The notes beneath the pieces were generated by a model. It was not told the DNA's origin and searched no databases. It worked only from the letters and a program-made list of their open reading frames with translations. This document shows, piece after piece, positions 1 through 64,000 of a stretch of 64,000 nucleotides of DNA (position 1 is the first letter of the stretch; every line of letters begins with the position of its first letter). Both the position numbers and the translations under genes were made by a program. The stretch is from Bacteroidetes bacterium RIFCSPLOWO2_12_FULL_35_15. Lineage in GTDB: Bacteria > Bacteroidota > Bacteroidia > 2-12-FULL-35-15. The stretch lies in NCBI GenBank assembly GCA_001769385.1, contig MEPB01000049.1:124001-188000 (forward strand). The letters are read 5' to 3'.

Positions 1-1
1 T

Positions 2-961
2 AATTTAGAAACAGGTTTTTGGCTGGAAAGTGACCGGATGCTGAGTTTGGCATTTTCTGAAAAAAGTTTGGAAGTTCAACGAAATGTGGTAATTGAAGAA
101 TTCAAGCAACGATACTTAAATCAACCTTATGGAGATGTATGGTTGCTATTGCGACCTATGGCTTTTAAGGTTCATCCATACCAATGGGACACCATTGGCA
201 AAGAGATCTCACACATCGAAAATGCAAAAATGGATGATGTTAAAAATTTCTTTAAGAAGTTTTATTGTCCGAATAATGCAATTATGGTTGTTGCCGGAAA
301 TGTGGAAGCAGAGGAAGTAAAAAAACTTTCAGAAAAGTGGTTTGCACCTATTCCGAAAGGACCCGACAATAAAAGAAATTTACCTCAGGAACCGGCACAA
401 ACAGAAGCCAGAATTTTATCCGTTGATCGAGATGTACCCGTGGATGCTATCTACAAGGCATATCACATGTGCTCCAGGTATGATAAAGAATATTATTCAG
501 TGGATCTGATCTCCGACATTCTTTCCCGTGGTAATTCATCCCGATTATATAATGCCTTGATAAAAGAGAAAAAAATATTCAGTGACCTGAATGCATACGT
601 GATGGGAGAATTTGATAAGGGATTGTTTGTTATTTCAGGAAAATTAAGCAAAGGTGTGAGCATGGAGGAGGCCGACAAAGCGATTGATATAGAGTTACAA
701 AAGATAAAAACGGATTTTGTAACTGTTGATGAATTAACCAAAGTGAAAAATAAAATTGAAGCTTCACATGTTTTTGGAGAAGTGGAAGTATTAAATAAGG
801 CAACAAATCTGGCAGTAGCAGAATTATTAGGAGATGCAGAGATCGTAAATCAGGAAGTGGAAAAATATCTTGCAGTAACTGCAGAACAAATAAAAGAACA
901 AGCAAACAGTATTTTTAGAAAAGAAAATTGTTCAACCTTGTATTATAATACAAAAAAATAA
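2..961 (+). CDS. M16 family zinc peptidase (insulinase-like), 5' end missing
   Basis: The reading frame is open from the window edge (codons NLETGFWLESDRM before the first internal ATG at 38), so the N-terminus lies upstream. The visible part matches the M16 fold: the EVQRNVVIEEFKQR segment supplies the Glu that is the third zinc ligand in this family, then comes the YPNNAIMVVAGNV-like strand (here CPNNAIMVVAGNV) and the second M16 domain from about residue 125 of the visible part. The HxxEH motif would be upstream and cannot be checked. The next gene is a second M16 protein without HxxEH; in Bacteroidetes such neighbours usually form a catalytic/non-catalytic pair in the envelope. Confident on family, not on substrate. 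Confidence 0.9.
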   Translation, partial: NLETGFWLESDRMLSLAFSEKSLEVQRNVVIEEFKQRYLNQPYGDVWLLLRPMAFKVHPYQWDTIGKEISHIENAKMDDVKNFFKKFYCPNNAIMVVAGNVEAEEVKKLSEKWFAPIPKGPDNKRNLPQEPAQTEARILSVDRDVPVDAIYKAYHMCSRYDKEYYSVDLISDILSRGNSSRLYNALIKEKKIFSDLNAYVMGEFDKGLFVISGKLSKGVSMEEADKAIDIELQKIKTDFVTVDELTKVKNKIEASHVFGEVEVLNKATNLAVAELLGDAEIVNQEVEKYLAVTAEQIKEQANSIFRKENCSTLYYNTKK

Positions 962-1061
962 GTTCCGGAAAAGATCCGGGTATGGCAATGATGAGATTGC
1001 AGCATGACTTAAAGTCCCCCAATAAATAAATCGTTGGTTTATAAAGCTAAAAAATAAAATT

Positions 1062-2348
1062 ATGCAAATCCTTGATAGAAAAAATTCACCCGCATTTAAA
1101 ACGGTAGAAAAAATTGAAATGATTCGTGCAAGTGAAAAACCGTTGAATAATAAAATACCTGTTTATTCTATAAACGCAGGCACTCAGGAACTAATAAAAA
1201 TTGAATTTTTGTTTTCTGCGGGTATGTATCAACAGAAAATGCCTTTGCAAGCTGCAACTGTAAATGCTATGCTGGAAGAAGGAACATCAAAAATGACTGC
1301 TGCTCAAATTGCTGATGCGGTGGATTATTATGGTGCTTTTTTAGAAGTAGGTGTTTCTCAGGATAGCGCATCTGTAGTGCTCTATACACTTAACAAACAT
1401 TTAAAAGCAACATTACCTGTGGTGGAAGATGTTATTAAAAATGCTGTTTTTCCTCAAAACGAATTAGAAACACATCTTAGGAATAAGAAACAAAAATTCC
1501 ATGTTAATAATCAAAAAGTTGCCAATGTAGCCCGTAAACGTTTTGCAGAACTGATTTTTGGAGAAAAGCATCCCTATGGAATAAATGTTAAAGAAGAAAA
1601 TTTTGATGCAATTAATCGTTCCAATCTGACTGATTTTTATAAAACATTTTATCGTGCCAATAGCTGCAAAATTATTTTAGCGGGAAAAGTGAATGAGGAT
1701 GTACATACATTATTAAATGAACATTTTGGAGGAAACGACTGGTTGGCAGAAAATGATCTGAAGCAGCCGGATTTCAATATTTCATCTGCAAAAGAACGAG
1801 AACAATTAATTTATAAAGAAGATGCACTTCAATCAGCTATACGTATCGGTAAGGTAATGTTTAATAAAACGCATCCTTATTTTCAAGCATTACAAATATT
1901 AAATACTGTTTTCGGAGGTTATTTTGGTTCTCGTTTAATGTAAAATATCCGTGAAGACAAAGGTTATACGTATGGTATAGGATCAGGGATCGCTTCGTTG
2001 CAAAATTCAGGTTACTTTTTTATTTCAACAGAGGTTGGTTCAGAGGTATGTAAAAATGCCCTTGATGAAATATATTTTGAAATGAACCGTTTACAGAAGG
2101 AGCTAATTACGGAAGATGAATTAAAATTGGTAAAAAATTATTTATTAGGAACCTTCCTGCGTAGTGTTGATGGTCCATTTGCAATGGCCGACCGTTTTAA
2201 AGGTATTATGGAGTATAATTTAGGATATGATTATTTCGACAGATACATTGCAACTATTCGAAACGTTTCTGCATCTGAATTACAAAGTTTAGCTATCAAG
2301 TATTTTGATAAAGATAGTATGATCGAATTGGTGGTTGGAAAAAAATAG
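1062..2348 (+). pseudogene. M16 peptidase-like non-catalytic partner, interrupted by an in-frame TAA
   Basis: One frame runs from ATG 1062 to TAG 2348 (428 codons) broken only by TAA at 1941-1943. Upstream part: M16 N-terminal domain in which the HxxEH position reads NAMLEEGTS, so zinc ligands are absent. Downstream part resumes with NIREDKGYTYGIGSG, which holds the conserved Arg/Tyr pair of M16 proteins. Related proteins read LMxNIREDKGYTYG across the gap, so the TAA stands in place of one residue, most simply Lys (AAA to TAA). No frameshift is present and both halves look otherwise well preserved, so the change is recent, or it is a sequencing error or a recoded stop. A truncated product would lack the Arg/Tyr half and most of the second domain. 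Confidence 0.85.
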
Positions 2349-2402
2349 TGTCGAAAATTATTAATTAGAAATCATCCCCTTAAAATTTGTTTATTGTTGT
2401 TG

Positions 2403-4439
2403 ATGTTTAAAAGAATTATTTTATTTATTGTTTTTTTTGCATTGCAACATGCTTTTGCAAATGCCAGCGTATTATCTCCCCAAATGCGTTGTGTTAATGT
2501 TTTGCAAAATGGAGATGTTGTATTAACCTGGTCAACTCCAGCTGATCCGGGTAATGAGTTTAACCGGTACTTAATTTATACTGCACCTGCTTTATCCGGC
2601 CCATATTCTTTACTACCTCCCGTTAGCGTTTATTTACAAACCAGCTATACCCATTTTGGTGCCAATGCAAGCGGAGCTCCTGTTTATTATTATATACAAA
2701 CACAATTTACTTCAGGTTCTTTAATTGTTGCTCCATCATTGGATACTGTTTGCTCCATGCATTTAAATGTAATTAACCCGGGAAATGGTACAGCATTGTT
2801 ATCCTGGAACCCTATAAAAACACCTGATATTTCATCTTCCACAGGGGTCTATATAATTTATCAAAATTATCCATCAACTGTTTGGACCGCCATTGCAACA
2901 ACCACTAACTTAAATTATATCGATTCTATTTTAATTTGTAATGCAACAATAAAATATCGAATTGAAATTACGGATACAACAGGATGTACATCTGTTTCAT
3001 CTGCCACCGGAGGTATATTTCAAAATAGTATTGTTCCGGCTGTTCCTGTCATTGATACCTTAAGTGTTGATGATACTAATTATGCACTAATGAATTGGAG
3101 TGCAAATTCATCAAGGGATGTTACGGCTTATGTGATTTATAAATTCAATGGCTCTGCCTGGATCCCAATAGATACTGTTTATGGAATAAATAATACAGAT
3201 TATAATTATTTACTATCCAATGCATATTTAGGTTCTGAGGAATTTCGTTTGGCTGCTTATGATTCTTGTGGAAATATCAGTCCAATGGGAGCTGTATTTA
3301 ATACCATGTTTTTGAGTTCAGCAGCAAGTATTTGCGATAGAAGTGTTACTCTTAACTGGACAAGTTCAAATCCTATTGGAACCGGTTTAGCAGGTTATCG
3401 AATTTACCAATCAACCATCGGCATTACAGGGCCATATGCATTAATGGGTTCAGTTTCTCCCGGAGTATTAACCTATACGGTTTCCCCTTTAAACCCTAAT
3501 ACCACTTATTATTATAAAATTCAGGCTTTTGATAGTTCAGGAACAAAAACAGCCTCTTCGAACAGGATCCTCTTTTATTCTGCAACGCCAATCCCTCCGC
3601 AGTTTTCCTATCTTCGCAAAGCAAGTGTTGTTGCGCCAAATAAAATAGATGTTACCTGCCACATTGATGTGGCCGCTTCTGTGTTGGGGTATAAACTATA
3701 CAGATCGACTGATACTGTTTCCGCAAATTATATTTATTTAGGAACAATTCCTTCAAGTATTACAACACCAATTGTTTTCCGCGATAATAAAGTATTGACC
3801 GATAAGAATAGTTATTATTATAAGATGGTTGTTGTGGATAGTTGTGGTTTTGATGGGTTTGAAACAAATATCGGTCATACGATATTATTAAATGCAATCA
3901 GCAATCCGGATATGACAAATACACTGAACTGGAATGACTATTCAACCTGGTTGGGAAGTGTTTCATCCTACAATATTTATAGGGGAATTGATGGTGCTAT
4001 TGACCCCACACCAATTGATAATGTGGCATTCGGAATCAATACGTATAAGGATGATGTTTCCATGTTTTTACAGGGAGAAGGTGTATTTAATTATTATGTT
4101 GAAGCATTGGAAGGTCCCGGTAATATTTACAATTTCAGTGAAAACAGTTTGTCAAATATTGCGGATGCTTTCCAGGATCCTGAAGTATATATTCCCAATT
4201 CATTTAAACCATCAGGAATAAATAATATGTTTATACCGGTTGCTACCTATGTTAATTTTACCGAATATGAATTTATGGTTTTTAACCGCTGGGGATTAAA
4301 AGTATTTTCTACTACCAATATTGATGAGGGCTGGAATGGCAATAAATGTGAAGGAGGCGTTTATATTTATATTGTCCGTTATAAGTCCTCAAAAGGAGAA
4401 TATATAGAGCGTAAAGGTTCTGTGACTCTTTTAAGGTAG
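2403..4439 (+). CDS. Fibronectin type III-like secreted protein with T9SS type B sorting domain
   Basis: Signal peptide MFKRIILFIVFFALQHAFA, then a chain of fibronectin type III-like beta-sandwich repeats over residues 25-590 (recurring LxW...YxIY and YYYKI/YYYYI strands). The C-terminal ~85 residues (YIPNSFKPSGINNMF..., EFMVFNRWGLKVF, GWNGNKCEGGVYIYIVRY, KGSVTLLR) are a classic gliding-type (type B) T9SS C-terminal domain, so the protein should cross the outer membrane and be displayed or released. TTG codons at 2394-2402 precede ATG 2403; the ATG gives the best signal peptide and is chosen. It follows the M16 genes by about 50 bp and may share their transcript. Ligand unknown. Confidence 0.85.
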   Translation: MFKRIILFIVFFALQHAFANASVLSPQMRCVNVLQNGDVVLTWSTPADPGNEFNRYLIYTAPALSGPYSLLPPVSVYLQTSYTHFGANASGAPVYYYIQTQFTSGSLIVAPSLDTVCSMHLNVINPGNGTALLSWNPIKTPDISSSTGVYIIYQNYPSTVWTAIATTTNLNYIDSILICNATIKYRIEITDTTGCTSVSSATGGIFQNSIVPAVPVIDTLSVDDTNYALMNWSANSSRDVTAYVIYKFNGSAWIPIDTVYGINNTDYNYLLSNAYLGSEEFRLAAYDSCGNISPMGAVFNTMFLSSAASICDRSVTLNWTSSNPIGTGLAGYRIYQSTIGITGPYALMGSVSPGVLTYTVSPLNPNTTYYYKIQAFDSSGTKTASSNRILFYSATPIPPQFSYLRKASVVAPNKIDVTCHIDVAASVLGYKLYRSTDTVSANYIYLGTIPSSITTPIVFRDNKVLTDKNSYYYKMVVVDSCGFDGFETNIGHTILLNAISNPDMTNTLNWNDYSTWLGSVSSYNIYRGIDGAIDPTPIDNVAFGINTYKDDVSMFLQGEGVFNYYVEALEGPGNIYNFSENSLSNIADAFQDPEVYIPNSFKPSGINNMFIPVATYVNFTEYEFMVFNRWGLKVFSTTNIDEGWNGNKCEGGVYIYIVRYKSSKGEYIERKGSVTLLR

Positions 4440-4453
4440 ATTTACATCTGCAA

Positions 4454-4699
4454 TTATCCCTTTGGGGCCCTTTTCCTTCCAAACAAATATTTCCTGTTAC
4501 TTTTCAATTGTTTTTTATAGGCTTTGTTTCCCCTTTTAATGATTTTATTATCCGCTTCTTTCATTTTCTCAACAGGTTTCTTTTTCATGTGAAGATAAGG
4601 ATTAGAAGCTCCTTTGTCCCTACGACAGGATGATGTTATTGCTCCTATAAGGAGAAAGAAAAATAAAACTGCAATTGTTTTTTTGAAATGACTTTTCAT
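4454..4699 (-). CDS. Small basic lipoprotein, paralogue of the next gene
   Basis: An 81-residue protein: hydrophobic signal with lipobox-like ITSSC at about residues 21-25, then a Lys/Arg-rich mature part. It shares with the protein at 4777-5067 the pattern Y-L-x-M-K-x-K-P, then NKxxxKRGNKAYKKQLKxNxKxL. Function is unknown and I know of no characterised family. It is convergent with the upstream T9SS cargo (14 bp between stops). The strongly basic mature region after lipidation suggests contact with an anionic partner such as nucleic acid, LPS or peptidoglycan, but this is inference. Confidence 0.7.
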   Translation of the reverse strand: MKSHFKKTIAVLFFFLLIGAITSSCRRDKGASNPYLHMKKKPVEKMKEADNKIIKRGNKAYKKQLKSNRKYLFGRKRAPKG

Positions 4700-4776
4700 T
4701 ACTACAAAATTAATGATTTACATAGCGATTGCTTAGCTATTTTTATTTTTTGTTACGTGTTTTTAAACATTGTTTA

Positions 4777-5067
4777 TTAATTTTTATTCCTTTTTCTTTT
4801 TTTAGAAGGATGAAAATGATATCGTTTTTTCATTTTCAATGCTTCTTTGTTATTTTCCTTTAGGTCTTTTTTATTTATTTCTAATTGCTTTTTATAGGCT
4901 TTGTTTCCTTTTTCAAGCACTTCTTTGTTTTCAACACGAAGTTGATTGCTAGGTTTTACTTTCATTTTCAGGTAACGATCAGAAGCTATGCGATTACTAC
5001 ATCCGGTCAGGCTTATCAAAAAATAGAGGGATAAAAAAAGAATTAAACTTATTTTCAAATAATTCAT
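4777..5067 (-). CDS. Small basic lipoprotein, paralogue of the preceding gene
   Basis: A 96-residue protein with signal MNYLKISLILFLSLYFLISLTGC (lipobox LTGC) and a very basic mature part ending in HFHPSKKRKRNKN. It aligns with the 81-residue neighbour over YLKMKVKP and EKGNKAYKKQLEINKKDL, so the two arose by local duplication. They are tandem on the minus strand 77 bp apart and this one is first, so they may be cotranscribed. No function is recognised. Real-gene status rests on the conserved paralogy and the good lipoprotein signals. Confidence 0.7.
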   Translation of the reverse strand: MNYLKISLILFLSLYFLISLTGCSNRIASDRYLKMKVKPSNQLRVENKEVLEKGNKAYKKQLEINKKDLKENNKEALKMKKRYHFHPSKKRKRNKN

Positions 5068-5225
5068 TTCTAATAAATACCGGTTGTATGAGCTGTTTGT
5101 ATCTCTATAACGTAAGGCGATTAAAAAGATACAAGAGTTTTTTCTATATCAGAAAATTAATACTTTAGAAAAAACTTTAGCTTTGTCAATTGTTTAATGA
5201 TTCAATATTGTGAATACAAATTAAG

Positions 5226-6311
5226 ATGGCAGACGCACTAAAAGATATGTTTAATAAAAAATTCTATGTGCTGTTAGCATTTGAATTACATGCAGTCGAA
5301 AAGAGTTTTCAGGCCGATAAATTTATTAAAGATGTTATCAAAAATATTGAACACTTATCGCTGAATGAGCGATTACGTAATACTTCCATTGTTTTAAAAA
5401 ACTATTTGCCTGCAGAATACAAAAGATCAATTTCTGTTTTAGTTAAAGTAATTCCAAAGTTTAAAGAAAGTTATACTTCTCTTGTTTTTCCCGATTTTGT
5501 AAGTCAATACGGGCATGATGATTTTGATCTTTCGATGGAAGCATTGCATAATTTTACACAATTTGGTTCATCCGAATTTGCAATCCGTGAATTTTTAAAA
5601 CGCGATTTTGAGAAAACAATTAAGGTGATGAACAAATGGGCAGAAGACAAAAATCACCATGTAAGACGGTTGTCCTCCGAAGGTTCGCGTCCTCGTTTGC
5701 CTTGGTCGTTCAAACTGGATGAAGTCATAAAAAATCCTAAAATAACACAATCAATTTTAGAAAAATTAAAAACAGACCCTGAATTGTATGTGAGGAAATC
5801 GGTTGCGAATCATTTGAATGATATTTCGAAAGACAATACTGATTTTATGCTCGGTTTAATTAATACCTGGGACAAAAAAAATGAACATACAGCCTGGATA
5901 ATCAAACATGCAAGCAGAACGCTTATAAAAAAAGGAAATGCTCAATCGCTTGCTGTATTTAATTTTGAGAAAAATGTAAAATTAAGTGTTGCGGATTTTA
6001 AACTTAATAAATCAAAACTAAAGCTGGGAGAATCACTTCAGTTTGAGTTTGATATTGTTTCAGAAAAATCAAAATCACAAAAGTTAGTGATTGACTTTAA
6101 AATTTATTACCGGAAAAAGAACGGAGAACTATCTCCTAAAGTATTTAAATTAAAAGAACTTGAATTGAAACCAAAACAAACTATCCATATTTCCAAAGCA
6201 CATCGTTTTCAAGATTTTACAACTCGCAAACATTATTCGGGAAAACATAACATTGAGATCATGATCAATGGAAAAGTCTATTCAAAGAAAGAATTTATGT
6301 TAACCGTTTAA
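5226..6311 (+). CDS. AlkC-like DNA alkylation repair glycosylase with C-terminal Ig-like domain
   Basis: Residues 1-235 form a HEAT-like all-alpha domain of the AlkC/AlkD superfamily; the segment NHHVRRLSSEGSRPRLPW is the AlkC signature (RRLxSEGxRPRLPW). Residues ~245-361 form a beta-rich extension (LKLGESLQFEFDIVSEKS, VIDFKIYYRKKNGEL), matching the Ig-like domain described for some AlkC proteins. The family removes N3-methylated bases such as 3-methyladenine and 3-methylcytosine; acts in the cytoplasm on DNA. It stands alone, followed 35 bp later by a membrane protein. Start ATG 5226 is well placed after a long intergenic gap. Confidence 0.85.
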   Translation: MADALKDMFNKKFYVLLAFELHAVEKSFQADKFIKDVIKNIEHLSLNERLRNTSIVLKNYLPAEYKRSISVLVKVIPKFKESYTSLVFPDFVSQYGHDDFDLSMEALHNFTQFGSSEFAIREFLKRDFEKTIKVMNKWAEDKNHHVRRLSSEGSRPRLPWSFKLDEVIKNPKITQSILEKLKTDPELYVRKSVANHLNDISKDNTDFMLGLINTWDKKNEHTAWIIKHASRTLIKKGNAQSLAVFNFEKNVKLSVADFKLNKSKLKLGESLQFEFDIVSEKSKSQKLVIDFKIYYRKKNGELSPKVFKLKELELKPKQTIHISKAHRFQDFTTRKHYSGKHNIEIMINGKVYSKKEFMLTV

Positions 6312-6346
6312 TAATTATTTATTTTTACCGCTCAAAATAAAATCCC

Positions 6347-7354
6347 TTGAAGTCTAAATTATACCAGATCGTTCAATATATCATTCTATTAGTTATAGGA
6401 ATATTTCTGTCATGGCTGTTTTTCAGAGGTTTCAATTTTAATGAATTGATCGAAAAAACTCAGTCGGGAAATTTTTCATGGTTCTATGTGGTAATGCTGG
6501 TTTCTATTCTTGTTTATGTTTTTCGTGTTTTGCGCTGGCAGATGCTGATCAAAGCTATTGGATACGAAACTAAATTTCATAATACATTTGCTGCCTTATC
6601 TATTAGTTATTTTGTAAGTTTTATTGTACCGCGTTTAGGAGAAGTTACAAGATGTTTGTCGGTAAAAAAACAACATGACATTCCTTTTATGAAATTATTC
6701 GGGACCGTAATAATTGAACGTGTTGTGGATATTGTGAGTTTAATGATCGTGTTGATTCTAACTTTGATCCTGCAGTTCAATCAGATAATGGAATTTATTA
6801 AAGAAAACGTTTTTCAGCCATTTTATGAAGGTATTATTTTAAAAATAATTGCAGGAAACGAAACTGTTCTAATTATTGTTTTATCTGTAATTGTAATTGG
6901 CACATTTGTGTTCTATCATTTTCGAAAATACATTCGGGAACGATCACCAAAATTACTTGTTCAGTTTATCGAAGGTTTAAAAGAAGGATTGGTGAGCATT
7001 GCAAAGCTGAAGCAAAAAAAACTTTTTATTTTTTACACATTTTTAATTTGGGCATGTTATTATTTAATGACGTATTTCTGGTTCTTCGTTTTTAAAGAAA
7101 CTTCTGTTTTAACCTGGGGAGCTTGTCTCACCATTTTAAGTATTGGAACGATAGGTCGTTCAGTGCCAATACAAGGTGGAGGCATGGGTGCCTATCACTT
7201 TTTAGTTACCAATGTGGTTATACTTTATGGGGTGGGAGCGGGTTTCGGAAAAACGCTTGCAACCCTAATTCATGCAGGTCAAACCTTTTTTACGTTTGCA
7301 ATGGGATTGATCGGATTAATCATTTTTTTTATTGCATATTGGCGAAAACGATAA
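6347..7354 (+). CDS. Lysylphosphatidylglycerol synthase TM region / flippase-like membrane protein (UPF0104-type)
   Basis: About 335 residues with seven or eight predicted membrane segments and the family-typical stretches YFVSFIVPRLGEVTRC, GTVIIERVVDIVSLM and GRSVPIQGGGMGAYHFL. This is the flippase-like half of LPG synthases found alone in many Bacteroidetes (inner membrane; lipid or polyprenol-linked substrate, not determinable here). The start must be TTG 6347, since no ATG occurs in frame before residue ~50 and the first membrane helix needs this start. It ends 39 bp inside the convergent HEAT-repeat gene. Confidence 0.8.
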   Translation: MKSKLYQIVQYIILLVIGIFLSWLFFRGFNFNELIEKTQSGNFSWFYVVMLVSILVYVFRVLRWQMLIKAIGYETKFHNTFAALSISYFVSFIVPRLGEVTRCLSVKKQHDIPFMKLFGTVIIERVVDIVSLMIVLILTLILQFNQIMEFIKENVFQPFYEGIILKIIAGNETVLIIVLSVIVIGTFVFYHFRKYIRERSPKLLVQFIEGLKEGLVSIAKLKQKKLFIFYTFLIWACYYLMTYFWFFVFKETSVLTWGACLTILSIGTIGRSVPIQGGGMGAYHFLVTNVVILYGVGAGFGKTLATLIHAGQTFFTFAMGLIGLIIFFIAYWRKR

Positions 7355-7879
7355 ATCATTTCGGAAGTCAATATTTAATTCTTTCAATATGTGCTTTGCA
7401 CGTGCATAAAAAGCAGCACTTGTTTTTGATAACTGATCTTCAATAGCAGCTTTTAATTCATTTTTCAATTCCGGATGTTGCATGGCAATGTTTGCAATAG
7501 CCTGCATGGCATGAACTTTTACCACAACTGTTTCTTCCGATGAAAGCATCAGATCAAAACAAAGATTTACTAATTTTCCCTGTAATTTTTTCGGAACACG
7601 TTGTGAAGCCAATACCAGCATCATATTTCGTTTAATACCGTCAATTTTAAATTGGTTAATTGTATCAATAAATTTCGAAAGACAGGGTTTCAATAGTTCG
7701 GGATATCTGTCATTTACTGCTGCCAGGATCCATGAAGCGCGCTGTGGTAAAGGCGCTTCAGCAGTATAAATAATATCAATTATTTTTTTGAATTCTTCAG
7801 CATTATTACCTATTGCATTCGCAATTGTATCTGTATTTGAACGGGAGTGTTCTTTAAGTAATTCTGCCTGATAATTCAT
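7316..7879 (-). CDS. HEAT-repeat-like hypothetical protein
   Basis: An all-helical 187-residue soluble protein, no signal peptide. Helical pairs such as RASWILAAVNDRYPELLKPCLSKFI and VVKVHAMQAIANIAMQHPELKNELKAAIEDQL fit HEAT/ARM-like repeats over residues ~40-170. No catalytic motif is seen, so it is probably a binding scaffold. Its 3' end overlaps the convergent membrane-protein gene by 39 bp, which constrains the C-terminal tail. Function unknown. Confidence 0.7.
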   Translation of the reverse strand: MNYQAELLKEHSRSNTDTIANAIGNNAEEFKKIIDIIYTAEAPLPQRASWILAAVNDRYPELLKPCLSKFIDTINQFKIDGIKRNMMLVLASQRVPKKLQGKLVNLCFDLMLSSEETVVVKVHAMQAIANIAMQHPELKNELKAAIEDQLSKTSAAFYARAKHILKELNIDFRNDLSFSPICNKKND

Positions 7880-8161
7880 TGAACAAAATTATTAAATTCC
7901 TGTTTCCTCTATCTTTTTCTTCTTTACTTTTATTTTTCAATGGAAAAGATTAATTTTTTACGGATGATTTCAAAAATCGATGCTCTATAGCAGGGATTCT
8001 AAAATCATATTAAATTTTTAATGTTTAAGAACCTTCTATCTTTGAAAACAGTAAAGAAATTTGTTTACTAAAATATTATTCTTAATTTGCTATGTTTTTG
8101 TTTTTAGGAAACCGAAACCAGAACTACTCAACATATTCTTACCATCAAATATTATCTTTAT
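7880..8161. other. Divergent intergenic region before the large T9SS cargo
   Basis: 282 bp, AT-rich, without an ORF. A TATCTTTG box at 8037-8044 fits the Bacteroidetes -7 consensus (TAnnTTTG), but no good TTG lies 17-23 bases upstream, so a promoter here is only possible. The region separates the HEAT-repeat gene (minus) from the cargo gene (plus). Confidence 0.4.
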
Positions 8162-11100
8162 ATGAGAAACTTTTATTCATTTCTTAAACTTTTAATTTTA
8201 GTAGGTTGCGGAAGCTTTTATTCCAGTTCAGCATCTGCTCAGGAATGTAATATTATTTATATCACTCCCACCGGCGCATCAAGTGGAGTGGCTGGTACCA
8301 TTGCAAATCCTGCTAGCTTAACATACGGACTTACATTAGTAAGTGCAACCGATAATCAATTATGGCTTGCAACAGGTACTTATCCAATTTCGAATACATT
8401 GCTTATTCCCGGTGATGTTACGATAGAAGGTGGTTTTAATTCAGCAACATGGACAAAAAGTAATGTTTCACAAAGTATTATTGATAAAGATGCTACCAAT
8501 GTTTTGCCATCTCCTTTTGATGCATTGATCGGATTAGGTGGTACTTCTGTTTCTAATTTCAGATTACAGGATATTACTGTTAATGTGGCTAATGCTCCCG
8601 GAAACGGAATTTCTGTTTATGGAATTTATTTATCGGCATGTTCAAATTATAATATTACTCGCTGTACTGTAACCACTGGAGCCGGATCGTCAGGTATTGC
8701 AGGAACATCAGGTATTGCCGGAACACCTGGCGGAAACGGTGCTGCAGGTGTGGCAGGAGGGCCGGAAGGTCTTTCTTATCCCGGAGGTGCAGGAGGCACT
8801 GGAGGAAATACAGGAGGAGATGGGGCTACTGTACTTAGTTATGATAATTGTGCTGCAGGAATTATTGGTGGGGGAGCATGTGGTGGTGCCGGTGGCAGTG
8901 GTGGAACGGGCCCATCGTGTAGTTTAGGTTGTGCATTCGGAAATCCCGGTTGCAGCGGCACTACACCTGGACAGCCCGGTCAGCCGGGAGGAAACGGAAC
9001 AGCAGGAACTAATGGAACACTTGGAGCAGCAGGAAGTATTGCAGGAGGATATTTTGTTCCCGGAGGTATAGGAGGAAATGGAGGAAGCGGAACTGATGGA
9101 TGTGGTGCTGGTGGTGGTGGTGCAGGAGGAGGTCAGCAGGAAAGCGGTACAGATGATTGGGGCGGTTCTGGCGGTGGTGGCGGTGGCGGAGGCTTTTCAG
9201 GTACAGGTGGCACAGGTGGTTCCGGAGGTGGTGGATCATTCGCAGTATTTCTTACTAATAATGGTGCCGGAGGAATTATTCAAGATTGTTTACTTAACCC
9301 GGGATCAGGTGGTGCAGGTGGTAGTGGTGGGGCTGGAAGTGCCGGTGGAGCCGGAGGTTCAGGTGGAGCTGGTGGTGCAGGTGGTGTTTGTTCTGCCGGA
9401 AATGGTGGTGCAGGCGGAACCGGAGGAACCGGTGGTGCCGGTGGAAGCGGTGGAAATGGTGCCACAGGCTTGAGTATGGCTTTGAGTGAAAATGGAGGTA
9501 CTTCAATATCTAATTTAGGAATTATTTCTGTTCCCGGGAACCCTCCGGATATTACAGATGCTAATAAAGGATGCACCAACTCAGAAGTGGTGTTTACATC
9601 AACCTCCGGTGGAACCTGGGATTTTGGAGCAGGGGCCACGCCATTAACAGCAACCGGTACGGGACCATTTTCTGTTTATTATTCAAGTTTAGGAAGAAAA
9701 ACAATTGTGCATGGTGGCACAAGTTTTACAGATTTTGTTAATATTTTTCAAGCAGGGCCAACCATTCCGAGTATCAGTCCTTCTAATGGATCAGTTACTT
9801 TGGGCTGCCCGAATACATATACTACTTCACTGACAGGCACTTATTATGAATGGATATTTGGAAGTGCTGCAAGTCCGGATACAGTGCAAGGCGCAACAAT
9901 GCAAACAGCTACCGACATTTATTTCTTCGCTCCGGGAACATACATCATCCATTTATATGTAACTACAGTTTGTTGCGGCAGAGTGCATGATTCCACTTCT
10001 GTTACAGTAAACCCAAGCACTTTTAATGTCACATTGGCTTCTTCGCCTTCGCCCATTTGTCAAGGGGATACAATTACTTTTACTGCAAGTCCTAATACAT
10101 ATTCGGGATACCAGTTTTTTGTTAATAATATTCCTGTCCAATCAGGAGCAAGTCCTACCTACACCACAAACACGATACAAACAGGGGATAGTGTGATTGT
10201 TATTGCATTGTCAACCTGCTTTACTAATCCAAGTGCTACTATTTATCCTGTCGTAAATCCTATACCTGTAGTATCACTCAGTAGTTCGGCAGCTCCAAGT
10301 AATACTATTTGTGAGGGAGCAAGTATTACTTTTACTGCATCACCGGCAGGATATACGAATTATGAATTTTTTAATGGTGCAACTTCTATTCAAAATGGCG
10401 CTGGAAACACATTTACAACCACAACTTTAGCCTCCGGCAATAGTCTCACAGTGATTGCAACCGACAATGGATGTCCGGGTTTATCAGGCAACGCTATTGT
10501 AACCACCGTTGATTCACTTCCTGTTGTTATTTTGACAAGTTCTGATGCAAATAATCAGATATGTACAGGAGATAACGTTACGTTTACCGCTACTGCTGCA
10601 GGATATGCGAATTATGAATTTTTTGATGGCCCCACTTCTTTGCAAAGCGGAGCAAGTAATACTTACTCAACTACCTCTTTGGTAAATGGAAATAGTATAA
10701 CTGTTGTTGCAACAAGTTCAGGTGGTTGTGTTGGTTTGCCAAGCAATGCTATTGTTACAGGAGTTAATCCTATACCAACAGCAACTCTTTCCAGTTCAGA
10801 CAGTAATGATACTATTTGTCAAAACGAGAGTATAACTTTTACTTCCACTCCAAGTGGATATTCGACCTATGCTTTTTATAATGGGGCTACACTTTTACAA
10901 ACAGGAAGCAGTACTACTTATACAACAAACGCTTTAGCTGCAGGTAATAGTATTACTGTAATTGCAAGTAATGCAGGGTGTTCTAGCCCGGCAAGCAATG
11001 CAATAACAATTTCTATTATTCCTGCACCTGTTGTAAATGCAGGAGCAGATTTTCAGGTCTGTATTGATGCGGGGGTAATTACACTTTCCGGTTATACTCC

Positions 11101-11986
11101 TTCGGGGGGGACATGGACAGGTAATGGAATAACCAACCCATCTGGTGTTTTTAACCCGACATCAGCAGGAGTTGGCAGTCATCAGCTTTTATATGCAGTT
11201 ACTAATTCCAACAATTGTACAGGTTATGATACACTTATTGCAACAGTTGATCCAATGCCGGTAGTTGCGGTAAATTCAGCTTCAATTTGTCCGGGAGAAT
11301 CTGCAACCTTAACTGCCAGTGGCGCAAATACGTATGAATGGTCTCCTTCAACAGGGTTGAGCAGTACAACAGGGTCAAGTGTTACAGCCAACCCTTCTGT
11401 TACAACTACATACACAATAATCGGGACTTCCACTGCAGGTTGCAAGGATACCACAAATGCGGTTGTTACTGTTAATTCAATAGAACTTGTAACCATAACC
11501 GGAAACACAGCCATTAATGCTTGTGAAACAACTGAATTAACAGCAGTTCCAACCGATGGAACGTATTCCTGGGGACCCAATGTAAATTTATCAAGCACCT
11601 CGGGAGCAACAGTAACAGTAGCACCTACAAGCACTCAACAATACTGGGTTACTTATACAAGTCCGGATGGTTGTGTTGATTCGGATACTGTAACGGTTGT
11701 TGTAACTGATATTAATACCTATTTTTTACCTACTGCATTAACACCAAATGGTGATGGAATAAATGATGAAATTCATCTGCATGGAAGAGGTATAGAATCC
11801 TTTACACTTAAAATATTTGATAGAATAGGAGAGCAGGTATTTCAAACAACAAGCATGGAAAAAGGTTGGAATGGAAGATTGTTGGGGGTTCCAATGAATG
11901 ATGGAGTGTTTGTTTATATTCTCCATATTACATTCTGTAATGGTGAAAAAGTAAAAAAACAGGGAGATATAACACTTGTAAAATAA
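8162..11986 (+). CDS. Giant secreted protein: beta-helix, Gly-rich PGRS-like region, Ig-like repeats, T9SS type B sorting domain
   Basis: 1274 residues. Signal peptide 1-26 (ends SSASAQ). Residues ~27-175 are a right-handed beta-helix start (YITPTGASSG, GDVTIEGGFN, NYNITRCTVTT). Residues ~175-435 are extremely Gly/Ala-rich (GGAGGSGGAGSAGG and similar), with scattered Cys. Residues ~470-615 contain a PKD/Ig-like segment. Four ~85-residue Ig-like repeats follow at about 620, 700, 785 and 870, each with an ICxGxxITFTAxPxGYxxYxFF core, then SPxG/‘TYEWSPSTGLSS’-type domains. The last ~85 residues (YFLPTALTPNGDGINDE..., GWNGRLLG, VKKQGDITLVK) are a type B T9SS sorting domain. Likely a cell-surface adhesin-like filament; it is paired with the PorP/SprF gene 20 bp downstream. 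Confidence 0.88.
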   Translation: MRNFYSFLKLLILVGCGSFYSSSASAQECNIIYITPTGASSGVAGTIANPASLTYGLTLVSATDNQLWLATGTYPISNTLLIPGDVTIEGGFNSATWTKSNVSQSIIDKDATNVLPSPFDALIGLGGTSVSNFRLQDITVNVANAPGNGISVYGIYLSACSNYNITRCTVTTGAGSSGIAGTSGIAGTPGGNGAAGVAGGPEGLSYPGGAGGTGGNTGGDGATVLSYDNCAAGIIGGGACGGAGGSGGTGPSCSLGCAFGNPGCSGTTPGQPGQPGGNGTAGTNGTLGAAGSIAGGYFVPGGIGGNGGSGTDGCGAGGGGAGGGQQESGTDDWGGSGGGGGGGGFSGTGGTGGSGGGGSFAVFLTNNGAGGIIQDCLLNPGSGGAGGSGGAGSAGGAGGSGGAGGAGGVCSAGNGGAGGTGGTGGAGGSGGNGATGLSMALSENGGTSISNLGIISVPGNPPDITDANKGCTNSEVVFTSTSGGTWDFGAGATPLTATGTGPFSVYYSSLGRKTIVHGGTSFTDFVNIFQAGPTIPSISPSNGSVTLGCPNTYTTSLTGTYYEWIFGSAASPDTVQGATMQTATDIYFFAPGTYIIHLYVTTVCCGRVHDSTSVTVNPSTFNVTLASSPSPICQGDTITFTASPNTYSGYQFFVNNIPVQSGASPTYTTNTIQTGDSVIVIALSTCFTNPSATIYPVVNPIPVVSLSSSAAPSNTICEGASITFTASPAGYTNYEFFNGATSIQNGAGNTFTTTTLASGNSLTVIATDNGCPGLSGNAIVTTVDSLPVVILTSSDANNQICTGDNVTFTATAAGYANYEFFDGPTSLQSGASNTYSTTSLVNGNSITVVATSSGGCVGLPSNAIVTGVNPIPTATLSSSDSNDTICQNESITFTSTPSGYSTYAFYNGATLLQTGSSTTYTTNALAAGNSITVIASNAGCSSPASNAITISIIPAPVVNAGADFQVCIDAGVITLSGYTPSGGTWTGNGITNPSGVFNPTSAGVGSHQLLYAVTNSNNCTGYDTLIATVDPMPVVAVNSASICPGESATLTASGANTYEWSPSTGLSSTTGSSVTANPSVTTTYTIIGTSTAGCKDTTNAVVTVNSIELVTITGNTAINACETTELTAVPTDGTYSWGPNVNLSSTSGATVTVAPTSTQQYWVTYTSPDGCVDSDTVTVVVTDINTYFLPTALTPNGDGINDEIHLHGRGIESFTLKIFDRIGEQVFQTTSMEKGWNGRLLGVPMNDGVFVYILHITFCNGEKVKKQGDITLVK
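8660..9475 (+). repeat. GC-rich DNA encoding low-complexity Gly-rich region
   Basis: About 0.8 kb of GGT/GGA/GCA-rich sequence inside the cargo gene, clearly higher in GC than its AT-rich surroundings. It encodes GGx-type runs. The bias opens long reading frames on other frames and the other strand (for example 9078-9473 plus and 9280-9639 minus); these are composition shadows, not genes. Confidence 0.8.
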
Positions 11987-12006
11987 TTTTTTGAAAAATA
12001 AGTTGT

Positions 12007-13041
12007 ATGAAAAAATTAAAACTTTTATTTGTTATTCTAATTGTAGCTTGTACAAAAAGCTTTGCCCAGGATAGGCATTATTCGCAATTTTATGCAGATC
12101 CGTTAGGGATCAATCCGGGTAATACTGGTGCTTTTAATGGTGATCTGAGAGCATATACCGTGTATCGTATGCAATGGTTCACCGTAACCAATCCATTTAA
12201 GACATTTACAATTGCAGTGGATGGTCCGATCTTCAAAAAGAAAATGCGAAGAAGTGATTATTTTGCTGCCGGTATTTTAATTGCAAATGATAATGTCGGA
12301 AGTCCGCGTTTAAATACCATGTCGTATAACGCCCTTGTTTCTTATACAAAATATATTGGCGGGAAACAAAAACATGATATTACACTTGGATATAAAATCG
12401 GATATAATATTAAAACAGTTTCTACAGGAGCCGCAACCTGGGATAGCCAATGGGATGGAACAAATTATAATCCTGCGTATGGTGTGAGTGAAAGCGGTGG
12501 TGGCGGTATCGGATATTTAGATATGTCAACAGGATTGGTTTGGAATTTTAGAACAACCCATTTATTCAGAAGTGCATTGGGTTTTTCATTTGATCATTTT
12601 ACCATGCCTAATGTTTCAATACATGGTGGAAGAGATATGTTGATCCCAAAATTGGGTGTTCAATGGAACATTGGTTATAAATTAAGTGAAACCAGCAATA
12701 CTACATTATTGCCTAGTTTGATGGTTGCGCAACAAGGTTCCTCTTTATTAATAAATGGCGGAGTAAATGTAAAATATGTGTTACAAGAACATTCCTTGTA
12801 CACGAATAATCAAACAGACAAAGCATTTTATATTGGCATATTTTATCGTTTTCGCGATGCAGCCTTTGTAACATTCAGATATGATTATGCTTCTTTTTCT
12901 TTTTCTGCAGCGTATGATGCAACTATTTCAGGGTTGACTCCGGCTACTAAAAGTGTTGGAGGTTTTGAGATAGCCATACATTATCGAGGTTTCTTAGGGA
13001 AGAGCTTAAACTCAAAACGTTCCACTGTCCGCTTTTTTTAA
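12007..13041 (+). CDS. PorP/SprF family type IX secretion outer-membrane protein
   Basis: 344 residues: signal peptide ending SFAQ, then DRHYSQFYADPLGINPGNTGAFNGDLRA, the N-terminal hallmark of PorP/SprF proteins, and amphipathic beta-strands of an outer-membrane barrel to the C-terminus. SprF-type proteins are needed for secretion and surface attachment of their neighbouring type B cargo (known for SprB in Flavobacterium). The gene starts 20 bp after the giant type B cargo, so the two very probably form an operon and a dedicated cargo/partner pair. Confidence 0.92.
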   Translation: MKKLKLLFVILIVACTKSFAQDRHYSQFYADPLGINPGNTGAFNGDLRAYTVYRMQWFTVTNPFKTFTIAVDGPIFKKKMRRSDYFAAGILIANDNVGSPRLNTMSYNALVSYTKYIGGKQKHDITLGYKIGYNIKTVSTGAATWDSQWDGTNYNPAYGVSESGGGGIGYLDMSTGLVWNFRTTHLFRSALGFSFDHFTMPNVSIHGGRDMLIPKLGVQWNIGYKLSETSNTTLLPSLMVAQQGSSLLINGGVNVKYVLQEHSLYTNNQTDKAFYIGIFYRFRDAAFVTFRYDYASFSFSAAYDATISGLTPATKSVGGFEIAIHYRGFLGKSLNSKRSTVRFF

Positions 13042-13136
13042 GAATTAAATTTTTAATTATTTTGATTCAAGTTTCAAGATTTAATCAAAATAATTTTGTT
13101 AAAAATGAAGAAGCTGGATAATAAGAAATTAAAGTT

Positions 13137-14291
13137 TTAATTCTTAATGAATTTTTTCACTACCTGAAAATCCTTGCAAACAAGAGTGATGAAATAAATT
13201 CCATTTGGCAACCTCGTAACATCGGTAGTTGAATTGTTTTCCAATGACATTACATTTTCTCCAAGTATATTTTTAAGTTCGATACTCTTTATTTTTTCTT
13301 TCGGAATGGAAGAGGAGAAAAAAATATTATCATGTGAAGGATTAGGGTAAATACTAAAAGTGTTTTCATTTGTTGTCAGATCAGGAACACTTAGGTTAGG
13401 ATTAATTATCCAGCCAATGTCCTTTAAAATGCCAATACAAATAGGACCCGGGTTATGATTCGCTGAAGATGGAGTTCCATTAGGAGTCATTAACTCATTT
13501 ATTGTTCCGGCCGGATACGTTGCTTCATTCAAATGTGTAATGCTCGATCCCAAAGCAAATGTTGCAGGAGCATATATTCTTGGTTTGTTTCCTCCATTTG
13601 CAGCCATCGCATATGATCCGATAAAATAAACATTGTTACCTGAAAATGTTGTGCCGAGTGTGGTAGAAGGATTGGGGAAAGTATCTAATTCAGCATTAAG
13701 ATATGTAACCAATAAGCGATCGAATACCGATGGCAAGGTGTCGAGGTTGGGCCATTGAAAAGAAGTTGTGAGAGGTGCAAAATCGGAAGCCATCAATAAT
13801 CCAAAGGAACCTGTTGTGCTTGTTTTTTTTGCCAAACTAAGGAAACCAAGTCCATGACCCAGTTCATGCAGTGCTACTGTTACCAGATCATATTGTCCGG
13901 CCGGCACTGTTCCTGTTGTATCATAATTCCATACTGTTGTACTGTTGAGATACATTTCTATGTCCACTTCTCCGGGATTTAGTTCCACTCCTGCAATTGA
14001 ATTCGCAAGCGAAGTGGAATACCAGGTGTCGGCAATAGGGGCACCTGAAAAGTTTTTTCTTCCATTCGGAAAAGTAATTCCAAGCATACTTGATAACAAG
14101 GGTTGAAAATGTACAAGAACTTTTATTGGAACGGCTGAGGTTACTGTATTTCCCCAAATAGTTGCTGCATATTGAAAAGCTGCTTGAGCCTGAGGTGTAA
14201 TACCTGTGTAGGTAATATTGAAGGAAGCTGTTTGGGCATTAATAAATATCGGAAAACAAAAAGCGATAAATAATAAGTAAAGTTTTTTCAT
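13137..14291 (-). CDS. Secreted HExxH metalloprotease-like protein with T9SS type A sorting domain
   Basis: 384 residues. Signal peptide 1-19 (FCFPIFINAQ), zinc-type motif HELGHGLGF at residues 142-150, and a C-terminal type A T9SS domain beginning FSIYPNPSHDNIFF and ending VVKKFIKN. HELGH gives two His and the Glu. The metzincin third ligand (HExxHxxGxxH) would fall at residue 152, which is Ser, so the third ligand is elsewhere or the protein belongs to another clan. NELMTPNG at about residue 270 could form a Met-turn-like segment. Likely an exported protease; substrate unknown. It is convergent with the PorP/SprF gene. Confidence 0.8.
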   Translation of the reverse strand: MKKLYLLFIAFCFPIFINAQTASFNITYTGITPQAQAAFQYAATIWGNTVTSAVPIKVLVHFQPLLSSMLGITFPNGRKNFSGAPIADTWYSTSLANSIAGVELNPGEVDIEMYLNSTTVWNYDTTGTVPAGQYDLVTVALHELGHGLGFLSLAKKTSTTGSFGLLMASDFAPLTTSFQWPNLDTLPSVFDRLLVTYLNAELDTFPNPSTTLGTTFSGNNVYFIGSYAMAANGGNKPRIYAPATFALGSSITHLNEATYPAGTINELMTPNGTPSSANHNPGPICIGILKDIGWIINPNLSVPDLTTNENTFSIYPNPSHDNIFFSSSIPKEKIKSIELKNILGENVMSLENNSTTDVTRLPNGIYFITLVCKDFQVVKKFIKN

Positions 14292-14429
14292 TGAATTTTT
14301 TTATGAAAATTAGTGATAATTTTTTATGAAAAAAAATCAGGTGTCAGATTCTACATTTAATAAGACGCTTCAAAAGTGCATTTTAAAAGATTGATCGCAC
14401 GTTTTTTTGTTAAAATATGTTATGGAAAC

Positions 14430-14460
14430 TTTGAAATCGAAAAATGTTTCCATAGTTTTG
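14430..14460 (+). promoter_or_regulatory. Predicted Bacteroidetes-type promoter of the metallophosphoesterase gene
   Basis: TTTG at 14430-14433 and TAGTTTTG at 14453-14460, separated by 19 bases, match the TTG-N17-23-TAnnTTTG consensus recognised by the phylum's primary sigma factor. The ATG lies 20 bases downstream at 14480. Confidence 0.65.
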
Positions 14461-14479
14461 TTAAACTAATTTTTATTTA

Positions 14480-15748
14480 ATGACCGTAAGTATTCGTTTT
14501 CTCCTTTTGGGTGTTTTGATCGTGCTGATAGATTGGTATTTTTATCAAGCCATAAAAATAGTTTTGTTGAATAGCTCTGTATTTAAAAAGAACCTGGCTT
14601 TATATTCATACTGGGGTTTTACTATTTTTTCAATTCTGCTTTTTTTGACTCCTGCCATTTTTACTTTCAATGACTTTCCAAAATTTATAAAAATTTATGT
14701 GTTTGCATTTGTGGTGATGGTGATTATTTCGAAATTGATCGGTTCCGTTTTTATAGCATTTGATGACATCATTCGTTTTTTCAGATGGGTTGCAAGTTAT
14801 TTTTCAAAACCACAGGTACTTGTTACTAACCTCATACCTATTGATCCTCATGCAATATCCCGGCTAAAATTTCTTAACATAGTTGCTGTTACCATGTCAG
14901 TATTACCTTTTACAGGTTTTATATACGGAATGGTAAAAGGAGCTTTCAACTATAAGGTACATCGAATAAAAGTAGTATTGCCAAATTTACCTTCTGAATT
15001 CAATGGAATAAAAATAGTGCAGATCTCCGATATTCATTTAGGAAGTTTTGTTTCGACAGCGCCACTTGAAGAAGCTATAAAAATTATAGTACAACAAAAT
15101 GCCGATGTCATTTTTTTTACCGGGGATCTGGTAAATAATGAAACAAAAGAAACCTTGCAATTTATGGAGGTGTTGAGTAAAATAAAAGCACCGATGGGGG
15201 TTTACAGTATTCTGGGTAACCATGATTATGGAGATTATATTTCCTGGGAAAGTACGGGTGCGAAGAAAAAAAATCTTCAGGATATGAAAGATGCACATGC
15301 TCAATTAGGATGGAGATTATTGATGAATGAACATATCGCTTTGAAAAAGGGAGATTCTGAAATTGCTTTGCTGGGTATAGAAAACTGGGGAGGAAACCTT
15401 CATTTTCCAAAATATGGTGATATGAATAAAGCGTATGAAGGAACAGAAAAATATCCTGTAAAACTTTTATTGTCGCATGATCCATCCCATTGGAATATGC
15501 AAGTGACCGAAGAGTTCAAAGATGTTGACATTACGTTTAGCGGTCATACTCATGGATTTCAATTCGGGATTGAAATTCCTGGTTTAATAAAATGGAGTCC
15601 TTCCCAATTTGTGTATAAACAATGGGCAGGTTTATACTCAAAAGATAATCAGCATTTATATGTGAATAGAGGATTGGGTTTTTTAGGATACCCCGGCAGA
15701 GTAGGGATAATGCCCGAAATTACAGTGATGGAACTAGTTAATTCGTAA
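14480..15748 (+). CDS. Membrane-anchored calcineurin-like metallophosphoesterase
   Basis: 422 residues. Four hydrophobic helices occupy about residues 5-165. A metallophosphoesterase domain follows with all core motifs: QISDIHLGSF (DxH), FFTGDLVNN (GDxxx), ILGNHDYGD (GNHD), LLSHDPSHW and FSGHTHGFQFG (GHTH). This is the YkuE/YaeI-like arrangement, often linked to membrane or cell-wall lipid hydrolysis; the substrate cannot be read from sequence. It converges with the TPR gene, with only one base between stop codons. Confidence 0.88.
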   Translation: MTVSIRFLLLGVLIVLIDWYFYQAIKIVLLNSSVFKKNLALYSYWGFTIFSILLFLTPAIFTFNDFPKFIKIYVFAFVVMVIISKLIGSVFIAFDDIIRFFRWVASYFSKPQVLVTNLIPIDPHAISRLKFLNIVAVTMSVLPFTGFIYGMVKGAFNYKVHRIKVVLPNLPSEFNGIKIVQISDIHLGSFVSTAPLEEAIKIIVQQNADVIFFTGDLVNNETKETLQFMEVLSKIKAPMGVYSILGNHDYGDYISWESTGAKKKNLQDMKDAHAQLGWRLLMNEHIALKKGDSEIALLGIENWGGNLHFPKYGDMNKAYEGTEKYPVKLLLSHDPSHWNMQVTEEFKDVDITFSGHTHGFQFGIEIPGLIKWSPSQFVYKQWAGLYSKDNQHLYVNRGLGFLGYPGRVGIMPEITVMELVNS

Positions 15749-15749
15749 T

Positions 15750-16175
15750 TCAATTGCAGTAATTTTGTACAGCCAGATCAGCATCACTATATCCTAATCC
15801 ACTTGATTTTACCAAATCAAAACAACATTTTTCTTTATTCCCTAAGGTATGGTAACAAACCCCTCTTTCATAATAAGATGCTCCATCAGCATTATTTAAA
15901 TAGATAGCCTTCGAAAAATCCACGATTGCACCTCTGTAATCTTTTAAATTTTCTCTTGCAATTCCACTGCGATAATAAGCGAGTACATTTTTTGGATTAT
16001 AGGCAATAGCATTTGCATAATCATTCAATGCACCTTTCCAGTCACCATTATCTGCTTTGGCAATGCCTTGCTCCAATGAAGAGGTTGATTCTTCTTCTTT
16101 TGATTTTGAATTTTCTTGTGCCACGTTAGTAAACGACACAAGTATAAATGCTGTAAATAAAAAAAGTTTTTTCAT
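15750..16175 (-). CDS. Small secreted TPR-repeat protein
   Basis: 141 residues: signal peptide MKKLFLFTAFILVSFTNVAQ, a short Glu/Ser-rich linker, then three TPR units (EQGIAKADNGDWKGALNDYANAIAYNP, AYYRSGIARENLKDYRGAIVDFSKAI, SYYERGVCYHTLGNKEKCCFDL). Likely a periplasmic protein-protein adaptor. It lies downstream of the propeller-SpoIIE gene on the same strand, 73 bp away, so cotranscription is possible. Specific role unknown. Confidence 0.8.
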   Translation of the reverse strand: MKKLFLFTAFILVSFTNVAQENSKSKEEESTSSLEQGIAKADNGDWKGALNDYANAIAYNPKNVLAYYRSGIARENLKDYRGAIVDFSKAIYLNNADGASYYERGVCYHTLGNKEKCCFDLVKSSGLGYSDADLAVQNYCN

Positions 16176-16248
16176 TTAATTCAAAGTTTTTACAAAGATA
16201 AAAATTTCCTTTTTTTTCATTTATAATCTGAAATTTATATAAAAGCTT

Positions 16249-19200
16249 TTAATCAACTTTTATCCCTATTACCAGTATATCATCAACTTGTTCCAGGTTC
16301 CCTCTCCAGTTTTCTATGGTGTTATCCAGTATGTTTTTCTGTTCAGTCATTGGTAAATGCAAATTGGTTTGTAATACTTCCTGAAGATGCTTGTATTTGA
16401 ATTTTTTTCCTTTTTCTCCACCAAATTGATCAGCATAACCATCGGTAAAGGTATAAATAACATCTCCTTTTTCAATATCCAGTGTTTGTAATGTAAATGG
16501 TTTTATTTTTCCCTGATAAATACCAATTGGCATTTTATCAGGTTTGAATTCAATCATTTTATTTTCTCTGAATAACCATAATGGATTGTTTGCACAGGCA
16601 AAATTTAAAGTCATTTTTTCAAAATCAAAACAACAGATCACGACATCCATTCCATCTTGTGATTCAAACCCTGATCCTTCGGGGTTAAGCGAATGAATGA
16701 TTTCTTCACGTAAGTTGTCAAGCACTTTAGCAGGATCAGAGATCTTTCTTTCCAAAATGATCTCATCCAGTTTTGCTGCTCCAATCAAACTCATAAAAGC
16801 ACCCGGAACCCCGTGACCTGTGCAATCAGCCGTAACAACAAATATTTTCCCCTCAGCGGTTTTTGATACCCAGTAAAAGTCACCGCTGATAATATCCTTT
16901 GGTTTATAAAGAACCAAATGCTCCGGAAGATTTTTTTTCAAATAATTATCTGAAGCAAGTATTGCGTTTTGAATTCGTTTGGCATAATTAATACTATCGG
17001 TAATATCTTTGTTTTTTGCTTCAATCTCATCTTTTTGCTTTTCAATCTTGCTGGTACGCTCAATTACCTGTTTTTCGAGGACAGCCTGTTTTTTTAATAA
17101 ACCTCTGACACGAAGTTTATAAAAAATATAGGCCCCCATAATAATTAGTAAAACACAGACAATATAAAACCAATTTGTTTTATAGAAAGGAGGGAGAATT
17201 GTTATTTTTAAGTAGGTACCTGCATTGTTCCAAATACCATCATTGTTGCTGCCTTTTACCCGAAAAATATATTCTCCGGGATCAAGATTGGAATAACTGA
17301 CATTATGATCATGTCCAAGCTGGATCCAGTCTTTATCAAATCCTTCCATCATACAGGCAAACTCATTTTTCTCAGGGAACAGGTAATCTACGGAGGCAAA
17401 TTCAAATGAAAGAAAATTCTGACTGTAGTTTATGATGATATGCTTTTTGTAAGAAATGGTTGTATCTGTAAAATAATTATTCCCAAAAATTTTGAATGAT
17501 GTTATTAATATAGAAGGAATGATCTTGTTCTCTTGAATGCTATCTGGATGAAAAATATTTAATCCGTTTATTCCACCGAAATACATCAATCCGCTATTTC
17601 CTTTATGAAAAGCATGTGTATTAAATTCTTTACTTTGAAGTCCGTCAGAAACGTCAAAATTTTTAAACTTTTTATTCAGTGGATCATATTTCGAAATTCC
17701 ATTATTAGTGCTGATCCATAAATTACCGGCATCATCTTCAAGAATTCCATATATATAATTATCAGGGAGTCCATCTTTGATACTATAGCTTACAAAGCTT
17801 TTCGTTTTTGAATCGTATTTATTCAATCCAAAAGCGGTTCCTACCCACAAGTCATTATTTTTGGTTTGTTTAATACAAAGAATACAATTGTTACTGATTG
17901 AAGTACTATCTTTCGAATTATACAGATAATGAGTAAACGTTTCCGTAGATTCATTAAATAGATCAAGTCCCATCGCATTTCCTATCCATAGCTTCCCATT
18001 TTTATCCCTGTATATATCGTTTATTTCATTTCCGATAATCGAATACGGATCCTGGTCGTAGTGTAAGTAATGTTTAAATTTATTTGTTTCAAGATTCAGG
18101 ACATTTAAGCCACCATTTGCTGTTCCAAACCATAGTTTATTTTTCTCTTTCAAAATACGGGTGATATGCAAATCATTCAGGTAGTAGTCTGAGTTTGGTT
18201 TGCTTTCGAATGGATAAAATTGTTTTGTTTCTTTATCAAAAAGAAATAATGAACCATTTACACTATTATTACATCCGATCCAAAGCTTTCCATTCCCTGC
18301 ATTCTCTATTGCAGTTATTCGTTTTCCCAGCAGAATATCTTTGAAGTACTCCATTTTTCGGGAGTTTATGTTATAATGATTTAAACCACATTCACTCGTA
18401 CCGATCCAAACAGTAGTGTCAATATCTTCAAAAAGCGAATAAATATAATCACCGCTTAATAAATCAGGCTTAGAATCATTTTTTTGTAAGTGAAAAAATT
18501 TGGTTCCGTTTGGATAAAAATAATTTATTCCTTTGCCATTTGTACCAAGCCATATAATGCCGGCTCTATCTTTTATAATGGTTAGAATTCTTTCATCAGA
18601 AACAGAATTAGCATTATTCTTATCTGGAAATAAGTAATTTATTTTTTTGTTTGGCAGATCAATACAAGCAATAGCGGATGAAGTAAATTTATCCTGGCTG
18701 ATGCTGCACCAGAACTTGCCATCTGTCTCTTCATGCATTCCGTCAATAGCAGCGTGTTTAACTATATCAGAGTCAGGAATATCAGTTAACAGATCAATGA
18801 ATTTTTTTCTTCCAAGATCAAATGAACGCAGACCATCTTCAGTAGAAATAACCAACGTTTTTTTTTGATATTGAAAAATATGCTTTACCATTTTTAGATC
18901 TGAAACTGCATCGGGGTAATAATATCTTGTAAAATTATTCTCATTTTTAGCATAGCAATTAAGTCCGGCATTATCTGTTCCTACCCAAATAGTGCCTTCA
19001 TCATCCTGAAAAATGTTTCTGACAGAATTACTGGAAATTGTTTTAATATCCATCTCATTCTTTAGAAACCTTTTGAAAGCATTACTTTTTTTATCAAAAA
19101 AGTTTAACCCATTTTCGGTACCTATCCAAAAATTTCCTGCTTGGTCTTGAAAAATACAATTAATGGTATTATTACTTAAGGAAATTGGATCAGAGGGATT

Positions 19201-19569
19201 ATTTGTAAAACGCTGAAACTCTTCGGTACGTGGGTTAAACCGATTTAAACCGCTGTGGCGTGTTCCAATCCACAAGTAACCATCATTGTCCTCGAAAATA
19301 GAAGTTATTCTACTTTCACTTAATGAATTCGTATCACGAGGGTTGAAATAATAAGTTTTGAACTTATACCCATCGTATTTATTTAAGCCGGACTGGGTGC
19401 CAAACCATAAAAACCCTTGTTTGTCCTGAATTGCACAAGTTACTGAGCTTTGGGAAAGGCCATTTTCTCGGCCGAGTTTGTAAAATCTATAATCATCCTG
19501 TCCGAAAAAAACAGATGGAATGAAAATAAGAATAAAGTATAAAAAATTGTGAAACCCCTTAATGGTCAT
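16249..19569 (-). CDS. Two-component-type beta-propeller sensor fused to SpoIIE (PP2C) serine phosphatase
   Basis: 1106 residues. Signal peptide 1-23, then about twelve to fourteen propeller repeats (GLSQSSVTCAIQDKQGFLWFGTQSGLNKYD and many ‘LWIGTxxxGLNxF’ units) to ~residue 690, a Y_Y_Y domain (EYIFRVKGSNNDGIWN), one membrane helix at ~799-820, a Lys/Glu-rich coiled coil to ~860, and a SpoIIE-type PP2C domain at ~890-1106. Metal-binding motifs are present: GDFYWV, TADCTGHGVPGAFMSL, TFTDGYADQFGG. Periplasmic ligand sensing probably controls cytoplasmic dephosphorylation, for example of an anti-anti-sigma (STAS) protein. No histidine kinase domain is present. A terminator separates it from the upstream receiver gene. 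Confidence 0.9.
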   Translation of the reverse strand: MTIKGFHNFLYFILIFIPSVFFGQDDYRFYKLGRENGLSQSSVTCAIQDKQGFLWFGTQSGLNKYDGYKFKTYYFNPRDTNSLSESRITSIFEDNDGYLWIGTRHSGLNRFNPRTEEFQRFTNNPSDPISLSNNTINCIFQDQAGNFWIGTENGLNFFDKKSNAFKRFLKNEMDIKTISSNSVRNIFQDDEGTIWVGTDNAGLNCYAKNENNFTRYYYPDAVSDLKMVKHIFQYQKKTLVISTEDGLRSFDLGRKKFIDLLTDIPDSDIVKHAAIDGMHEETDGKFWCSISQDKFTSSAIACIDLPNKKINYLFPDKNNANSVSDERILTIIKDRAGIIWLGTNGKGINYFYPNGTKFFHLQKNDSKPDLLSGDYIYSLFEDIDTTVWIGTSECGLNHYNINSRKMEYFKDILLGKRITAIENAGNGKLWIGCNNSVNGSLFLFDKETKQFYPFESKPNSDYYLNDLHITRILKEKNKLWFGTANGGLNVLNLETNKFKHYLHYDQDPYSIIGNEINDIYRDKNGKLWIGNAMGLDLFNESTETFTHYLYNSKDSTSISNNCILCIKQTKNNDLWVGTAFGLNKYDSKTKSFVSYSIKDGLPDNYIYGILEDDAGNLWISTNNGISKYDPLNKKFKNFDVSDGLQSKEFNTHAFHKGNSGLMYFGGINGLNIFHPDSIQENKIIPSILITSFKIFGNNYFTDTTISYKKHIIINYSQNFLSFEFASVDYLFPEKNEFACMMEGFDKDWIQLGHDHNVSYSNLDPGEYIFRVKGSNNDGIWNNAGTYLKITILPPFYKTNWFYIVCVLLIIMGAYIFYKLRVRGLLKKQAVLEKQVIERTSKIEKQKDEIEAKNKDITDSINYAKRIQNAILASDNYLKKNLPEHLVLYKPKDIISGDFYWVSKTAEGKIFVVTADCTGHGVPGAFMSLIGAAKLDEIILERKISDPAKVLDNLREEIIHSLNPEGSGFESQDGMDVVICCFDFEKMTLNFACANNPLWLFRENKMIEFKPDKMPIGIYQGKIKPFTLQTLDIEKGDVIYTFTDGYADQFGGEKGKKFKYKHLQEVLQTNLHLPMTEQKNILDNTIENWRGNLEQVDDILVIGIKVD

Positions 19570-19631
19570 AAGTCTTTCAAAGATAAGATATTTTCACAAA
19601 ACATGTTCAAATCTATTTCTACGATTTGAAT

Positions 19632-19666
19632 AAAAAAAATTGCAGGTGTTTTTACCTGCAATTTTT
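19632..19666 (-). terminator. Rho-independent terminator (copy 1)
   Basis: Perfect stem AAATTGCAGGT / ACCTGCAATTT with a six-base loop, flanked by A and T runs on both sides, so it can work on either strand. On the minus strand it lies after the outer-membrane-protein remnant and receiver gene and before the SpoIIE gene. A near-identical copy lies at 20403-20439. Confidence 0.75.
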
Positions 19667-19700
19667 AAAAATGTATTAAATAAAAACGCTATTTCAACTT

Positions 19701-19820
19701 TTAGCCTCTTGTAGAGAAGTTAACACCAACAAGGGCCTTAGTAATGCCATTTTCTTCCGAATTTGTTACCCTGTCCGCAAGTAAAAAATTTGAAATGAAT
19801 TTAACATTGCGATCTTTTGC
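19701..19820 (-). pseudogene. 3' remnant of an outer-membrane beta-barrel gene
   Basis: A 39-codon open frame with no start codon, bounded upstream by TAG (19821-19823) and ending in TAA. It encodes RNVKFISNFLLADRV and GITKALVGVNFSTRG. The alternating polar/hydrophobic strands separated by a short turn and a terminal strand close to the stop are typical of the last two strands of an outer-membrane barrel such as a porin. It overlaps the 3' end of the receiver gene by 20 bp in another frame, and the terminator follows at the distance expected for an intact gene. The rest of the barrel is gone. Family assignment is inference from strand pattern. Confidence 0.5.
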
Positions 19821-20184
19821 CTATTGTGTCAATATATTTTACATATAGACACAATTTGATAGGGTCAATTGGTTTTTCTATATAGAAATCGGTTTCCAAA
19901 GAATAAGCATGTTTTTTTATTTCTTTTTTTTCTAATTCAGAAATTAATATGAATGGTATTAAATTACCAAAGTATTCTTTTACAAATTCCCCAAATCCAT
20001 AAACTGAAAAATTAGGAATAGTTATTTCTGAAATTATCAAAGTAATGTTTTTGTTTTCTGTTACCTGTTTCAATGCGCAAAAAATATTGTCTGCAGTAAC
20101 CACGCAGTATCCATTTTGTTTTAGCAATTGACTTACGTTTAACAATACCCGATGATCTTTGTCTATTAATAAAATAGTTCCCAT
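19801..20184 (-). CDS. Degenerate response-regulator receiver protein with Glu at the phosphorylation site
   Basis: From ATG 20184: 127 residues covering one receiver domain (MGTILLIDKDHRVLLNVSQL). The acidic pair is D8 with Lys at position 9. The acceptor position reads LIISEITIP, so E53 replaces Asp. The switch Thr is Ser (FILISEL). The conserved Lys is kept (FYIEKPIDP). Such a protein cannot take a normal phosphoryl group; Glu may lock an active-like state. No output domain. An upstream ATG at 20244 would add 20 residues with no receiver homology, so 20184 is preferred. Target unknown; the SpoIIE phosphatase downstream lies behind a terminator. Confidence 0.65.
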   Translation of the reverse strand: MGTILLIDKDHRVLLNVSQLLKQNGYCVVTADNIFCALKQVTENKNITLIISEITIPNFSVYGFGEFVKEYFGNLIPFILISELEKKEIKKHAYSLETDFYIEKPIDPIKLCLYVKYIDTIGKRSQC

Positions 20185-20402
20185 GTTTAGAAAGCTTAGA
20201 GTTTGTGTTGTTGTACGAATGGGTTCTTGTATGGTTAACACCATTTATCTTATATTCAAACATGTGTAAGATTTTTATGATTTTTTTTAATTCTGAATTT
20301 TGATTTTTTTTTGAGACCTTAGAATGTCCGTTTTTATATGCACTCTTTATCGGGTGCTATAAGATAATGAGCGAGGGTAAAATCAATTTCTATAGTTTTA
20401 AC

Positions 20403-20439
20403 AAAAAAAAATTGCAGGTGTTTTTTACCTGCAATTTTT
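20403..20439 (-). terminator. Rho-independent terminator (copy 2)
   Basis: Stem AAAAATTGCAGGT / ACCTGCAATTTTT with a seven-base loop, A run on one side and T run on the other. The same hairpin occurs at 19632-19666, and sequence before it on the minus strand also resembles the gene end there. On the minus strand it lies between the M2 peptidase and the receiver gene. Confidence 0.7.
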
Positions 20440-20470
20440 AAAAAGGTACTTTCAAAATCTATTACTTCAA

Positions 20471-20737
20471 TTTTCGTCACTGCTGGTGTTATTACCAACA
20501 GGGATTTGTTATTGATTCCCCCATATTCTCGATACATTTTTCAGAAAAAGAAAAACACTCGAATTGACTTCACACTAAATTTATTAATCTTTAAGTTTTT
20601 GACTTTTCGTCACTGCTGGTGTTATTACCAACAGGGATTTGATATTGATTCTCCCACATCTCGATACGTTTTTCTGAAAAAGAAAAACACTCGAATTGAC
20701 CTCGCACTAAATTTTTAATCTTTAAGTTTTTGACTTT
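20471..20737. repeat. Two tandem copies of a ~133-bp intergenic repeat
   Basis: Unit 1 is 20471-20603 and unit 2 is 20604-20737, about 90% identical by eye. Each contains a hairpin (CTGCTGGT / ACCAACAG), the string CTCGATAC and ACTCGAATTGAC, and ends with CTTTAAGTTTTTGACTTTT. The CTCGATAC...ACTCGAAxTGAC arm also occurs in the inverted element at 31195-31326, so this is a dispersed family. The 20245-20743 interval holds no convincing gene; besides these repeats it has terminator copy 2. Confidence 0.75.
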
Positions 20738-20743
20738 TGAACG

Positions 20744-22567
20744 TTATTTCAATTCTGGCATCGTATATTTTCTTCCTTGATTTTCTTTTTTCAGATAATC
20801 CATCAAGGGTGCAAAATAATCAAGCATTGCTTTAGCGCTTAGATCGCTTCCTGTTTTTTCTTTCAGCATTTTTCTCCAATCAGCACTGGCACCCGGTGTC
20901 ATGATATCAGCAATAAATTTCCCAACTTCTTTGTTTCCATAATAATTGGTAGCATGTGGATCCTGATGTAAAATATTTTTTGAAATATGATCATGTACCT
21001 GGAACAATAAAATGTAAGAAAGAGCATAATCGTAATATTGCCCAGGGTCGTTATTGATATGTGTTTTAGTAGCTGCATCGCAATATTCTTCTCCGCGAGT
21101 TGTTGGAGGAGCAATGCCTTGGTATTGAGCAGCCAATTCCCACCAGCGTTTGTTGAATTGGTCGGCAGGTAAGTTTTCTGCATACAGATCATGTTCGAAC
21201 ATGCTCATGGTTCCGGTGCTGAAAGGGATGAATACTACATAGTTCAATGCTTCTTTTAATAGTGTTTGCATTTCATCTGTTTTTGCTCCTTTTGGAATTA
21301 AATTCAGATTTTCCATAAATGGTTTTTGCATAGCAGCCATTCCCATCAAACTTCCCAATGCTTCATGATATGCACGGTTTGCACCCTGACGCAATAAAAT
21401 CGGTACCTCCGGATTACTATAACATAAGTAATAATAAATATGTCCTAATTCATGATGGGATGTTTCATACCATTCGCTATTCGGCTCCACACTCATTAAG
21501 GAACGAACATCCTGATCATAATTCATGTGCCATGCGGAAGCATGATTGTTCTTTTTATATTTAGCATCTTTTGGTGCAGGATACAGATCTGATTTTTCCC
21601 AGAATGTTTTAGGTAATTCCGGCATTCCTATACTCACATAAAAGCGTTCACCTTGTTTTACGATCCATTCAGCATCTTTTGTTTTTAAGGCACTGTCTAA
21701 ATTAATTCCTTTTACATCCACAAGGCTGGCCCAGTCTTGTCCCCAACGGTTTGGCAGCCATTGTGCAGGTATCAAATCAGGTACTTCTTTTACACCATAT
21801 TTTTTTGCAAATTCATAACGGGCATAGGTATGTAATTCGCGGTAAAGCGGATATAATTCTTTATTGAATTTCTGAAGCATATCTGTCATTTCCTGGGTAG
21901 TCATGCCATAATCAGAAACCTGGTATTCAAAAAAATCTTTATAACCCAACCCCTGCACGGTTTTATTACGTAAGTCGCGCAGATTAACTAAACCGTTCTT
22001 TAAACCTTTACCTACTTCTTTACTTGCTTCCCAAGCTTTTAATCGTTTTGACATATTTGTTTCATCCGCCAAAATACCATCAATATCATTTGTTGAAACT
22101 GATTTCCCATCGATCCTGAAATCAAATCCAAACAGATCCTGATTTTGTTTTGTTTCTGCTTTGATGCGCGCTTTCACCACATCGGGGATAGTTGCCGGAT
22201 TATTTGCCGCATTATACAAAATAGCATTTAATTGTTTTACCTGCAATTCGGGAAGTTTATCTTTTTGAGCTAAGAATTTTTTTGCCTGTTCAATATTCTC
22301 CGTACTTCCGGTAAATTTTGCACTTTCTTCCTGTGCTTTATTGGTAGCTATGGTATTCGAAGAATCCCCTTCGATAATGCGGGTATTCGAAAGCCAATCT
22401 GCTTCATTAGAGATGGTGCTCAGCTCCTGATATTTTTTGTTGTAAGAATCTAAATAGCTTTGAGCACTATCTTGAAAAGCTTTGTTTGCATTGGCATCGG
22501 TTGATTTATTTTCTCCGCATGAATACATGAATACAGCCGAGGCAAAAAGGAAAACATATTTTTTCAT
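20744..22567 (-). CDS. M2 family peptidyl-dipeptidase (ACE-like) lipoprotein
   Basis: 607 residues with lipoprotein signal (FASAVFMYSC) and the M2 zinc motif HELGH at about residues 372-376, in the context ETSHHELGHIYYYLCY that matches the HHEMGH context of angiotensin-converting enzymes; NRAYHEALGS about 25 residues later supplies the downstream Glu ligand. The final domain has the conserved DPGQYYDYALSYILLFQ helix region. It likely trims C-terminal dipeptides from peptides in the periplasm or at the outer membrane. Length is normal for bacterial M2 enzymes. Confidence 0.92.
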   Translation of the reverse strand: MKKYVFLFASAVFMYSCGENKSTDANANKAFQDSAQSYLDSYNKKYQELSTISNEADWLSNTRIIEGDSSNTIATNKAQEESAKFTGSTENIEQAKKFLAQKDKLPELQVKQLNAILYNAANNPATIPDVVKARIKAETKQNQDLFGFDFRIDGKSVSTNDIDGILADETNMSKRLKAWEASKEVGKGLKNGLVNLRDLRNKTVQGLGYKDFFEYQVSDYGMTTQEMTDMLQKFNKELYPLYRELHTYARYEFAKKYGVKEVPDLIPAQWLPNRWGQDWASLVDVKGINLDSALKTKDAEWIVKQGERFYVSIGMPELPKTFWEKSDLYPAPKDAKYKKNNHASAWHMNYDQDVRSLMSVEPNSEWYETSHHELGHIYYYLCYSNPEVPILLRQGANRAYHEALGSLMGMAAMQKPFMENLNLIPKGAKTDEMQTLLKEALNYVVFIPFSTGTMSMFEHDLYAENLPADQFNKRWWELAAQYQGIAPPTTRGEEYCDAATKTHINNDPGQYYDYALSYILLFQVHDHISKNILHQDPHATNYYGNKEVGKFIADIMTPGASADWRKMLKEKTGSDLSAKAMLDYFAPLMDYLKKENQGRKYTMPELK

Positions 22568-22736
22568 AAGATGGATTTTTAAAATTATGTGGCAAATGTA
22601 ATAAAAAAGCCCCTTGAAATATATTCTAAGTGCAGACGTTAAGCTCCTGAAAAATAAGTTATAAAATACATTCTGTTTTACCGATCCTTATAGAAAAGAG
22701 TATTCTGAGAAGAGAAAAATTAGATTCGATTTTTTT

Positions 22737-23075
22737 TTAACCGCCAGCTTTCTTCGCTTTATAATTAGATTCTGTAAGAAGTTTTAACACTTTATCGCGA
22801 TGGTCGCCCTGAATTAAAATTTCTTCGTTTTTTACACTACCACCTACTCCGCATTTTTGCTTGAGCATTTTCCCTAACACTTCCAGATCATTTGTGTTAC
22901 CAACAAATCCGGAAATACGGGTCAGCAGTTTTCCTCCCCCAATACGATCTAAGAAAATTTTTAAATTTTGTTGTTGCGGAGGTAAGGATTCTATTGGATC
23001 TTCATTTTCAGATTCGAACTGAAAATCTTTGTTTGTAGAAAAAACAAAGCCGTCTTTATTGTTTTTTTTGCTCAT
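22737..23075 (-). CDS. SUI1/eIF1-like translation factor (YciH family)
   Basis: 112 residues. The C-terminal ~70 residues are the SUI1 fold: [54 protein letters not shown]. These match the conserved GK-LT, KKCGxGGxxK and IQGDxR motifs. The N-terminal ~35 residues are acidic and unstructured. It probably acts at the ribosome as an eIF1-like fidelity factor; the exact bacterial role is not settled. Confidence 0.92.
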
Positions 23076-23215
23076 ATTTTTTATTGAATAAAATTGAAAA
23101 TAATGTAATCAGATCATTTACAATAATTTTTACTTCTCGCCTCCATCTTCCTATTCAACTCATTTAACAATTTATGCCATTTACCAGTATAAACTAGTCC
23201 AATTTAAATTGCCTC

Positions 23216-23296
23216 GCTCGTTTCTCGACTCCGCTCGAAATGACACCAGCGCTGTCATTTCGAGCATTCTGCGTTGAAGCAGACATATCGAGATTG
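23216..23296. repeat. Palindromic intergenic element (TCGAAATGACA type)
   Basis: Exact inverted arms GCTCGAAATGACA (23233-23245) and TGTCATTTCGAGC (23253-23265) with a seven-base spacer, flanked by TCTCGA (23223-23228) and ATCGAGA (23287-23293). It sits between the SUI1 gene and the lipid kinase. The same arms recur at 37269-37344 and 37986-38076. Confidence 0.75.
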
Positions 23297-23337
23297 TGTT
23301 GGGCTAAATTTCGGAAATAATATATTTAGAATTGGTA

Positions 23338-24225
23338 TTACTTAATTTCCCCACCGGGTACAATTACTTTCAAAGATAAAGGATTTACTTTTATTGAAAT
23401 AGTTTTTCCAATCTCAATGGGCTCACCATCAATATGAGCAATGATTTTGGGCTGTTTTACGATCACTTCTCTTGCTTTAATGAGTTCTACGTGTTTGGAT
23501 CTATTTAGCGTTTTATTGAACAAACCATAAGCGAATTGAATTCCGTTTGCAATTGAAATGTTTTTAACGATGGCAATATCCATTACACCATCGGCAATAT
23601 CAGCTAAAGGAGCAATGTGGGCATTGTTTCCCCACTGGGAACCGTTGGCAAAGCTTATCAAAAATGCTTTTCTTTGAATTGATTTTCCATCAATGATCAA
23701 TTCATATTCTTGTGCTTTGTATTTCGGCAATTCGCGCAGTGTAACTTTAACGTAAGACATAAATCCTCGTTTCCCGAATTTTGCGAATTCCCAACCAATG
23801 TGTGCATCAAATCCAACACCGGCTATGTTTACAAATGTCTCTTCGTTAAATTGAATGGAATCGATTGTTTTTTCTGTTGCATTATTAATCACTGCCATTG
23901 CTTTTTTAAGATCCAGTGGAATGTTTAAATGCCTTGCCAATCCATTTCCTGAACCTGTTGGGATAATTGCCATAGCAGTAGAGGAGCCGATCAATCCTTT
24001 TGCTGTTTCATTAACCGAACCATCACCACCAACAGCAACAGCTATATCAAAGTTTTTTAATGCCGACTGTTTTGCCAATTCTGTGGCATGTTTTGGTGCA
24101 TTCGTATAAGCAATTTCATAGTCAAAGAGGGTACGATCGAGTTCTTCATCAATCAATTTTTCGATAACTTTTTGTCTTCCTACTCCCGAAACCGGATTAA
24201 TTATAAAACAAATTTTTTTTTTCAT
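23338..24225 (-). CDS. Diacylglycerol kinase-family lipid kinase (YegS/BmrU-like)
   Basis: 295 residues of the DAGK catalytic fold. Visible motifs: KKICFIINPVSG at the N-terminus, VGGDGSVNETAKGL (GGDGxxxE nucleotide loop), IIPTGSGNGLARHL, and GFDAHIGWEF. The enzyme phosphorylates a lipid or lipid-like alcohol using ATP at the inner membrane; substrate not determinable. Full-length for the family. It is a single gene flanked by palindromic elements. Confidence 0.9.
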   Translation of the reverse strand: MKKKICFIINPVSGVGRQKVIEKLIDEELDRTLFDYEIAYTNAPKHATELAKQSALKNFDIAVAVGGDGSVNETAKGLIGSSTAMAIIPTGSGNGLARHLNIPLDLKKAMAVINNATEKTIDSIQFNEETFVNIAGVGFDAHIGWEFAKFGKRGFMSYVKVTLRELPKYKAQEYELIIDGKSIQRKAFLISFANGSQWGNNAHIAPLADIADGVMDIAIVKNISIANGIQFAYGLFNKTLNRSKHVELIKAREVIVKQPKIIAHIDGEPIEIGKTISIKVNPLSLKVIVPGGEIK

Positions 24226-24256
24226 TTGAATCGTTATTTAATTCATTTTTTCGATT

Positions 24257-24340
24257 CTGTCATTTCAGCTGTAAGAGAAGTCTCCACCCAAAGCCTGAAA
24301 GTTTTTTTAGATTCTTCGCTTCTCTCAGAATTACAAAAAA
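24257..24340. repeat. Degenerate palindromic intergenic element
   Basis: Imperfect inverted repeat: TGTCATTTCAGCTGTAAGAG on the left (24258-24277) and CTTCTCTCAGAATTAC on the right, with AGAAGTCT/AGATTCTTC inside. It looks like a decayed member of the TGTCATTTCGA family between the LTA-synthase-like gene and the lipid kinase. Confidence 0.5.
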
Positions 24341-24370
24341 ATCATTTATTCAGAATGATAAACAAATTAT

Positions 24371-26281
24371 TTATTGCCCAACCCTGATGATCATTTTATT
24401 ATTAATTAAACTTTGCTGATAGGTTTGAATAATCGCTTTTGCTTTGTTCTCCATTTTTTTTGCAATGTCAGCGTTTGTATTAATTAAATTGGTTTGCAAT
24501 AAGCTGTCTGTAGTGTATTTATACAAATAAGTTGCTTTCTCTCCATCAAATTGCAGGGAATAATTATTTTCAAGAAGTTGATACAGATCACTATTGTAAG
24601 TAAGTGCATAATGTTCTGCGGTAGTGTCAAATACGCTTGTTCCAAAAGAAAAATAGGGTTGAGGGTAATTTAGGTAATCAAGTATGGAAGGCATAATGTC
24701 TATTTGTTGTGTTATGGTTGAATCCATTCCTTTTAATTGACCATTGGGTAAATAATAAATGATGGGGATTGCATAATTTCCAACTTTTGAGGTATAAAAA
24801 GGATCGCTCGAAACACCGGTATGATCAGCACAAAAAACAAAAAGGGTATTGTTGTACCAGGGCATTTTTTTAGCTGTTTCAAAGAATTTGCGTAATGAAT
24901 AATCTGTATAACCAATGCTGCGCTCAATTTCCATTGCACCTGATCTGAATTTATCCTTGTATTTATCCGGCACAGGGTAAGGATGATGTGAAGTAAGTGT
25001 AAAAACAGTGGCAAAAAAAGGTTGTTTTTGTTTATTCATTGTATTGGCACTGTATTGCAAAAATTCTTCATCCCAAATCCCCCAATGTCCATCGAAATCT
25101 TCTTCGTTATTATATTCTCTTCGGCCAAAATAATCATCGTATCCGGCAAGGCTGGCAAAAGCATCAAAGCCCATGGTGCCGTTTGTTCCTCCATGAAAAA
25201 AAGCAGAATAATAACCTTGTTTTTTTAAGAGGTTGGATAAACTGTTCATTTGATTGCTTCCGTATGGGGAAGTGATATATGCTTCGTTCATCCAGGTTGG
25301 AATACTTGAAACAATTGCCGGAATTCCTTCCAGGGATTTTTTACCATTTGAAAATCCATTTGGAAATGTTAAACTTTCGGAAATGATTGAATCCAGAAAA
25401 GGGGTATATCCTGTGGCTTTTCCATTTAATGCTCCCACAAATTCTTTTGAAAAACTTTCAAGTGCTATGAGAAAAATATTTAATTTTTTGAAATCTCCTG
25501 GTTGGGCAGCATGCAATGGAGAATAGATCTTTTTTAAATCAGCTTCATTGGAGAAGTAAATAGTTGAGTGAAGGGGTTCCAGATCCAGGGTTTTTAAAAT
25601 AGTAAAAGGGGTACTTACAACCAGAGGTACATACTTTGAATTAGTATACTCACCGGCAGTAACTATACTTATTGGCTTTAATTGAAAACCTCCCCGGTAA
25701 ATAAGTACTGATAATGCAATAGAAATTGAAAATAAAACACTTTGATTGATGTATTGCTGAGCATCCCATTTTAACCTTATTTGTTTGATAATACGATTGT
25801 AAAGATACCCTAAAGCGATAGAGAGTATTATCCAGACAAAAACAACATACCAGTATTCTTTCATAAATAACGGCAGCAAACGCCCCAGGTCGTTGCCTAT
25901 TTTACCTCCAAATAAATGAAATACATCAGCAGTAGTGCGTTTTAAGGTAAATTGAAAATATACCAGATCAACACAATTGGCTATAACAGCAAGGCTATTG
26001 ACAGAAATAAACAACCATTTTAATACTATCCTATACCATTTGTTTTCCCTGAAAGGAAAAGGAATAAGAAAAAGAAGAATAAAAAAGAAATTAGAAAGGA
26101 TAATTACTGAGAGATCGAACCGGATACTAAAAAACATGATTTTAATGAGTTGCCAAAGAGAAAGTTCCTGAAAATAGGAATAGTTGAAACTATAGAAAAG
26201 TAAACGGCATATCGCATAAACAAATAGCAAAAGAGCTATTAGTTTAAGTAATTGCAGTATGTTTTTATTCTTTTCTTGCAT
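24371..26281 (-). CDS. LTA synthase-family membrane sulfatase / phosphoglycerol transferase
   Basis: 636 residues from ATG 26281. About five membrane helices fill residues 10-210, then an alkaline-phosphatase-like sulfatase domain: IFLIALESFSKEF, FSNGKKSLEGIPAIVSS (nucleophile Ser in the GKxS loop), FHGGTNGTMGFDAFA, TLTSHHPYPVP and VFCADHTG. These match the LtaS/OpgB-type metal and nucleophile sites. The likely role is transfer of a phospho-alcohol group to an envelope glycan or lipid outside the inner membrane. The frame extends 31 codons upstream, but that start would run into the terminator at 26373, so 26281 is preferred. Confidence 0.85.
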   Translation of the reverse strand: MQEKNKNILQLLKLIALLLFVYAICRLLFYSFNYSYFQELSLWQLIKIMFFSIRFDLSVIILSNFFFILLFLIPFPFRENKWYRIVLKWLFISVNSLAVIANCVDLVYFQFTLKRTTADVFHLFGGKIGNDLGRLLPLFMKEYWYVVFVWIILSIALGYLYNRIIKQIRLKWDAQQYINQSVLFSISIALSVLIYRGGFQLKPISIVTAGEYTNSKYVPLVVSTPFTILKTLDLEPLHSTIYFSNEADLKKIYSPLHAAQPGDFKKLNIFLIALESFSKEFVGALNGKATGYTPFLDSIISESLTFPNGFSNGKKSLEGIPAIVSSIPTWMNEAYITSPYGSNQMNSLSNLLKKQGYYSAFFHGGTNGTMGFDAFASLAGYDDYFGRREYNNEEDFDGHWGIWDEEFLQYSANTMNKQKQPFFATVFTLTSHHPYPVPDKYKDKFRSGAMEIERSIGYTDYSLRKFFETAKKMPWYNNTLFVFCADHTGVSSDPFYTSKVGNYAIPIIYYLPNGQLKGMDSTITQQIDIMPSILDYLNYPQPYFSFGTSVFDTTAEHYALTYNSDLYQLLENNYSLQFDGEKATYLYKYTTDSLLQTNLINTNADIAKKMENKAKAIIQTYQQSLINNKMIIRVGQ

Positions 26282-26372
26282 AAAATAAGTGGATATGAAT
26301 TTAATTCCTGCCTGATAGCAATCAGTAAGGAATGTAAAAGTAATAAAATTGATGGTTGGATAAGGAAGGAAC

Positions 26373-26407
26373 AAAAAAAGAGTCCCACAATTTGAGGGAC
26401 TCTTTTT
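26373..26407 (-). terminator. Rho-independent terminator of the DUF5011 lipoprotein gene
   Basis: Stem AAAAAGAGTCCC / GGGACTCTTTTT with an A run on one side and T run on the other, 16 bp beyond the stop codon of the minus-strand lipoprotein gene. Confidence 0.8.
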
Positions 26408-26422
26408 ATATAAATAAAATTA

Positions 26423-27106
26423 TTATTGTTTTACGAATGTAGCAACTACACCGGTACGAGTTCCTGTGCAAGGAGCAACTTTAGCATCATTGTAAGTAAG
26501 GGTAAAACCATTTGATGTGATTGTACCGGAACCGTCAGTTTGACGGGAGTGAACATCACATGTAGCTGTACCAGACCCAACGTTAGCAATCGTTTGAGAA
26601 GGAATAGAAATAGTGGTTCCTGTAACCATCATGTAAACAGCATTGTTATCATAATCACCTAATCTGTTTGTGTTAACACGGAAATTTACTGTTGTGGATG
26701 CTGTAACGGTAAATGGTTTTGCCGGATTGTAGGAATATGGACCTAGAATATCAACTTCAGAAGCAGTATAAGTTCCTTCTAAAGCATCAGCAGCATTTCT
26801 TACAGTTACGGTAATTGATGCAGTGCCTTCATTTCCTGCAGCATCTGTTGCAGTATAGGTAATAACATAAACGCCTGTAAGGTTTACATTTACAACATCT
26901 CCACCGGTAACAGTAGTAAGCACCCCGTCTTTATCATCCTCAGCAGTAGCACCTAATTCAGTATATGAGCCTTGTAAAAAAATTGTTTGACTAGCACCAT
27001 TTGGTGTAACAACAGGAGCTGTAGTATCATCTTTTTTACACCCTGTAAAAATAGCAGCACTTGCGATCAGAGCAATTGCTGTTAAACTTAAAATGTTCTT
27101 TTTCAT
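26423..27106 (-). CDS. Surface lipoprotein with DUF5011/HYR-like Ig domain
   Basis: 227 residues. Lipoprotein signal ends AAIFTGCKKDD. Residues ~30-105 form an Ig-like domain of the DUF5011 type: TPNGASQTIFLQGSYTELGATAEDDKDGVL and GVYVITYTATDAAGNEGTASITVTV. Residues ~108-227 are a beta-rich domain of the BT_2262-like kind (LEGTYTASEVD, NNAVYMMVTGTTISIP). Probably an outer-membrane surface lipoprotein binding a glycan or protein; ligand unknown. It is divergent from the small Ala-rich lipoprotein gene. Confidence 0.8.
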   Translation of the reverse strand: MKKNILSLTAIALIASAAIFTGCKKDDTTAPVVTPNGASQTIFLQGSYTELGATAEDDKDGVLTTVTGGDVVNVNLTGVYVITYTATDAAGNEGTASITVTVRNAADALEGTYTASEVDILGPYSYNPAKPFTVTASTTVNFRVNTNRLGDYDNNAVYMMVTGTTISIPSQTIANVGSGTATCDVHSRQTDGSGTITSNGFTLTYNDAKVAPCTGTRTGVVATFVKQ

Positions 27107-27193
27107 GTTTAGTGGTTTAGTTATTAATACTTAGTTGTTTACTTATTAATTTTTTGCGGAAACAAAGATAGAAAATTTATTTTATCAAATAAA

Positions 27194-27223
27194 TTGTCAG
27201 TTATTTAAAATAATATACTTTTG
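27194..27223 (+). promoter_or_regulatory. Predicted Bacteroidetes-type promoter of the Ala-rich lipoprotein gene
   Basis: TTG at 27194-27196 and TACTTTTG at 27216-27223 with 19 bases between them match the phylum's consensus. ATG follows 33 bases later at 27256. Confidence 0.7.
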
Positions 27224-27255
27224 CAGCGGTTAACCAATAAAAAACTAAAATCAAA

Positions 27256-27585
27256 ATGAAAAAAGTATTTACACTAGTTGCTGTAGCTGCAATGTTTACA
27301 TTTGTAGCTTGCGGTCCATCAGCTGAAGAAAAAGCTGCTGCAGAAAAGAAAATTGCTGACTCAACTGCTAATTACGTTGCTGCAGAAGCTGCAAAAGTAC
27401 AAGCGATTGCTGACTCAACTGCTGCTTATGCTACTGCAGAAGCTGCAAAAGCACAAGCTACCGCTGATTCACTTGCTGCTGCTTTAGAAGCTGCAAAATC
27501 AAAAGGAAAAACTGCTCCTAAAGCAAAAACTATTCAGGAGAAAACAAAAGAAGAAGCTAAAAAAGCTACTGGAGGAAGAGGTTAA
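27256..27585 (+). CDS. Small Ala-rich coiled-coil lipoprotein
   Basis: 109 residues. Signal with lipobox FTFVACG, then two nearly perfect 18-residue units starting ADSTA (ADSTANYVAAEAAKVQAI, ADSTAAYATAEAAKAQAT), a third partial one (ADSLAAALEAAKS) and a Lys/Glu-rich tail. It should form a long amphipathic helix or coiled coil anchored in a membrane, like a murein-lipoprotein-type spacer. Strong promoter and terminator and very biased Ala/Lys codon choice (GCT, AAA) suggest high expression. A role as a peptidoglycan or outer-membrane tether is inference. Confidence 0.8.
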   Translation: MKKVFTLVAVAAMFTFVACGPSAEEKAAAEKKIADSTANYVAAEAAKVQAIADSTAAYATAEAAKAQATADSLAAALEAAKSKGKTAPKAKTIQEKTKEEAKKATGGRG

Positions 27586-27593
27586 TTCTCAAT

Positions 27594-27629
27594 AAAAAAA
27601 AGCTGTCTCTTTGGAGGCAGCTTTTTTTT
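27594..27629 (+). terminator. Bidirectional rho-independent terminator
   Basis: Stem AAGCTGTCTC / GGAGGCAGCTT (one G-T pair) with a TTT loop, eight A before and eight T after. It ends the Ala-rich lipoprotein gene and could also stop readthrough from the convergent PgpH-like gene. Confidence 0.85.
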
Positions 27630-27649
27630 GTTCAATTTTTTTGTATAGC

Positions 27650-27682
27650 CCTCTCCCTTGTGGGGAGAGGATTAAGGAGAGG
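27650..27682. repeat. CCTCTCCC/GGGGAGAGG intergenic hairpin
   Basis: CCTCTCCC (27650-27657) pairs with GGGGAGAGG (27662-27670) over a four-base spacer, followed by a third related string GGAGAGGGG. It lies between two convergent genes. Similar strings are common in bacterial intergenic DNA; role unknown. Confidence 0.5.
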
Positions 27683-27699
27683 GGCGTTGTTTTCTATTT

Positions 27700-29766
27700 C
27701 TATCTCGGATATTCCACCCTTACATGATACACATTCATTAATTTTTTCTTGAATATTTTTTTGAGTGTGTTAATGTCTTTAAAAGTGATATCGGAATTTA
27801 CAAATTGATTTTGTGCCACCTGTGCATTAATGATTTCTTCTACCAAATTATCGATACTATCCGAATTATATACTTTTAAACTGCGTGAAGCTGCTTCTAC
27901 GGAGTCTGCCATCATTAGTACTGCCGTTTCTTTAGAAAAAGGAATCGGACCCGGATAATGAAATTTAGCTTCATTAATTTTTTCATCAGGAAAAGCTTTT
28001 AAGAAAGAGCGAAAGAAATAAGCAGTTATTGTAGTTCCATGATGTGTTCGGATGAAATCAATTATTTGCTCCGGTAAATTATGCTTTTTTGCAATTTCAA
28101 CTCCTTTTAAAACATGGCCAATAATGATAGCGGCACTTTCATCAAAATTTAATTCATCATGGGGATTAATTCCGTTTGCCTGATTTTCAATAAAGTACAT
28201 AGGCATTTCCATCTTCCCGATATCATGATACAAGGCTCCGGCTCTCACGAGCAACGTATTTCCTCCGATAGTGTAAATGGCAGATTCCGCCAGATTGGCT
28301 ACTTGCAACGAATGTTGAAATGTACCGGGAGCACGGGAAGCAAATTCACGTAAAAGTTTTTTATTGGTGTCGGATAATTCAAGCAAGGAGACATCAGAAA
28401 TAAATCCAAATAATTTTTCGAAAACAAAGATCAATGGATAAGAAAACAGTGTAAACATGGCGCTGATGCCAAACCAGGCAAAATCTCGACCTGTTAGCAC
28501 ATCACTTCCGCCTTCTTGAATGATTGTTATAGCAAGGTATGCGACACTATAGGTTAAAAATATTAAGGTGGCAGAGATAAAAATTTGTGAACGGTTACGC
28601 ATGTTCACAATACTGAAAATAGCTACCATTCCAGCTATCAATTGAATAAAAGCGAACTCGAATCGGTTAGGTGCTAAAAATGAAATAATAAGTACAGTTA
28701 CCAAATGAACAAAAAGAGCTACACGTGTATCATAAAATGCACGAATGATGATAGGTAAAATACAAAAGGGTAATAAATAAATGCTGAATGATTGCGAATT
28801 TAGAGCCAAACGAGCCATCAGCACCTGAAGAATAATTAATATAAGAATGAAAGTTATTTTGGTGTTATCTAAAAAAATATCTTTACGGAAGAAAGCCAGA
28901 AAAACAATCAGGACCGATAAACAGATAGAGATAATTAAAATATGTCCGATCAAAATAAATAAATAGCTGCCTGTCCCACCTGATTGTTCTTCATAAACAG
29001 CTTTTAAGGATTCCAGAATCTGGAATTTAGAAGCATCAATTATTTCTCCTTTAGAAACTATACTTTGATCTTTAAGGATAATATCCCGGGAAGGCGATAC
29101 ATCCTCCAGGGCTTGTTTTAGCACTTTATCGGTAGTTTCCTTATCGAAAAAAATAGAATGATCAATACAATTTTCAAGGAGTGTTGAAAGAAATTTTGCA
29201 TCGATTTTTTTTTCGTTAAAACTGAGTTGGCTTTGCATATAGTCGTAAGCCGAATTAATAGTATAAAAATCATTCAATTCGCGCTCTTCTGAAACATTGT
29301 TATTCAGAATGTAAAGCGAAAAATCAGAAGGTTTGTTTTCAATAATTTCGGTGGGCTTAATGATACCTTTTCCATAAATAGAATCTATTATAGAAGTTCC
29401 TATGCTTTTTGTTTTTTCTTTTAAGAGTTTGCTTTTTTTAGTATCCCATTTTTCTTCAAACTCTTTTCCAAATTTTTCTTTATTTTTTTTGATAGTTGTA
29501 TTATCAATTTTAAAATAAGGCTTTGCATTTTTGTTTATTTCGGCTTTTTCGGTGCTTAACTCTTCATTTGATTTTTTTATTGAAAAATCAAAAGGGGCGA
29601 TCAGATCTTCATGATACCATGGTTTTCCTTTTAAATTATGGAATTCATATTTGAATTTTCCTTGCTTTGGAAAAATATACACAATGGTAGAAATAGCAAG
29701 AAGTAAAAGAATGCCTTTGTAAATTTCGGGATGACTGTGACGAATAAATGAAAGTACTTTTTTCAC
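27700..29766 (-). CDS. 7TM-HD phosphodiesterase, PgpH/YqfF-like
   Basis: 688 residues. N-terminal membrane helix (~17-36), an extracytoplasmic 7TMR-HDED region (~40-270), seven closely spaced membrane helices (~270-460), and a cytoplasmic HD domain (~480-640) with FQHSLQVANLAES, ALYHDIGKMEMP (HD pair), GHVLKGVEIAKKHNLPEQIIDFIRTHHG. PgpH of Listeria, which has this architecture, hydrolyses cyclic di-AMP; the same substrate is likely here. The architecture is complete and the start ATG is well supported by the signal-anchor. Confidence 0.9.
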   Translation of the reverse strand: MKKVLSFIRHSHPEIYKGILLLLAISTIVYIFPKQGKFKYEFHNLKGKPWYHEDLIAPFDFSIKKSNEELSTEKAEINKNAKPYFKIDNTTIKKNKEKFGKEFEEKWDTKKSKLLKEKTKSIGTSIIDSIYGKGIIKPTEIIENKPSDFSLYILNNNVSEERELNDFYTINSAYDYMQSQLSFNEKKIDAKFLSTLLENCIDHSIFFDKETTDKVLKQALEDVSPSRDIILKDQSIVSKGEIIDASKFQILESLKAVYEEQSGGTGSYLFILIGHILIISICLSVLIVFLAFFRKDIFLDNTKITFILILIILQVLMARLALNSQSFSIYLLPFCILPIIIRAFYDTRVALFVHLVTVLIISFLAPNRFEFAFIQLIAGMVAIFSIVNMRNRSQIFISATLIFLTYSVAYLAITIIQEGGSDVLTGRDFAWFGISAMFTLFSYPLIFVFEKLFGFISDVSLLELSDTNKKLLREFASRAPGTFQHSLQVANLAESAIYTIGGNTLLVRAGALYHDIGKMEMPMYFIENQANGINPHDELNFDESAAIIIGHVLKGVEIAKKHNLPEQIIDFIRTHHGTTITAYFFRSFLKAFPDEKINEAKFHYPGPIPFSKETAVLMMADSVEAASRSLKVYNSDSIDNLVEEIINAQVAQNQFVNSDITFKDINTLKKIFKKKLMNVYHVRVEYPR

Positions 29767-29987
29767 GTTTAAATAATTTATATGCGAAAATATAAATTAT
29801 TAAGACTTGTTTTGTTTTTTAATTTCTTTGTACACCTTTCTAATCACGAATATTTTTGTTATATTATCATAATTGAAAAATCCTATTTTCAAGTCGCTTT
29901 AAAAAAATGCTTAAAATCATTCTAATTTGTCATGAATAAGGTTAAATTTGGATCAATTTTTATAAAAACAATATAATCAATACAAAA

Positions 29988-31166
29988 ATGAAAGAAGTAT
30001 ATATTATTTCAGCAGTTCGTACGCCAATAGGAAGTTTTGGCGGAGCATTTACAGGCATTTCTGCAACAAAATTAGGTGCAGCTGCTATTAAGGGCGCATT
30101 GGCAAAAGCCGGTTTGGATGGAAAAGAAGTTCAGGAAGTTTATATGGGAAGCGTTTTACAGGCAAATCTTGGTCAGGCTCCTGCTCGCCAGGCTGCTATG
30201 TTTGCCGGTTTACCAAATACAGTGCATTGTACAACCATTAACAAAGTGTGTGCATCCGGCATGAAAGCAATTATGATTGGTGCTCAAAGTATTATGTGTG
30301 GTGATGCTGATGTGGTTGTTGCTGGTGGTATGGAAAACATGAGCCAGGTTCCTTATTATTCTGAAAACATGCGTTGGGGAAATAAATACGGAAATGTAAC
30401 TATGGTTGATGGTTTAGCGAAAGATGGTTTGTTAGATGTTTATAACAACTATCCGATGGGTAATGCTGCTGATCTTTGTGCCAAAGAATGTAATATATCC
30501 CGGGAAGAGCAGGATGCGTTTGCGATAGAATCCTACAAACGTTCACAAGCTGCATGGGCAGCAGGGAAATTCAATGACGAAATTGTACCTGTTGAAATTC
30601 CACAACGCAAAGGTGATCCAATATTAATGAAGGAAGACGAAGAATATAAAAATGTTCGTTTCGATAAAATTCCTGAATTAAAACCTGCATTTACAAAAGA
30701 GGGTACTGCAACAGCTGCTAATTCCTCAACAATGAATGATGGCGCGGCAGCACTTGTGTTGATGAGCAAAGAAAAAGCAGAAAAATTAGGATTGAAACCA
30801 ATTGCTATTCTTCGCGGATCTGCTGATGCAGAACAAGCACCGGAATGGTTCACTACGACACCTTCCATTGCAGTTCCGAGAGCAATTGCAAAAGCAGGCT
30901 TGAAAATAGAGGACATTAATTATTTCGAATTGAATGAAGCATTTTCTGTTGTCGGAATCGTGAACATGCAAAAAATGAAATTAGATGCAAGTAAAGTAAA
31001 TGTGAATGGTGGAGCAGTTTCATTAGGACATCCATTGGGTTGTTCAGGTGCTCGTATCATCGTTACATTAATTCATGTATTAAAACAAAATAAAGCAAAA
31101 TATGGTGCTGCCGGAATTTGCAATGGTGGCGGTGGAGCAAGTGCTGTGGTTGTGGAAGTAGTGTAA
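29988..31166 (+). CDS. Acetyl-CoA C-acyltransferase (thiolase)
   Basis: 392 residues, full length for thiolase II. Nucleophile C88 in NKVCASGMKA, catalytic His in GGAVSLGHPLGCSGAR, and the second Cys in GICNGGGGASA, with VVAGGMENMSQVPYY and ELNEAFSVV also conserved. It condenses two acetyl-CoA or cleaves 3-ketoacyl-CoA. It stands alone rather than beside a beta-oxidation operon, which does not decide the direction. A TAAATTTG box at 29943-29950 could be its -7 element, but the nearest TTTG is only 13 bases upstream. Confidence 0.95.
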   Translation: MKEVYIISAVRTPIGSFGGAFTGISATKLGAAAIKGALAKAGLDGKEVQEVYMGSVLQANLGQAPARQAAMFAGLPNTVHCTTINKVCASGMKAIMIGAQSIMCGDADVVVAGGMENMSQVPYYSENMRWGNKYGNVTMVDGLAKDGLLDVYNNYPMGNAADLCAKECNISREEQDAFAIESYKRSQAAWAAGKFNDEIVPVEIPQRKGDPILMKEDEEYKNVRFDKIPELKPAFTKEGTATAANSSTMNDGAAALVLMSKEKAEKLGLKPIAILRGSADAEQAPEWFTTTPSIAVPRAIAKAGLKIEDINYFELNEAFSVVGIVNMQKMKLDASKVNVNGGAVSLGHPLGCSGARIIVTLIHVLKQNKAKYGAAGICNGGGGASAVVVEVV

Positions 31167-31194
31167 GGCATTCATTCTTGTGCTTCTTAACGAC

Positions 31195-31326
31195 TGTCAG
31201 TTCGAGTATTTCTGAAGTGATAACGAAAGAAATGTATCGAGAACATATTGCGTAGAATGGATTTTTATTTGCAAATTGTTCTCGATACAATTCTCCTCCT
31301 TTGTCGTAGAATTACTCGAACTGACA
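31195..31326. repeat. 132-bp head-to-head palindromic element
   Basis: Two nested exact inverted repeats: TGTCAGTTCGAGTA (31195-31208) with TACTCGAACTGACA (31313-31326), and TGTATCGAGAACA (31233-31245) with TGTTCTCGATACA (31277-31289). It fills the gap between thiolase and the NlpC/P60 gene. Each half resembles one arm of the tandem repeat at 20471-20737. Confidence 0.8.
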
Positions 31327-31361
31327 TTGGTGAAAAAACTTGATTTCTTATTCGAAAATAA

Positions 31362-32138
31362 ATGTACGGAATCTGTAATTTAAGTATTGTACCCTGCCGG
31401 AAGGAACCATTCGACAGAAGCGAAATGACCACCCAGCTTTTGTTTGGTGATTATTTTCGTGTGCTTGAAATACAAGGTAATTGGTGTCATATAAAAATTG
31501 CATATGATAATTACGAATGCTGGATAGATAAAAAACAATTCTTACCAATTGCTTATCATACCTATGATATTTTAAATTCGACTGAAACATTTTGTTCAAA
31601 CGAATTGATCCAGATCATTACGGATACTAAAACAAATACTCTTTTCCCGATTGTTATAGGTAGTACACTTCCCAATTTTGATAATGGCGAATGTGCCGTT
31701 GAAAATTCAATGTATTCCTATGATGGTGCTTTTATAAATGGGGAATTACCTTTTACAAAAGTCGGGATCATTGAAACGGCCATGATGTATCTTAACTCAC
31801 CTTATTTATGGGGAGGTAAAACTCCTTTTGGAATCGATTGCAGTGGTTTTACACAAATGGTTTTTAAACTTAACGGAATAAAAATTAAGCGTGATGCATA
31901 TCAGCAAGCCGAACAAGGAGAAACATTAAGTTTTGTGGAAGAATCAGAAGCCGGGGATCTTGCTTTTTTTGATAATGAAGAAGGTAAGATTGTGCATGTA
32001 GGGATTGTATTGGATAATAATAAAATTATTCATGCCTCAGGTAAAGTACGTATTGATGGCTTTGATCATCAGGGCATTTTTAATAACGACAAAAAAGATT
32101 ATTCTCACCGGTTGAGATTGCTGAAGAGGATTGTTTAG
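31362..32138 (+). CDS. SH3-domain NlpC/P60 (C40) cell-wall endopeptidase
   Basis: 258 residues without an obvious signal peptide. Residues 1-60 are an SH3-like domain (GICNLSIVPCRKEP, QLLFGDYFRVLEIQGNW); residues ~130-258 are the C40 domain with nucleophile C160 in PFGIDCSGFTQM, then GDLAFFDNEEGKIVHVGIVL (catalytic His) and NKIIHASG (third residue). This is the common Bacteroidetes form of gamma-D-glutamyl-diamino acid peptidase, acting on peptidoglycan peptides. Lack of a signal peptide suggests cytoplasmic recycling of muropeptides. It overlaps the convergent SanA-like gene by 4 bp. Confidence 0.9.
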   Translation: MYGICNLSIVPCRKEPFDRSEMTTQLLFGDYFRVLEIQGNWCHIKIAYDNYECWIDKKQFLPIAYHTYDILNSTETFCSNELIQIITDTKTNTLFPIVIGSTLPNFDNGECAVENSMYSYDGAFINGELPFTKVGIIETAMMYLNSPYLWGGKTPFGIDCSGFTQMVFKLNGIKIKRDAYQQAEQGETLSFVEESEAGDLAFFDNEEGKIVHVGIVLDNNKIIHASGKVRIDGFDHQGIFNNDKKDYSHRLRLLKRIV

Positions 32139-32800
32139 GATTTTATCTTCACTTCTGCCCCCAAAAAATGTGGCTGTTTGTGTAATACATATAAATCCAA
32201 TACCGCTTTGAATTTGGCGAAGTATTCACGGATCCGGACTTTCAAAGAAAATGAATCAGGAACATCTTTCGCATTAAATGCAACTACATTCATATCATAA
32301 TAATTGCCAATAAAAACAGCACGTTGATTATGAAATGCCTGTGAAATAACGGTTACATCTTTTTGTCCGAAAACCTTTAACCCTCTTACCATCGAATCTA
32401 ATGTCCTGAATCCTGCATAATCCAACGTAATACAAGAGTCGGGAACACCTTGTTCGATCAAAGCATCACGCATATCTGTTGCTTCATCATATTCTTTTTT
32501 GTGATTATCACCACTAACAATAATGTGTTTTATTTTTCCTGTTTTATACAATGCTGCAGCTGCTTGAATACGGTATTTGAAAAATAAATTTTCATGTCCA
32601 TTACGTAATGTTTTGCTAGCGCCTAATAAAATAGCAACATCGTTTTTAGGAATTAAATTTACATCCGTATAGAGTTGCTTTTTTGTGCTTTTTATGATCC
32701 AGTAATTACTTAAAAAAACAGAAATACTAATTAGAAAGAGCAGGAGGGAAGACCACTTTAGGATTTGTTTGAAAGAAATATTTTTTATTTTATTGATCAT
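32135..32800 (-). CDS. SanA/YdcF/ElyC family (DUF218) membrane-anchored protein
   Basis: 221 residues. One N-terminal membrane helix (SSLLLFLISISVFLSNYWII), then the DUF218 fold: VAILLGASKTLRNGHENLFFKYRIQAAAALY, HIIVSGDNHKKEYDEATDMRDALIEQGVP and ITLDYAGFRTLDSMVR. SanA is linked to vancomycin resistance and envelope barrier function in enteric bacteria; the biochemical reaction is unknown. The gene sits 18 bp downstream of an outer-membrane protein on the same strand. Confidence 0.85.
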   Translation of the reverse strand: MINKIKNISFKQILKWSSLLLFLISISVFLSNYWIIKSTKKQLYTDVNLIPKNDVAILLGASKTLRNGHENLFFKYRIQAAAALYKTGKIKHIIVSGDNHKKEYDEATDMRDALIEQGVPDSCITLDYAGFRTLDSMVRGLKVFGQKDVTVISQAFHNQRAVFIGNYYDMNVVAFNAKDVPDSFSLKVRIREYFAKFKAVLDLYVLHKQPHFLGAEVKIKS

Positions 32801-32818
32801 CTTTTTATTTCGGCCGGG

Positions 32819-33781
32819 TTATTTTAATATTTTATAAAGTGCAAAAGATAAACCGACATTGATATAAGTTCCGCTCCAATTAACAATCACCTGGTCATCG
32901 TTGGCAATCGGGTTCACATTAAATGAAGCATAACCTGTTTTGCTTGTCGTACTTTTGTGGAATTCTTTCACTTTCATAAATCTTTGACCAACACGCAGAC
33001 TTGCTATAATTCTTTTTGAAATTATCCAATCGAGTCCGGTTGCCAGGTGTGCAGTTATTTTACTTGTTCCTGACACTTTGTAACTTGTGTCATATATTTT
33101 GATAAATCCTCCCATATTCCCCATTTCTATTCCTGGGTCAAACATGAGCAATAAGTTTTTCTTGTGGTTTAGGGTATGGCCATAAAAAAACATGATATTC
33201 ATATAGAACATTTTTAATTTTATTTCGTTGGCGCCATAGTAATAATTGGAAACATGAATAGCATCCGATGGTGTAAATAAAAGCTGTAGCGCTCCTCCGA
33301 ACCAGTTTCGTTTGTTGCCATCCAATGCAGTTCCGAATCCCAGGTTGAAGGCATAACTACTTTTGTTCCCGGCCATTTCGAGGCGATTATCATTATTCCA
33401 AAATCTCCAGAAAAGTTTAAGGTTATCATCTTCATTTCTATTGCCATAATTTCCACTCACACCAAAAGTAAATCTCATTGAGGAAACTGAACCAGCAGCT
33501 TTTAATGATTCTTTTTCCTGCTTTTTAATGCTTTCGGGATCATATTTCGAGTAATCAATTACGGCTCCGTTCGTATAGTGTATAGATGCTATATCCGTAA
33601 TAAAAACAGAGTAAATGGCAACTGATTCAGGAGGAGTTGTTTTTTTATATTTTAATTCAACTTCTCCTTTTTCAATAATTTCAACAGGAATTGTTGTGCC
33701 ATTTTTCATAAAAAGCGTATCCTGTGCAAGAAGATTAGTTGAGAAAAATAAAAGCGAAAAACAGAAAAATAGTGCTTTCAT
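32819..33781 (-). CDS. Predicted outer-membrane beta-barrel protein
   Basis: 320 residues from ATG 33781 (an upstream ATG at 33802 would put seven residues before the signal peptide). Signal MKALFFCFSLLFFSTNLLAQ, then a small beta domain (DTLFMKNGTTIPVEIIEKGEVELKYKK) of a kind often found before Bacteroidetes barrels, and about ten amphipathic strands ending GTYINVGLSFALYKILK. No known family recognised. The N-terminal domain may face the periplasm. Confidence 0.7.
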   Translation of the reverse strand: MKALFFCFSLLFFSTNLLAQDTLFMKNGTTIPVEIIEKGEVELKYKKTTPPESVAIYSVFITDIASIHYTNGAVIDYSKYDPESIKKQEKESLKAAGSVSSMRFTFGVSGNYGNRNEDDNLKLFWRFWNNDNRLEMAGNKSSYAFNLGFGTALDGNKRNWFGGALQLLFTPSDAIHVSNYYYGANEIKLKMFYMNIMFFYGHTLNHKKNLLLMFDPGIEMGNMGGFIKIYDTSYKVSGTSKITAHLATGLDWIISKRIIASLRVGQRFMKVKEFHKSTTSKTGYASFNVNPIANDDQVIVNWSGTYINVGLSFALYKILK

Positions 33782-33892
33782 AATTAATAATTTTTGAAAC
33801 AAAAACTCAGCATTAAAATTAATAATAATACCTGTTCTATTAATGGGAATTATGAATTACTTTTATACTATTAAATCAAATGCTTTTGTATT

Positions 33893-36800
33893 GTGAAAAA
33901 AGTATTCTCTGTTTTCTTCATTTTATTGTTTTCTTTTGCTTTTTGCAATGCACAATCCTCGGTATATGCAAACAGCCTTCATAAAAAATATCTTGCCCTT
34001 TGTAAATATGATTCTGCCTTATATTTTGCCGAAGAAACAGCCGCTTTGGTTCGTGGAACTGAAGGGGAAAGTTCGATTCATTATGCCAATGCATTGAATA
34101 ATTTGCTTGTTTCGCATTTTTATCTGGGAAACTTTTCAAAGGCAAAATATTATGTATTACAAGAAGTGAATCTTTTAGAAGTCCTAAAAGCAAACAATAA
34201 CGCCAATTATATCCGCTCGCTTGAAAATGCTTCCATCATTTGCAGAAAATACGGAAACCATGAAGAAGCACTTGAATGGATCAAAAAAGCTGAAAAAAAT
34301 GCATCAAAAATTTTCAATTCGGAGAGTCCGGAATATGCAAATGTACTTGCCGGTTTTGCCGGTGTATATAACGATATGGGCGCTTCAGCAAATGATCTGG
34401 TATTTCTTAAGCAAGGAGAATCTTATTTCAAAAAAGCTGAAAGCATTTATAAAAAAAACAGTTCAACTTCCAGACAAATTGAAATTGTAAATAAGTCGAA
34501 CCAGGCAGCATATTACAACAATTTAGGAAATTCTCCTCTAGCAGAATCTTTATTTCTGGAGTCGATCTCTCTTTGCGAAACTGAATATGGAAAAGCAAGT
34601 CTATTTTATGCTTCCGCACTTAATAATCTTGGCGTTTTTTATTATAACCGTGGAAATTATAAAAAAGCAGAAAAATATTTTACCGAAGCCGTTGATATAT
34701 ACAGTAAAAATATTGCCGCAAACAGTGTTCAGGCAGCCATATGCATTAATAATTTGGGAGCACTTTATCACGACATTGGCAATTATGAGTTGGCTATCAA
34801 TCGAATCATTGCTGCGAAAGAAATATGGGAAAATAATAATCTGAAACAACATCCATTTTATGCGGTGATTTTAAACAATCTGGCATCTATTTATCTGGTC
34901 AAAGAATATTACGCAAGTTCTGAGAATAAGTCTAAAATGCAATTACTCAATTCCGGAAAATTGTTTTTAAAAGCAGATTCTATTTTTGATGTTAATTGTA
35001 AGATGCCTAACCCGGATGGATACGGCATGAAGATGAACACTGCTTTGTGGTATAAGATGTCGGGCGACACTGCAAAGTCTTTAAAAATAATGATTGATCA
35101 GGTAAAACTAAACAATATTTCACCCTGGATTCCAATATCAATTATAAATAAAATGAGTTTATCAAGTTTGTTATCGAAACAAGAAAATTCTGATGCCCAT
35201 TCAGTTTTAGAGCCTGTGCTTATTTCAATTAAAATAAAATTAACTGATGCAATGGTTAATGAAAAAGGCTTGGAAGAAAATACAAAAAACCAAACTGCAT
35301 CTACACGGTTAATTATAAAATTGATTATTGGTAAAGCTGATAAAATAAAAAAAGCGTTGGGACCCTATCATCCGGGATATGCTGATCTTATAAAGTCATT
35401 GATACCATTGTATTGGTCAATAGGAGACTATGACATGGAACAACAATTGAAAATCGATTATATTAATATTATCAGCTATAATACCTTGCAGGATTTTTCT
35501 TTTTTATCGGAAAGTGAGAAGGAATTATATTTTCAGATGCGTTTACCTGATATGCATTCTTTCCTTTCATACACCTTGACAAGAAAAAAAGCGAACCCCG
35601 CAATTACATGTTATGCTTATGATTTTGTTTTACAAAATAAAGGGCTCATGCTTAAGTCCGGCACTGCTATGCGATTAAGCATTCTAAGCAGTAAAGATTC
35701 TGTTTTGTTAAAGAAATACGATGACTGGCTTTTCTTAAAAAAGGAAATATCCAATCTTTATGCGATCTCTGTGGAGATGCGTACTAAAGATGTTATGGTT
35801 GTTGAAAATCAGGCGAATGTTCTCGAAAAGGAACTTATTCAAGGCTCACAGCAGTTTGGCGACTACCGAAAAGACATACAGATTAAATGGAAAGATGTGA
35901 GAGCCAGCCTGAAAGCAAATGAAGCAGCAGTAGAGTTCACTAATTTCAGATATAACAGAGATAGTGTATTCTATTGTGCATTGGTAATAAGGAAAGATTC
36001 GGAGTATCCTCAAATGATCAAGTTGTTTGAAGAAAAACAATTAAAAAACCTGTTAAATGATCTAAAAGAAAACAATGAATATGCGGTTACATCGGTATAT
36101 GGTTCAAAAAAAATAACCAAAACAAATTTGTATGATCTGATTTGGAAACCTCTGGAGCACTATTTAAAAGGAATTGAAATAATTAATTATTCACCATCAG
36201 GATTGTTGCACAAAGTATCTTTTGCCGCTTTGAGTAATTCAGAAGCTCGGTATTTAGTGGATAATTATAAATTAAATATGCTTTCATCAACAGCAATAGT
36301 GACAAAAGCAACTCAATCAATACTTGACAATGATCTAAATATTTGTTTATTTGGAGGCATTGATTATTCTATAAAAGATACTACTTATTCTCCATGGAAT
36401 TATTTGGAAGGAACCCTTTCAGAAACGGATCAGTTGAATTCAACATTTCAGAAACAAGGAATAAAAGTAAATTACCTCAAATCAAAAACTGCAACAAAAC
36501 AAGAATTTAAAACATTAGCTGATAACAGCAATATCATTCATATTGCAACACACGGGTTCTTTTTTCCGGAACCGGAAATAATAAAAGCAGAAGAAAATAA
36601 AACAAATAATGACTTAGTTTCCAGAAGTGCGAGCAGGTCGGTGATGATAAATTACATACGTAATGACAATCCATTAATGCGCTCAGGATTGGTATTTGCA
36701 GGAGTGAATGATTATTGGAACGGTATTACCGAAGATATTGATAGTAATGGTGTTTTAACTGCGTTAGAGGTTGTGAATATTGATTTACGAAAAAATAAAT

Positions 36801-37075
36801 TAGTGGTGTTATCGGCCTGCGAAACAGGATTGGGAGATATAAAAGATGGCGAAGGCGTTTATGGATTGCAACGTGCTTTTAAAATGGCCGGGACAGAAAA
36901 TATAATCATGAGTTTATGGCAAGTGCCGGATCAGGAAACAGCGGAGTTTATGAATACTTTTTATATGCAATTATTAATAACTCACACTATTAACGAAGCA
37001 TTTGCAGAAACACAAAACCAAATGCGGAAGAAGTATGATCCCTATTATTGGGCAGCTTTTGTATTGGTGAGGTAA
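33893..37075 (+). CDS. Secreted TPR-CHAT caspase-fold protein
   Basis: 1060 residues starting at GTG 33893, since no ATG precedes the signal peptide KKVFSVFFILLFSFAFCNAQ. Residues ~25-430 are TPR repeats (YANALNNLLVSHFYLGNFSKAKYY, YASALNNLGVFYYNRGNYKKAEKYF). Residues ~760-1060 are a CHAT domain with the caspase-type dyad: His887 in HIATHGFFF and Cys976 in VLSACETGLGD, followed by GVYGLQRAFKMAG and SLWQVPDQ. It should therefore be a periplasmic or surface TPR-regulated cysteine protease, unlike the better known cytoplasmic CHAT proteases. No T9SS domain is present. Target unknown; no gasdermin or effector gene adjoins. Confidence 0.88.
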   Translation: MKKVFSVFFILLFSFAFCNAQSSVYANSLHKKYLALCKYDSALYFAEETAALVRGTEGESSIHYANALNNLLVSHFYLGNFSKAKYYVLQEVNLLEVLKANNNANYIRSLENASIICRKYGNHEEALEWIKKAEKNASKIFNSESPEYANVLAGFAGVYNDMGASANDLVFLKQGESYFKKAESIYKKNSSTSRQIEIVNKSNQAAYYNNLGNSPLAESLFLESISLCETEYGKASLFYASALNNLGVFYYNRGNYKKAEKYFTEAVDIYSKNIAANSVQAAICINNLGALYHDIGNYELAINRIIAAKEIWENNNLKQHPFYAVILNNLASIYLVKEYYASSENKSKMQLLNSGKLFLKADSIFDVNCKMPNPDGYGMKMNTALWYKMSGDTAKSLKIMIDQVKLNNISPWIPISIINKMSLSSLLSKQENSDAHSVLEPVLISIKIKLTDAMVNEKGLEENTKNQTASTRLIIKLIIGKADKIKKALGPYHPGYADLIKSLIPLYWSIGDYDMEQQLKIDYINIISYNTLQDFSFLSESEKELYFQMRLPDMHSFLSYTLTRKKANPAITCYAYDFVLQNKGLMLKSGTAMRLSILSSKDSVLLKKYDDWLFLKKEISNLYAISVEMRTKDVMVVENQANVLEKELIQGSQQFGDYRKDIQIKWKDVRASLKANEAAVEFTNFRYNRDSVFYCALVIRKDSEYPQMIKLFEEKQLKNLLNDLKENNEYAVTSVYGSKKITKTNLYDLIWKPLEHYLKGIEIINYSPSGLLHKVSFAALSNSEARYLVDNYKLNMLSSTAIVTKATQSILDNDLNICLFGGIDYSIKDTTYSPWNYLEGTLSETDQLNSTFQKQGIKVNYLKSKTATKQEFKTLADNSNIIHIATHGFFFPEPEIIKAEENKTNNDLVSRSASRSVMINYIRNDNPLMRSGLVFAGVNDYWNGITEDIDSNGVLTALEVVNIDLRKNKLVVLSACETGLGDIKDGEGVYGLQRAFKMAGTENIIMSLWQVPDQETAEFMNTFYMQLLITHTINEAFAETQNQMRKKYDPYYWAAFVLVR

Positions 37076-37426
37076 AATGTTTTTCAATTTCTGACGAAGT
37101 TGCAGAATTCGGTACGTTTGAGGCATTCTGAGTTTGCCAACGACTGCTGAAACTTTTATAAATGTTCCAACATACTCTACTTTAAAGCGCAATTCAAATT
37201 TAGCAAATTAAAGTGGGCGGGATCAGAAAAGAATAAGAACTGTTTAAATTTCACTCAAAATTATTATATGTCATTTCGACCAGAGGGAGAAATCTCATTT
37301 TTAGCTTAATTTTATTGAGATTTCTCCCTCTGGTCGAAATGACAGAATGCTTAAAATACCCGTAATCAGATTCTTTTATTAAAATTTAAACAGGCTCTAA
37401 GGAAATTCAATTATTATTTTTTTCAA
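37076..37426. other. Intergenic region with a palindromic element
   Basis: 351 bp between convergent genes (CHAT and YajQ). No ORF is supported; the short minus frame at its left side is a shadow of the CHAT gene end. The main content is the perfect inverted repeat at 37269-37344. Confidence 0.6.
37269..37344. repeat. Perfect 29-bp inverted repeat element
   Basis: Left arm 37269-37297 and right arm 37316-37344 are exact reverse complements, with an 18-base loop. Arms begin TGTCATTTCGACCAGAGGGA. Without a T run next to the stem it is not a simple terminator. It belongs to the TGTCATTTCGA family. Confidence 0.85.
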
Positions 37427-37915
37427 TTATTTAAAATTCACAAACTGCAATGGCAGATCATAAGTGCCTTGTCTCATTAAAGACATTACAGCTTGCAGAT
37501 CATCAATTTTTTTACCCGTTACACGCACCTGGTCATCCATCATTTGTGCCTGAACTTTAAGTTTGGAATCTTTAATGTCTTTGATGATTTTTTTAGCCAC
37601 CTCTTTATCAATTCCTTCTCGTACTTTTATTTCTTTCCTCACCATAAAACCTGATGCAGCTTGTTCTTTACCAAGATCAAGGCATGACGGATCAAGTTTT
37701 TGTTTGATCATTCGGTTGCGGATAACATCAATGATCGATTCCATGCGCATATCATTTTCTGTTAAAATTTTGATAAGCATCGCTTTTTTATCTAAGTCAA
37801 TTTCGCTTTTAGAACCATGAAAATCGAAACGGTTAAGGATCTCTTTTTTAGCAATGTTAACAGCATTGTCGAGTAATTGAATGTCAACTTTGTTTACAAT
37901 ATCAAGTGAAGCCAT
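37427..37915 (-). CDS. yajQ: YajQ-family nucleotide-binding protein
   Basis: 162 residues, typical YajQ length. N-terminus MASLDIVNKVDIQLLDNAVN, and RFDFHGSKSEIDLDKKA, KEIKVREGIDKEVAKKIIKDIKDSKLKVQAQMMDDQVRVTGKKIDDLQ are diagnostic of UPF0234/YajQ. The family binds nucleotides; the Xanthomonas homologue binds cyclic di-GMP. Soluble cytoplasmic. Single gene between two palindromic elements. Confidence 0.95.
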   Translation of the reverse strand: MASLDIVNKVDIQLLDNAVNIAKKEILNRFDFHGSKSEIDLDKKAMLIKILTENDMRMESIIDVIRNRMIKQKLDPSCLDLGKEQAASGFMVRKEIKVREGIDKEVAKKIIKDIKDSKLKVQAQMMDDQVRVTGKKIDDLQAVMSLMRQGTYDLPLQFVNFK

Positions 37916-37985
37916 GTTTGGAAGATTTAGATTTTTTAAATTAAATATTATTTTATCCTTATTTATATTATTTCAATGTTTTAGG

Positions 37986-38076
37986 TGTCATTTCGATCAA
38001 TGGGAAATCTCATTTTGATAAACAGAATTCTCTATAAACAGATTTCTCACTTCATATCATTCCGTTCGAAATGACA
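37986..38076. repeat. Imperfect palindromic intergenic element
   Basis: Left GTGTCATTTCGATCAATGGG and right CCGTTCGAAATGACAT with AAATCTCA/AGATTTCTCA inside; a diverged member of the family at 37269-37344, at the start side of yajQ. Confidence 0.65.
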
Positions 38077-38088
38077 TTCGATTTTAAA

Positions 38089-38997
38089 TTATTGTCTTAC
38101 ATCAGCAATCATGCACCTTGCGCTTCCTCCACCATTTTTTTCGATTGTATAAAGAGGAGTGTGAAGCAATTCACCATACTGTTCCAGTTTTTTTATTTGT
38201 TCTTTGTTAAGGGAATTGTATGCTTGCTCAGATAATACGATACAACTTTTCCCACTATTATTAAACAATTGGTACATATTTCCGGCAAATGAATTCATTT
38301 GTTGGTAAGTGATCTTAATAATTTCGTGCCCGGTATTTTCAAGTGATTGTAGTACTTGTTTTAATTCTTTTTTATTTGGAATGCTTTCCGGACATAGAAT
38401 TGCAAAGTCTTTTCCGATACACATAAGAACATTGGTGTGATAAATATCTTTGCCGTTTTCATCAATTGCTTTGAAAGTAATTGCTTTGTAATTTAATTTT
38501 TCGCAGAGTAGCCTCAGCAATTTTTTATCAGTTCGAGGGGAACAATTTGCGTATGCGATTTGATTTACATAATCAAAAACAATGCTGCCTGTTCCTTCCA
38601 AAAAGAAATTTCGTTTTTCCTGATTTGTAAGATCAATTATTTTAGAGTTTTCTGACATGAAAAAATCAATAATGTCGTTCCGTCTTTCCAGTCTTCTGTT
38701 TTTGGCTAACATGGGATAAAGAACCATTGTATTGTTTTCATGAAAAGAGATCCAGTTGTTAGGGAAAACCGAGTCGGGTGTAGTTGGTTGTTTTGTATCT
38801 TCAAAAACAATAACCTCTATTCCTTTTGTTCTTAGAAGATCTACAAAGACATTAAACTCATTCAAGGCTTTTGCTTGAATTTGATTTGAATTTAAATCAT
38901 CCGAATTTACTTGAAAAGAATTGCTTGTTGCAGTTTGTTCATTGAATCCAAACTGAACCGGTCTGATCATTAAAACTTTAGATGTTTTATTTTGCAT
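38089..38997 (-). CDS. CtlX-like arginine deiminase/amidinotransferase-fold hydrolase
   Basis: 302 residues from ATG 38997 (a TTG three codons earlier is possible). The KVLMIRPVQFGFNEQTA start, DSVFPNNWISFH, LEGTGSIVFD, YHTNVLMCIGKDFAIL and the terminal NGGGSARCMIADV with the nucleophile Cys define the CtlX branch of the guanidino-group-modifying superfamily, which hydrolyses citrulline to ornithine. Cytoplasmic. It stands alone and is divergent from the VanX-like gene by 48 bp. Confidence 0.85.
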   Translation of the reverse strand: MQNKTSKVLMIRPVQFGFNEQTATSNSFQVNSDDLNSNQIQAKALNEFNVFVDLLRTKGIEVIVFEDTKQPTTPDSVFPNNWISFHENNTMVLYPMLAKNRRLERRNDIIDFFMSENSKIIDLTNQEKRNFFLEGTGSIVFDYVNQIAYANCSPRTDKKLLRLLCEKLNYKAITFKAIDENGKDIYHTNVLMCIGKDFAILCPESIPNKKELKQVLQSLENTGHEIIKITYQQMNSFAGNMYQLFNNSGKSCIVLSEQAYNSLNKEQIKKLEQYGELLHTPLYTIEKNGGGSARCMIADVRQ

Positions 38998-39045
38998 ATC
39001 CAGCAAAAGTAAATCAAGAAATTAATATTCACTAACTTTGTTTAA

Positions 39046-39849
39046 ATGTTTAGGATAAAACCAGTTTTTACAGGGAGTGCAATTTGTGCTTTCTGGTGTA
39101 TTTTAACAGGTTGCGATTATTTTTCGCAGCCGAAAAACATAAATTCAAAATCTCTTTCAGCAGCAATAATTTCTGAATTACCGGTAACAACTGCTGATTC
39201 AAATCAAAATTGTTCTGCTCTCAAACCAATACAGATCATCGGAGAAATAGAGCAACAGATCATTAATGCTGGTTTAATTGATGTTAAAACTATTGATAGC
39301 ACTATAGTAGTTGATCTGAAATATTCTACTACTGATAATTTTTTGAATTATGATATGTATGATGATTTTGATAAATGTTACTTACAACCTGATGTAGCTG
39401 AAAAATTAAAAAAAGCATCTTCTTATTTAAGATCAAAATTCTCATATTACCGTATCATTGTATTTGATGCCGTTCGCCCCAGAAGTATTCAAACTAAAAT
39501 GTGGGATACTATAAATGTTCCATTGCCAATTCGGTCACAATACTTAGCCAATCCTGCCAATGGTTCTTTACATAATTTTGGAGCAGCTGTTGACGCAAGT
39601 ATCATTGACGAACATGGAAATTTATTGGATATGGGTACCAAATATGATTATTTTGGAGAATTAGCTTATCCGAGAAAAGAAGAAAAATTGAAAAAAGAAG
39701 GAAAACTAAATTATACACAATTATTCAATAGGCAATTATTGAGGGAAGTAATGGAACAGGCAGGTTTTTTTGTTGCAAGCTCTGAATGGTGGCATTTCAA
39801 CTCTTGTAATCGGGTGGATGCGATCGCAAAATATAAAATTGTGGAATAA
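39046..39849 (+). CDS. M15D D-Ala-D-Ala dipeptidase-like (VanX/DdpX) lipoprotein
   Basis: 267 residues with a lipoprotein-like signal (FWCILTGCDY). The VanX zinc sites are present: H176 and D183 in SLHNFGAAVDAS, and E247/H250 in SSEWWHFNS. VDLKYSTTDNFL and FDAVRPRSIQ also match the family. In bacteria without vancomycin operons such enzymes cleave D-Ala-D-Ala during peptidoglycan turnover. No vanH/vanA genes adjoin. Location is likely periplasmic. A TAACTTTG box at 39033-39040 is only 6 bases from the ATG and has no -33 partner, so it is not called a promoter. Confidence 0.88.
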   Translation: MFRIKPVFTGSAICAFWCILTGCDYFSQPKNINSKSLSAAIISELPVTTADSNQNCSALKPIQIIGEIEQQIINAGLIDVKTIDSTIVVDLKYSTTDNFLNYDMYDDFDKCYLQPDVAEKLKKASSYLRSKFSYYRIIVFDAVRPRSIQTKMWDTINVPLPIRSQYLANPANGSLHNFGAAVDASIIDEHGNLLDMGTKYDYFGELAYPRKEEKLKKEGKLNYTQLFNRQLLREVMEQAGFFVASSEWWHFNSCNRVDAIAKYKIVE

Positions 39850-39956
39850 AATCATTCCTAATTTAATGATTTATACACAGCCCTAACTCATCTCAAGAGG
39901 AGAGTAGACCATAGTTTCAACAGCAGTTTATAGATAATTATAGACAATTTCGTATA

Positions 39957-39975
39957 CCTGCCTACCGCAGGCAGG
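39957..39975. repeat. CCTGCCTACCGCAGGCAGG hairpin
   Basis: A 19-base near-palindrome (stem CCTGCCT/AGGCAGG, loop ACCGC) flanked by TTCGTATA on both sides, between two convergent genes. It has the look of a small mobile or repeated intergenic unit; no T run follows. Confidence 0.6.
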
Positions 39976-40009
39976 TTCGTATAGATTCGTAATTCGTAGA
40001 TGAAAACCG

Positions 40010-40972
40010 CTAAAACAGATAGCCGTATTTCTGATGCAGAAATTTATCGTTTACTCCGGAGTGTTTACTTTTGAAAATATTTGAGCTATATACGATCATT
40101 ATTTCATGGGAACCGCTACTATAATTCCTGATCTTTCCAATTAACAGATCATACGAATAACTTACCTGGAAATCATTTAGAAATGATGCCCCAACATGAA
40201 TAGCAACTGCATCGTGTAAACGCAAGGAAAGGCCTGCAAAAATTTTCTCTTTATAATGTAAAAGTAATGTGTAATTTAAGTTGAATGGTGCACCAGCTAC
40301 ATAATTTCCGTATAGCGAATTTTCAAAAACATAATCCCTGTTTTCAGAAAAATTATAGCCCAAAGTAAAATTTAAATGATTTACATAACGGATGACCCCC
40401 TTTTTTGTAGTATCTGTTTTATAAAAAATAGCTTCAGACTGTAGTCCATGCAAAGCACTAATGCCAACATGAAAACGGTCATTGTACATATAAATTCCTG
40501 CAGAAGCATCTGGAACCCAGGTACTATTTGTTATGTATTGATTGATAGATGGATCTTGCGAGTTATGAAGTGAAATTTTATCTCCTATCAAGGTATATTT
40601 TGTAAAATTTCCTGCTAATCCGGCTGATAGTTCAACATCCGGAAAACGAAAATGAAATGCATAACTCGCTCCCAAATTCATTTGTTTTGCCGGCCCAACT
40701 TTGTCTTGTAATAAATAAATTCCGGCACCCATTTTACCTTTCATAAATCTACTGTGTAAACTTACACATTCTGTACGTGGTGCGTCATCATATCCGAGCC
40801 ATTGCATACGATAATTGATTCGGGCGTCCACAAGGCGTTTTGTCCCTGTAACGCCCGGGTTAAGCATGAAATTATTATTTGTAAATTGAGAATAATAAGG
40901 CATCTGTTGTGCAAATACTACAATAGAATTAAGTAGAAGGAAACAAGAAAGTATGTTTATTTTAATTCGCAT
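40010..40972 (-). CDS. PorP/SprF family type IX secretion outer-membrane protein
   Basis: 320 residues: signal peptide ending VVFAQ, then QMPYYSQFTNNNFMLNPGVTGTKRLVDARINYRMQW, the PorP/SprF hallmark, and barrel strands to the end. Same family as the protein at 12007-13041 but clearly diverged. It follows the type B cargo at 41054-42124 on the same strand by 81 bp, repeating the cargo-then-partner order seen at 8.1-13 kb. Confidence 0.92.
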   Translation of the reverse strand: MRIKINILSCFLLLNSIVVFAQQMPYYSQFTNNNFMLNPGVTGTKRLVDARINYRMQWLGYDDAPRTECVSLHSRFMKGKMGAGIYLLQDKVGPAKQMNLGASYAFHFRFPDVELSAGLAGNFTKYTLIGDKISLHNSQDPSINQYITNSTWVPDASAGIYMYNDRFHVGISALHGLQSEAIFYKTDTTKKGVIRYVNHLNFTLGYNFSENRDYVFENSLYGNYVAGAPFNLNYTLLLHYKEKIFAGLSLRLHDAVAIHVGASFLNDFQVSYSYDLLIGKIRNYSSGSHEIMIVYSSNIFKSKHSGVNDKFLHQKYGYLF

Positions 40973-41053
40973 GTAATCCTTAATTTAGTACTTATATTTA
41001 GTATTTAAACAGACTCTCCTGGTATTTAGTATTAGAGTTTGTTTTGTTTTTTG

Positions 41054-42124
41054 CTACCTGACAATGCTCACTGTTCCATGATGTTTTTTGCTCCCATCAC
41101 CCAGATCCATGATATAAAAATAGGTTGCTGATGGAAGTTCTTCTCCAAATGCTTTTCCTTCCCAATTATTTATATATCCACTTGCTTTGAAAACTAATTT
41201 GCCATATCGATTGAATACTTCCAATTTATTATTAGGGTACTTGTAAATATTTCCAATGTACCAGGTATCGTTATTCCCATCACCGTTTGGTGTGAATGTA
41301 TTGTAAAAAACAACTGTATTTGTTGGTATAATAAATACTGTTACTTCATCAAAAGCAGGACAGGCGTTACTTTCATCAGTTCCATAAACATAATAAGTTG
41401 TTGTTACAATTGGCTCTGCATCCGGATTTGCTGTAAAGTAATAAGTAAGTGTGTTTTGTGGTGTCCAGATATAATTGAAAGCACCTGTTGCATGTAAAAT
41501 TGCTGTTTCCCCCTCGTTTATTGTGGTATCATTGCCGGCACTAATTTGTGGTGTGGGAATTATGGTAACAGTTGCGAAGCTTGTTTTTGACGGACAACCG
41601 GCAATTGTTGCTGTTAATGTATAAGTAGTGGTGTTAGTTGGTGTAGCAATAGGATTTGCTAAGGTAGAATCATTTAATTCGGCTCCCGGTGACCAGGAGT
41701 AATTCACTCCGGCCCATGAAACATCAAATTCTCCACCAATTCTTGCTGATTCAGCAACACAAATACTGGTATCTTTTCCTGCACTTGCATAGTATATTTT
41801 ACTCATATTCACTACAACCACATCAGTGTTTACTGCACCTGTATCATCCGTTACTGTTAAGGTGTAGGAGGTAGTTATTTGAGGTGAAGCTGTTGGATTT
41901 GGTCCGTTGGATAAATTTAATCCTGCGGTTGGTGACCATAAGTAGGAATAGGGGGCAAGACCTCCGGTTGCTGAAGGTGTACCACCAATAGTATCTTTGC
42001 CTCCCGGACAAATTGTATTATCGGGTCCCGCGTGAGCTGAAAGCTGGGCATGTGCCGAATTAACAACAAATAGTGAAAACAGGATTAAAAAAAAATAATT
42101 GATTCTTAAAATTATTCTCATCAT
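41054..42124 (-). CDS. Ig-like secreted protein with T9SS type B sorting domain
   Basis: 356 residues. Signal peptide ends NSAHAQ. Three Ig-like units start AGPDNTICPGGKDTIGG, AGKDTSICVAESARIGG and AGNDTTINEGETAILHA, each with SPTAGL/SPGAEL/TPQNTL-type loops. The last ~85 residues (VVFYNTFTPNGDGNNDTW, LEVFNRYGKLVF, GWEGKAFG-like, KKHHGTVSIVR) are a type B sorting domain. It is probably surface-attached through the PorP/SprF protein next door. Two adjacent ATG codons give alternative starts one residue apart. Confidence 0.88.
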   Translation of the reverse strand: MMRIILRINYFFLILFSLFVVNSAHAQLSAHAGPDNTICPGGKDTIGGTPSATGGLAPYSYLWSPTAGLNLSNGPNPTASPQITTSYTLTVTDDTGAVNTDVVVVNMSKIYYASAGKDTSICVAESARIGGEFDVSWAGVNYSWSPGAELNDSTLANPIATPTNTTTYTLTATIAGCPSKTSFATVTIIPTPQISAGNDTTINEGETAILHATGAFNYIWTPQNTLTYYFTANPDAEPIVTTTYYVYGTDESNACPAFDEVTVFIIPTNTVVFYNTFTPNGDGNNDTWYIGNIYKYPNNKLEVFNRYGKLVFKASGYINNWEGKAFGEELPSATYFYIMDLGDGSKKHHGTVSIVR

Positions 42125-42241
42125 GAATTTTGTACTGTCCTAAAACTTAGCTGGCAAATGTAAATATTAATTATGTAATTGAAAAGGGCAGGTGTTATGT
42201 CAAAATTTGATAAGAATCAATACATTTCAGATGAAAATATA

Positions 42242-43696
42242 TTAATAAAATTCATAGGCTCCAAGATCAGGAAATGTTCCATTTGGGCGATTCTTGTCAT
42301 TTAGGTCCTTTGGTACACTAATTCCGGGATCACCGGTATCAATGGCAAAAGATGTGCTTATTAATTGATAATCGTTTACACTATAGTCTTGGAAACCGGG
42401 ATTGTTGTTTTTATAAACTGTACCATAATGAAGAGAACTATTCGTGTTCAAGTTTGTCTTGATGATACAATGATTAAATTTAAAAGAAAATAAACCCGGA
42501 GCATAATTTGTGGAATCTAATCCGAGTTCGTCAGCAATATCACCATATATGATACAATTCCCGAAATAGCAACTATCTAGTGGTCTTATGTATGTTGTAC
42601 TTCCACTGGAATAATAATTATTAAGAGCAAGAATTGGAGTTGCCCTCTGACTGCCGGTCCAGAAATTTGCAAACGTACAGTGCTCGAACTTATAACTTCC
42701 ACCAATAGTAAGTGCGGCAACATATTGCCCGCAATTTGCAAATACACAGTTATTACTCCAGATGCGTGTTCCTTGTCCGTATAGTGCAGCCACCTGCATG
42801 TTTTTAACAATAGTGTTGGTGAGTTTTAATGTTGCTGCTGTGAGTGAACTAACAGTATCTGATTGAATTCCAATAGTACCATTTTTAATAATTGCCCAGT
42901 CGATCACATTGTTTTTGCTTAATGCCGAAAGCCATATTCCGCGCCATTGTCCGGGAAGCTCTTTGTAATCCGGTTCTAATCTGTCGCCTTGGAAAGTAAT
43001 TTTGTTGTTTAATGAACCTTGTGAAATTAATGTTCCATCTTTATAAACAAATAAACAGGCATAATTATGAAAATACATATGAACACCAGCATCAATGGTT
43101 AATATACAAGCCGAATCAACCACTGCATAACCAAATACCAGATATGGAAGGTCATTAATTAATGTAGTATCAAAACCACTTCGTCCAATGATGCTATATG
43201 CCGGAAATCCATTGGTAGGAAAATGATCCGGTTTTATCAAATGTACATTTTGTCCAATTGCTGTAAGCTTCACATCTTGAATATTTCCATTGATTTCAAA
43301 AATGATGGAATCCTTAATCAATAAAGGAGCACTTTGCGAAGGATTAACATGAACCTGAACAAAAACGTATAAACTATCTCCTCCTAAAATTTCTATGTCT
43401 TGTAAAACAGGTGCCGAAGCAGTGGTGGAGATTCCGTCAATATTAAGTTTATAAGCAGAAGAACCTCCTCCGGCCAGAAAAGCTTTTGAAATATTCATGG
43501 TTTGTTTATACCGATTATGAATCGTAAATACTTTAGTTGTGGAACCGGCATACTTAAAAACGGTATCAAATAATACTGAATCAGTAGAAAATTCAAGCTT
43601 TGCACTGGAATCAGTTAATAATTCATCTTTCTTGCAAGAGGATAAAATCAGAAACGAAAAAAGGATTACAAAAAATAGTCTTTTGAATAATTTCAT
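42242..43696 (-). CDS. Right-handed beta-helix lipoprotein
   Basis: 484 residues from ATG 43696, chosen because it gives the lipoprotein signal MKLFKRLFFVILFSFLILSSC; the frame extends 44 codons further but would run into the divergent gene's 5' end. Residues ~30-170 are an Ig-like domain (KVFTIHNRYKQTMNISKAFLAGGGSSAYKL). Residues ~190-480 look like a parallel beta-helix (IDWAIIKNGTIGIQSD, LKLTNTIVKNMQVAAL, KFEHCTFANFWTG) ending FPDLGAYEFY, a common close of choice-of-anchor/right-handed-helix proteins. Likely at the outer surface and carbohydrate-related. No catalytic residues identified. Confidence 0.82.
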   Translation of the reverse strand: MKLFKRLFFVILFSFLILSSCKKDELLTDSSAKLEFSTDSVLFDTVFKYAGSTTKVFTIHNRYKQTMNISKAFLAGGGSSAYKLNIDGISTTASAPVLQDIEILGGDSLYVFVQVHVNPSQSAPLLIKDSIIFEINGNIQDVKLTAIGQNVHLIKPDHFPTNGFPAYSIIGRSGFDTTLINDLPYLVFGYAVVDSACILTIDAGVHMYFHNYACLFVYKDGTLISQGSLNNKITFQGDRLEPDYKELPGQWRGIWLSALSKNNVIDWAIIKNGTIGIQSDTVSSLTAATLKLTNTIVKNMQVAALYGQGTRIWSNNCVFANCGQYVAALTIGGSYKFEHCTFANFWTGSQRATPILALNNYYSSGSTTYIRPLDSCYFGNCIIYGDIADELGLDSTNYAPGLFSFKFNHCIIKTNLNTNSSLHYGTVYKNNNPGFQDYSVNDYQLISTSFAIDTGDPGISVPKDLNDKNRPNGTFPDLGAYEFY

Positions 43697-43816
43697 TTTG
43701 CAAATATAGAGTTTGGCGTTTTGTAAACGATAATTAAATAGAAATATTATAACAAACCATTTAAATTGAAAATCGCATAATTTTATGGATTTTACTATAT
43801 TTGAAATAAAAAAATC

Positions 43817-45415
43817 ATGAGACAACACTACATTTATTTCTTTTTAGTTTTTTTGGGATCAGTTTTTCAAAAAAACAGTTTTGCCCAAAGCACTTACGTC
43901 TCTTCAAATTATGCAGTTTCCGGGGATACTCTTTATTTAACAAAAACTCAGGTTAGTGTAACTAATTTTGATACAAGTGGTGCCGGCCTTACACTTGATT
44001 ATTCAGCTTTATCAGGCGTGTCACAAAGACGGCTGATCTTTCGGGCACCCAATCAAACCGGATTTTCAATTGCACAATGGCCCTATATCTTTAATGCGAG
44101 TAATGTAAATCTATCTTCTACGGACGATAAAACATTTTCCACCGCAAATTTGCAATACACAGATCCGAATGATTATTATTTAAAGAATACATCCCTGCTT
44201 GAGCAAAAAGCTTCAAGCGCAAAAATAACCGTAGGTTCAACATCCGTAAATGTAAAAAATGTGTATGCCACTTCTGATGTATTATTGAAATTTCCACTTA
44301 ACTATGGAAATGTTGATTCATCAGAAGCATCCTTCACTACCAATATTCCCAATCTTTATTACAGAAGTACAACCATCAAAAGGGTAAATCGGATAACCGG
44401 GTGGGGGAGTGTTACTACTCCGTATGGTACTTTTTCAAATTGCTTGAAATTGGAATCAACAGTCAGAGAGATTGATACAGTTTCTATTGATACTGTGGGT
44501 TTCCCTCAAGACACACTTTATTATCGTGAGATAAAATGGTTTGACTCCTCAAAAAAATATGAAATTTTATATGTGAAACAAAATAAAATTGGTAACATGT
44601 ATGTTACTCAAACTGTGGAATACCTCGATAATAAACAGTTTTTTCAACCCATTGCACTTTTTGCGTATTTGCCTTTGGCTCCAATAGTTAATGATACAGT
44701 TACTTTTCAAAATTTAAGTACCAACAGCTATTCTTATTCCTGGGATTTTGATGATCCGGCAAGCGGGGCAAACAATACTTCTAACGTTACTAATCCTTTG
44801 CATATATTTAATACCCCCGGAGTCTTTCAAGTGATGCTCATCGCAACTAATGGCCCCTTGTTGGATACAGTTATTATTCCCGTAAGCGTTGCCACTATAC
44901 CGAGTGCTTCTTTTACTTATTCACCTTCGACAATTTTTGAAGGGGATACTGTTTTTTATACCAATACTTCTATAAATGCTGCTGTGTATAAATGGAATTT
45001 TGGAGACCCTTTGAGCGGTATTAAAGATACTTCTTTTTTAGCTGATCCAAAGCATGTATATGCGGTTGCAGGGACCTATTCTGTTGTGTTGATTGCATAC
45101 AGCAGTGCGGGTGCTGATACAGCCTACGCCTCCATACTTGTTGATCCTGCAATAGTAAGTTCTTTAACTGAGAATGATCCGGTGAATAACCTGACTCTGT
45201 TTCCAAATCCTTCTAATGGCGAAGTTTGTATTCAGGCAACAACTGATGGAGTTTATTCAATTATCAATGAATTGGGCCAAACGATCCGATCCTTTACATT
45301 AAATGTCGGCAATAATTATACTTTGAAAATTGAAAATTTAAGTAATGGTATTTACTTTATTGTTGGTTTTAGTAACAATAAAATGTCCAGGCAAAAAATG
45401 GTAATTGAGAAATAA
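43817..45415 (+). CDS. PKD-domain secreted protein with T9SS type A sorting domain
   Basis: 532 residues. Signal peptide ends KNSFAQ. Residues ~25-290 are an uncharacterised beta-rich domain. Two PKD domains follow at ~295-370 (YSYSWDFDDPASG, HIFNTPGVFQVMLIA) and ~380-455 (YKWNFGDPLSG, HVYAVAGTYSVVLIA). A type A T9SS domain ends the protein (LTLFPNPSNGEVCIQ, LSNGIYFIVGFSNNKMSRQKMVIEK). A good terminator lies 25 bp downstream. Probably a secreted or LPS-anchored surface protein. Confidence 0.88.
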   Translation: MRQHYIYFFLVFLGSVFQKNSFAQSTYVSSNYAVSGDTLYLTKTQVSVTNFDTSGAGLTLDYSALSGVSQRRLIFRAPNQTGFSIAQWPYIFNASNVNLSSTDDKTFSTANLQYTDPNDYYLKNTSLLEQKASSAKITVGSTSVNVKNVYATSDVLLKFPLNYGNVDSSEASFTTNIPNLYYRSTTIKRVNRITGWGSVTTPYGTFSNCLKLESTVREIDTVSIDTVGFPQDTLYYREIKWFDSSKKYEILYVKQNKIGNMYVTQTVEYLDNKQFFQPIALFAYLPLAPIVNDTVTFQNLSTNSYSYSWDFDDPASGANNTSNVTNPLHIFNTPGVFQVMLIATNGPLLDTVIIPVSVATIPSASFTYSPSTIFEGDTVFYTNTSINAAVYKWNFGDPLSGIKDTSFLADPKHVYAVAGTYSVVLIAYSSAGADTAYASILVDPAIVSSLTENDPVNNLTLFPNPSNGEVCIQATTDGVYSIINELGQTIRSFTLNVGNNYTLKIENLSNGIYFIVGFSNNKMSRQKMVIEK

Positions 45416-45440
45416 ATCAGGGAAAAGAAATTTTAAAAAC

Positions 45441-45470
45441 GGTCACAAAAATTTTGTGACCTTTTTTTTT
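45441..45470 (+). terminator. Rho-independent terminator
   Basis: Perfect stem GGTCACAAAA / TTTTGTGACC around a single base (a short loop forms from the A/T pairs), followed by nine T. It ends the PKD-domain gene. Confidence 0.85.
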
Positions 45471-45593
45471 ATGTTCGATTTTATCAGATATATATTTTAA
45501 TTTTCTATGTCGTGAATTTCATATAGAACAAAATCTTCAGCCTTGTGCTTTTATGGAATTTCATAAAGAATGGCATCAATCAATAAAAAACCA

Positions 45594-45601
45594 TAAATTT
45601 G
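45594..45601 (+). promoter_or_regulatory. Possible -7 box before the large SPOR protein gene
   Basis: TAAATTTG matches the TAnnTTTG consensus 110 bases before the ATG. The -33 position has no clear TTG, so support is weak. The surrounding 45471-45710 contains no other feature I can support. Confidence 0.3.
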
Positions 45602-45710
45602 TATGTTAAGGTGGTAACTAAACATTTTTGGAAGAAAAGAGGGGATAGTTTAGTATTAAAATTAAAATATAAAAAAGACGCAATTCCCCATCTATCGGGC
45701 TATTCTATAT

Positions 45711-48700
45711 ATGAGTAAGAATTTAAGGATCATCTACATTTTATTTCTGCTTTTGGGCTTGGAAACTCATTTGGCTTTTGCCCAAACTTCCTTTGCTTCT
45801 GAAGACGATATGAAAAAGCAGGCTCAGAAACTATTTTCTGACGAGGAGTTTGAACAAGCTTTCCCATTGTATTCGCAACTTGTTAGTCTTTACCCAAAAG
45901 ATCCCAATTATAACTATCGGCTTGGCGTTTGTATGCTTTTTGCCAGTGATGATAAGGAGCGCCCTATCCCGTTTTTAGAATTTGCCTCACATAGCAAAGA
46001 CGTTGATAAGGAAGCTTTTTATTATTTAGGAAAAGCATATCATCTGAATTATCGTTTTGATGAAGCGATAGCTTCTTATTTCGCTTATAAAAAAGTTGCA
46101 TCTAATTCAAATGCACAGCGATTAATGGTGGATCACCAGATCGAAATGTGTAAAAATGGTAAACAATTGTTGCGCAACCTTACTGATCTGATTGTGATTG
46201 ATAAAAAAGAAATGAGTCGTGAAGATTTTTATCGCTCGTATGATATTTCAGGTTTAGGAGGAAAATTACTTTCAAAACCTGATGAAAAAGAGTTTAAAAC
46301 GCCACTCGACAAAAAGAAAAAGGATAATTCCATCATCTATCTGGCATCAAATAATAATCAAATTTATTTTGCAAGTTATGGTACTGATGGTAAACATGGG
46401 AAAGATATTTTCCTGGTTAAAAAATTACCAAACGGAGAATGGAGTCAGGGCCAAACACTGGGAAGCCCTATAAATACAGAGTATGATGAAGATTATCCGT
46501 TTCTTCATCCCAATGGAAGAGTATTGTATTTCTGTTCAAAAGGCCATAACTCAATGGGTGGATATGATATTTTTAAATCCACTTTTAATACAGAAACAAA
46601 CAACTGGAATCCTCCTGTAAACCTTGACTTTCCTATTAATACTCCTGATGATGATATTTTATATGTAACAGATGGAAATGAAAAAGAAGCCTATTTTTCT
46701 TCTGCTCGATCAAGTAAAACAGGAAGTACAGCCGTTTATCATATAAATGTAGAACGGAAACCAATTGATTTTGCCATCATTAAAGGAACTGTTGTAAAAA
46801 ACCGGGACAATCAAAAGCTCGATGCGAAAATTACAGTTAAGGATCTGGCCGACAATTCCATTCTTGGGATATATAATTCAAGCCCCGAAACCGGAATTTA
46901 TGTTATTAATTTACCCAGTAGTGGAAGATTTTTATATACGGTAGAATCAGAAGGATTTGCTACTCAATCTGAAATGATAACGCTACCCATGCAGCATGAA
47001 TTCAAACCCATGAAGCAAGAAATTAGTTATGATCCGACTACAGATAAATTAATAGTGAAAAATTCATTTGATCAGGAAATAGATGATTCTAACTACCTGT
47101 TGGCGATGAAGTATATCAAAGAAAAATCAAAAATGGATGTTTCTCCGGTAGAATCTGTTACTACCGATGCTTCGAAAGAAATTGATACAGTTTCTGCTCA
47201 GCTTGCTTCAAATCAAAATAAAAATACTACAACAACTACCGGTTTAACAAATGATGACATTGTTAAAATCGCTTATAACGATGCAAAGGATGTTGAAACG
47301 GAAGCCAAAGATCTGCGGGAACAAGCAGATATCGCTCTGAATTTTGCAAATCAAAAAAATGAACAGGCACAAAACAAAACAAAAGAAGCTTCTGGCTTTA
47401 TGGAGGAAGCAGCCAAAACAGATGATAACATAAAAAAACAAGCGATAACCGAAAAGGCTGCAGATGCTTCTAAAGAAGCAGAATTATTAAATCAGGAAAC
47501 GGTAAGTGCTTTTAATTTGGCTAAAAAATTAGACATCGCTGCAAAGGCGAAACAGGAAGAAGCTGATCTATCCCTGAAATATTCTCAGGATCTGGAGGCT
47601 GCCGTGAAATCAAAAAATGCAACAGATGCCTTGGCTAGACTAGAGGCTCAGGAAAAAAAACTGGAAGAGTTGAGTCAGAAAAATTCAGCAACTTCTTCGA
47701 TCTCTAACAGCTTAAAAATTGATCTTGATAACAAGCAACGTGAATTGGATAAAGCAATTCAAACATCTTCTGACCTGAAGACAGAAATTGCCGACAATGA
47801 AACGATCATCACTAATTTAGGAGATGATCTTGATAATACAAAAAATGAAGATCTGCAAAAAGGATTAAGCAATCAGATCGATGAGTTAAATAAAGATATT
47901 GCTGAAAAGCAAAAACAAATTGATCAGAATGAATTGGTAGTTGCAAAATTGCAAAAAGAGCTGGCCGGAATTAATAATGAAAATTTATTAGTAAATTCTG
48001 TTATCGATCAATCCAAGACAGGAACAAGCGAGACAGCGGCAGCAAATGTGGCTTCAATAGATAAAAATAAATTAGAGGAACAGGTTAATAATATTAAGAA
48101 TTCATCAAGCAGCACCAACTCAATTGCAACAACAACTTCTAACAATCAACAACCAACAGCCAATTATGATAAATACACAACTGATCTGGCTGCTGCCGAA
48201 AAATTAACAGATGAAATTGAACGTGAAAAAACAAAATCTGATGTTTTGAAAAAATGGTCGGAGGCAATTGATTCGGATGTTGCAAAACAAAAACAAAATT
48301 TAGTTTCGGCTACCTCTGAAGAAAAAACTAGCATTAACCAAAAAATTGCCGATGCAGAAAAGTTGTCTGCTGAAAAACAAACTCAGTCTGATGTAAGTTT
48401 GGCAAAAGTGGAAACACTTAAACAAAAACAAGTTATTGCTGCTAACACAACGAATAACACAACAACGAATGTAACTACAACATCCAACAATCAGCAACAG
48501 GAAACAAATCCGGCATTTACCAAATATGAAACTAATTTAGCGGATGCTGAAAAAATAACAGATGCAACAGAACGCGAAAAAGCAAAAGCTGATCTGTATC
48601 TTATGTGGTCACAAGCATTAGATGCTGATATTGCAAAACAAAAACAAAATCTGAATGCTACCACTGATCCGGAACAAAAAGAAATTATAGCAAAAAGAAT

Positions 48701-51449
48701 TGAGGAGGAAGAAAAATTGTCGGGTGAAAAACAAACACAGTCTGATGTAAGTTTGGCTAAGTTGGAGTCCTTAAAACAACAAAAGGCTATTGCAACCAAC
48801 AACCAACAACCAACAACCAACGAACAGCCTTTGGTTATTCCCGATTATAAAAAATATGAAGACAACTTAGCAGATGCCGAAAAAATTTCAGATGAATCGG
48901 AACGCGAAAAAACAAAAGCAGATGTTTTTAAAAAATGGTCAGAAGCAATTGAAATGGATGTTGCAAAACAAAAACAAAGTCTGGAAACTACAACTGATAC
49001 AGAGCAAAAAGCATTGTTGGCAAAAAATATTTCGGATGCGGAACAATTATATAAAGAGAAACAAACACAATCTGATAATAGTTTAGCAAAGGTTGAAACC
49101 TTAAAACAACAAAATGAAACTGTAACAACTAATGTTACACCGGTAACAAACAATGAGCAACCAATAACAACTCCTGATTATAAAGTTTATTCCGATAATT
49201 TTGCAGAAGCAGAAAAAATCAGCGATGAAACAGAACGCGAAAAAACAAAAGCAGATGTTTTGAAAAAATGGTCAGAAGCAATTGATGCAGATGTTGCAAA
49301 ACAAAAACAGGAATTTATTGCTACCACTGATCCGGAAAAGAAAAAATTACTTTCAGAAACAATATCAGCCGGAAAAGAACTTTCTGAAGAAAAACAACTT
49401 TTAGCAAATGAATCTTTGGCGAAAGTAGAATCAATCAAACAACCGCTTGTTGTTCATACAAATACAGTTATTCCTCCCGATACTTCTGTTACACAAAATA
49501 CAACAGAAACGAATGCCGGAACAACTGTAAAATCAGTAAATGCAACAACAAACGAGAGTCGGACACCTTATAGCGCAAGCGGTGTAGCTGATCAAATTGA
49601 AAAGTCGAATATAATTAATAAAGAGGCCGATGATCTGATTGCACGGTCTGTAGAGTTAAAATCACAGGCAGTGGAGCAAACCAATGAAGAAACAAAAAAC
49701 TCAATGTATGCTCAATCTGAAGATCTGATAAAACAGTCGAAAGATAAAAAAATGGAAGCTGCCCAGCTTATAGCTTCTGCTAATAAAGCACAGTTTTTTG
49801 AAAATCAGGAACTGCTGAATAAATATGTTATCATGTTTCAAAAAAATGAAGCGGACGAAATTTCTATCGCAGAAATGATGAGTGATGAATCGAAAATATT
49901 TTTTGAGAAGGGACAGAAATTCCGTACACAAGCCGATTCATCTAATTTATATTATGAAAAAGAAGCAGCAACAGATGAAGCATACAAAAACGAATTGATA
50001 GCTTTGGATAAACAAAGAAGAGGAATTGATATTTACAAAAAATATGATACAACAGGTGCAGCTAATTTAGCTGTAGCTAGTACTTCAAATAAAAATCCTG
50101 ATAATGTAAACACGACAGAACCAACAACTAACACAACTCAACCAATAACTAACACAACACAACCTGAAACAAATACAACACAACCAACTAACACAATACA
50201 GCCTGTAACTAATACTATACAACCTTCTGTAATTTCATTGGAAGAGAATGAAAAATTTGAACGGAAATCTGTTCCTGTTTATTCAGCTAACAAGCCAATT
50301 CCGGTAAATGAAAAATTGCCTGAAGGATTGATTTTTAAAGTTCAGATCGGTGCATTCAAAAATCCGATACCGCAAGATCTGTTTCAGGGAATGAGTCCAA
50401 TAACAGGAGAAACTACCCCACAAGGATTTATACGATATACTGCAGGTTTATTTATTAAGTTTTCTACAGCAGATAAAGTGAAAAAAGAGATCAGAGATCT
50501 GGGATATAAAGATGCGTTTGTTGTGGCATTTTTAAATGGAAAACGTATCTCCATGAATGAAGCATTGACAATGGCCGGTATCAATCCTGCAGAAATTGCA
50601 CAAGCGAATAATAACCAAACATCAACTACAACACAAACCCCTGTTGCAACAACTAACAACCAACAACCGATTGCAAATAACCAACAAACAGCAATTGCCC
50701 ATACCGAAAACATTGCAGCTGTAAATGGTTTATTTTATACGGTTCAGATAGGAGTGTTTTCTCAACAGGTTTCCTCAGAAAAGCTTTATAATATTCAACC
50801 ATTGTATATCGAAACAGCACCGAATGGAAATTTACGTTACAACACGGGTATTTATAACAATGTTCAGCGTGCAGCGGAAGCAAAAGATATAATTGTTGGA
50901 AAAGGATTAAAAGACGCATATGTTACTGCTTATTACCAAGGGAAACGAATTTCTTTGACAGAGGCAAAACAACTTGAAGCACAAGGAAGCTCTGTTTTTT
51001 CAACTGTTTCAACTATCAATGAGATGCCAAATTTTAATACTGTTGCAAATCAAACACCTGCTGTAAATACGCATACGGAACAACCAATCACCAATAACCA
51101 GCAGCCAAATTCAAATGAAAACCAGCAATTGAATAAGATAATTGATCAAAATAACACACAAACGATTGAATCTGGTGTTATCTATAAAGTGCAGATAGGT
51201 GCATTTTCAAATGAGGTTCCTTTGCAAGTTGCCAATAAGTTTTTGAGTATTGCATCAGAAGGAATAAAAAATTATAAAGACGAAAAAGGGTTGACGATAT
51301 ACACGATTGGTAGTTTCAAAACATATGATGAAGCAGCAGCCTCAAAAGTAAAAGTTGCCGGAGCAGGTATTCCGGATGCATTTATTGTTGCCTATAACAA
51401 TGGAAAAAAAATCAGCCTGGATGAAGCAAAAACTTTATTAAACAAATGA
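45711..51449 (+). CDS. Giant PorE-like envelope protein: TPR, PD40 propeller, coiled-coil repeats, three SPOR-type domains
   Basis: 1912 residues. Signal peptide 1-25 (HLAFAQ). TPR-like helices ~30-150. PD40/WD40-like propeller ~205-335 (NQIYFASYGTDGKHGKDIFLV, EDYPFLHPNGRVLYFCSKG, GGYDIFKS). Carboxypeptidase-regulatory-like domain ~350-430. Coiled coil ~520-770. Four homologous ~110-residue helical units begin at about 818, 935, 1044 and 1155 (core AEKxxDExEREKxKxDVxKKWSEAI). Three SPOR-like domains begin at about 1540, 1673 and 1823 (KVQIGAF, TVQIGVF, KVQIGAF), each closing with AFVVAFLNGKRIS-type strands. The first three modules match PorE, the T9SS protein that tethers the system to peptidoglycan with an OmpA domain; here SPOR domains would do that. 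Its stop overlaps the clpS start (ATGA). Confidence 0.85.
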   Translation: MSKNLRIIYILFLLLGLETHLAFAQTSFASEDDMKKQAQKLFSDEEFEQAFPLYSQLVSLYPKDPNYNYRLGVCMLFASDDKERPIPFLEFASHSKDVDKEAFYYLGKAYHLNYRFDEAIASYFAYKKVASNSNAQRLMVDHQIEMCKNGKQLLRNLTDLIVIDKKEMSREDFYRSYDISGLGGKLLSKPDEKEFKTPLDKKKKDNSIIYLASNNNQIYFASYGTDGKHGKDIFLVKKLPNGEWSQGQTLGSPINTEYDEDYPFLHPNGRVLYFCSKGHNSMGGYDIFKSTFNTETNNWNPPVNLDFPINTPDDDILYVTDGNEKEAYFSSARSSKTGSTAVYHINVERKPIDFAIIKGTVVKNRDNQKLDAKITVKDLADNSILGIYNSSPETGIYVINLPSSGRFLYTVESEGFATQSEMITLPMQHEFKPMKQEISYDPTTDKLIVKNSFDQEIDDSNYLLAMKYIKEKSKMDVSPVESVTTDASKEIDTVSAQLASNQNKNTTTTTGLTNDDIVKIAYNDAKDVETEAKDLREQADIALNFANQKNEQAQNKTKEASGFMEEAAKTDDNIKKQAITEKAADASKEAELLNQETVSAFNLAKKLDIAAKAKQEEADLSLKYSQDLEAAVKSKNATDALARLEAQEKKLEELSQKNSATSSISNSLKIDLDNKQRELDKAIQTSSDLKTEIADNETIITNLGDDLDNTKNEDLQKGLSNQIDELNKDIAEKQKQIDQNELVVAKLQKELAGINNENLLVNSVIDQSKTGTSETAAANVASIDKNKLEEQVNNIKNSSSSTNSIATTTSNNQQPTANYDKYTTDLAAAEKLTDEIEREKTKSDVLKKWSEAIDSDVAKQKQNLVSATSEEKTSINQKIADAEKLSAEKQTQSDVSLAKVETLKQKQVIAANTTNNTTTNVTTTSNNQQQETNPAFTKYETNLADAEKITDATEREKAKADLYLMWSQALDADIAKQKQNLNATTDPEQKEIIAKRIEEEEKLSGEKQTQSDVSLAKLESLKQQKAIATNNQQPTTNEQPLVIPDYKKYEDNLADAEKISDESEREKTKADVFKKWSEAIEMDVAKQKQSLETTTDTEQKALLAKNISDAEQLYKEKQTQSDNSLAKVETLKQQNETVTTNVTPVTNNEQPITTPDYKVYSDNFAEAEKISDETEREKTKADVLKKWSEAIDADVAKQKQEFIATTDPEKKKLLSETISAGKELSEEKQLLANESLAKVESIKQPLVVHTNTVIPPDTSVTQNTTETNAGTTVKSVNATTNESRTPYSASGVADQIEKSNIINKEADDLIARSVELKSQAVEQTNEETKNSMYAQSEDLIKQSKDKKMEAAQLIASANKAQFFENQELLNKYVIMFQKNEADEISIAEMMSDESKIFFEKGQKFRTQADSSNLYYEKEAATDEAYKNELIALDKQRRGIDIYKKYDTTGAANLAVASTSNKNPDNVNTTEPTTNTTQPITNTTQPETNTTQPTNTIQPVTNTIQPSVISLEENEKFERKSVPVYSANKPIPVNEKLPEGLIFKVQIGAFKNPIPQDLFQGMSPITGETTPQGFIRYTAGLFIKFSTADKVKKEIRDLGYKDAFVVAFLNGKRISMNEALTMAGINPAEIAQANNNQTSTTTQTPVATTNNQQPIANNQQTAIAHTENIAAVNGLFYTVQIGVFSQQVSSEKLYNIQPLYIETAPNGNLRYNTGIYNNVQRAAEAKDIIVGKGLKDAYVTAYYQGKRISLTEAKQLEAQGSSVFSTVSTINEMPNFNTVANQTPAVNTHTEQPITNNQQPNSNENQQLNKIIDQNNTQTIESGVIYKVQIGAFSNEVPLQVANKFLSIASEGIKNYKDEKGLTIYTIGSFKTYDEAAASKVKVAGAGIPDAFIVAYNNGKKISLDEAKTLLNK
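48117..51140 (+). repeat. Recurrent AAC/CAA-rich minisatellite-like linkers
   Basis: Short CAACAACCAAC-type runs recur between the domains of the giant protein, for example at 48117-48160, 48791-48826, 50120-50220, 50648-50690 and 51080-51130. They encode Asn/Gln/Thr/Pro linkers (NNQQPTTN, TTQPITNTTQ). The runs can slip, so linker length may vary between strains. Confidence 0.7.
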
Positions 51450-51754
51450 TGAACACCCAAAATTTTGATAAGAAACATCACGACCCGGATGTTGAATCGG
51501 ATGTACTTTTAGCACCGGATGAAGTGGAAGTGTCTGATAAGCAAATAATACTTTATAATGATGATTTTAATACGTTCGATTTTGTAATTGAATCATTGAT
51601 AAAGGTTTGTAAACAGGATCCAATACAGGCTGAACAATGTACTTTTCTGGTTCATTACAAAGGGAAATGTTCTGTTAAAAAAGGTTCCTATGAAGTGTTG
51701 GAACCCTATTGTACTGCTTTATTAGAGCGAGGTCTGACGGCTGAGATAGAATAA
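51446..51754 (+). CDS. clpS: ATP-dependent Clp protease adaptor ClpS
   Basis: 102 residues, normal length. Core QIILYNDDFNTFDFVIESLIKVCKQDPIQAEQCTFLVHYKGKCSVKKGSYEVLEPYCTALLERGLTAEIE carries the ClpS signature NDDxxTxxxV. It delivers N-degron substrates to ClpA/C-ClpP in the cytoplasm. The ATG at 51446 overlaps the TGA of the giant SPOR protein (ATGATGA), pointing to translational coupling; a second ATG at 51449 is an alternative. Confidence 0.93.
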   Translation: MMNTQNFDKKHHDPDVESDVLLAPDEVEVSDKQIILYNDDFNTFDFVIESLIKVCKQDPIQAEQCTFLVHYKGKCSVKKGSYEVLEPYCTALLERGLTAEIE

Positions 51755-51779
51755 TAAAATATATATATTTTTAGTTTTC

Positions 51780-52583
51780 ATGAGAAGACGACACTATACT
51801 TTAGGACTAATCCTAACCTTGCTTTTTGTTGCATGTGAAAAAGTTCCAATCACCGGCCGTAAGCAAATGAACTTAATTTCAGAATCAGAATTGATTGGAA
51901 TGAGTTTAACAAATTATAAAAATTTTCTTATAAAAACGCCTGCCGTTGCAGTCGCTGATGCAAATGCACAGCTGGTAAAAAAGGTAGGTAACAATATCTC
52001 GAAAGCTGTTACTGCATTTATGGCACAAAAGGGATTGTCGAGCAGATTGACAGGTTATCAATGGGAATTTAATCTGGTAAAGGAAAATACGGTAAATGCA
52101 TGGTGCATGCCAGGTGGAAAAGTGGTGGTATATTCAGGCTTGTTAGCTGTTACGCAAACAGAATCTGCATTAGCTTGTGTAATGGGACATGAAATTGCAC
52201 ATGCTGTTGCAAGGCATGGTAATGAAAGAATGAGTCAATCACTCCTTGTGCAGGTTGGTGGAACAGCTTTACAAGTAGCACTTTCACAAAAACCTCAATT
52301 AACTCAGGATATCTTTTTACAATCATTTGGAGTAACTTCTCAATTGGGAATGTTAAAATATTCCCGGACCCATGAAAGCGAAGCCGATAAGATGGGTTTA
52401 GTTTTTATGGCTATGGCAGGTTATGATCCGAATGATGCTATTGCTTTTTGGGAACGTATGGCAAAAACAGGTGGAGGAAATCAAACTTTAGAATTGTTGA
52501 ATACACATCCAAGCGATGAGAAACGTATTGCAGATATTAAAAAGTTTTTACCGGAAGCATTGAAATATTATAAAAAGAAATAA
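51780..52583 (+). CDS. M48 family zinc metallopeptidase lipoprotein
   Basis: 267 residues with a lipoprotein signal (LTLLFVACEKVP), then PITGRKQMNLISESE, the usual N-terminus of YcaL/LoiP-type M48 proteases. Zinc motif HEIAH at residues 137-141 and the third ligand E201 in HESEADKMG; VNAWCMPGGKVVVYSGLL is also diagnostic. A periplasmic outer-membrane quality-control protease is likely. It lies 25 bp after clpS on the same strand and may be cotranscribed. Confidence 0.93.
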   Translation: MRRRHYTLGLILTLLFVACEKVPITGRKQMNLISESELIGMSLTNYKNFLIKTPAVAVADANAQLVKKVGNNISKAVTAFMAQKGLSSRLTGYQWEFNLVKENTVNAWCMPGGKVVVYSGLLAVTQTESALACVMGHEIAHAVARHGNERMSQSLLVQVGGTALQVALSQKPQLTQDIFLQSFGVTSQLGMLKYSRTHESEADKMGLVFMAMAGYDPNDAIAFWERMAKTGGGNQTLELLNTHPSDEKRIADIKKFLPEALKYYKKK

Positions 52584-52590
52584 ATTAATT

Positions 52591-53103
52591 TTATAGAAAC
52601 GATTCTAATTTGGCTACCAGGTCATTTAGCAATACTGCTTTTTCGGAAGTAATATTTTTTTGATATTCTTTCACTTTTATTATTCCTTCTTTAACGTGAG
52701 TATCAGTAAACGGTCCTTCCATATTTTCAATAACAGTGATTGCTTCTAAGGAAACTAAATAGTCGGCATCAAGAGCCAGGTTGATGAAAAAAGGGAGTTG
52801 GGTACTGAAATTTATTTCTGATTCCCAGCAAGCGGCAACCAGAATATGTTTTTTGTGTTTCATTTTCGAATTAAAAATTGCTGTTATAAGCAAATCCCCG
52901 GCATTTTCTTTCTTTAAGGTAAGTAAAGCTTCTTCTTTTAATTCTTTGTTTTCGGGGTCAGTCAGAAGAGAAACGATTGCTGAGATCTTCTCTTCCATAA
53001 TATCATCTATATTCAAATCATCAGTTGAACCAACAATTTTTGTTACATACTCCTCCGGATTAAAATACTTTTTTAATCCATCTTTATTTTCCTCTTTATC
53101 CAT
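52591..53103 (-). CDS. HEAT-repeat-like cytoplasmic protein
   Basis: 170 residues, acidic and helical, no signal peptide. Regions SAIVSLLTDPENKELKEEALLTLKKENAGDLLITAIF and FINLALDADYLVSLEAITVIENM fit HEAT-type helix pairs. It ends 7 bp from the convergent M48 gene. No motif suggests enzymatic activity. Function unknown. Confidence 0.65.
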   Translation of the reverse strand: MDKEENKDGLKKYFNPEEYVTKIVGSTDDLNIDDIMEEKISAIVSLLTDPENKELKEEALLTLKKENAGDLLITAIFNSKMKHKKHILVAACWESEINFSTQLPFFINLALDADYLVSLEAITVIENMEGPFTDTHVKEGIIKVKEYQKNITSEKAVLLNDLVAKLESFL

Positions 53104-53365
53104 GATTTGCTAATTTTCCGATTATTTAATAATCTATAAACAAATATGAGAATTTTTTTTGTATTTCGCTTGTTGAGAAATAGCTGAATAATTCATTTGC
53201 ACTTAAATTAGATTAGGAATAAAGTAAGTTCATCGATGATATTCAACTATTTGTAGAAAACAATGTTTGGAGTACACATTTTACTGTTAATAAGTTAAGA
53301 GCACGCACTTTGCTTTTGTAGAATATTTAGATTCTATTTGCTTAGTAAAAATTAAAAAATTAATT

Positions 53366-53728
53366 ATGAAGGATTTACAAAAATTATTAATGATCGCATT
53401 TTGTTTTTGTGGTATGATGAATACCTTCAACGCGAAAGCTCAGAATGATATGATACCTGCCGAGAGTCCTGATTTTCGGGTTTTTCCAAACCCAACTGAA
53501 AGAGATTATGATACCTACGTAAGTTTACAAGGCTTTAAGGCAAATGATTTATTAGTAGTGGTGTATGATATGTTAGGACGCGAAATTTATTCGAAAGTGG
53601 AAATGGTTGAAAACGGAGGGTTTTTATTTACACTGTCAACAGATGGTAAAAAATTACCAGCAGGGGTTTATTTAATTTCAGCTGCTGCAAATGATAATGT
53701 GTTTAAGCAAAAATTGATTGTACGATAG
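53366..53728 (+). CDS. Mini T9SS protein: signal peptide plus type A sorting domain only
   Basis: 120 residues. Signal peptide 1-26 (NTFNAKAQ), a six- or seven-residue linker, then FRVFPNPTERDYDTYVSLQG through AGVYLISAAANDNVFKQKLIVR, a complete type A T9SS sorting domain. No cargo domain is left. The 262-bp upstream gap, absence of any coding sequence joined in frame, and the strong terminator downstream argue for a complete gene rather than a 3' fragment. Possible roles: a decoy or regulator of sortase PorU, or a tiny surface protein. These are inferences. Confidence 0.75.
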   Translation: MKDLQKLLMIAFCFCGMMNTFNAKAQNDMIPAESPDFRVFPNPTERDYDTYVSLQGFKANDLLVVVYDMLGREIYSKVEMVENGGFLFTLSTDGKKLPAGVYLISAAANDNVFKQKLIVR

Positions 53729-53754
53729 TAAATAGTTCTCTCTAAACTATTTTG

Positions 53755-53790
53755 AACAGCTTTGCAATTATAAAATTGCAGGGCTGTTTT
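53755..53790 (+). terminator. Rho-independent terminator of the mini T9SS gene
   Basis: Stem AACAGC-TTTGCAATT / AATTGCAGGGCTGTT with a short loop and T-rich end, 26 bases after the stop codon. It touches the stop codon of the convergent DUF3108 gene. Confidence 0.75.
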
Positions 53791-54601
53791 ATTTTGGAAC
53801 AAAACAATCAATTTTATTACGTAATCCACTGTATTTAATTAATTTAATTCTTACTTCTCCTATAATAATAGGACTTTCTAAATAAACAGGCAGCCTGTTT
53901 TTATCATCTGTGAGCCAGATAGTCATTTCATCTCCCGCTTTAAAAATAGTCCCTTCAATTAATTTTGGCTGAAGTTTAATACAACGGATCTTGCCCAAAA
54001 GAGGAGTAGTAATGATTTCTTTTCCCAGATATCTTATGTAGGAAGGAACTACAGATCCATCCAATACAAATGTTAAAGGAATGGTATCATTAATTTTATA
54101 ATTTGTAAAATCGAGGCAACGGATATAAAATACAGATGTCACAACATCTTTTACACAATTTGTAATATTTAGGGTATCATAGTTTGGCCCTTTATCTTTC
54201 CTTGTCTCTGTTGTATATACCCGTGTATTCCGGTGATTAAAAACATAATCATCATATGCATAGTATTTGTCTTCATGAACTTCCCTTACAAAACGAAACG
54301 GTTTTAAACTTAATGTATCTGCATATGATTCGTATTTATCGTGAACTTTAAAGAACCAATCATAGTGAGGATAGCTTTTGCCTAGTGTGCTGAAATGATA
54401 TACACTATTCCCATTGATTTTTTTTACCACAATGCTTGAAGCGGCTTCTCCTGCATTCATACGTATGATGCCCCAGGTATAGTCAATATTATAAAGTAAC
54501 TTTTCTCCTTCTTTAAATGCGAAATTAATAGTATTGCAATTATTTTGAGAAAATAATGCAAGGGGAAAAAATATAAATATAGTGGAGAATAATTTTTTCA
54601 T
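53789..54601 (-). CDS. DUF3108 domain-containing exported protein
   Basis: 270 residues from ATG 54601, chosen because it begins the signal peptide MKKLFSTIFIFFPLALFSQ; the frame extends 22 codons further without function. The DUF3108 core is visible: FAFKEGEKLLYNIDYTWGIIRMNAGEAASSIV, YHFSTLGKSYPHYDWFFKVHDKYESY, LKPFRFVREVHEDKY, DVVTSVFYIRCLDF and MTIWLTDDKNRLPVYLES. The family is a beta-rich periplasmic/outer-membrane lipid-pocket type protein of unknown role. Confidence 0.85.
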   Translation of the reverse strand: MKKLFSTIFIFFPLALFSQNNCNTINFAFKEGEKLLYNIDYTWGIIRMNAGEAASSIVVKKINGNSVYHFSTLGKSYPHYDWFFKVHDKYESYADTLSLKPFRFVREVHEDKYYAYDDYVFNHRNTRVYTTETRKDKGPNYDTLNITNCVKDVVTSVFYIRCLDFTNYKINDTIPLTFVLDGSVVPSYIRYLGKEIITTPLLGKIRCIKLQPKLIEGTIFKAGDEMTIWLTDDKNRLPVYLESPIIIGEVRIKLIKYSGLRNKIDCFVPK

Positions 54602-54947
54602 AATCAGGACGCTTTGATGTATTTTCATTTCCATTAAACTCTCAAAAAGAATCTCAATGCCAGACAAAATGCCTCATTTTTCCTTTTTTTGTTTGTGAAC
54701 TATCTGCGATACTAAAATTCGCATGGAATCAACACTATATCAATGACTTTGGTCAATGAAATAGAAGTATCCGCACAATTAACCAAACCGATCCAAGCTA
54801 TTTTTTGGGAACCATGATTCAAAAGGATATTTTTTTTAAAAAGCAATAAATAAGATCATTTCAATAATAAATTTTTCTTAAGAAAATTAAGGACAGATTT
54901 TGTATTTTTGTTTTTTAAGAAATTAATATTAATCATCAAATTATAAA
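54602..54947. other. Divergent intergenic region
   Basis: 346 bp, AT-rich, between the DUF3108 gene and the pRiA4-ORF3-like gene. A TATTTTTG box at 54903-54910 resembles a -7 element 38 bases before ATG 54948, with no convincing TTG partner. A 24-codon frame at 54743-54817 is not called (see rejected items). Confidence 0.4.
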
Positions 54948-55586
54948 ATGGCTGTTTATAGATTTAAAGTTGCTTTTGAAGATAACGAAGACGTATATCG
55001 TGAAATAGAAATAAAATCGGCTCAGAATTTCGAAGATTTTCATAATGTTATTATGCAGTCAATCGATTTTGATAATGCGCATGATGCTTCCTTTTTTATT
55101 AGTGATGATTACTGGCGAAAAGGAGATGAGATTGTATTACGTCCGGTAAAAGAGGATGATAAAAGAAGACCAGCTGAACCAAAACGCCAGATGAATAAAT
55201 GTAAGATGGCTTCATTGATTGATGATCCGCATCAAAAATTTTTGTATATCTATGATCCTAAAACACAATGGACATTTTTAGTTGAATTATTAAAAATTGT
55301 TCCGGATGATGTAAAAGCAACTTATCCAAAGTGTGCCAAGAGTATTGGACTGGCGCCAAAACAATATTTGAAATCGGATGCAATACCCGTTGTGGTTGAT
55401 GAGGATGAATTTGATGAAACTGAACCTGATTCTGATGATGAAGCTTATGTTTTAGCAACTAACGATGATGAAACAGCTCTCTTAGAAAGCTCAGAAGGGG
55501 AAGAAGAAGTAGTTGAGGAAGAAATGATGGAAGATAGCGAAGAATTGTCGGAAGATGCAATTGAAGGCAGTTACGAAGAAGATTAA
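54948..55586 (+). CDS. pRiA4b ORF-3-like / IS1096 passenger TnpR-family protein with acidic tail
   Basis: 212 residues, cytoplasmic. Residues 1-140 match the PRiA4_ORF3 fold: AVYRFKVAFEDNEDVYREIEIKSAQNFEDFHNVIMQSIDFDNAHDASFFISDDYW, then LIDDPHQKFLYIYDPKTQWTFLVELLKI and YPKCAKSIGLAPKQY. Residues ~145-212 are almost purely acidic (Asp/Glu-rich). Despite the transposon-derived family name there is no transposase nearby, and the gene precedes miaA, a linkage I recall as common in Bacteroidetes, so it is likely a resident gene. Function unknown. Confidence 0.82.
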   Translation: MAVYRFKVAFEDNEDVYREIEIKSAQNFEDFHNVIMQSIDFDNAHDASFFISDDYWRKGDEIVLRPVKEDDKRRPAEPKRQMNKCKMASLIDDPHQKFLYIYDPKTQWTFLVELLKIVPDDVKATYPKCAKSIGLAPKQYLKSDAIPVVVDEDEFDETEPDSDDEAYVLATNDDETALLESSEGEEEVVEEEMMEDSEELSEDAIEGSYEED

Positions 55587-55630
55587 ATTAATATATTTCC
55601 CATAAGGGAAGGAAAACAGAATTAATAAAC

Positions 55631-55668
55631 AAAAAATTTTCCCCTCATTTTCGGAGGGGAATTTTTTT
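55631..55668 (+). terminator. Rho-independent terminator between the pRiA4-like gene and miaA
   Basis: Stem ATTTTCCCCTC / GAGGGGAATTTTT, loop ATTTTCG, with a run of seven T at 55662-55668. It ends ten bases before the miaA ATG, so miaA needs its own promoter, readthrough, or attenuation. Confidence 0.85.
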
Positions 55669-55678
55669 GAAAAGAAAA

Positions 55679-56608
55679 ATGACAAAAAAAAGTTTAATTG
55701 TAATAATTGGCCCAACAGCGATAGGAAAAACTTCGCTTAGTATTGCTCTGGCAAAAGAATTAAACTGCCCGGTAATTTCTGCTGATTCTCGTCAATTCTT
55801 TAAAGAAATGAGTATTGGAACAGCAAAACCAAGCAAAGAAGAAATGCAAGGGGTCCCTCATTATTTTATTGATTCACACTCTATAGTTGAAGATTATAAT
55901 GTTGGGAAATTTGAAAATGAAGCAATTGGTTTGTTAGAAAAATTATTTCAAAAACACAATGTGGTGTTGATGGTGGGAGGCTCAGGATTATATATTGATG
56001 CGGTTTGTAAAGGTTTTGATAAATTACCGGAAGCCGATGCTGAACTAAGAGAAAAAATAAATTCAATTTTTGAATCGAAAGGTATGGCAGGATTGCAAGA
56101 GCTTTTGAAAGACCTTGATCCCGAATATTATACTAAAGTTGATCTGCAGAACAGGCATCGCGTAAGCCGGGCCATTGAGGTTTGCTTATGTACCGGAAAG
56201 CCTTATTCTTCTTTACGTGAAGGGAAGAATAAAGAACGAAATTTTAATAGTATTAAGGTCGGATTGAATACATCCCGTGAAGTACTTTATTCACAAATAA
56301 ATCAACGTGTGGATGAAATGATGAAACAAGGTTTGTTAGAAGAAGTAAAAGCACTGCAAGCTCACAAAGGATTGAATGCATTGCAAACAGTAGGATATAG
56401 AGAGTTGTTTGACTATCTGGATAAAAAAAACGATCTGTTTTCTGCTGTTGAATTAATAAAACAAAACACCAGAAATTTTGCAAAACGTCAATTGACATGG
56501 TTCAGAAAAGATCCCGGAATCAAATGGTTTGAACCAGATGCGTTGGAGGAAATAAAAAAATATTTATTGGAGGTTGACACGAATTTCATGAATTTAATAC
56601 GGAAGTAA
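55679..56608 (+). CDS. miaA: tRNA dimethylallyltransferase MiaA
   Basis: 309 residues from ATG 55679; a TTG four codons upstream would lie on the terminator and is not used. P-loop GPTAIGKTSLSIALA, PVISADSRQFFKEMSIGTAKPS (substrate-binding DSRQ) and HYFIDS, VGGSGLYIDAV, NRHRVSRAIEV and the tRNA-binding TVGYRELFDYL...QNTRNFAKRQLTWFRKD are all present. It transfers dimethylallyl from DMAPP to A37 of tRNAs reading UNN codons. The DMAPP source includes ispH at the right end of the window. Confidence 0.96.
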   Translation: MTKKSLIVIIGPTAIGKTSLSIALAKELNCPVISADSRQFFKEMSIGTAKPSKEEMQGVPHYFIDSHSIVEDYNVGKFENEAIGLLEKLFQKHNVVLMVGGSGLYIDAVCKGFDKLPEADAELREKINSIFESKGMAGLQELLKDLDPEYYTKVDLQNRHRVSRAIEVCLCTGKPYSSLREGKNKERNFNSIKVGLNTSREVLYSQINQRVDEMMKQGLLEEVKALQAHKGLNALQTVGYRELFDYLDKKNDLFSAVELIKQNTRNFAKRQLTWFRKDPGIKWFEPDALEEIKKYLLEVDTNFMNLIRK

Positions 56609-56644
56609 TTTCACCTAAAAGGGTGGTGGAATTTTTAAAATTCT

Positions 56645-57847
56645 ATGCGCAAAACAGTAAAAGAATATCTTCATCTTGACAGATCACTACTTAACTTAAT
56701 AACGGTTGAGTTTTTTGTGCAGCTCATTAATGTCTCATTTATTGCCATTCTTCCTTTATACATGAAGTCAGCGGGATATAGCGATGCCCAATATGCACAT
56801 TTTACATCGTATCGTTATTTTGGAATGCTTGCCTTAGCATTGTTTTTAGGAATGTACATTAAGGGCAGAAAGATCATTCCCATGTTTTATATAGCCTCAA
56901 TTGGAGTTCCTTTGTTTGCATTGTTAATTATAATTGGTGTTCAATTACAGTCAACAGGCTTATTACTAGTTTCTCATTTATTATGGGGAATGGCTTATAC
57001 ATTTATTCAGATTCCGATTTTACCATATATCATGCGTAATGCATCAAAAGCACAACAAATACTGGCTATCACACTTAATTTTGCAACATGGAGCATTGCC
57101 AGTATTGCCGGCAGTTTTATTATTGCAGTTTTCAATGGATATGATAAAATTCTTTTCAGTGAGCGGAATTTATTATTTGCCATTTCTGTAATTGGATTTA
57201 TGGGTGTTTACTTTGTTAGAAAAATGAACAAGGCTGAAAAAGTTCCTGTAATGGTTGAAAAGCGAAGTAATTTAAGAGAATATGATTGGAAAATAATTAT
57301 GCGAGCTCTTATACCTACTTGCATTATTGCTATTGGCGCAGGATTTACAATTCCGTTTATGAGTTTGTTCTTTTCGAATGTGCATAATATGAGCACCTCT
57401 GTTTTTTCTACTCTTAATTTTATAACAGCAGTTACGGTTACCATTGTAGCTATATATGTTCCAAAGATCAAGAACCGTTATGGATATTTAAAAGCTATCC
57501 CAACAACACAGGGCTTTGCTATTTTTGCTTTGATAATTATGGCTACCACACAATATTATAGCCATTGGAATTTTGCAATTGTTATTGCTGCATTATTTTA
57601 TTTGTTGCGCCAGCCATTGATGAGTATTGCTGTTCCTATGACAACAGAAATTACCATGAAATATGTAGGTGAAAGAAACCGTGAAATGGTTAGTGGTTTA
57701 ACTTCTGCAATATGGTCGGGTTCAGCTTATTTTAGTGCTGTAGGATTTGGAATACTCCGGCATTTGAATGTTGCGTATGTAAACATCTTTTTGATCACTG
57801 CACCATTACCTTATATTTTATTGGTGTATTCTTTTACACCTTGTTAA
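56645..57847 (+). CDS. Major facilitator superfamily transporter
   Basis: 400 residues with about twelve membrane helices in two halves; the middle loop (~residues 185-215, KKMNKAEKVPVMVEKRSNLREYDWK-like) is charged as in MFS proteins. YFGMLALALFLGMYIKGRK after helix 2 corresponds to the MFS loop 2-3 motif. The second half starts ALIPTCIIAIGAGFTIPFMSLFF. The substrate cannot be inferred. It is 36 bp after miaA and may be read from the same transcript. Confidence 0.85.
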   Translation: MRKTVKEYLHLDRSLLNLITVEFFVQLINVSFIAILPLYMKSAGYSDAQYAHFTSYRYFGMLALALFLGMYIKGRKIIPMFYIASIGVPLFALLIIIGVQLQSTGLLLVSHLLWGMAYTFIQIPILPYIMRNASKAQQILAITLNFATWSIASIAGSFIIAVFNGYDKILFSERNLLFAISVIGFMGVYFVRKMNKAEKVPVMVEKRSNLREYDWKIIMRALIPTCIIAIGAGFTIPFMSLFFSNVHNMSTSVFSTLNFITAVTVTIVAIYVPKIKNRYGYLKAIPTTQGFAIFALIIMATTQYYSHWNFAIVIAALFYLLRQPLMSIAVPMTTEITMKYVGERNREMVSGLTSAIWSGSAYFSAVGFGILRHLNVAYVNIFLITAPLPYILLVYSFTPC

Positions 57848-57886
57848 TTGTGGATTATAACAAACGTGAATTATCAGGAACGATAG

Positions 57887-58291
57887 CTAATTAGAATTCA
57901 CTGCAAAAAGAATTTCTTTATTAAGCCATTCTATTGCTTTGTCACGATTTGCAAAAATTTTTGTCTTGATAAGAGGTTTATTGATCTTGATGTAAAATTC
58001 ACCCACTATCCGGTGTCCAAGAGAGTGTACTAAAAGAGCTTTTGCAATGGTTCTTTGTGCAAATTCAGTACTTGCAGAAAGTTCTCTGGCTTCTTTTGTA
58101 ATGCTGGTAAATAATCCGGAGTCAATCAGAACAGCATAAGGCTTTCCATCTGTTAATTGCAGATTTACCTCTTTAATTTTCAAAACTTCTTCTGTATCAA
58201 GATTTGTGTAATCTAAGATAACGTTTTCAACAAGGGATGAATTTATTAAGCGAATTCTGGCGCATTGAATTTCAATTTCTTTTGTATTCAT
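57887..58291 (-). CDS. STAS/SpoIIAA-like small protein
   Basis: 134 residues without signal peptide. Alternating strands and helices (ARIRLINSSLVENVILDYTNLD, KPYAVLIDSGLFTSITKEARELSAS, KALLVHSLGHRIVGEFYIKIN, KIFANRDKAIEWLNKEI) fit the SpoIIAA-like/STAS fold found widely in Bacteroidetes. It could be a partner in phosphatase/anti-anti-sigma switching with the SpoIIE protein at 16249-19569, but it is 38 kb away and the typical phosphorylated Ser motif of SpoIIAA is not obvious. Confidence 0.65.
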   Translation of the reverse strand: MNTKEIEIQCARIRLINSSLVENVILDYTNLDTEEVLKIKEVNLQLTDGKPYAVLIDSGLFTSITKEARELSASTEFAQRTIAKALLVHSLGHRIVGEFYIKINKPLIKTKIFANRDKAIEWLNKEILFAVNSN

Positions 58292-58430
58292 AATTCAATT
58301 ATGCAAACTTCTTAAGTGCTAATGGGAGTATAAATCCATTTTATTCAGCTATCATTAAGAAATGCTGGAGTTTCAGTTTAGTTCTCAAATCTAAGTATTT
58401 TTGTGAAAACAACAAACTTCATCAAAGAAA

Positions 58431-59354
58431 TTAAAATCCCAACCAGTTTGCATTTATTCCATTTTTAGTAAACTCCATAGCAGGGGCAGGGATTTTTATA
58501 AATCCAACAGAATAAAAAATTGTTCTTAAAAACTTTGATCTTGTTTTTATCCGTGTCAGATCAACATCTAAGGAAAGATAATATTGTCTGTAACGTTCAA
58601 AAAAAACCGGGTTCCCATTTGCATCAAAAATTACCGGATTATTTTCTCCCCCTGTCATTCCTTCTGCACCATAACCAATCGCAATATTTAACCATTTCGG
58701 AAATTTGCTTTCTTTGCCCATGAATGAGGAAGGATTTACAGAAAGCCAATAGGTCTGCCCATTGTAATCTTTCAACATATTTTCCTGAAAATTACTTCCT
58801 AATATGTTTGGCCGGTATTTTGAAAATTTACTTTCCTGAAAAGAATATTTTAAGACAATACGTTGTTCATCCCATGCTAATTCTTGTCCAACCACCATTA
58901 ACGAACCAACAGTATTTGTAGCAAGATCTGCAATAGAAAAACCCCATTCGGTGGAATAACCATCCAATACTTCAATAGTACTTTGATACAAAGAGCCAAG
59001 CATTCCTCCATACCAAATTGCTTTTTTTCGTTCTACACCGCTCCATTTCATTAATCCGATTCCAACACGACCTATATAATAAGAGGTAACAGTATGACCC
59101 ACTTTATCCATTTGTAACCATTCTTTACTGTCATCAAATAAATGAAAGGAAGAGCGTGGATAATCCTTGTACCATAATTCATTTAAACCATATAAAGAGC
59201 TTGCATATAATGCCGTTTCAGTACCAACAACTAATGTTAAACGTTTTTTATTGAAGGGTGTTGAATATATTGAATCGGTTTGTGAAAATAACAGATCAAA
59301 TGAAAAGCAAAGCAGGAAAGCGGTAAAGAGATGGTTGGACTTGAATAAATTCAT
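58431..59354 (-). CDS. DUF2279 exported protein
   Basis: 307 residues. Signal peptide ends FDLLFSQ. The DUF2279 core is visible: LTLVVGTETALYASSLYGLNELWYKDYPRSSFHLFDDSKEWLQMDKVGHTVTSYYIGRVG, IWYGGMLGSLYQSTIEVLDGYSTEWGFSIADLATNTVGS. It has YfiM-like hydrophobic segments and probably sits at the outer membrane. The N-terminal strands and the C-terminal tail look barrel-like. No function is established for the family. Confidence 0.82.
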   Translation of the reverse strand: MNLFKSNHLFTAFLLCFSFDLLFSQTDSIYSTPFNKKRLTLVVGTETALYASSLYGLNELWYKDYPRSSFHLFDDSKEWLQMDKVGHTVTSYYIGRVGIGLMKWSGVERKKAIWYGGMLGSLYQSTIEVLDGYSTEWGFSIADLATNTVGSLMVVGQELAWDEQRIVLKYSFQESKFSKYRPNILGSNFQENMLKDYNGQTYWLSVNPSSFMGKESKFPKWLNIAIGYGAEGMTGGENNPVIFDANGNPVFFERYRQYYLSLDVDLTRIKTRSKFLRTIFYSVGFIKIPAPAMEFTKNGINANWLGF

Positions 59355-59427
59355 TTATACAGAATTCTTTTTTATTTTGACATGAAGTATTTTGCATTAA
59401 TTTTTTTCAAAAAAATAGTAAACAATA

Positions 59428-60603
59428 TTATTCTTGTTTGAAATAATTTAAAGCAGACAGATCCACCAAATGAACATCTTTATAATAAAAGTGAAGAATA
59501 TCCTGGAAATTGTATTTTAATTTAGCCATTCGCATGGCTCCCTCCTGGCAAAGTCCTACTCCGTGGCCATATCCACGACCACTGAATTTTAGTGAATCGC
59601 CAAGGGGCTGAATAGAAAAGTAAGTTGATTTTAATTTAAAATCAGCACGAATGGTTTTTAAGGGGATTTTAAGATCCTGCTCAACAAAAAAAATTGCTCT
59701 TCCATTTTGTTGATTAAATGATGTCGTTCCTTCATTTTTTAAACTGTCTTCCAGCGGAGTATTACGTTTTACCTGTAAATAAGATTTCCAATCTTCCCGC
59801 GAAATGGTACGTTGCCATTTTGCAGCTGTTTCATGCAAACAAAAAGTATCTTTCACCGATTTTAAATAAGTTGTTGAGATAGCCCAGACATCTTGTGAAT
59901 TGCATGTTTCACCACCACAATTTGCATGAAATGCAGCTGTGATCAGGTTCAATTCATTATCCACCACTACTAAACCTTTGGTTTCAATAACTGCTTTCAG
60001 ATCATTATCTTCTGTTGCTCTGCTTAAATAGGCCTGACAATGAACATCATCACACACTTCAAAATTTTCTACTACATGACGATTGATATGCGCCAATAAA
60101 TAAGTACGACATAAAATAGCTTGTAATTTATAATATTCCAAAGAGCTGTTTTTACCGGCTTCCGATTCAACTACTCCTGCAATATATTTTTCGAGATCAA
60201 CTATATTGATGATCTTAAGCTGACTTTTATCTGCTGAAATAGAAACTTCCAGATTGTCATCGTAGGTTCTGATATGGCTCGTAGGGTCAATAGATTTTAC
60301 TTTGTAAGCGGCAAATGTTTCTTTTGCGACCATTTTTAAAGATGCAAACTTTCCAATATTTTTTTCAAATGTTTTTAATCGAATAGAATCTCCTTCAATT
60401 GCCATTTGAAAAATCCCGGTCGGGTCATAATCCATTAACAGTATTCCATCCCCGTAAATCATATAGCTTCCGCTGATAGGAGAAAAAATAAAATTTTTAA
60501 TTATTTTAGTGCTTAAAATACGTACTCTTACATTTTCTGCATGGACATTGGTAACCACCGAAAATAAAATAAAAACAAGGATATATTTATTTATTGACTT
60601 CAT
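59428..60603 (-). CDS. SpoIID/LytB-domain peptidoglycan-related protein
   Basis: 391 residues from ATG 60603, which starts the signal peptide KSINKYILVFILFSVVTNVHA; an ATG four codons earlier is possible. SpoIID domain: IVDLEKYIAGVVESEAGKNSSLEYYKLQAILCRTYLLAHI, then AFHANCGGETCNSQDVW and the terminal GRGYGHGVGLCQEGAMRMAKLKYNFQDILHFYY. SpoIID is a lytic transglycosylase acting on denuded glycan strands; the conserved Glu in VVESEAG is present. Denuded strands are also what SPOR domains bind, which links it in theme to the giant SPOR protein. Confidence 0.9.
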   Translation of the reverse strand: MKSINKYILVFILFSVVTNVHAENVRVRILSTKIIKNFIFSPISGSYMIYGDGILLMDYDPTGIFQMAIEGDSIRLKTFEKNIGKFASLKMVAKETFAAYKVKSIDPTSHIRTYDDNLEVSISADKSQLKIINIVDLEKYIAGVVESEAGKNSSLEYYKLQAILCRTYLLAHINRHVVENFEVCDDVHCQAYLSRATEDNDLKAVIETKGLVVVDNELNLITAAFHANCGGETCNSQDVWAISTTYLKSVKDTFCLHETAAKWQRTISREDWKSYLQVKRNTPLEDSLKNEGTTSFNQQNGRAIFFVEQDLKIPLKTIRADFKLKSTYFSIQPLGDSLKFSGRGYGHGVGLCQEGAMRMAKLKYNFQDILHFYYKDVHLVDLSALNYFKQE

Positions 60604-60703
60604 TAAGTAAAACATTTTTTATATTTCTTGTTCTTTGATTATTCAATCTTTAAAATTCTATTCCAATTTTTTTGCCATTTCGCTCTTTTTGGAAAATGAC
60701 ATT

Positions 60704-61801
60704 TTATTTTAAATAACTAAACATTAGCCCGGCAGTTTTTTTTGAAGCACCCGGGCCACCAAGTTTAGTTTTTAGTTCAGCATAATTGTTCAACATATTT
60801 TTTCTTGAATTCGAATTAAATAATTTATCCAATTCAATTTTAAGATTCGTTTCATTCAATTCGTTTTGAATCAGTTCTTTTACAATTTCCTTATCCATTA
60901 TTAAGTTAACCAACGAAATATATTTTACTTTCACCAATTTTTTTGCAATACAATAGGAGATCGCTCCACCTTTATAGCAAACTACTTCGGGCACTCCAAA
61001 TAATGCTGCTTCTAAAGTTGCTGTGCCTGATGTAACCAATGCTGCTTCAGCTTTTTGTAACAATTGATAGGTTTGATTAAAAACAATTTTTACATCTGCA
61101 TTTCTAATAAAGGTTTGATAAAATTCTTTATGTTGAGAAGGGGCACCTGCAATTACAAATTGAAAATCAGGATAGTGTTTTTGCATGGAAAGCATCAGTG
61201 GCAATATAGTTGCAATTTCTTGCTTTCTGCTCCCCGGCAATAATGCAACAATAGGTTTGCTCGAATTTAAGGACAAGGAGTTGTCTTGCAGAGAAAATTG
61301 CTGCACGGCATCCAATAAAGGGTGGCCGACAAAATCTACCTGATAATTATAACGCTGATAGAATTCTTTTTCAAAGGGAAGGATAACGAACATTTTATCT
61401 ACGATACGTTTTATTTTATGAACACGAGATTCTTTCCATGCCCATACTTGAGGTGAGATGTAGTAAAAAGTTTTTATCCCTGTTGTTTTTGCATATTCCG
61501 CAATTCGCAAATTAAATCCAGGATAATCCACTAATATCAGTACATCTGGTTTATTCTGAGAAATATCCTTTTTACAGAGGTCAATATTCTTAAAAATTGT
61601 GCGGAGGTTCATCAAGACTTCTGTGAAACCCATAAATGCCAGGTCACGATAATGTTTTACGATTGTCGCTCCTTGTTCTTTCATTAGATCACCACCCCAA
61701 CAACGAAATTGTGCTTTTGCATCTGAATTTTTCAATTCTTTCATTAAATTGGATGCATGTAGATCGCCTGAAGCTTCTCCTGCTATGATGTAGTAGTTCA
61801 T
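60704..61801 (-). CDS. lpxB: Lipid-A-disaccharide synthase LpxB
   Basis: 365 residues. N-terminus YYIIAGEASGDLHASNLMKEL is the LpxB hallmark; FRCWGGDLMKEQGA, LAFMGFTEVL, DVLILVDYPGFNLRIAEYAK, YYISPQVWAWKESRV, LPFEKEFYQRYNYQVDFVGHPLLD, LLPGSRKQEI and LVTSGTATLEAALFGVPEVVCYKGG are all present. It condenses UDP-2,3-diacylglucosamine with lipid X in lipid A biosynthesis at the inner membrane. The upstream small membrane gene ends directly against its ATG. Confidence 0.96.
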   Translation of the reverse strand: MNYYIIAGEASGDLHASNLMKELKNSDAKAQFRCWGGDLMKEQGATIVKHYRDLAFMGFTEVLMNLRTIFKNIDLCKKDISQNKPDVLILVDYPGFNLRIAEYAKTTGIKTFYYISPQVWAWKESRVHKIKRIVDKMFVILPFEKEFYQRYNYQVDFVGHPLLDAVQQFSLQDNSLSLNSSKPIVALLPGSRKQEIATILPLMLSMQKHYPDFQFVIAGAPSQHKEFYQTFIRNADVKIVFNQTYQLLQKAEAALVTSGTATLEAALFGVPEVVCYKGGAISYCIAKKLVKVKYISLVNLIMDKEIVKELIQNELNETNLKIELDKLFNSNSRKNMLNNYAELKTKLGGPGASKKTAGLMFSYLK

Positions 61802-62077
61802 TTAGCCGATCCGTAGATAATTCGAAAAAAATGTAAGATATGCAATGACCCCCGCCCAAATAAGGGTAGAAATTAAAACACCTTTCAATCCATTATTTTT
61901 CTCCCGTCTCTGATACAAATAAAATGGAATAAGATTAGCGGCAATGCACAGGCTTACATTCACTTTTTTTAATCCTGTAGTATTTACAAGAAGATAATAA
62001 AGAGAGTAAAAAATTATCGGAGTAAGAATACCAAGTAAAATACCTACCCAAGTTTTATCCCAATCAAAGTTTTTCAT
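61802..62077 (-). CDS. Small three-helix membrane protein between surE and lpxB
   Basis: 91 residues with three hydrophobic segments (GILLGILTPIIFYSLYYLL, VSLCIAANLIPFYL, GVLISTLIWAGVIAYLTFF). Its stop codon directly abuts the lpxB start, and it begins 12 bp after surE ends, so the three genes are one transcription unit. No family recognised. Position suggests envelope or lipid A function, which is inference only. Confidence 0.75.
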   Translation of the reverse strand: MKNFDWDKTWVGILLGILTPIIFYSLYYLLVNTTGLKKVNVSLCIAANLIPFYLYQRREKNNGLKGVLISTLIWAGVIAYLTFFSNYLRIG

Positions 62078-62089
62078 TTTACGATCAAT

Positions 62090-62863
62090 TTAAATTTTCC
62101 ATTTTTCAATTTCTTTTATTGCTTTATGGGCCGTCATATCAAACTGCGTTGGAACAATAGAAACATAATTATTTTCTAAAGCCCATATATCTGTATCTTT
62201 TTGGTCCTTGTCAAAATTTTCGAATTTGCCGGTGAGCCAGTAATAAGGTTTTCCGTGAGGATCAAAACGTTCATCTAACTCTTCTATCCAATTGGCTTTT
62301 GCCTGACGACAAATTTTAATTCCTTTTATTTCATCAAATTTTAATTTCGGAATGTTTACATTCAGACACACCCCTTTGGGCAAGCCATTTTTTAATACAC
62401 TTTCAGAGACTTTTTTAACGATCTTTTTTGATGCATCAAAATCGGCATTGATGGAAAGGTCGCACAATGAAAAACCGATGGAAGGAATATTCTCAATGGA
62501 TCCTTCAACAGCAGCCGACATTGTTCCTGAATAGATCACATTGATGGAACTGTTTGCCCCATGGTTTATTCCTGATACGCAAAGATCAGGTTTGCGGGGT
62601 AATATTTTATTCACCGCAAACTTTACACAATCTACCGGAGTTCCGGTACAACTGTATTCATCCATTACATCATAAATTTTTACTTTATTGATTCGCAGGG
62701 TGGCGTTTATGGTGATGGCGTGTCCCATTCCTGATTGAGCCTTATCGGGTGCAACCACCACCACATCCCCAAGTGTTTTCATTACTTCTACTAAGGCTGC
62801 TATACCGGGAGCTGTAATGCCATCATCATTGGTTACTAAAATTAGGGGTTTTCGTTTTTTCAT
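62090..62863 (-). CDS. surE: 5'/3'-nucleotidase SurE
   Basis: 257 residues from ATG 62863 (KKRKPLILVTNDDGI); another ATG at 62881 adds six residues. SurE motifs: VTNDDGITAPG, VVVAPDKAQSGMGHAIT, YSCTGTPVDCVKFA, PDLCVSGINHGANSSINVIYSGTMSAAVEG. The acid pair DD and the N in SGINHGAN bind metal. It dephosphorylates nucleoside monophosphates in stationary phase. It leads the surE-small membrane protein-lpxB unit, an order common in Bacteroidetes. Confidence 0.95.
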   Translation of the reverse strand: MKKRKPLILVTNDDGITAPGIAALVEVMKTLGDVVVVAPDKAQSGMGHAITINATLRINKVKIYDVMDEYSCTGTPVDCVKFAVNKILPRKPDLCVSGINHGANSSINVIYSGTMSAAVEGSIENIPSIGFSLCDLSINADFDASKKIVKKVSESVLKNGLPKGVCLNVNIPKLKFDEIKGIKICRQAKANWIEELDERFDPHGKPYYWLTGKFENFDKDQKDTDIWALENNYVSIVPTQFDMTAHKAIKEIEKWKI

Positions 62864-62987
62864 TATAACAAAAATACTCATTATTAATCAGTTGAAATAA
62901 TAAGCTGTCAAAATAGATTCACACTTCATTGTTGATAAAAAACAGAATAGAATCCGGTATTATTAACCGGATAAGACTTCATGAAAT

Positions 62988-63020
62988 TTTGTTTAAATTA
63001 AAAAGTAAACTGTAATTTTG
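62988..63020 (+). promoter_or_regulatory. Predicted Bacteroidetes-type promoter of ispH
   Basis: TTTG at 62988-62991 and TAATTTTG at 63013-63020 with 21 bases between match TTG-N17-23-TAnnTTTG. The ATG follows at 63046. Confidence 0.65.
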
Positions 63021-63045
63021 TTTGAGCAATAAAATTGACACATTA

Positions 63046-64000
63046 ATGAAAAATTTTCAAATACCAGAATTTTATAAAAGCAAAGTAATTTCAAAAGTTA
63101 AAGAAATTCGTAAAGAAAACGATCCTCGCAAAAAAGATTTCAATCCGACTATTCTTGACTTCGGGCCGGTTCGTTTTCATATTGCCCGCCATTTTGGCTT
63201 TTGTTATGGGGTTGAAAATGCTATTGAAACAGCTTATAAAGCCATTGAAGAAAATGCCGATAAGCGTATTTTTTTACTGAGTCAAATGATCCATAACCCG
63301 GATGTAAACAATGATCTGTTAACCCGTGGAGTGAAATTTTTGATGGATACAGCAGGAAACCAGATTATTCCATTTTCTGAATTAACAAAGGATGATATCG
63401 TAATTATTCCCGCATTTGGTACTACATTGGAAATTGAAAAGCAGCTAACCAATATTGGAATAGCAGTTCATCATTATGATACTACTTGCCCATTTGTGGA
63501 GCGCGTTTGGAAGAAATCAGAAAACCTTGGGGAAGAAAATTATACCATCATTATACATGGAAAATACAAACACGAAGAAACCCGTGCAACATTTTCAAGA
63601 AGTGAAAAAAATGCCCATTCCATTATTGTTAAAGACATTGCAGAGTCACGTATTTTAGGAAAATTTATCAAAGGTGAACTATCGATGGAGGAATTTGAAA
63701 AAGTATTCGAGGGAAAACATTCCGATAATTTTGATGCAACAAAACATTTGACTCGGGTAGGAGTGATCAACCAAACAACAATGCTTGCCACTGAAACACA
63801 GGAAATTGCAGATTATTTTAAAAATCTGATGATCCAAAAATATGGCCTGGAAACTATTAAAGAACATTTTGCTGATACACGGGATACCTTGTGTTATGCT
63901 ACCAACGAAAATCAGGAAGCTACTTATGGGTTACTTAAAGAAAAAGCTGACCTGGCAATTGTGGTTGGAGGTTATAATAGCTCTAATACATCCCATATCG
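63046..64000 (+). CDS. ispH: 4-hydroxy-3-methylbut-2-enyl diphosphate reductase IspH, 3' end missing
   Basis: Open from ATG 63046 to the window edge (318 codons). Iron-sulfur ligands are present: C53 in HFGFCYGVENA, C148 in DTTCPFVERVW and C283 in RDTLCYATNENQ; so are SQMIHNPDVN, HGKYKHEETRATF, INQTTMLATET and VVGGYNSSNTSH. IspH makes IPP and DMAPP in the last step of the MEP pathway. The N-terminal ~40-residue extension (KNFQIPEFYKSKVISKVKEIRKEN) marks the longer form of about 400 residues, so about 80-90 residues remain beyond the window. Confidence 0.95.
   Translation, partial: MKNFQIPEFYKSKVISKVKEIRKENDPRKKDFNPTILDFGPVRFHIARHFGFCYGVENAIETAYKAIEENADKRIFLLSQMIHNPDVNNDLLTRGVKFLMDTAGNQIIPFSELTKDDIVIIPAFGTTLEIEKQLTNIGIAVHHYDTTCPFVERVWKKSENLGEENYTIIIHGKYKHEETRATFSRSEKNAHSIIVKDIAESRILGKFIKGELSMEEFEKVFEGKHSDNFDATKHLTRVGVINQTTMLATETQEIADYFKNLMIQKYGLETIKEHFADTRDTLCYATNENQEATYGLLKEKADLAIVVGGYNSSNTSHI

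Follow-up and report, generated by a model that had tools for sequence, protein, structure and literature searches.

Two M16B heterodimers are the closest described systems to the locus studied here. In the heterodimeric zinc peptidase of Sphingomonas sp. A1 (SPH2681/SPH2682; PDB 3amj), the HXXEH motif is borne by the other subunit, not by the partner (PMC12731061). In Thermus thermophilus, the genes of the two subunits, TTHA1264 and TTHA1265, adjoin and the heterodimer is active, while the catalytic subunit by itself (TTHA1264) is monomeric and inactive (PMC12731061). The role in M16B peptidases of a pair formed by an arginine and a tyrosine (the R/Y pair) is treated in the same paper. Concerning M16 peptidases in Bacteroidetes, no on-point literature appeared in the titles and abstract openings of the matches listed.

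In the window (the whole 64-kb stretch of DNA analysed here), a gene for an M16B catalytic subunit, of which positions 2 to 961 (+ strand) lie inside, precedes a gene for a non-catalytic partner at positions 1062 to 2348 of the same strand. From their sequences, these two genes would encode an M16B heterodimer. The whole catalytic gene can be read in the contig (G000:C49:123723-124961); it encodes 412 aa with an HLFEH motif and has no internal stop. For the partner, the protein obtained by reading through the stop described below has 3amj_B ('zinc peptidase inactive subunit') as its best solved match (residues 34-428, E = 5e-27). No HXXEH zinc motif was found in partner residues 45-75, nor was any seen when reading the whole frame. 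The Peptidase_M16_C domain was detected in both pieces of the gene above its cut-off of 23 (57.3 bits for the 5' piece and 36.2 bits for the 3' piece). The N-terminal Peptidase_M16 domain, with 21.6 bits, falls slightly short of its cut-off of 22.3; the profile search of the genome gave 22.1 bits, or 22.6 bits with the frame neighbours. A single chain of about 430 aa with both domains would be obtained only if the stop is read through. The first-pass annotation had proposed an M16 partner protein next to a catalytic subunit that it saw in part and called intact, and both proposals are supported.

The partner frame starts with the ATG at 1062, ends with the TAG at 2346-2348 and is open except for a TAA at 1941-1943, in frame, which is codon 294 of the 428-codon gene. 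The gene is thus divided into a 5' part of 293 codons plus TAA (1062-1943, + strand) and a 3' part of 134 codons plus TAG (1944-2348, + strand). In a Pfam search, the 5' piece covers positions 2-112 of the Peptidase_M16_C profile, up to residue 292, and the 3' piece covers positions 115-180, from codon 295, so that the gap between them is exactly two positions, with room for codons 293 and 294. Since a single profile is matched in register by both pieces, the match to a split gene is more than chance. The continuity of the frame across the stop is also visible in the alignment with 3amj_B. Furthermore, the stop lies three codons before Arg297 (1950-1952) and ten before Tyr304 (1971-1973), i.e. 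just before the R/Y pair, which now stands 3' of the stop (1950-1973, + strand). In both respects, the splitting of an intact M16 frame by one in-frame stop and its place just before the Arg/Tyr, the first-pass annotation was right. Compared with the Sphingomonas sp. A1 pair, the Arg and Tyr of the partner are in register, but here the gene is cut before them.

We then investigated codon 294 in related genomes. A search of the genus with the read-through protein gave 36 genomes, including its own, all with a match at E <= 1e-20, and a search at the family rank returned the identical 36 genomes. Loci L035-L062, which mainly belong to the same genomes as the genus search, were counted once and L063 (23% identity) was left out. 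Of the 29 named records found, one is a distant beta-proteobacterium; the others, 28 metagenome assemblies, bear the labels Bacteroidetes, Bacteroidota or Bacteroidia and include three Chitinophaga pinensis. Codon 294 is covered in 33 of the 35 relatives, the fragments in G010 and G021 stopping short of it. It encodes a serine in 32 of them (14 TCA, 9 TCG, 6 TCC, 3 TCT) and an alanine in one (GCA), and none of these 33 genus relatives carries a stop there. Within the genus, the stop is, as far as these aligned sequences tell, private to this genome. A single-step change from a serine codon fits the one-base event suggested at first, but the suggested source codon, AAA, is absent from all 33 covering relatives. 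A gene boundary conserved in relatives, which would have spoken against a split gene, was not found either. Because the 33 covering relatives run straight through without a stop, there is no gene boundary here in the genus and no conserved readthrough site.

Two assemblies deserve a remark at this point. In G021, the contig begins inside the partner gene with unlike bases (L120:1-46) holding a TAG at bases 44-46. This candidate for a second broken copy was rejected; as the sequence there is unlike the gene, we judged it to be a contig-edge effect. The assembly of G023 breaks inside the partner gene (L068:3366-3399 and L067): one contig departs from the gene over its final 34 bases and the other continues in the gene, the two sharing at least 26 bases before the divergence, like a branch of the assembly graph.

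Taken as a whole, these data make it probable that the partner gene of an M16B heterodimer has been struck by a nonsense mutation of very recent date, restricted to this genome or to the assembled strain. Pseudogenes arising from a single nonsense substitution are a recognised category in bacteria. The present case would be of the same kind, with one in-frame stop, constrained sequence behind it and intact copies in relatives; the disruption is private to the lineage and the orthologues are intact, with the stop in 0 of the 33 covering relatives. The finding is an ordinary one and raises no new question in kind.

According to this explanation by nonsense mutation, the change would cut the partner at codon 294 and leave the last 134 codons, including the R/Y pair, behind the stop. 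Arg297 and Tyr304, seven residues apart, are invariant in all 34 rows of the alignment (33 relatives and the genome itself). The pair is still encoded here but absent from the 293-aa product, whereas it is present in the 33 aligned relatives. This product would presumably be unable to complete the active site, the intact HLFEH catalytic subunit would be left without a working partner, and the protease would be switched off. The crippling of the heterodimer envisaged by the first-pass annotation is thus a likely loss, judging from the R/Y pair missing in the truncated product. The pair of T. thermophilus, compared here through the literature, is similar in that the subunit genes adjoin and that TTHA1264 alone is inactive (PMC12731061); it differs in that the heterodimer is active there.

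It could be argued that the two pieces act as a split protein, or that the 5' piece alone still serves as the partner, since it still covers the N-terminal domain and roughly 60% of the profile of the C-domain and since start codons exist downstream of the stop. However, when the frame is followed beyond the stop, no ATG, GTG or TTG occurs until the TTG at 1998, on the 3' side of the R/Y pair. Either piece made from ordinary starts would consequently be without the pair, and no covering relative is split at codon 294, which makes such a use of the pieces very unlikely.

The stop might also be read through, by near-cognate misreading or by a programmed signal, so that some full-length partner is made. 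The frame 3' of the stop is intact and conserved, which speaks for this explanation. On the other hand, none of the 33 covering relatives has the stop, and the 100 bases that follow it fold no better than shuffled sequences (z = -0.22). Moreover, the context found here (TAA followed by A) occurs at the end of 15 of 42 ORFs of the window, more often than any other, and no UUA anticodon was detected among the 33 tRNA hits of the genome, one scan having scored 150 of 391 first-look candidates. A tmRNA is present in the genome. In two Pseudomonas species, readthrough reaches at most 0.08% for UGA and 0.01% for UAG, while readthrough of UGA in E. coli is about 12% (PMC9481147). The reporters named in the parts of that paper used here are those of UAG and UGA only, UAA not being among them. 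The first-pass annotation had put readthrough on the same footing as a mutation or an error, but nothing in the relatives, the tRNAs, the RNA fold or the stop context favours it, and we regard it as highly improbable. Equally doubtful is a variant in which the shortened partner is used, or readthrough occurs at a low level, with the catalytic subunit working in an altered complex that lacks the usual R/Y pair, or being throttled. The reassignment of UAA to an amino acid in this organism finds nothing in its favour beyond this single site; as 33 of the 42 checked ORFs of the window end in TAA and the UUA anticodon is absent among the 33 tRNA hits, its probability is negligible.

To estimate the age of the stop, we compared the gene with its counterpart in G023, the nearest relative, which has a serine at codon 294; the partner pieces are 90 and 94% identical between the two genomes and the catalytic subunit 96%. 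Behind the stop, dS is 1.76, dN 0.030 and dN/dS 0.017, with 9.5 nonsynonymous differences over the 134 codons, and before the stop, dN/dS is 0.062 for a piece of 169 codons and 0.050 for one of 136 codons. With G030 as the reference, dN/dS rises slightly, from 0.037 before the stop to 0.048 behind it, at a dS > 2, near saturation. According to these ratios, purifying selection still acts strongly on the codons 3' of the stop, and the stop is therefore either very young, degeneration of the gene having barely started, or an error. Five residues before the stop and two behind it are private to this genome (1 to 24 and 0 to 9, respectively, in the other full rows). With a crude Poisson bound, which is rough given the high dS, neutral drift would occupy < 2 to 12% of this genome's branch after its divergence from G023, the range being set by the dS used and by counting private changes only or all changes.

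Two of the five private changes before the stop fall in columns where all 33 relatives have an Asp: codon 180 (1599-1601, + strand), here Asn, and codon 273 (1878-1880, + strand), here Tyr. The latter change (BLOSUM62 -3) is the lowest-scoring of this type among the 34 partner rows. Such changes at invariant columns number 0 to 5 in the other partner rows, two being thus a common number, and none was found in the catalytic subunit of this genome (30 rows; row cut-off 25). The two changes may reflect early decay, further errors or chance. Set against their absence in the catalytic subunit, they give a hint of relaxed constraint in the partner.

The strong constraint on both sides of an unbroken frame would be expected as well if the stop were an artefact of base calling, assembly or strain collapse, i.e. 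if the gene were intact or if the consensus had taken up a stop allele of a minor strain. The absence of the stop from the 33 covering relatives fits this explanation too, and the odd private change at codon 273, 63 bases upstream, could be a second error; in addition, 28 of the 29 named matching records are metagenome assemblies. The lack of a clear excess of amino-acid changes 3' of the stop counts against the mutation insofar as it fits an artefact equally with a young mutation. Conversely, the assembly holding the window (5,386,317 bases in 110 contigs) is 99.41% complete and the contig is long (221,770 bases). Consensus errors are rare where contigs are well covered.

We also screened the 64-kb window by coding signal for pairs of same-frame ORFs parted by a single stop, each stretch being at least 30 aa long and scoring above 15, a search that is blind to frameshifts. 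Three pairs were obtained. The first is the partner gene, and in the second the tail of the partner gene is linked to the gene that follows, which is a separate one. The third pair (32135-33856, minus strand) looks like two genes from its domain content, as DUF218 is matched by one ORF and the other has no hit in Pfam. A synteny check for split genes was made against most of G030:C7 (bases 140001-141089 excluded) and against G018:C44:60001-160000; close matches are limited to about the first 4.4 kb of the window, and the deeper ones have 22-51% identity. Since there is just one clear split case on a long contig, as seen by this frameshift-blind scan, the balance leans, not strongly, to a real mutation, and an artefact is a possible but rather unlikely explanation. 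If it were nevertheless the correct one, the case would be a reminder to check lone stops in assemblies.

Should the nonsense mutation be real, one M16B heterodimer would have been knocked out naturally, a small event observed at an early stage. This would suggest that the protease can be done without, at least for a short time, when further M16 proteins are retained, as they would be in this genome. Ten PF00675 matches were found in the genome, two each on contigs C16, C35, C37, C44 and C49, those on C49 being the catalytic/partner pair itself. Within its own genome, the partner has a next best match of 29% identity, and none of the matches found is thus a close duplicate. The catalytic subunit is present in 34 of the 36 genomes of the genus at E <= 1e-100. 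Among the 34 genomes with both subunit genes, these are adjoining or close in 17 and on different contigs in 17, a count that includes some fragmented assemblies. In G017, each of the two genes is well inside a long or unrelated stretch, and they are truly apart at least there.

Finally, we looked at the genes that follow the partner in the window. The product of the next gene (2394-4439) is 681 aa long and shows an Fn3 domain together with a type IX secretion signal (CHU_C). Its length is similar in G023 (678 aa), but reaches 1116 aa in G030 and 1133 in G018, where the protein is extended at its N-terminus by some 430-450 aa. As it is common to G023, the short form probably predates the stop. 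Further along, the gene at 8162-11986 codes for 1274 aa; its product combines Ig-like repeats with a stretch rich in glycine and bears a type IX secretion signal of the CHU_C type.

Follow-up and report, generated by a model that had tools for sequence, protein, structure and literature searches.

PorE-type anchors grip the cell wall through an OmpA domain. SPOR domains are, to our knowledge, known mostly from division proteins of other phyla, and in other bacteria they grip glycan strands from which the peptides have been removed. The PorE of Porphyromonas gingivalis (PG1058) comprises TPR, PD40 and carboxypeptidase-regulatory-like (CRD) modules, and its propeller is described as five-bladed (PMC5053529); PorE binds both peptidoglycan and PorP, and PorP in turn binds type B cargo (PMC9143113). 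As for SPOR domains, Q270 of RlpA touches glycan while R302, R309 and R311 form a basic patch, and the homologous residues Q251 and R285 of FtsN are required for septal localization (PMC6895207). Here we describe a protein that carries the module order of PorE at its N-terminus and three SPOR-like domains at its C-terminus, encoded in a 64,000-nucleotide stretch of a Bacteroidota genome (referred to as the window, whose coordinates are used throughout).

The gene (45711-51449, plus strand, as are all features within it) is an intact ORF that runs from ATG to stop without internal stop codons and encodes 1912 residues, in the order TPR, three PD40 blades, CRD, helical region and three SPOR-like domains. 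Three minus-strand ORFs within it (48491-48820, 48845-49153 and 50384-50713) were judged to be shadows of coding or linker sequence and not genes. Residues 1-24 (45711-45782), which end in AFA-Q, form a predicted Sec (type I) signal peptide by eye and lack a lipobox; none of 79 members of the family has a lipobox at the expected place, the single lipobox-like motif found among them being misplaced. Pfam analysis of the whole protein returned PD40 at residues 250-288 (E 3e-7), SPOR at residues 1825-1893 (E 1e-4) and a weak TPR match. Neither Pfam on the whole protein nor NCBIfam on the C-terminus returned an OmpA domain, SPOR being found there instead, and self-comparison of the protein revealed four helical repeats of ~90 residues together with the three SPOR-like copies.

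In an AlphaFold model of residues 22-1030, the TPR domain spans residues 31-156 (45801-46178) and resembles the CHIP TPR over model residues 6-138 with VIA Z-scores of 9.3-9.5. It is followed by a partial beta-propeller of three PD40 blades (residues ~186-349, 46266-46757), for which TolB is the best compact solved match in structure alignment of the model, with residues 186-349 aligning to about half of the TolB propeller (2w8b; Z 11.0, 130 residues, rmsd 2.9). A carboxypeptidase-regulatory/transthyretin-like beta-sandwich, the CRD, completes the N-terminal part (residues 351-456, 46761-47078; VIA Z 9.4-9.9 to the PepT2 ectodomain and transthyretin), such that Pfam, the model and structure alignment all give the order TPR, PD40, CRD that is found in PorE. 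The top Foldseek and VIA rows for this model, namely Tc-toxin shafts, dynein and cilia proteins, were rejected as chance long-helix matches with rmsd above 26 Å. The model contains strands for three blades and not for the five of PorE, so that of the PD40 propeller claimed in a preliminary description of this DNA, the PD40/TolB-like blades stand whereas the full propeller, with ~130 residues placed on TolB, does not. Moreover, the family HMM aligns best with the last three blades of the PorE encoded by the same genome, most strongly over PorE residues 282-406, leaving ~140 residues of the PorE propeller without a counterpart; because the propeller is partial, the surface that engages a partner in PorE may be missing.

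The NCBIfam PorE model (NF052230) scores 94.8 bits against a cut-off of 600 and covers residues 212-376 only, and the CHU_0125 model scores 92 bits against a cut-off of 620, both matches falling within residues ~203-425. The resident PorE of this genome (G000:C50:3038-5023) is full-length and OmpA-bearing, although at about 541-543 bits it lies slightly below the 600 cut-off, and it is accompanied by ~30 further PD40 proteins, several of them with OmpA, and by 27 PorP homologues. Since the genome retains this PorE and its many PD40 paralogs, the SPOR protein is an added variant. By eye the resident PorE likewise lacks a lipobox, and the absence of this motif therefore does not discriminate the SPOR protein from it. 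Compared with P. gingivalis PorE and the PD40-OmpA paralogs, CHU_0125 included, the window protein shares TPR, PD40 and CRD modules, a putative wall-binding C-terminus and a predicted periplasmic location, but it has fewer blades than PorE, an additional helical part of ~930 residues, three SPOR domains in place of OmpA and no lipobox, scores far below the family cut-off and occurs besides PorE. It is a separate family and not a PorE ortholog, with common ancestry with PD40 proteins in the PD40 region. The view of it as PorE-like is thus sound with respect to module order and the lack of OmpA, but not the further view of it as a PorE whose OmpA anchor is replaced: a score of 95 bits against 600, the three blades and the coexistence of a full-length PorE all argue against replacement as an event in this organism.

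Between the CRD and the SPOR domains lies a helical part of ~930 residues, counting disordered linkers (residues 514-1445). It opens with a conserved helical region (residues 514-800, 47250-48110) in which the AlphaFold model places helices of up to 61 residues, continues with repeats R1 (residues 818-906, 48162-48428), R2 (935-1024, 48513-48782), R3 (1045-1134, 48843-49112) and R4 (1156-1245, 49176-49445), and closes with a second bundle of four helices (residues 1292-1445, 49584-50045) modeled at a pLDDT of ~95. A repeat HMM detects between one and five copies of the ~90-residue repeat within the genus and none in some remoter relatives. The ~1100 residues of helical repeats initially proposed are helical as claimed but shorter, and are modeled as long-helix bundles as opposed to one extended coiled coil; a long, extendable tether is nonetheless plausible, fitting both the length and the linkers. 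As a separate observation, the DNA that encodes NNQQP-rich linkers (48793-48821 and 50655-50670) repeats a CAACCAACAACC-type motif in 7-base steps, and such repeats may aid variation in linker length.

The three SPOR-like domains occupy residues 1536-1623 (50316-50579), 1670-1757 (50718-50981) and 1819-1911 (51165-51443). By Pfam alone (PF05036), copy 3 of the window protein is above the cut-off of 21 at 26.2 bits and copies 1 and 2 are below it, copy 1 just under at 20.8. Because the copies from the window had themselves served as seeds for the family SPOR HMM, an independent Pfam check was made on each copy across family members, and it matched copy 1 in 27 of 27, copy 2 in 12 of 27 (weakly) and copy 3 in 26 of 27. 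The best solved structure for the profiles of copies 1 and 3 is the SPOR domain of CwlC (1x60; E 7.5e-4 and 1.5e-3, respectively), while a match of copy 2 to 7adk was discarded as consisting of two weak stretches only. A C-terminal AlphaFold model (residues 1285-1912; 35 family members in the alignment) shows a four-helix stretch and then three compact alpha/beta domains on disordered linkers, with a mean pLDDT of 78.7, ~80-95 within the domains, and a pTM of 0.34; pTM ranges from 0.34 to 0.45 across our models, which do not fix the placement of the modules relative to each other. All three domains are modeled with the RNP-like beta-alpha-beta-beta-alpha-beta order. Copy 3 was the only one aligned to solved SPOR domains, namely CwlC (Z 7.6), the RlpA-glycan complex 6i09 (Z 7.1) and DamX (Z 6.0), and the absence of copies 1 and 2 from the structure-alignment list is uninformative, since one domain fills that list.

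We then considered the residues of the glycan surface, assigning equivalence to RlpA and FtsN by motif alignment and not by superposed coordinates. Among 63 sequences, the glutamine corresponding to RlpA Q270 and FtsN Q251 is invariant in copies 1 and 2 (Q1545 and Q1679) and present in 57 of 63 in copy 3 (Q1828), and the arginine corresponding to R309 and R285 is invariant in copy 1 (R1575), arginine or lysine in copy 2 (R1709) and lost in copy 3, where the position is mostly isoleucine, valine or leucine. With these residues kept in two copies and the arginine lost from the third, copies 1 and 2 look fit for binding denuded glycan and copy 3 appears altered. Pfam, the CwlC profile matches, the alignment of copy 3 and the retention of glycan-contact residues in copies 1 and 2 together uphold the assignment of three SPOR-fold domains made in the preliminary description. 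Like FtsN, DamX, DedD, RlpA and CwlC, the window protein has a C-terminal SPOR fold with, in copies 1 and 2, the glutamine and arginine of the glycan surface; unlike them, it has three SPOR domains in series with linkers, and scaffold modules replace the transmembrane or catalytic part.

This architecture is more than a chance arrangement, as it is kept across the family: of the 70 distinct complete relatives, 62 share the layout of the 1912-residue protein and are those which the family HMM, applied with duplicates removed, finds to have exactly three C-terminal SPOR-like domains. Complete relatives with the three-SPOR architecture end 0-3 residues after the last SPOR domain, and the distinct complete relatives are 1731-2361 aa long (median 2078). 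Strong family matches were obtained in 127 of 296 sampled genomes of the class (>40%), mostly as one strong-level gene per genome where PorP and PD40-OmpA genes are many, and full-length relatives were read both within the organism's own genus and across many further families of the class. Named genomes, when scanned, gave 369 relatives in total, the best 80 of which all come from MAGs labeled, as deposited, Bacteroidota, Bacteroidia, Flavobacteriales or similar. Two shorter relatives, at L083:3881-8617 (family f10, 1579 aa) and L084:3972-7520 (family f4, 1183 aa), have one degenerate SPOR-like tail each, and a search of these and the other relatives with fewer SPOR matches for an OmpA domain that might mark an intermediate found none. 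The accessible literature on SPOR with PD40, the type IX secretion system (T9SS) or Bacteroidota, which does not extend to most subscription papers, yielded no description of this architecture, and the family, found in many Bacteroidota, is apparently undescribed so far.

The conserved neighbors of the gene are clpS, an M48 metallopeptidase, plsY and a protein of ~1500 aa, and gene order gives no support to a T9SS linkage. clpS (51446-51754, plus strand) overlaps the stop codon of the SPOR gene and lies directly downstream of it in 40 distinct loci, and the M48 metallopeptidase gene (51780-52583, plus strand) is conserved as the next gene in 27. Upstream, in other families, stand plsY (27 loci) and the ~1500-aa protein (25 loci). 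The latter (for example L132:3037-7617, plus strand) is secreted and beta-rich, often directly precedes the SPOR gene, belongs to no Pfam or NCBIfam family and is present in 240 of the 296 class genomes, mostly in one copy; in the window's own genome it lies outside the window, 84 kb off (G000:C49:80847-85304). A gene for a PorP/SprF-family barrel beside one for a type B CTD (CHU_C) protein is found at 40010-42124 (minus strand), but we rejected a conserved PorP linkage, as no locus other than this one and that of the closest relative has the pair close to the SPOR gene. A beta-helix, choice-of-anchor Q protein (42242-43828, minus strand), encoded divergently on the upstream side of the SPOR gene, is conserved at 24 distinct loci within the genus.

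Taking matches as strong at thresholds that we chose ourselves (E 1e-20 for GldN and 1e-44 for the SPOR-protein family), strong GldN is found in 126 of 127 strong carriers of the SPOR protein versus 135 of 169 non-carriers (Fisher p 2e-8 with the 296 genomes treated as independent); read the other way, the SPOR protein is strong in 126 of the 261 strong-GldN genomes and in one of the remaining 35. The sole exception (G091) has genus-mates that carry GldN, making an assembly gap likely, and within family f20 four genomes are strong for both proteins and four are weak for both. These co-occurrences and the shared modules suggest a role connected with the T9SS, an association that phylogeny confounds, and the many T9SS-positive families that lack the SPOR protein indicate that it is not a core T9SS part.

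The reading that we favor, at a probability of about one half, is that the protein is a soluble periplasmic scaffold held to denuded glycan by the avidity of its triple SPOR array, with its N-terminus on a partner at the outer-membrane side. The glycan binding, location, partner and any T9SS link that we infer would fit together as follows. The protein would be exported by Sec in soluble form, and its TPR, three-blade PD40 and CRD modules would hold a partner that lies against the outer membrane's inner face, in the way thought for the modules of PorE; because PorP is bound by PorE and itself binds type B cargo (PMC9143113), PorP-like barrels are the foremost candidate partners. The SPOR array would grip glycan strands denuded of peptides by amidases. 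Copies 1 and 2 would bind via the classical Gln/Arg surface, copy 3 would bind less strongly or in another way, and the several weak sites together would provide avidity for wall undergoing splitting or remodeling. The helical and linker region would set the reach of the scaffold, its length tuned by repeat number.

A serious rival, if on balance an unlikely one, is that the protein serves division or outer-membrane constriction in the manner of Tol-Pal with CpoB, coupling membrane and wall at the septum via denuded glycan and taking no part in type IX secretion. All characterized SPOR proteins function in division or morphogenesis (PMC6895207), and the housekeeping nature of the conserved neighbors, the mostly single strong-level gene and the TolB match of the blades point the same way. 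TolB, Pal and CpoB likewise bring TolB-type blades and TPR into envelope proteins that join the outer membrane to the wall, but the window protein unites in a single chain roughly half a propeller and wall-binding domains of a different fold, and homology is seen in the blades alone, whose resemblance to TolB is common to every PD40 protein. Against a division role also stands the near-universal presence of strong GldN among carriers, which in family f20 are strong-GldN genomes exclusively. Furthermore, many T9SS-positive families do without the SPOR protein yet must divide, so that it cannot be central to division across the class.

Doubtful, in our estimate, is a reading in which the protein stands in PorE's place as a T9SS/PorP-type anchor dedicated to some of the type B cargo, tying secretion or surface-anchoring complexes to denuded wall. 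The module order, the binding of PorP by PorE (PMC9143113), the nearby PorP and type B CTD pair, the 27 PorP homologues and the co-occurrence with GldN are all consistent with it, but the PorP linkage is not conserved, a bona fide PorE coexists and the propeller is partial. We hold just as tentatively its broader form, a class-wide tether in which the triple SPOR array fastens PorE/PorP-type outer-membrane complexes to denuded (septal or remodeled) wall such that this part of type IX secretion or surface anchoring follows the cell cycle. Least probable is a structural spacer or ruler of periplasm width whose SPOR folds are generic modules that no longer bind denuded glycan, for while the lost arginine of copy 3, the degenerate tails of the two shorter relatives and the range of lengths accord with it, a mere spacer would not preserve the (nearly) invariant glutamine and arginine of copies 1 and 2.

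On the periplasmic scaffold reading, PorE-like modules joined to a SPOR array would tie Bacteroidota envelope scaffolds to the state of the wall, and the family offers a way to test whether the division cycle positions secretion or surface-anchoring complexes. A triple SPOR array also stands at the end of a second envelope protein encoded by this genome (L169:824-3037, plus strand; G000:C88:77323-79536). In this 738-aa protein, a PorG-like outer-membrane barrel (71 bits against a cut-off of 130) is joined through a TSP3 linker to three SPOR domains at the C-terminus, and the protein is conserved within the genus as well as in several other families. It resembles the window protein in bearing three C-terminal SPOR domains where OmpA is usual, but differs from it in length and in having a membrane barrel in place of the TPR-PD40-CRD scaffold. 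That two envelope proteins end in this way indicates that an exchange of OmpA for a SPOR array as wall anchor may have occurred more than once; if the tether reading is true, SPOR arrays would repeatedly replace OmpA domains in these bacteria. A further SPOR-bearing ORF lies just upstream of the barrel gene (L169:3-752). The same genome also encodes an Amidase_3 protein with a C-terminal SPOR domain (L170:1236-2618, plus strand), which would in principle be able to make denuded glycan and could supply it to the SPOR array of the scaffold.
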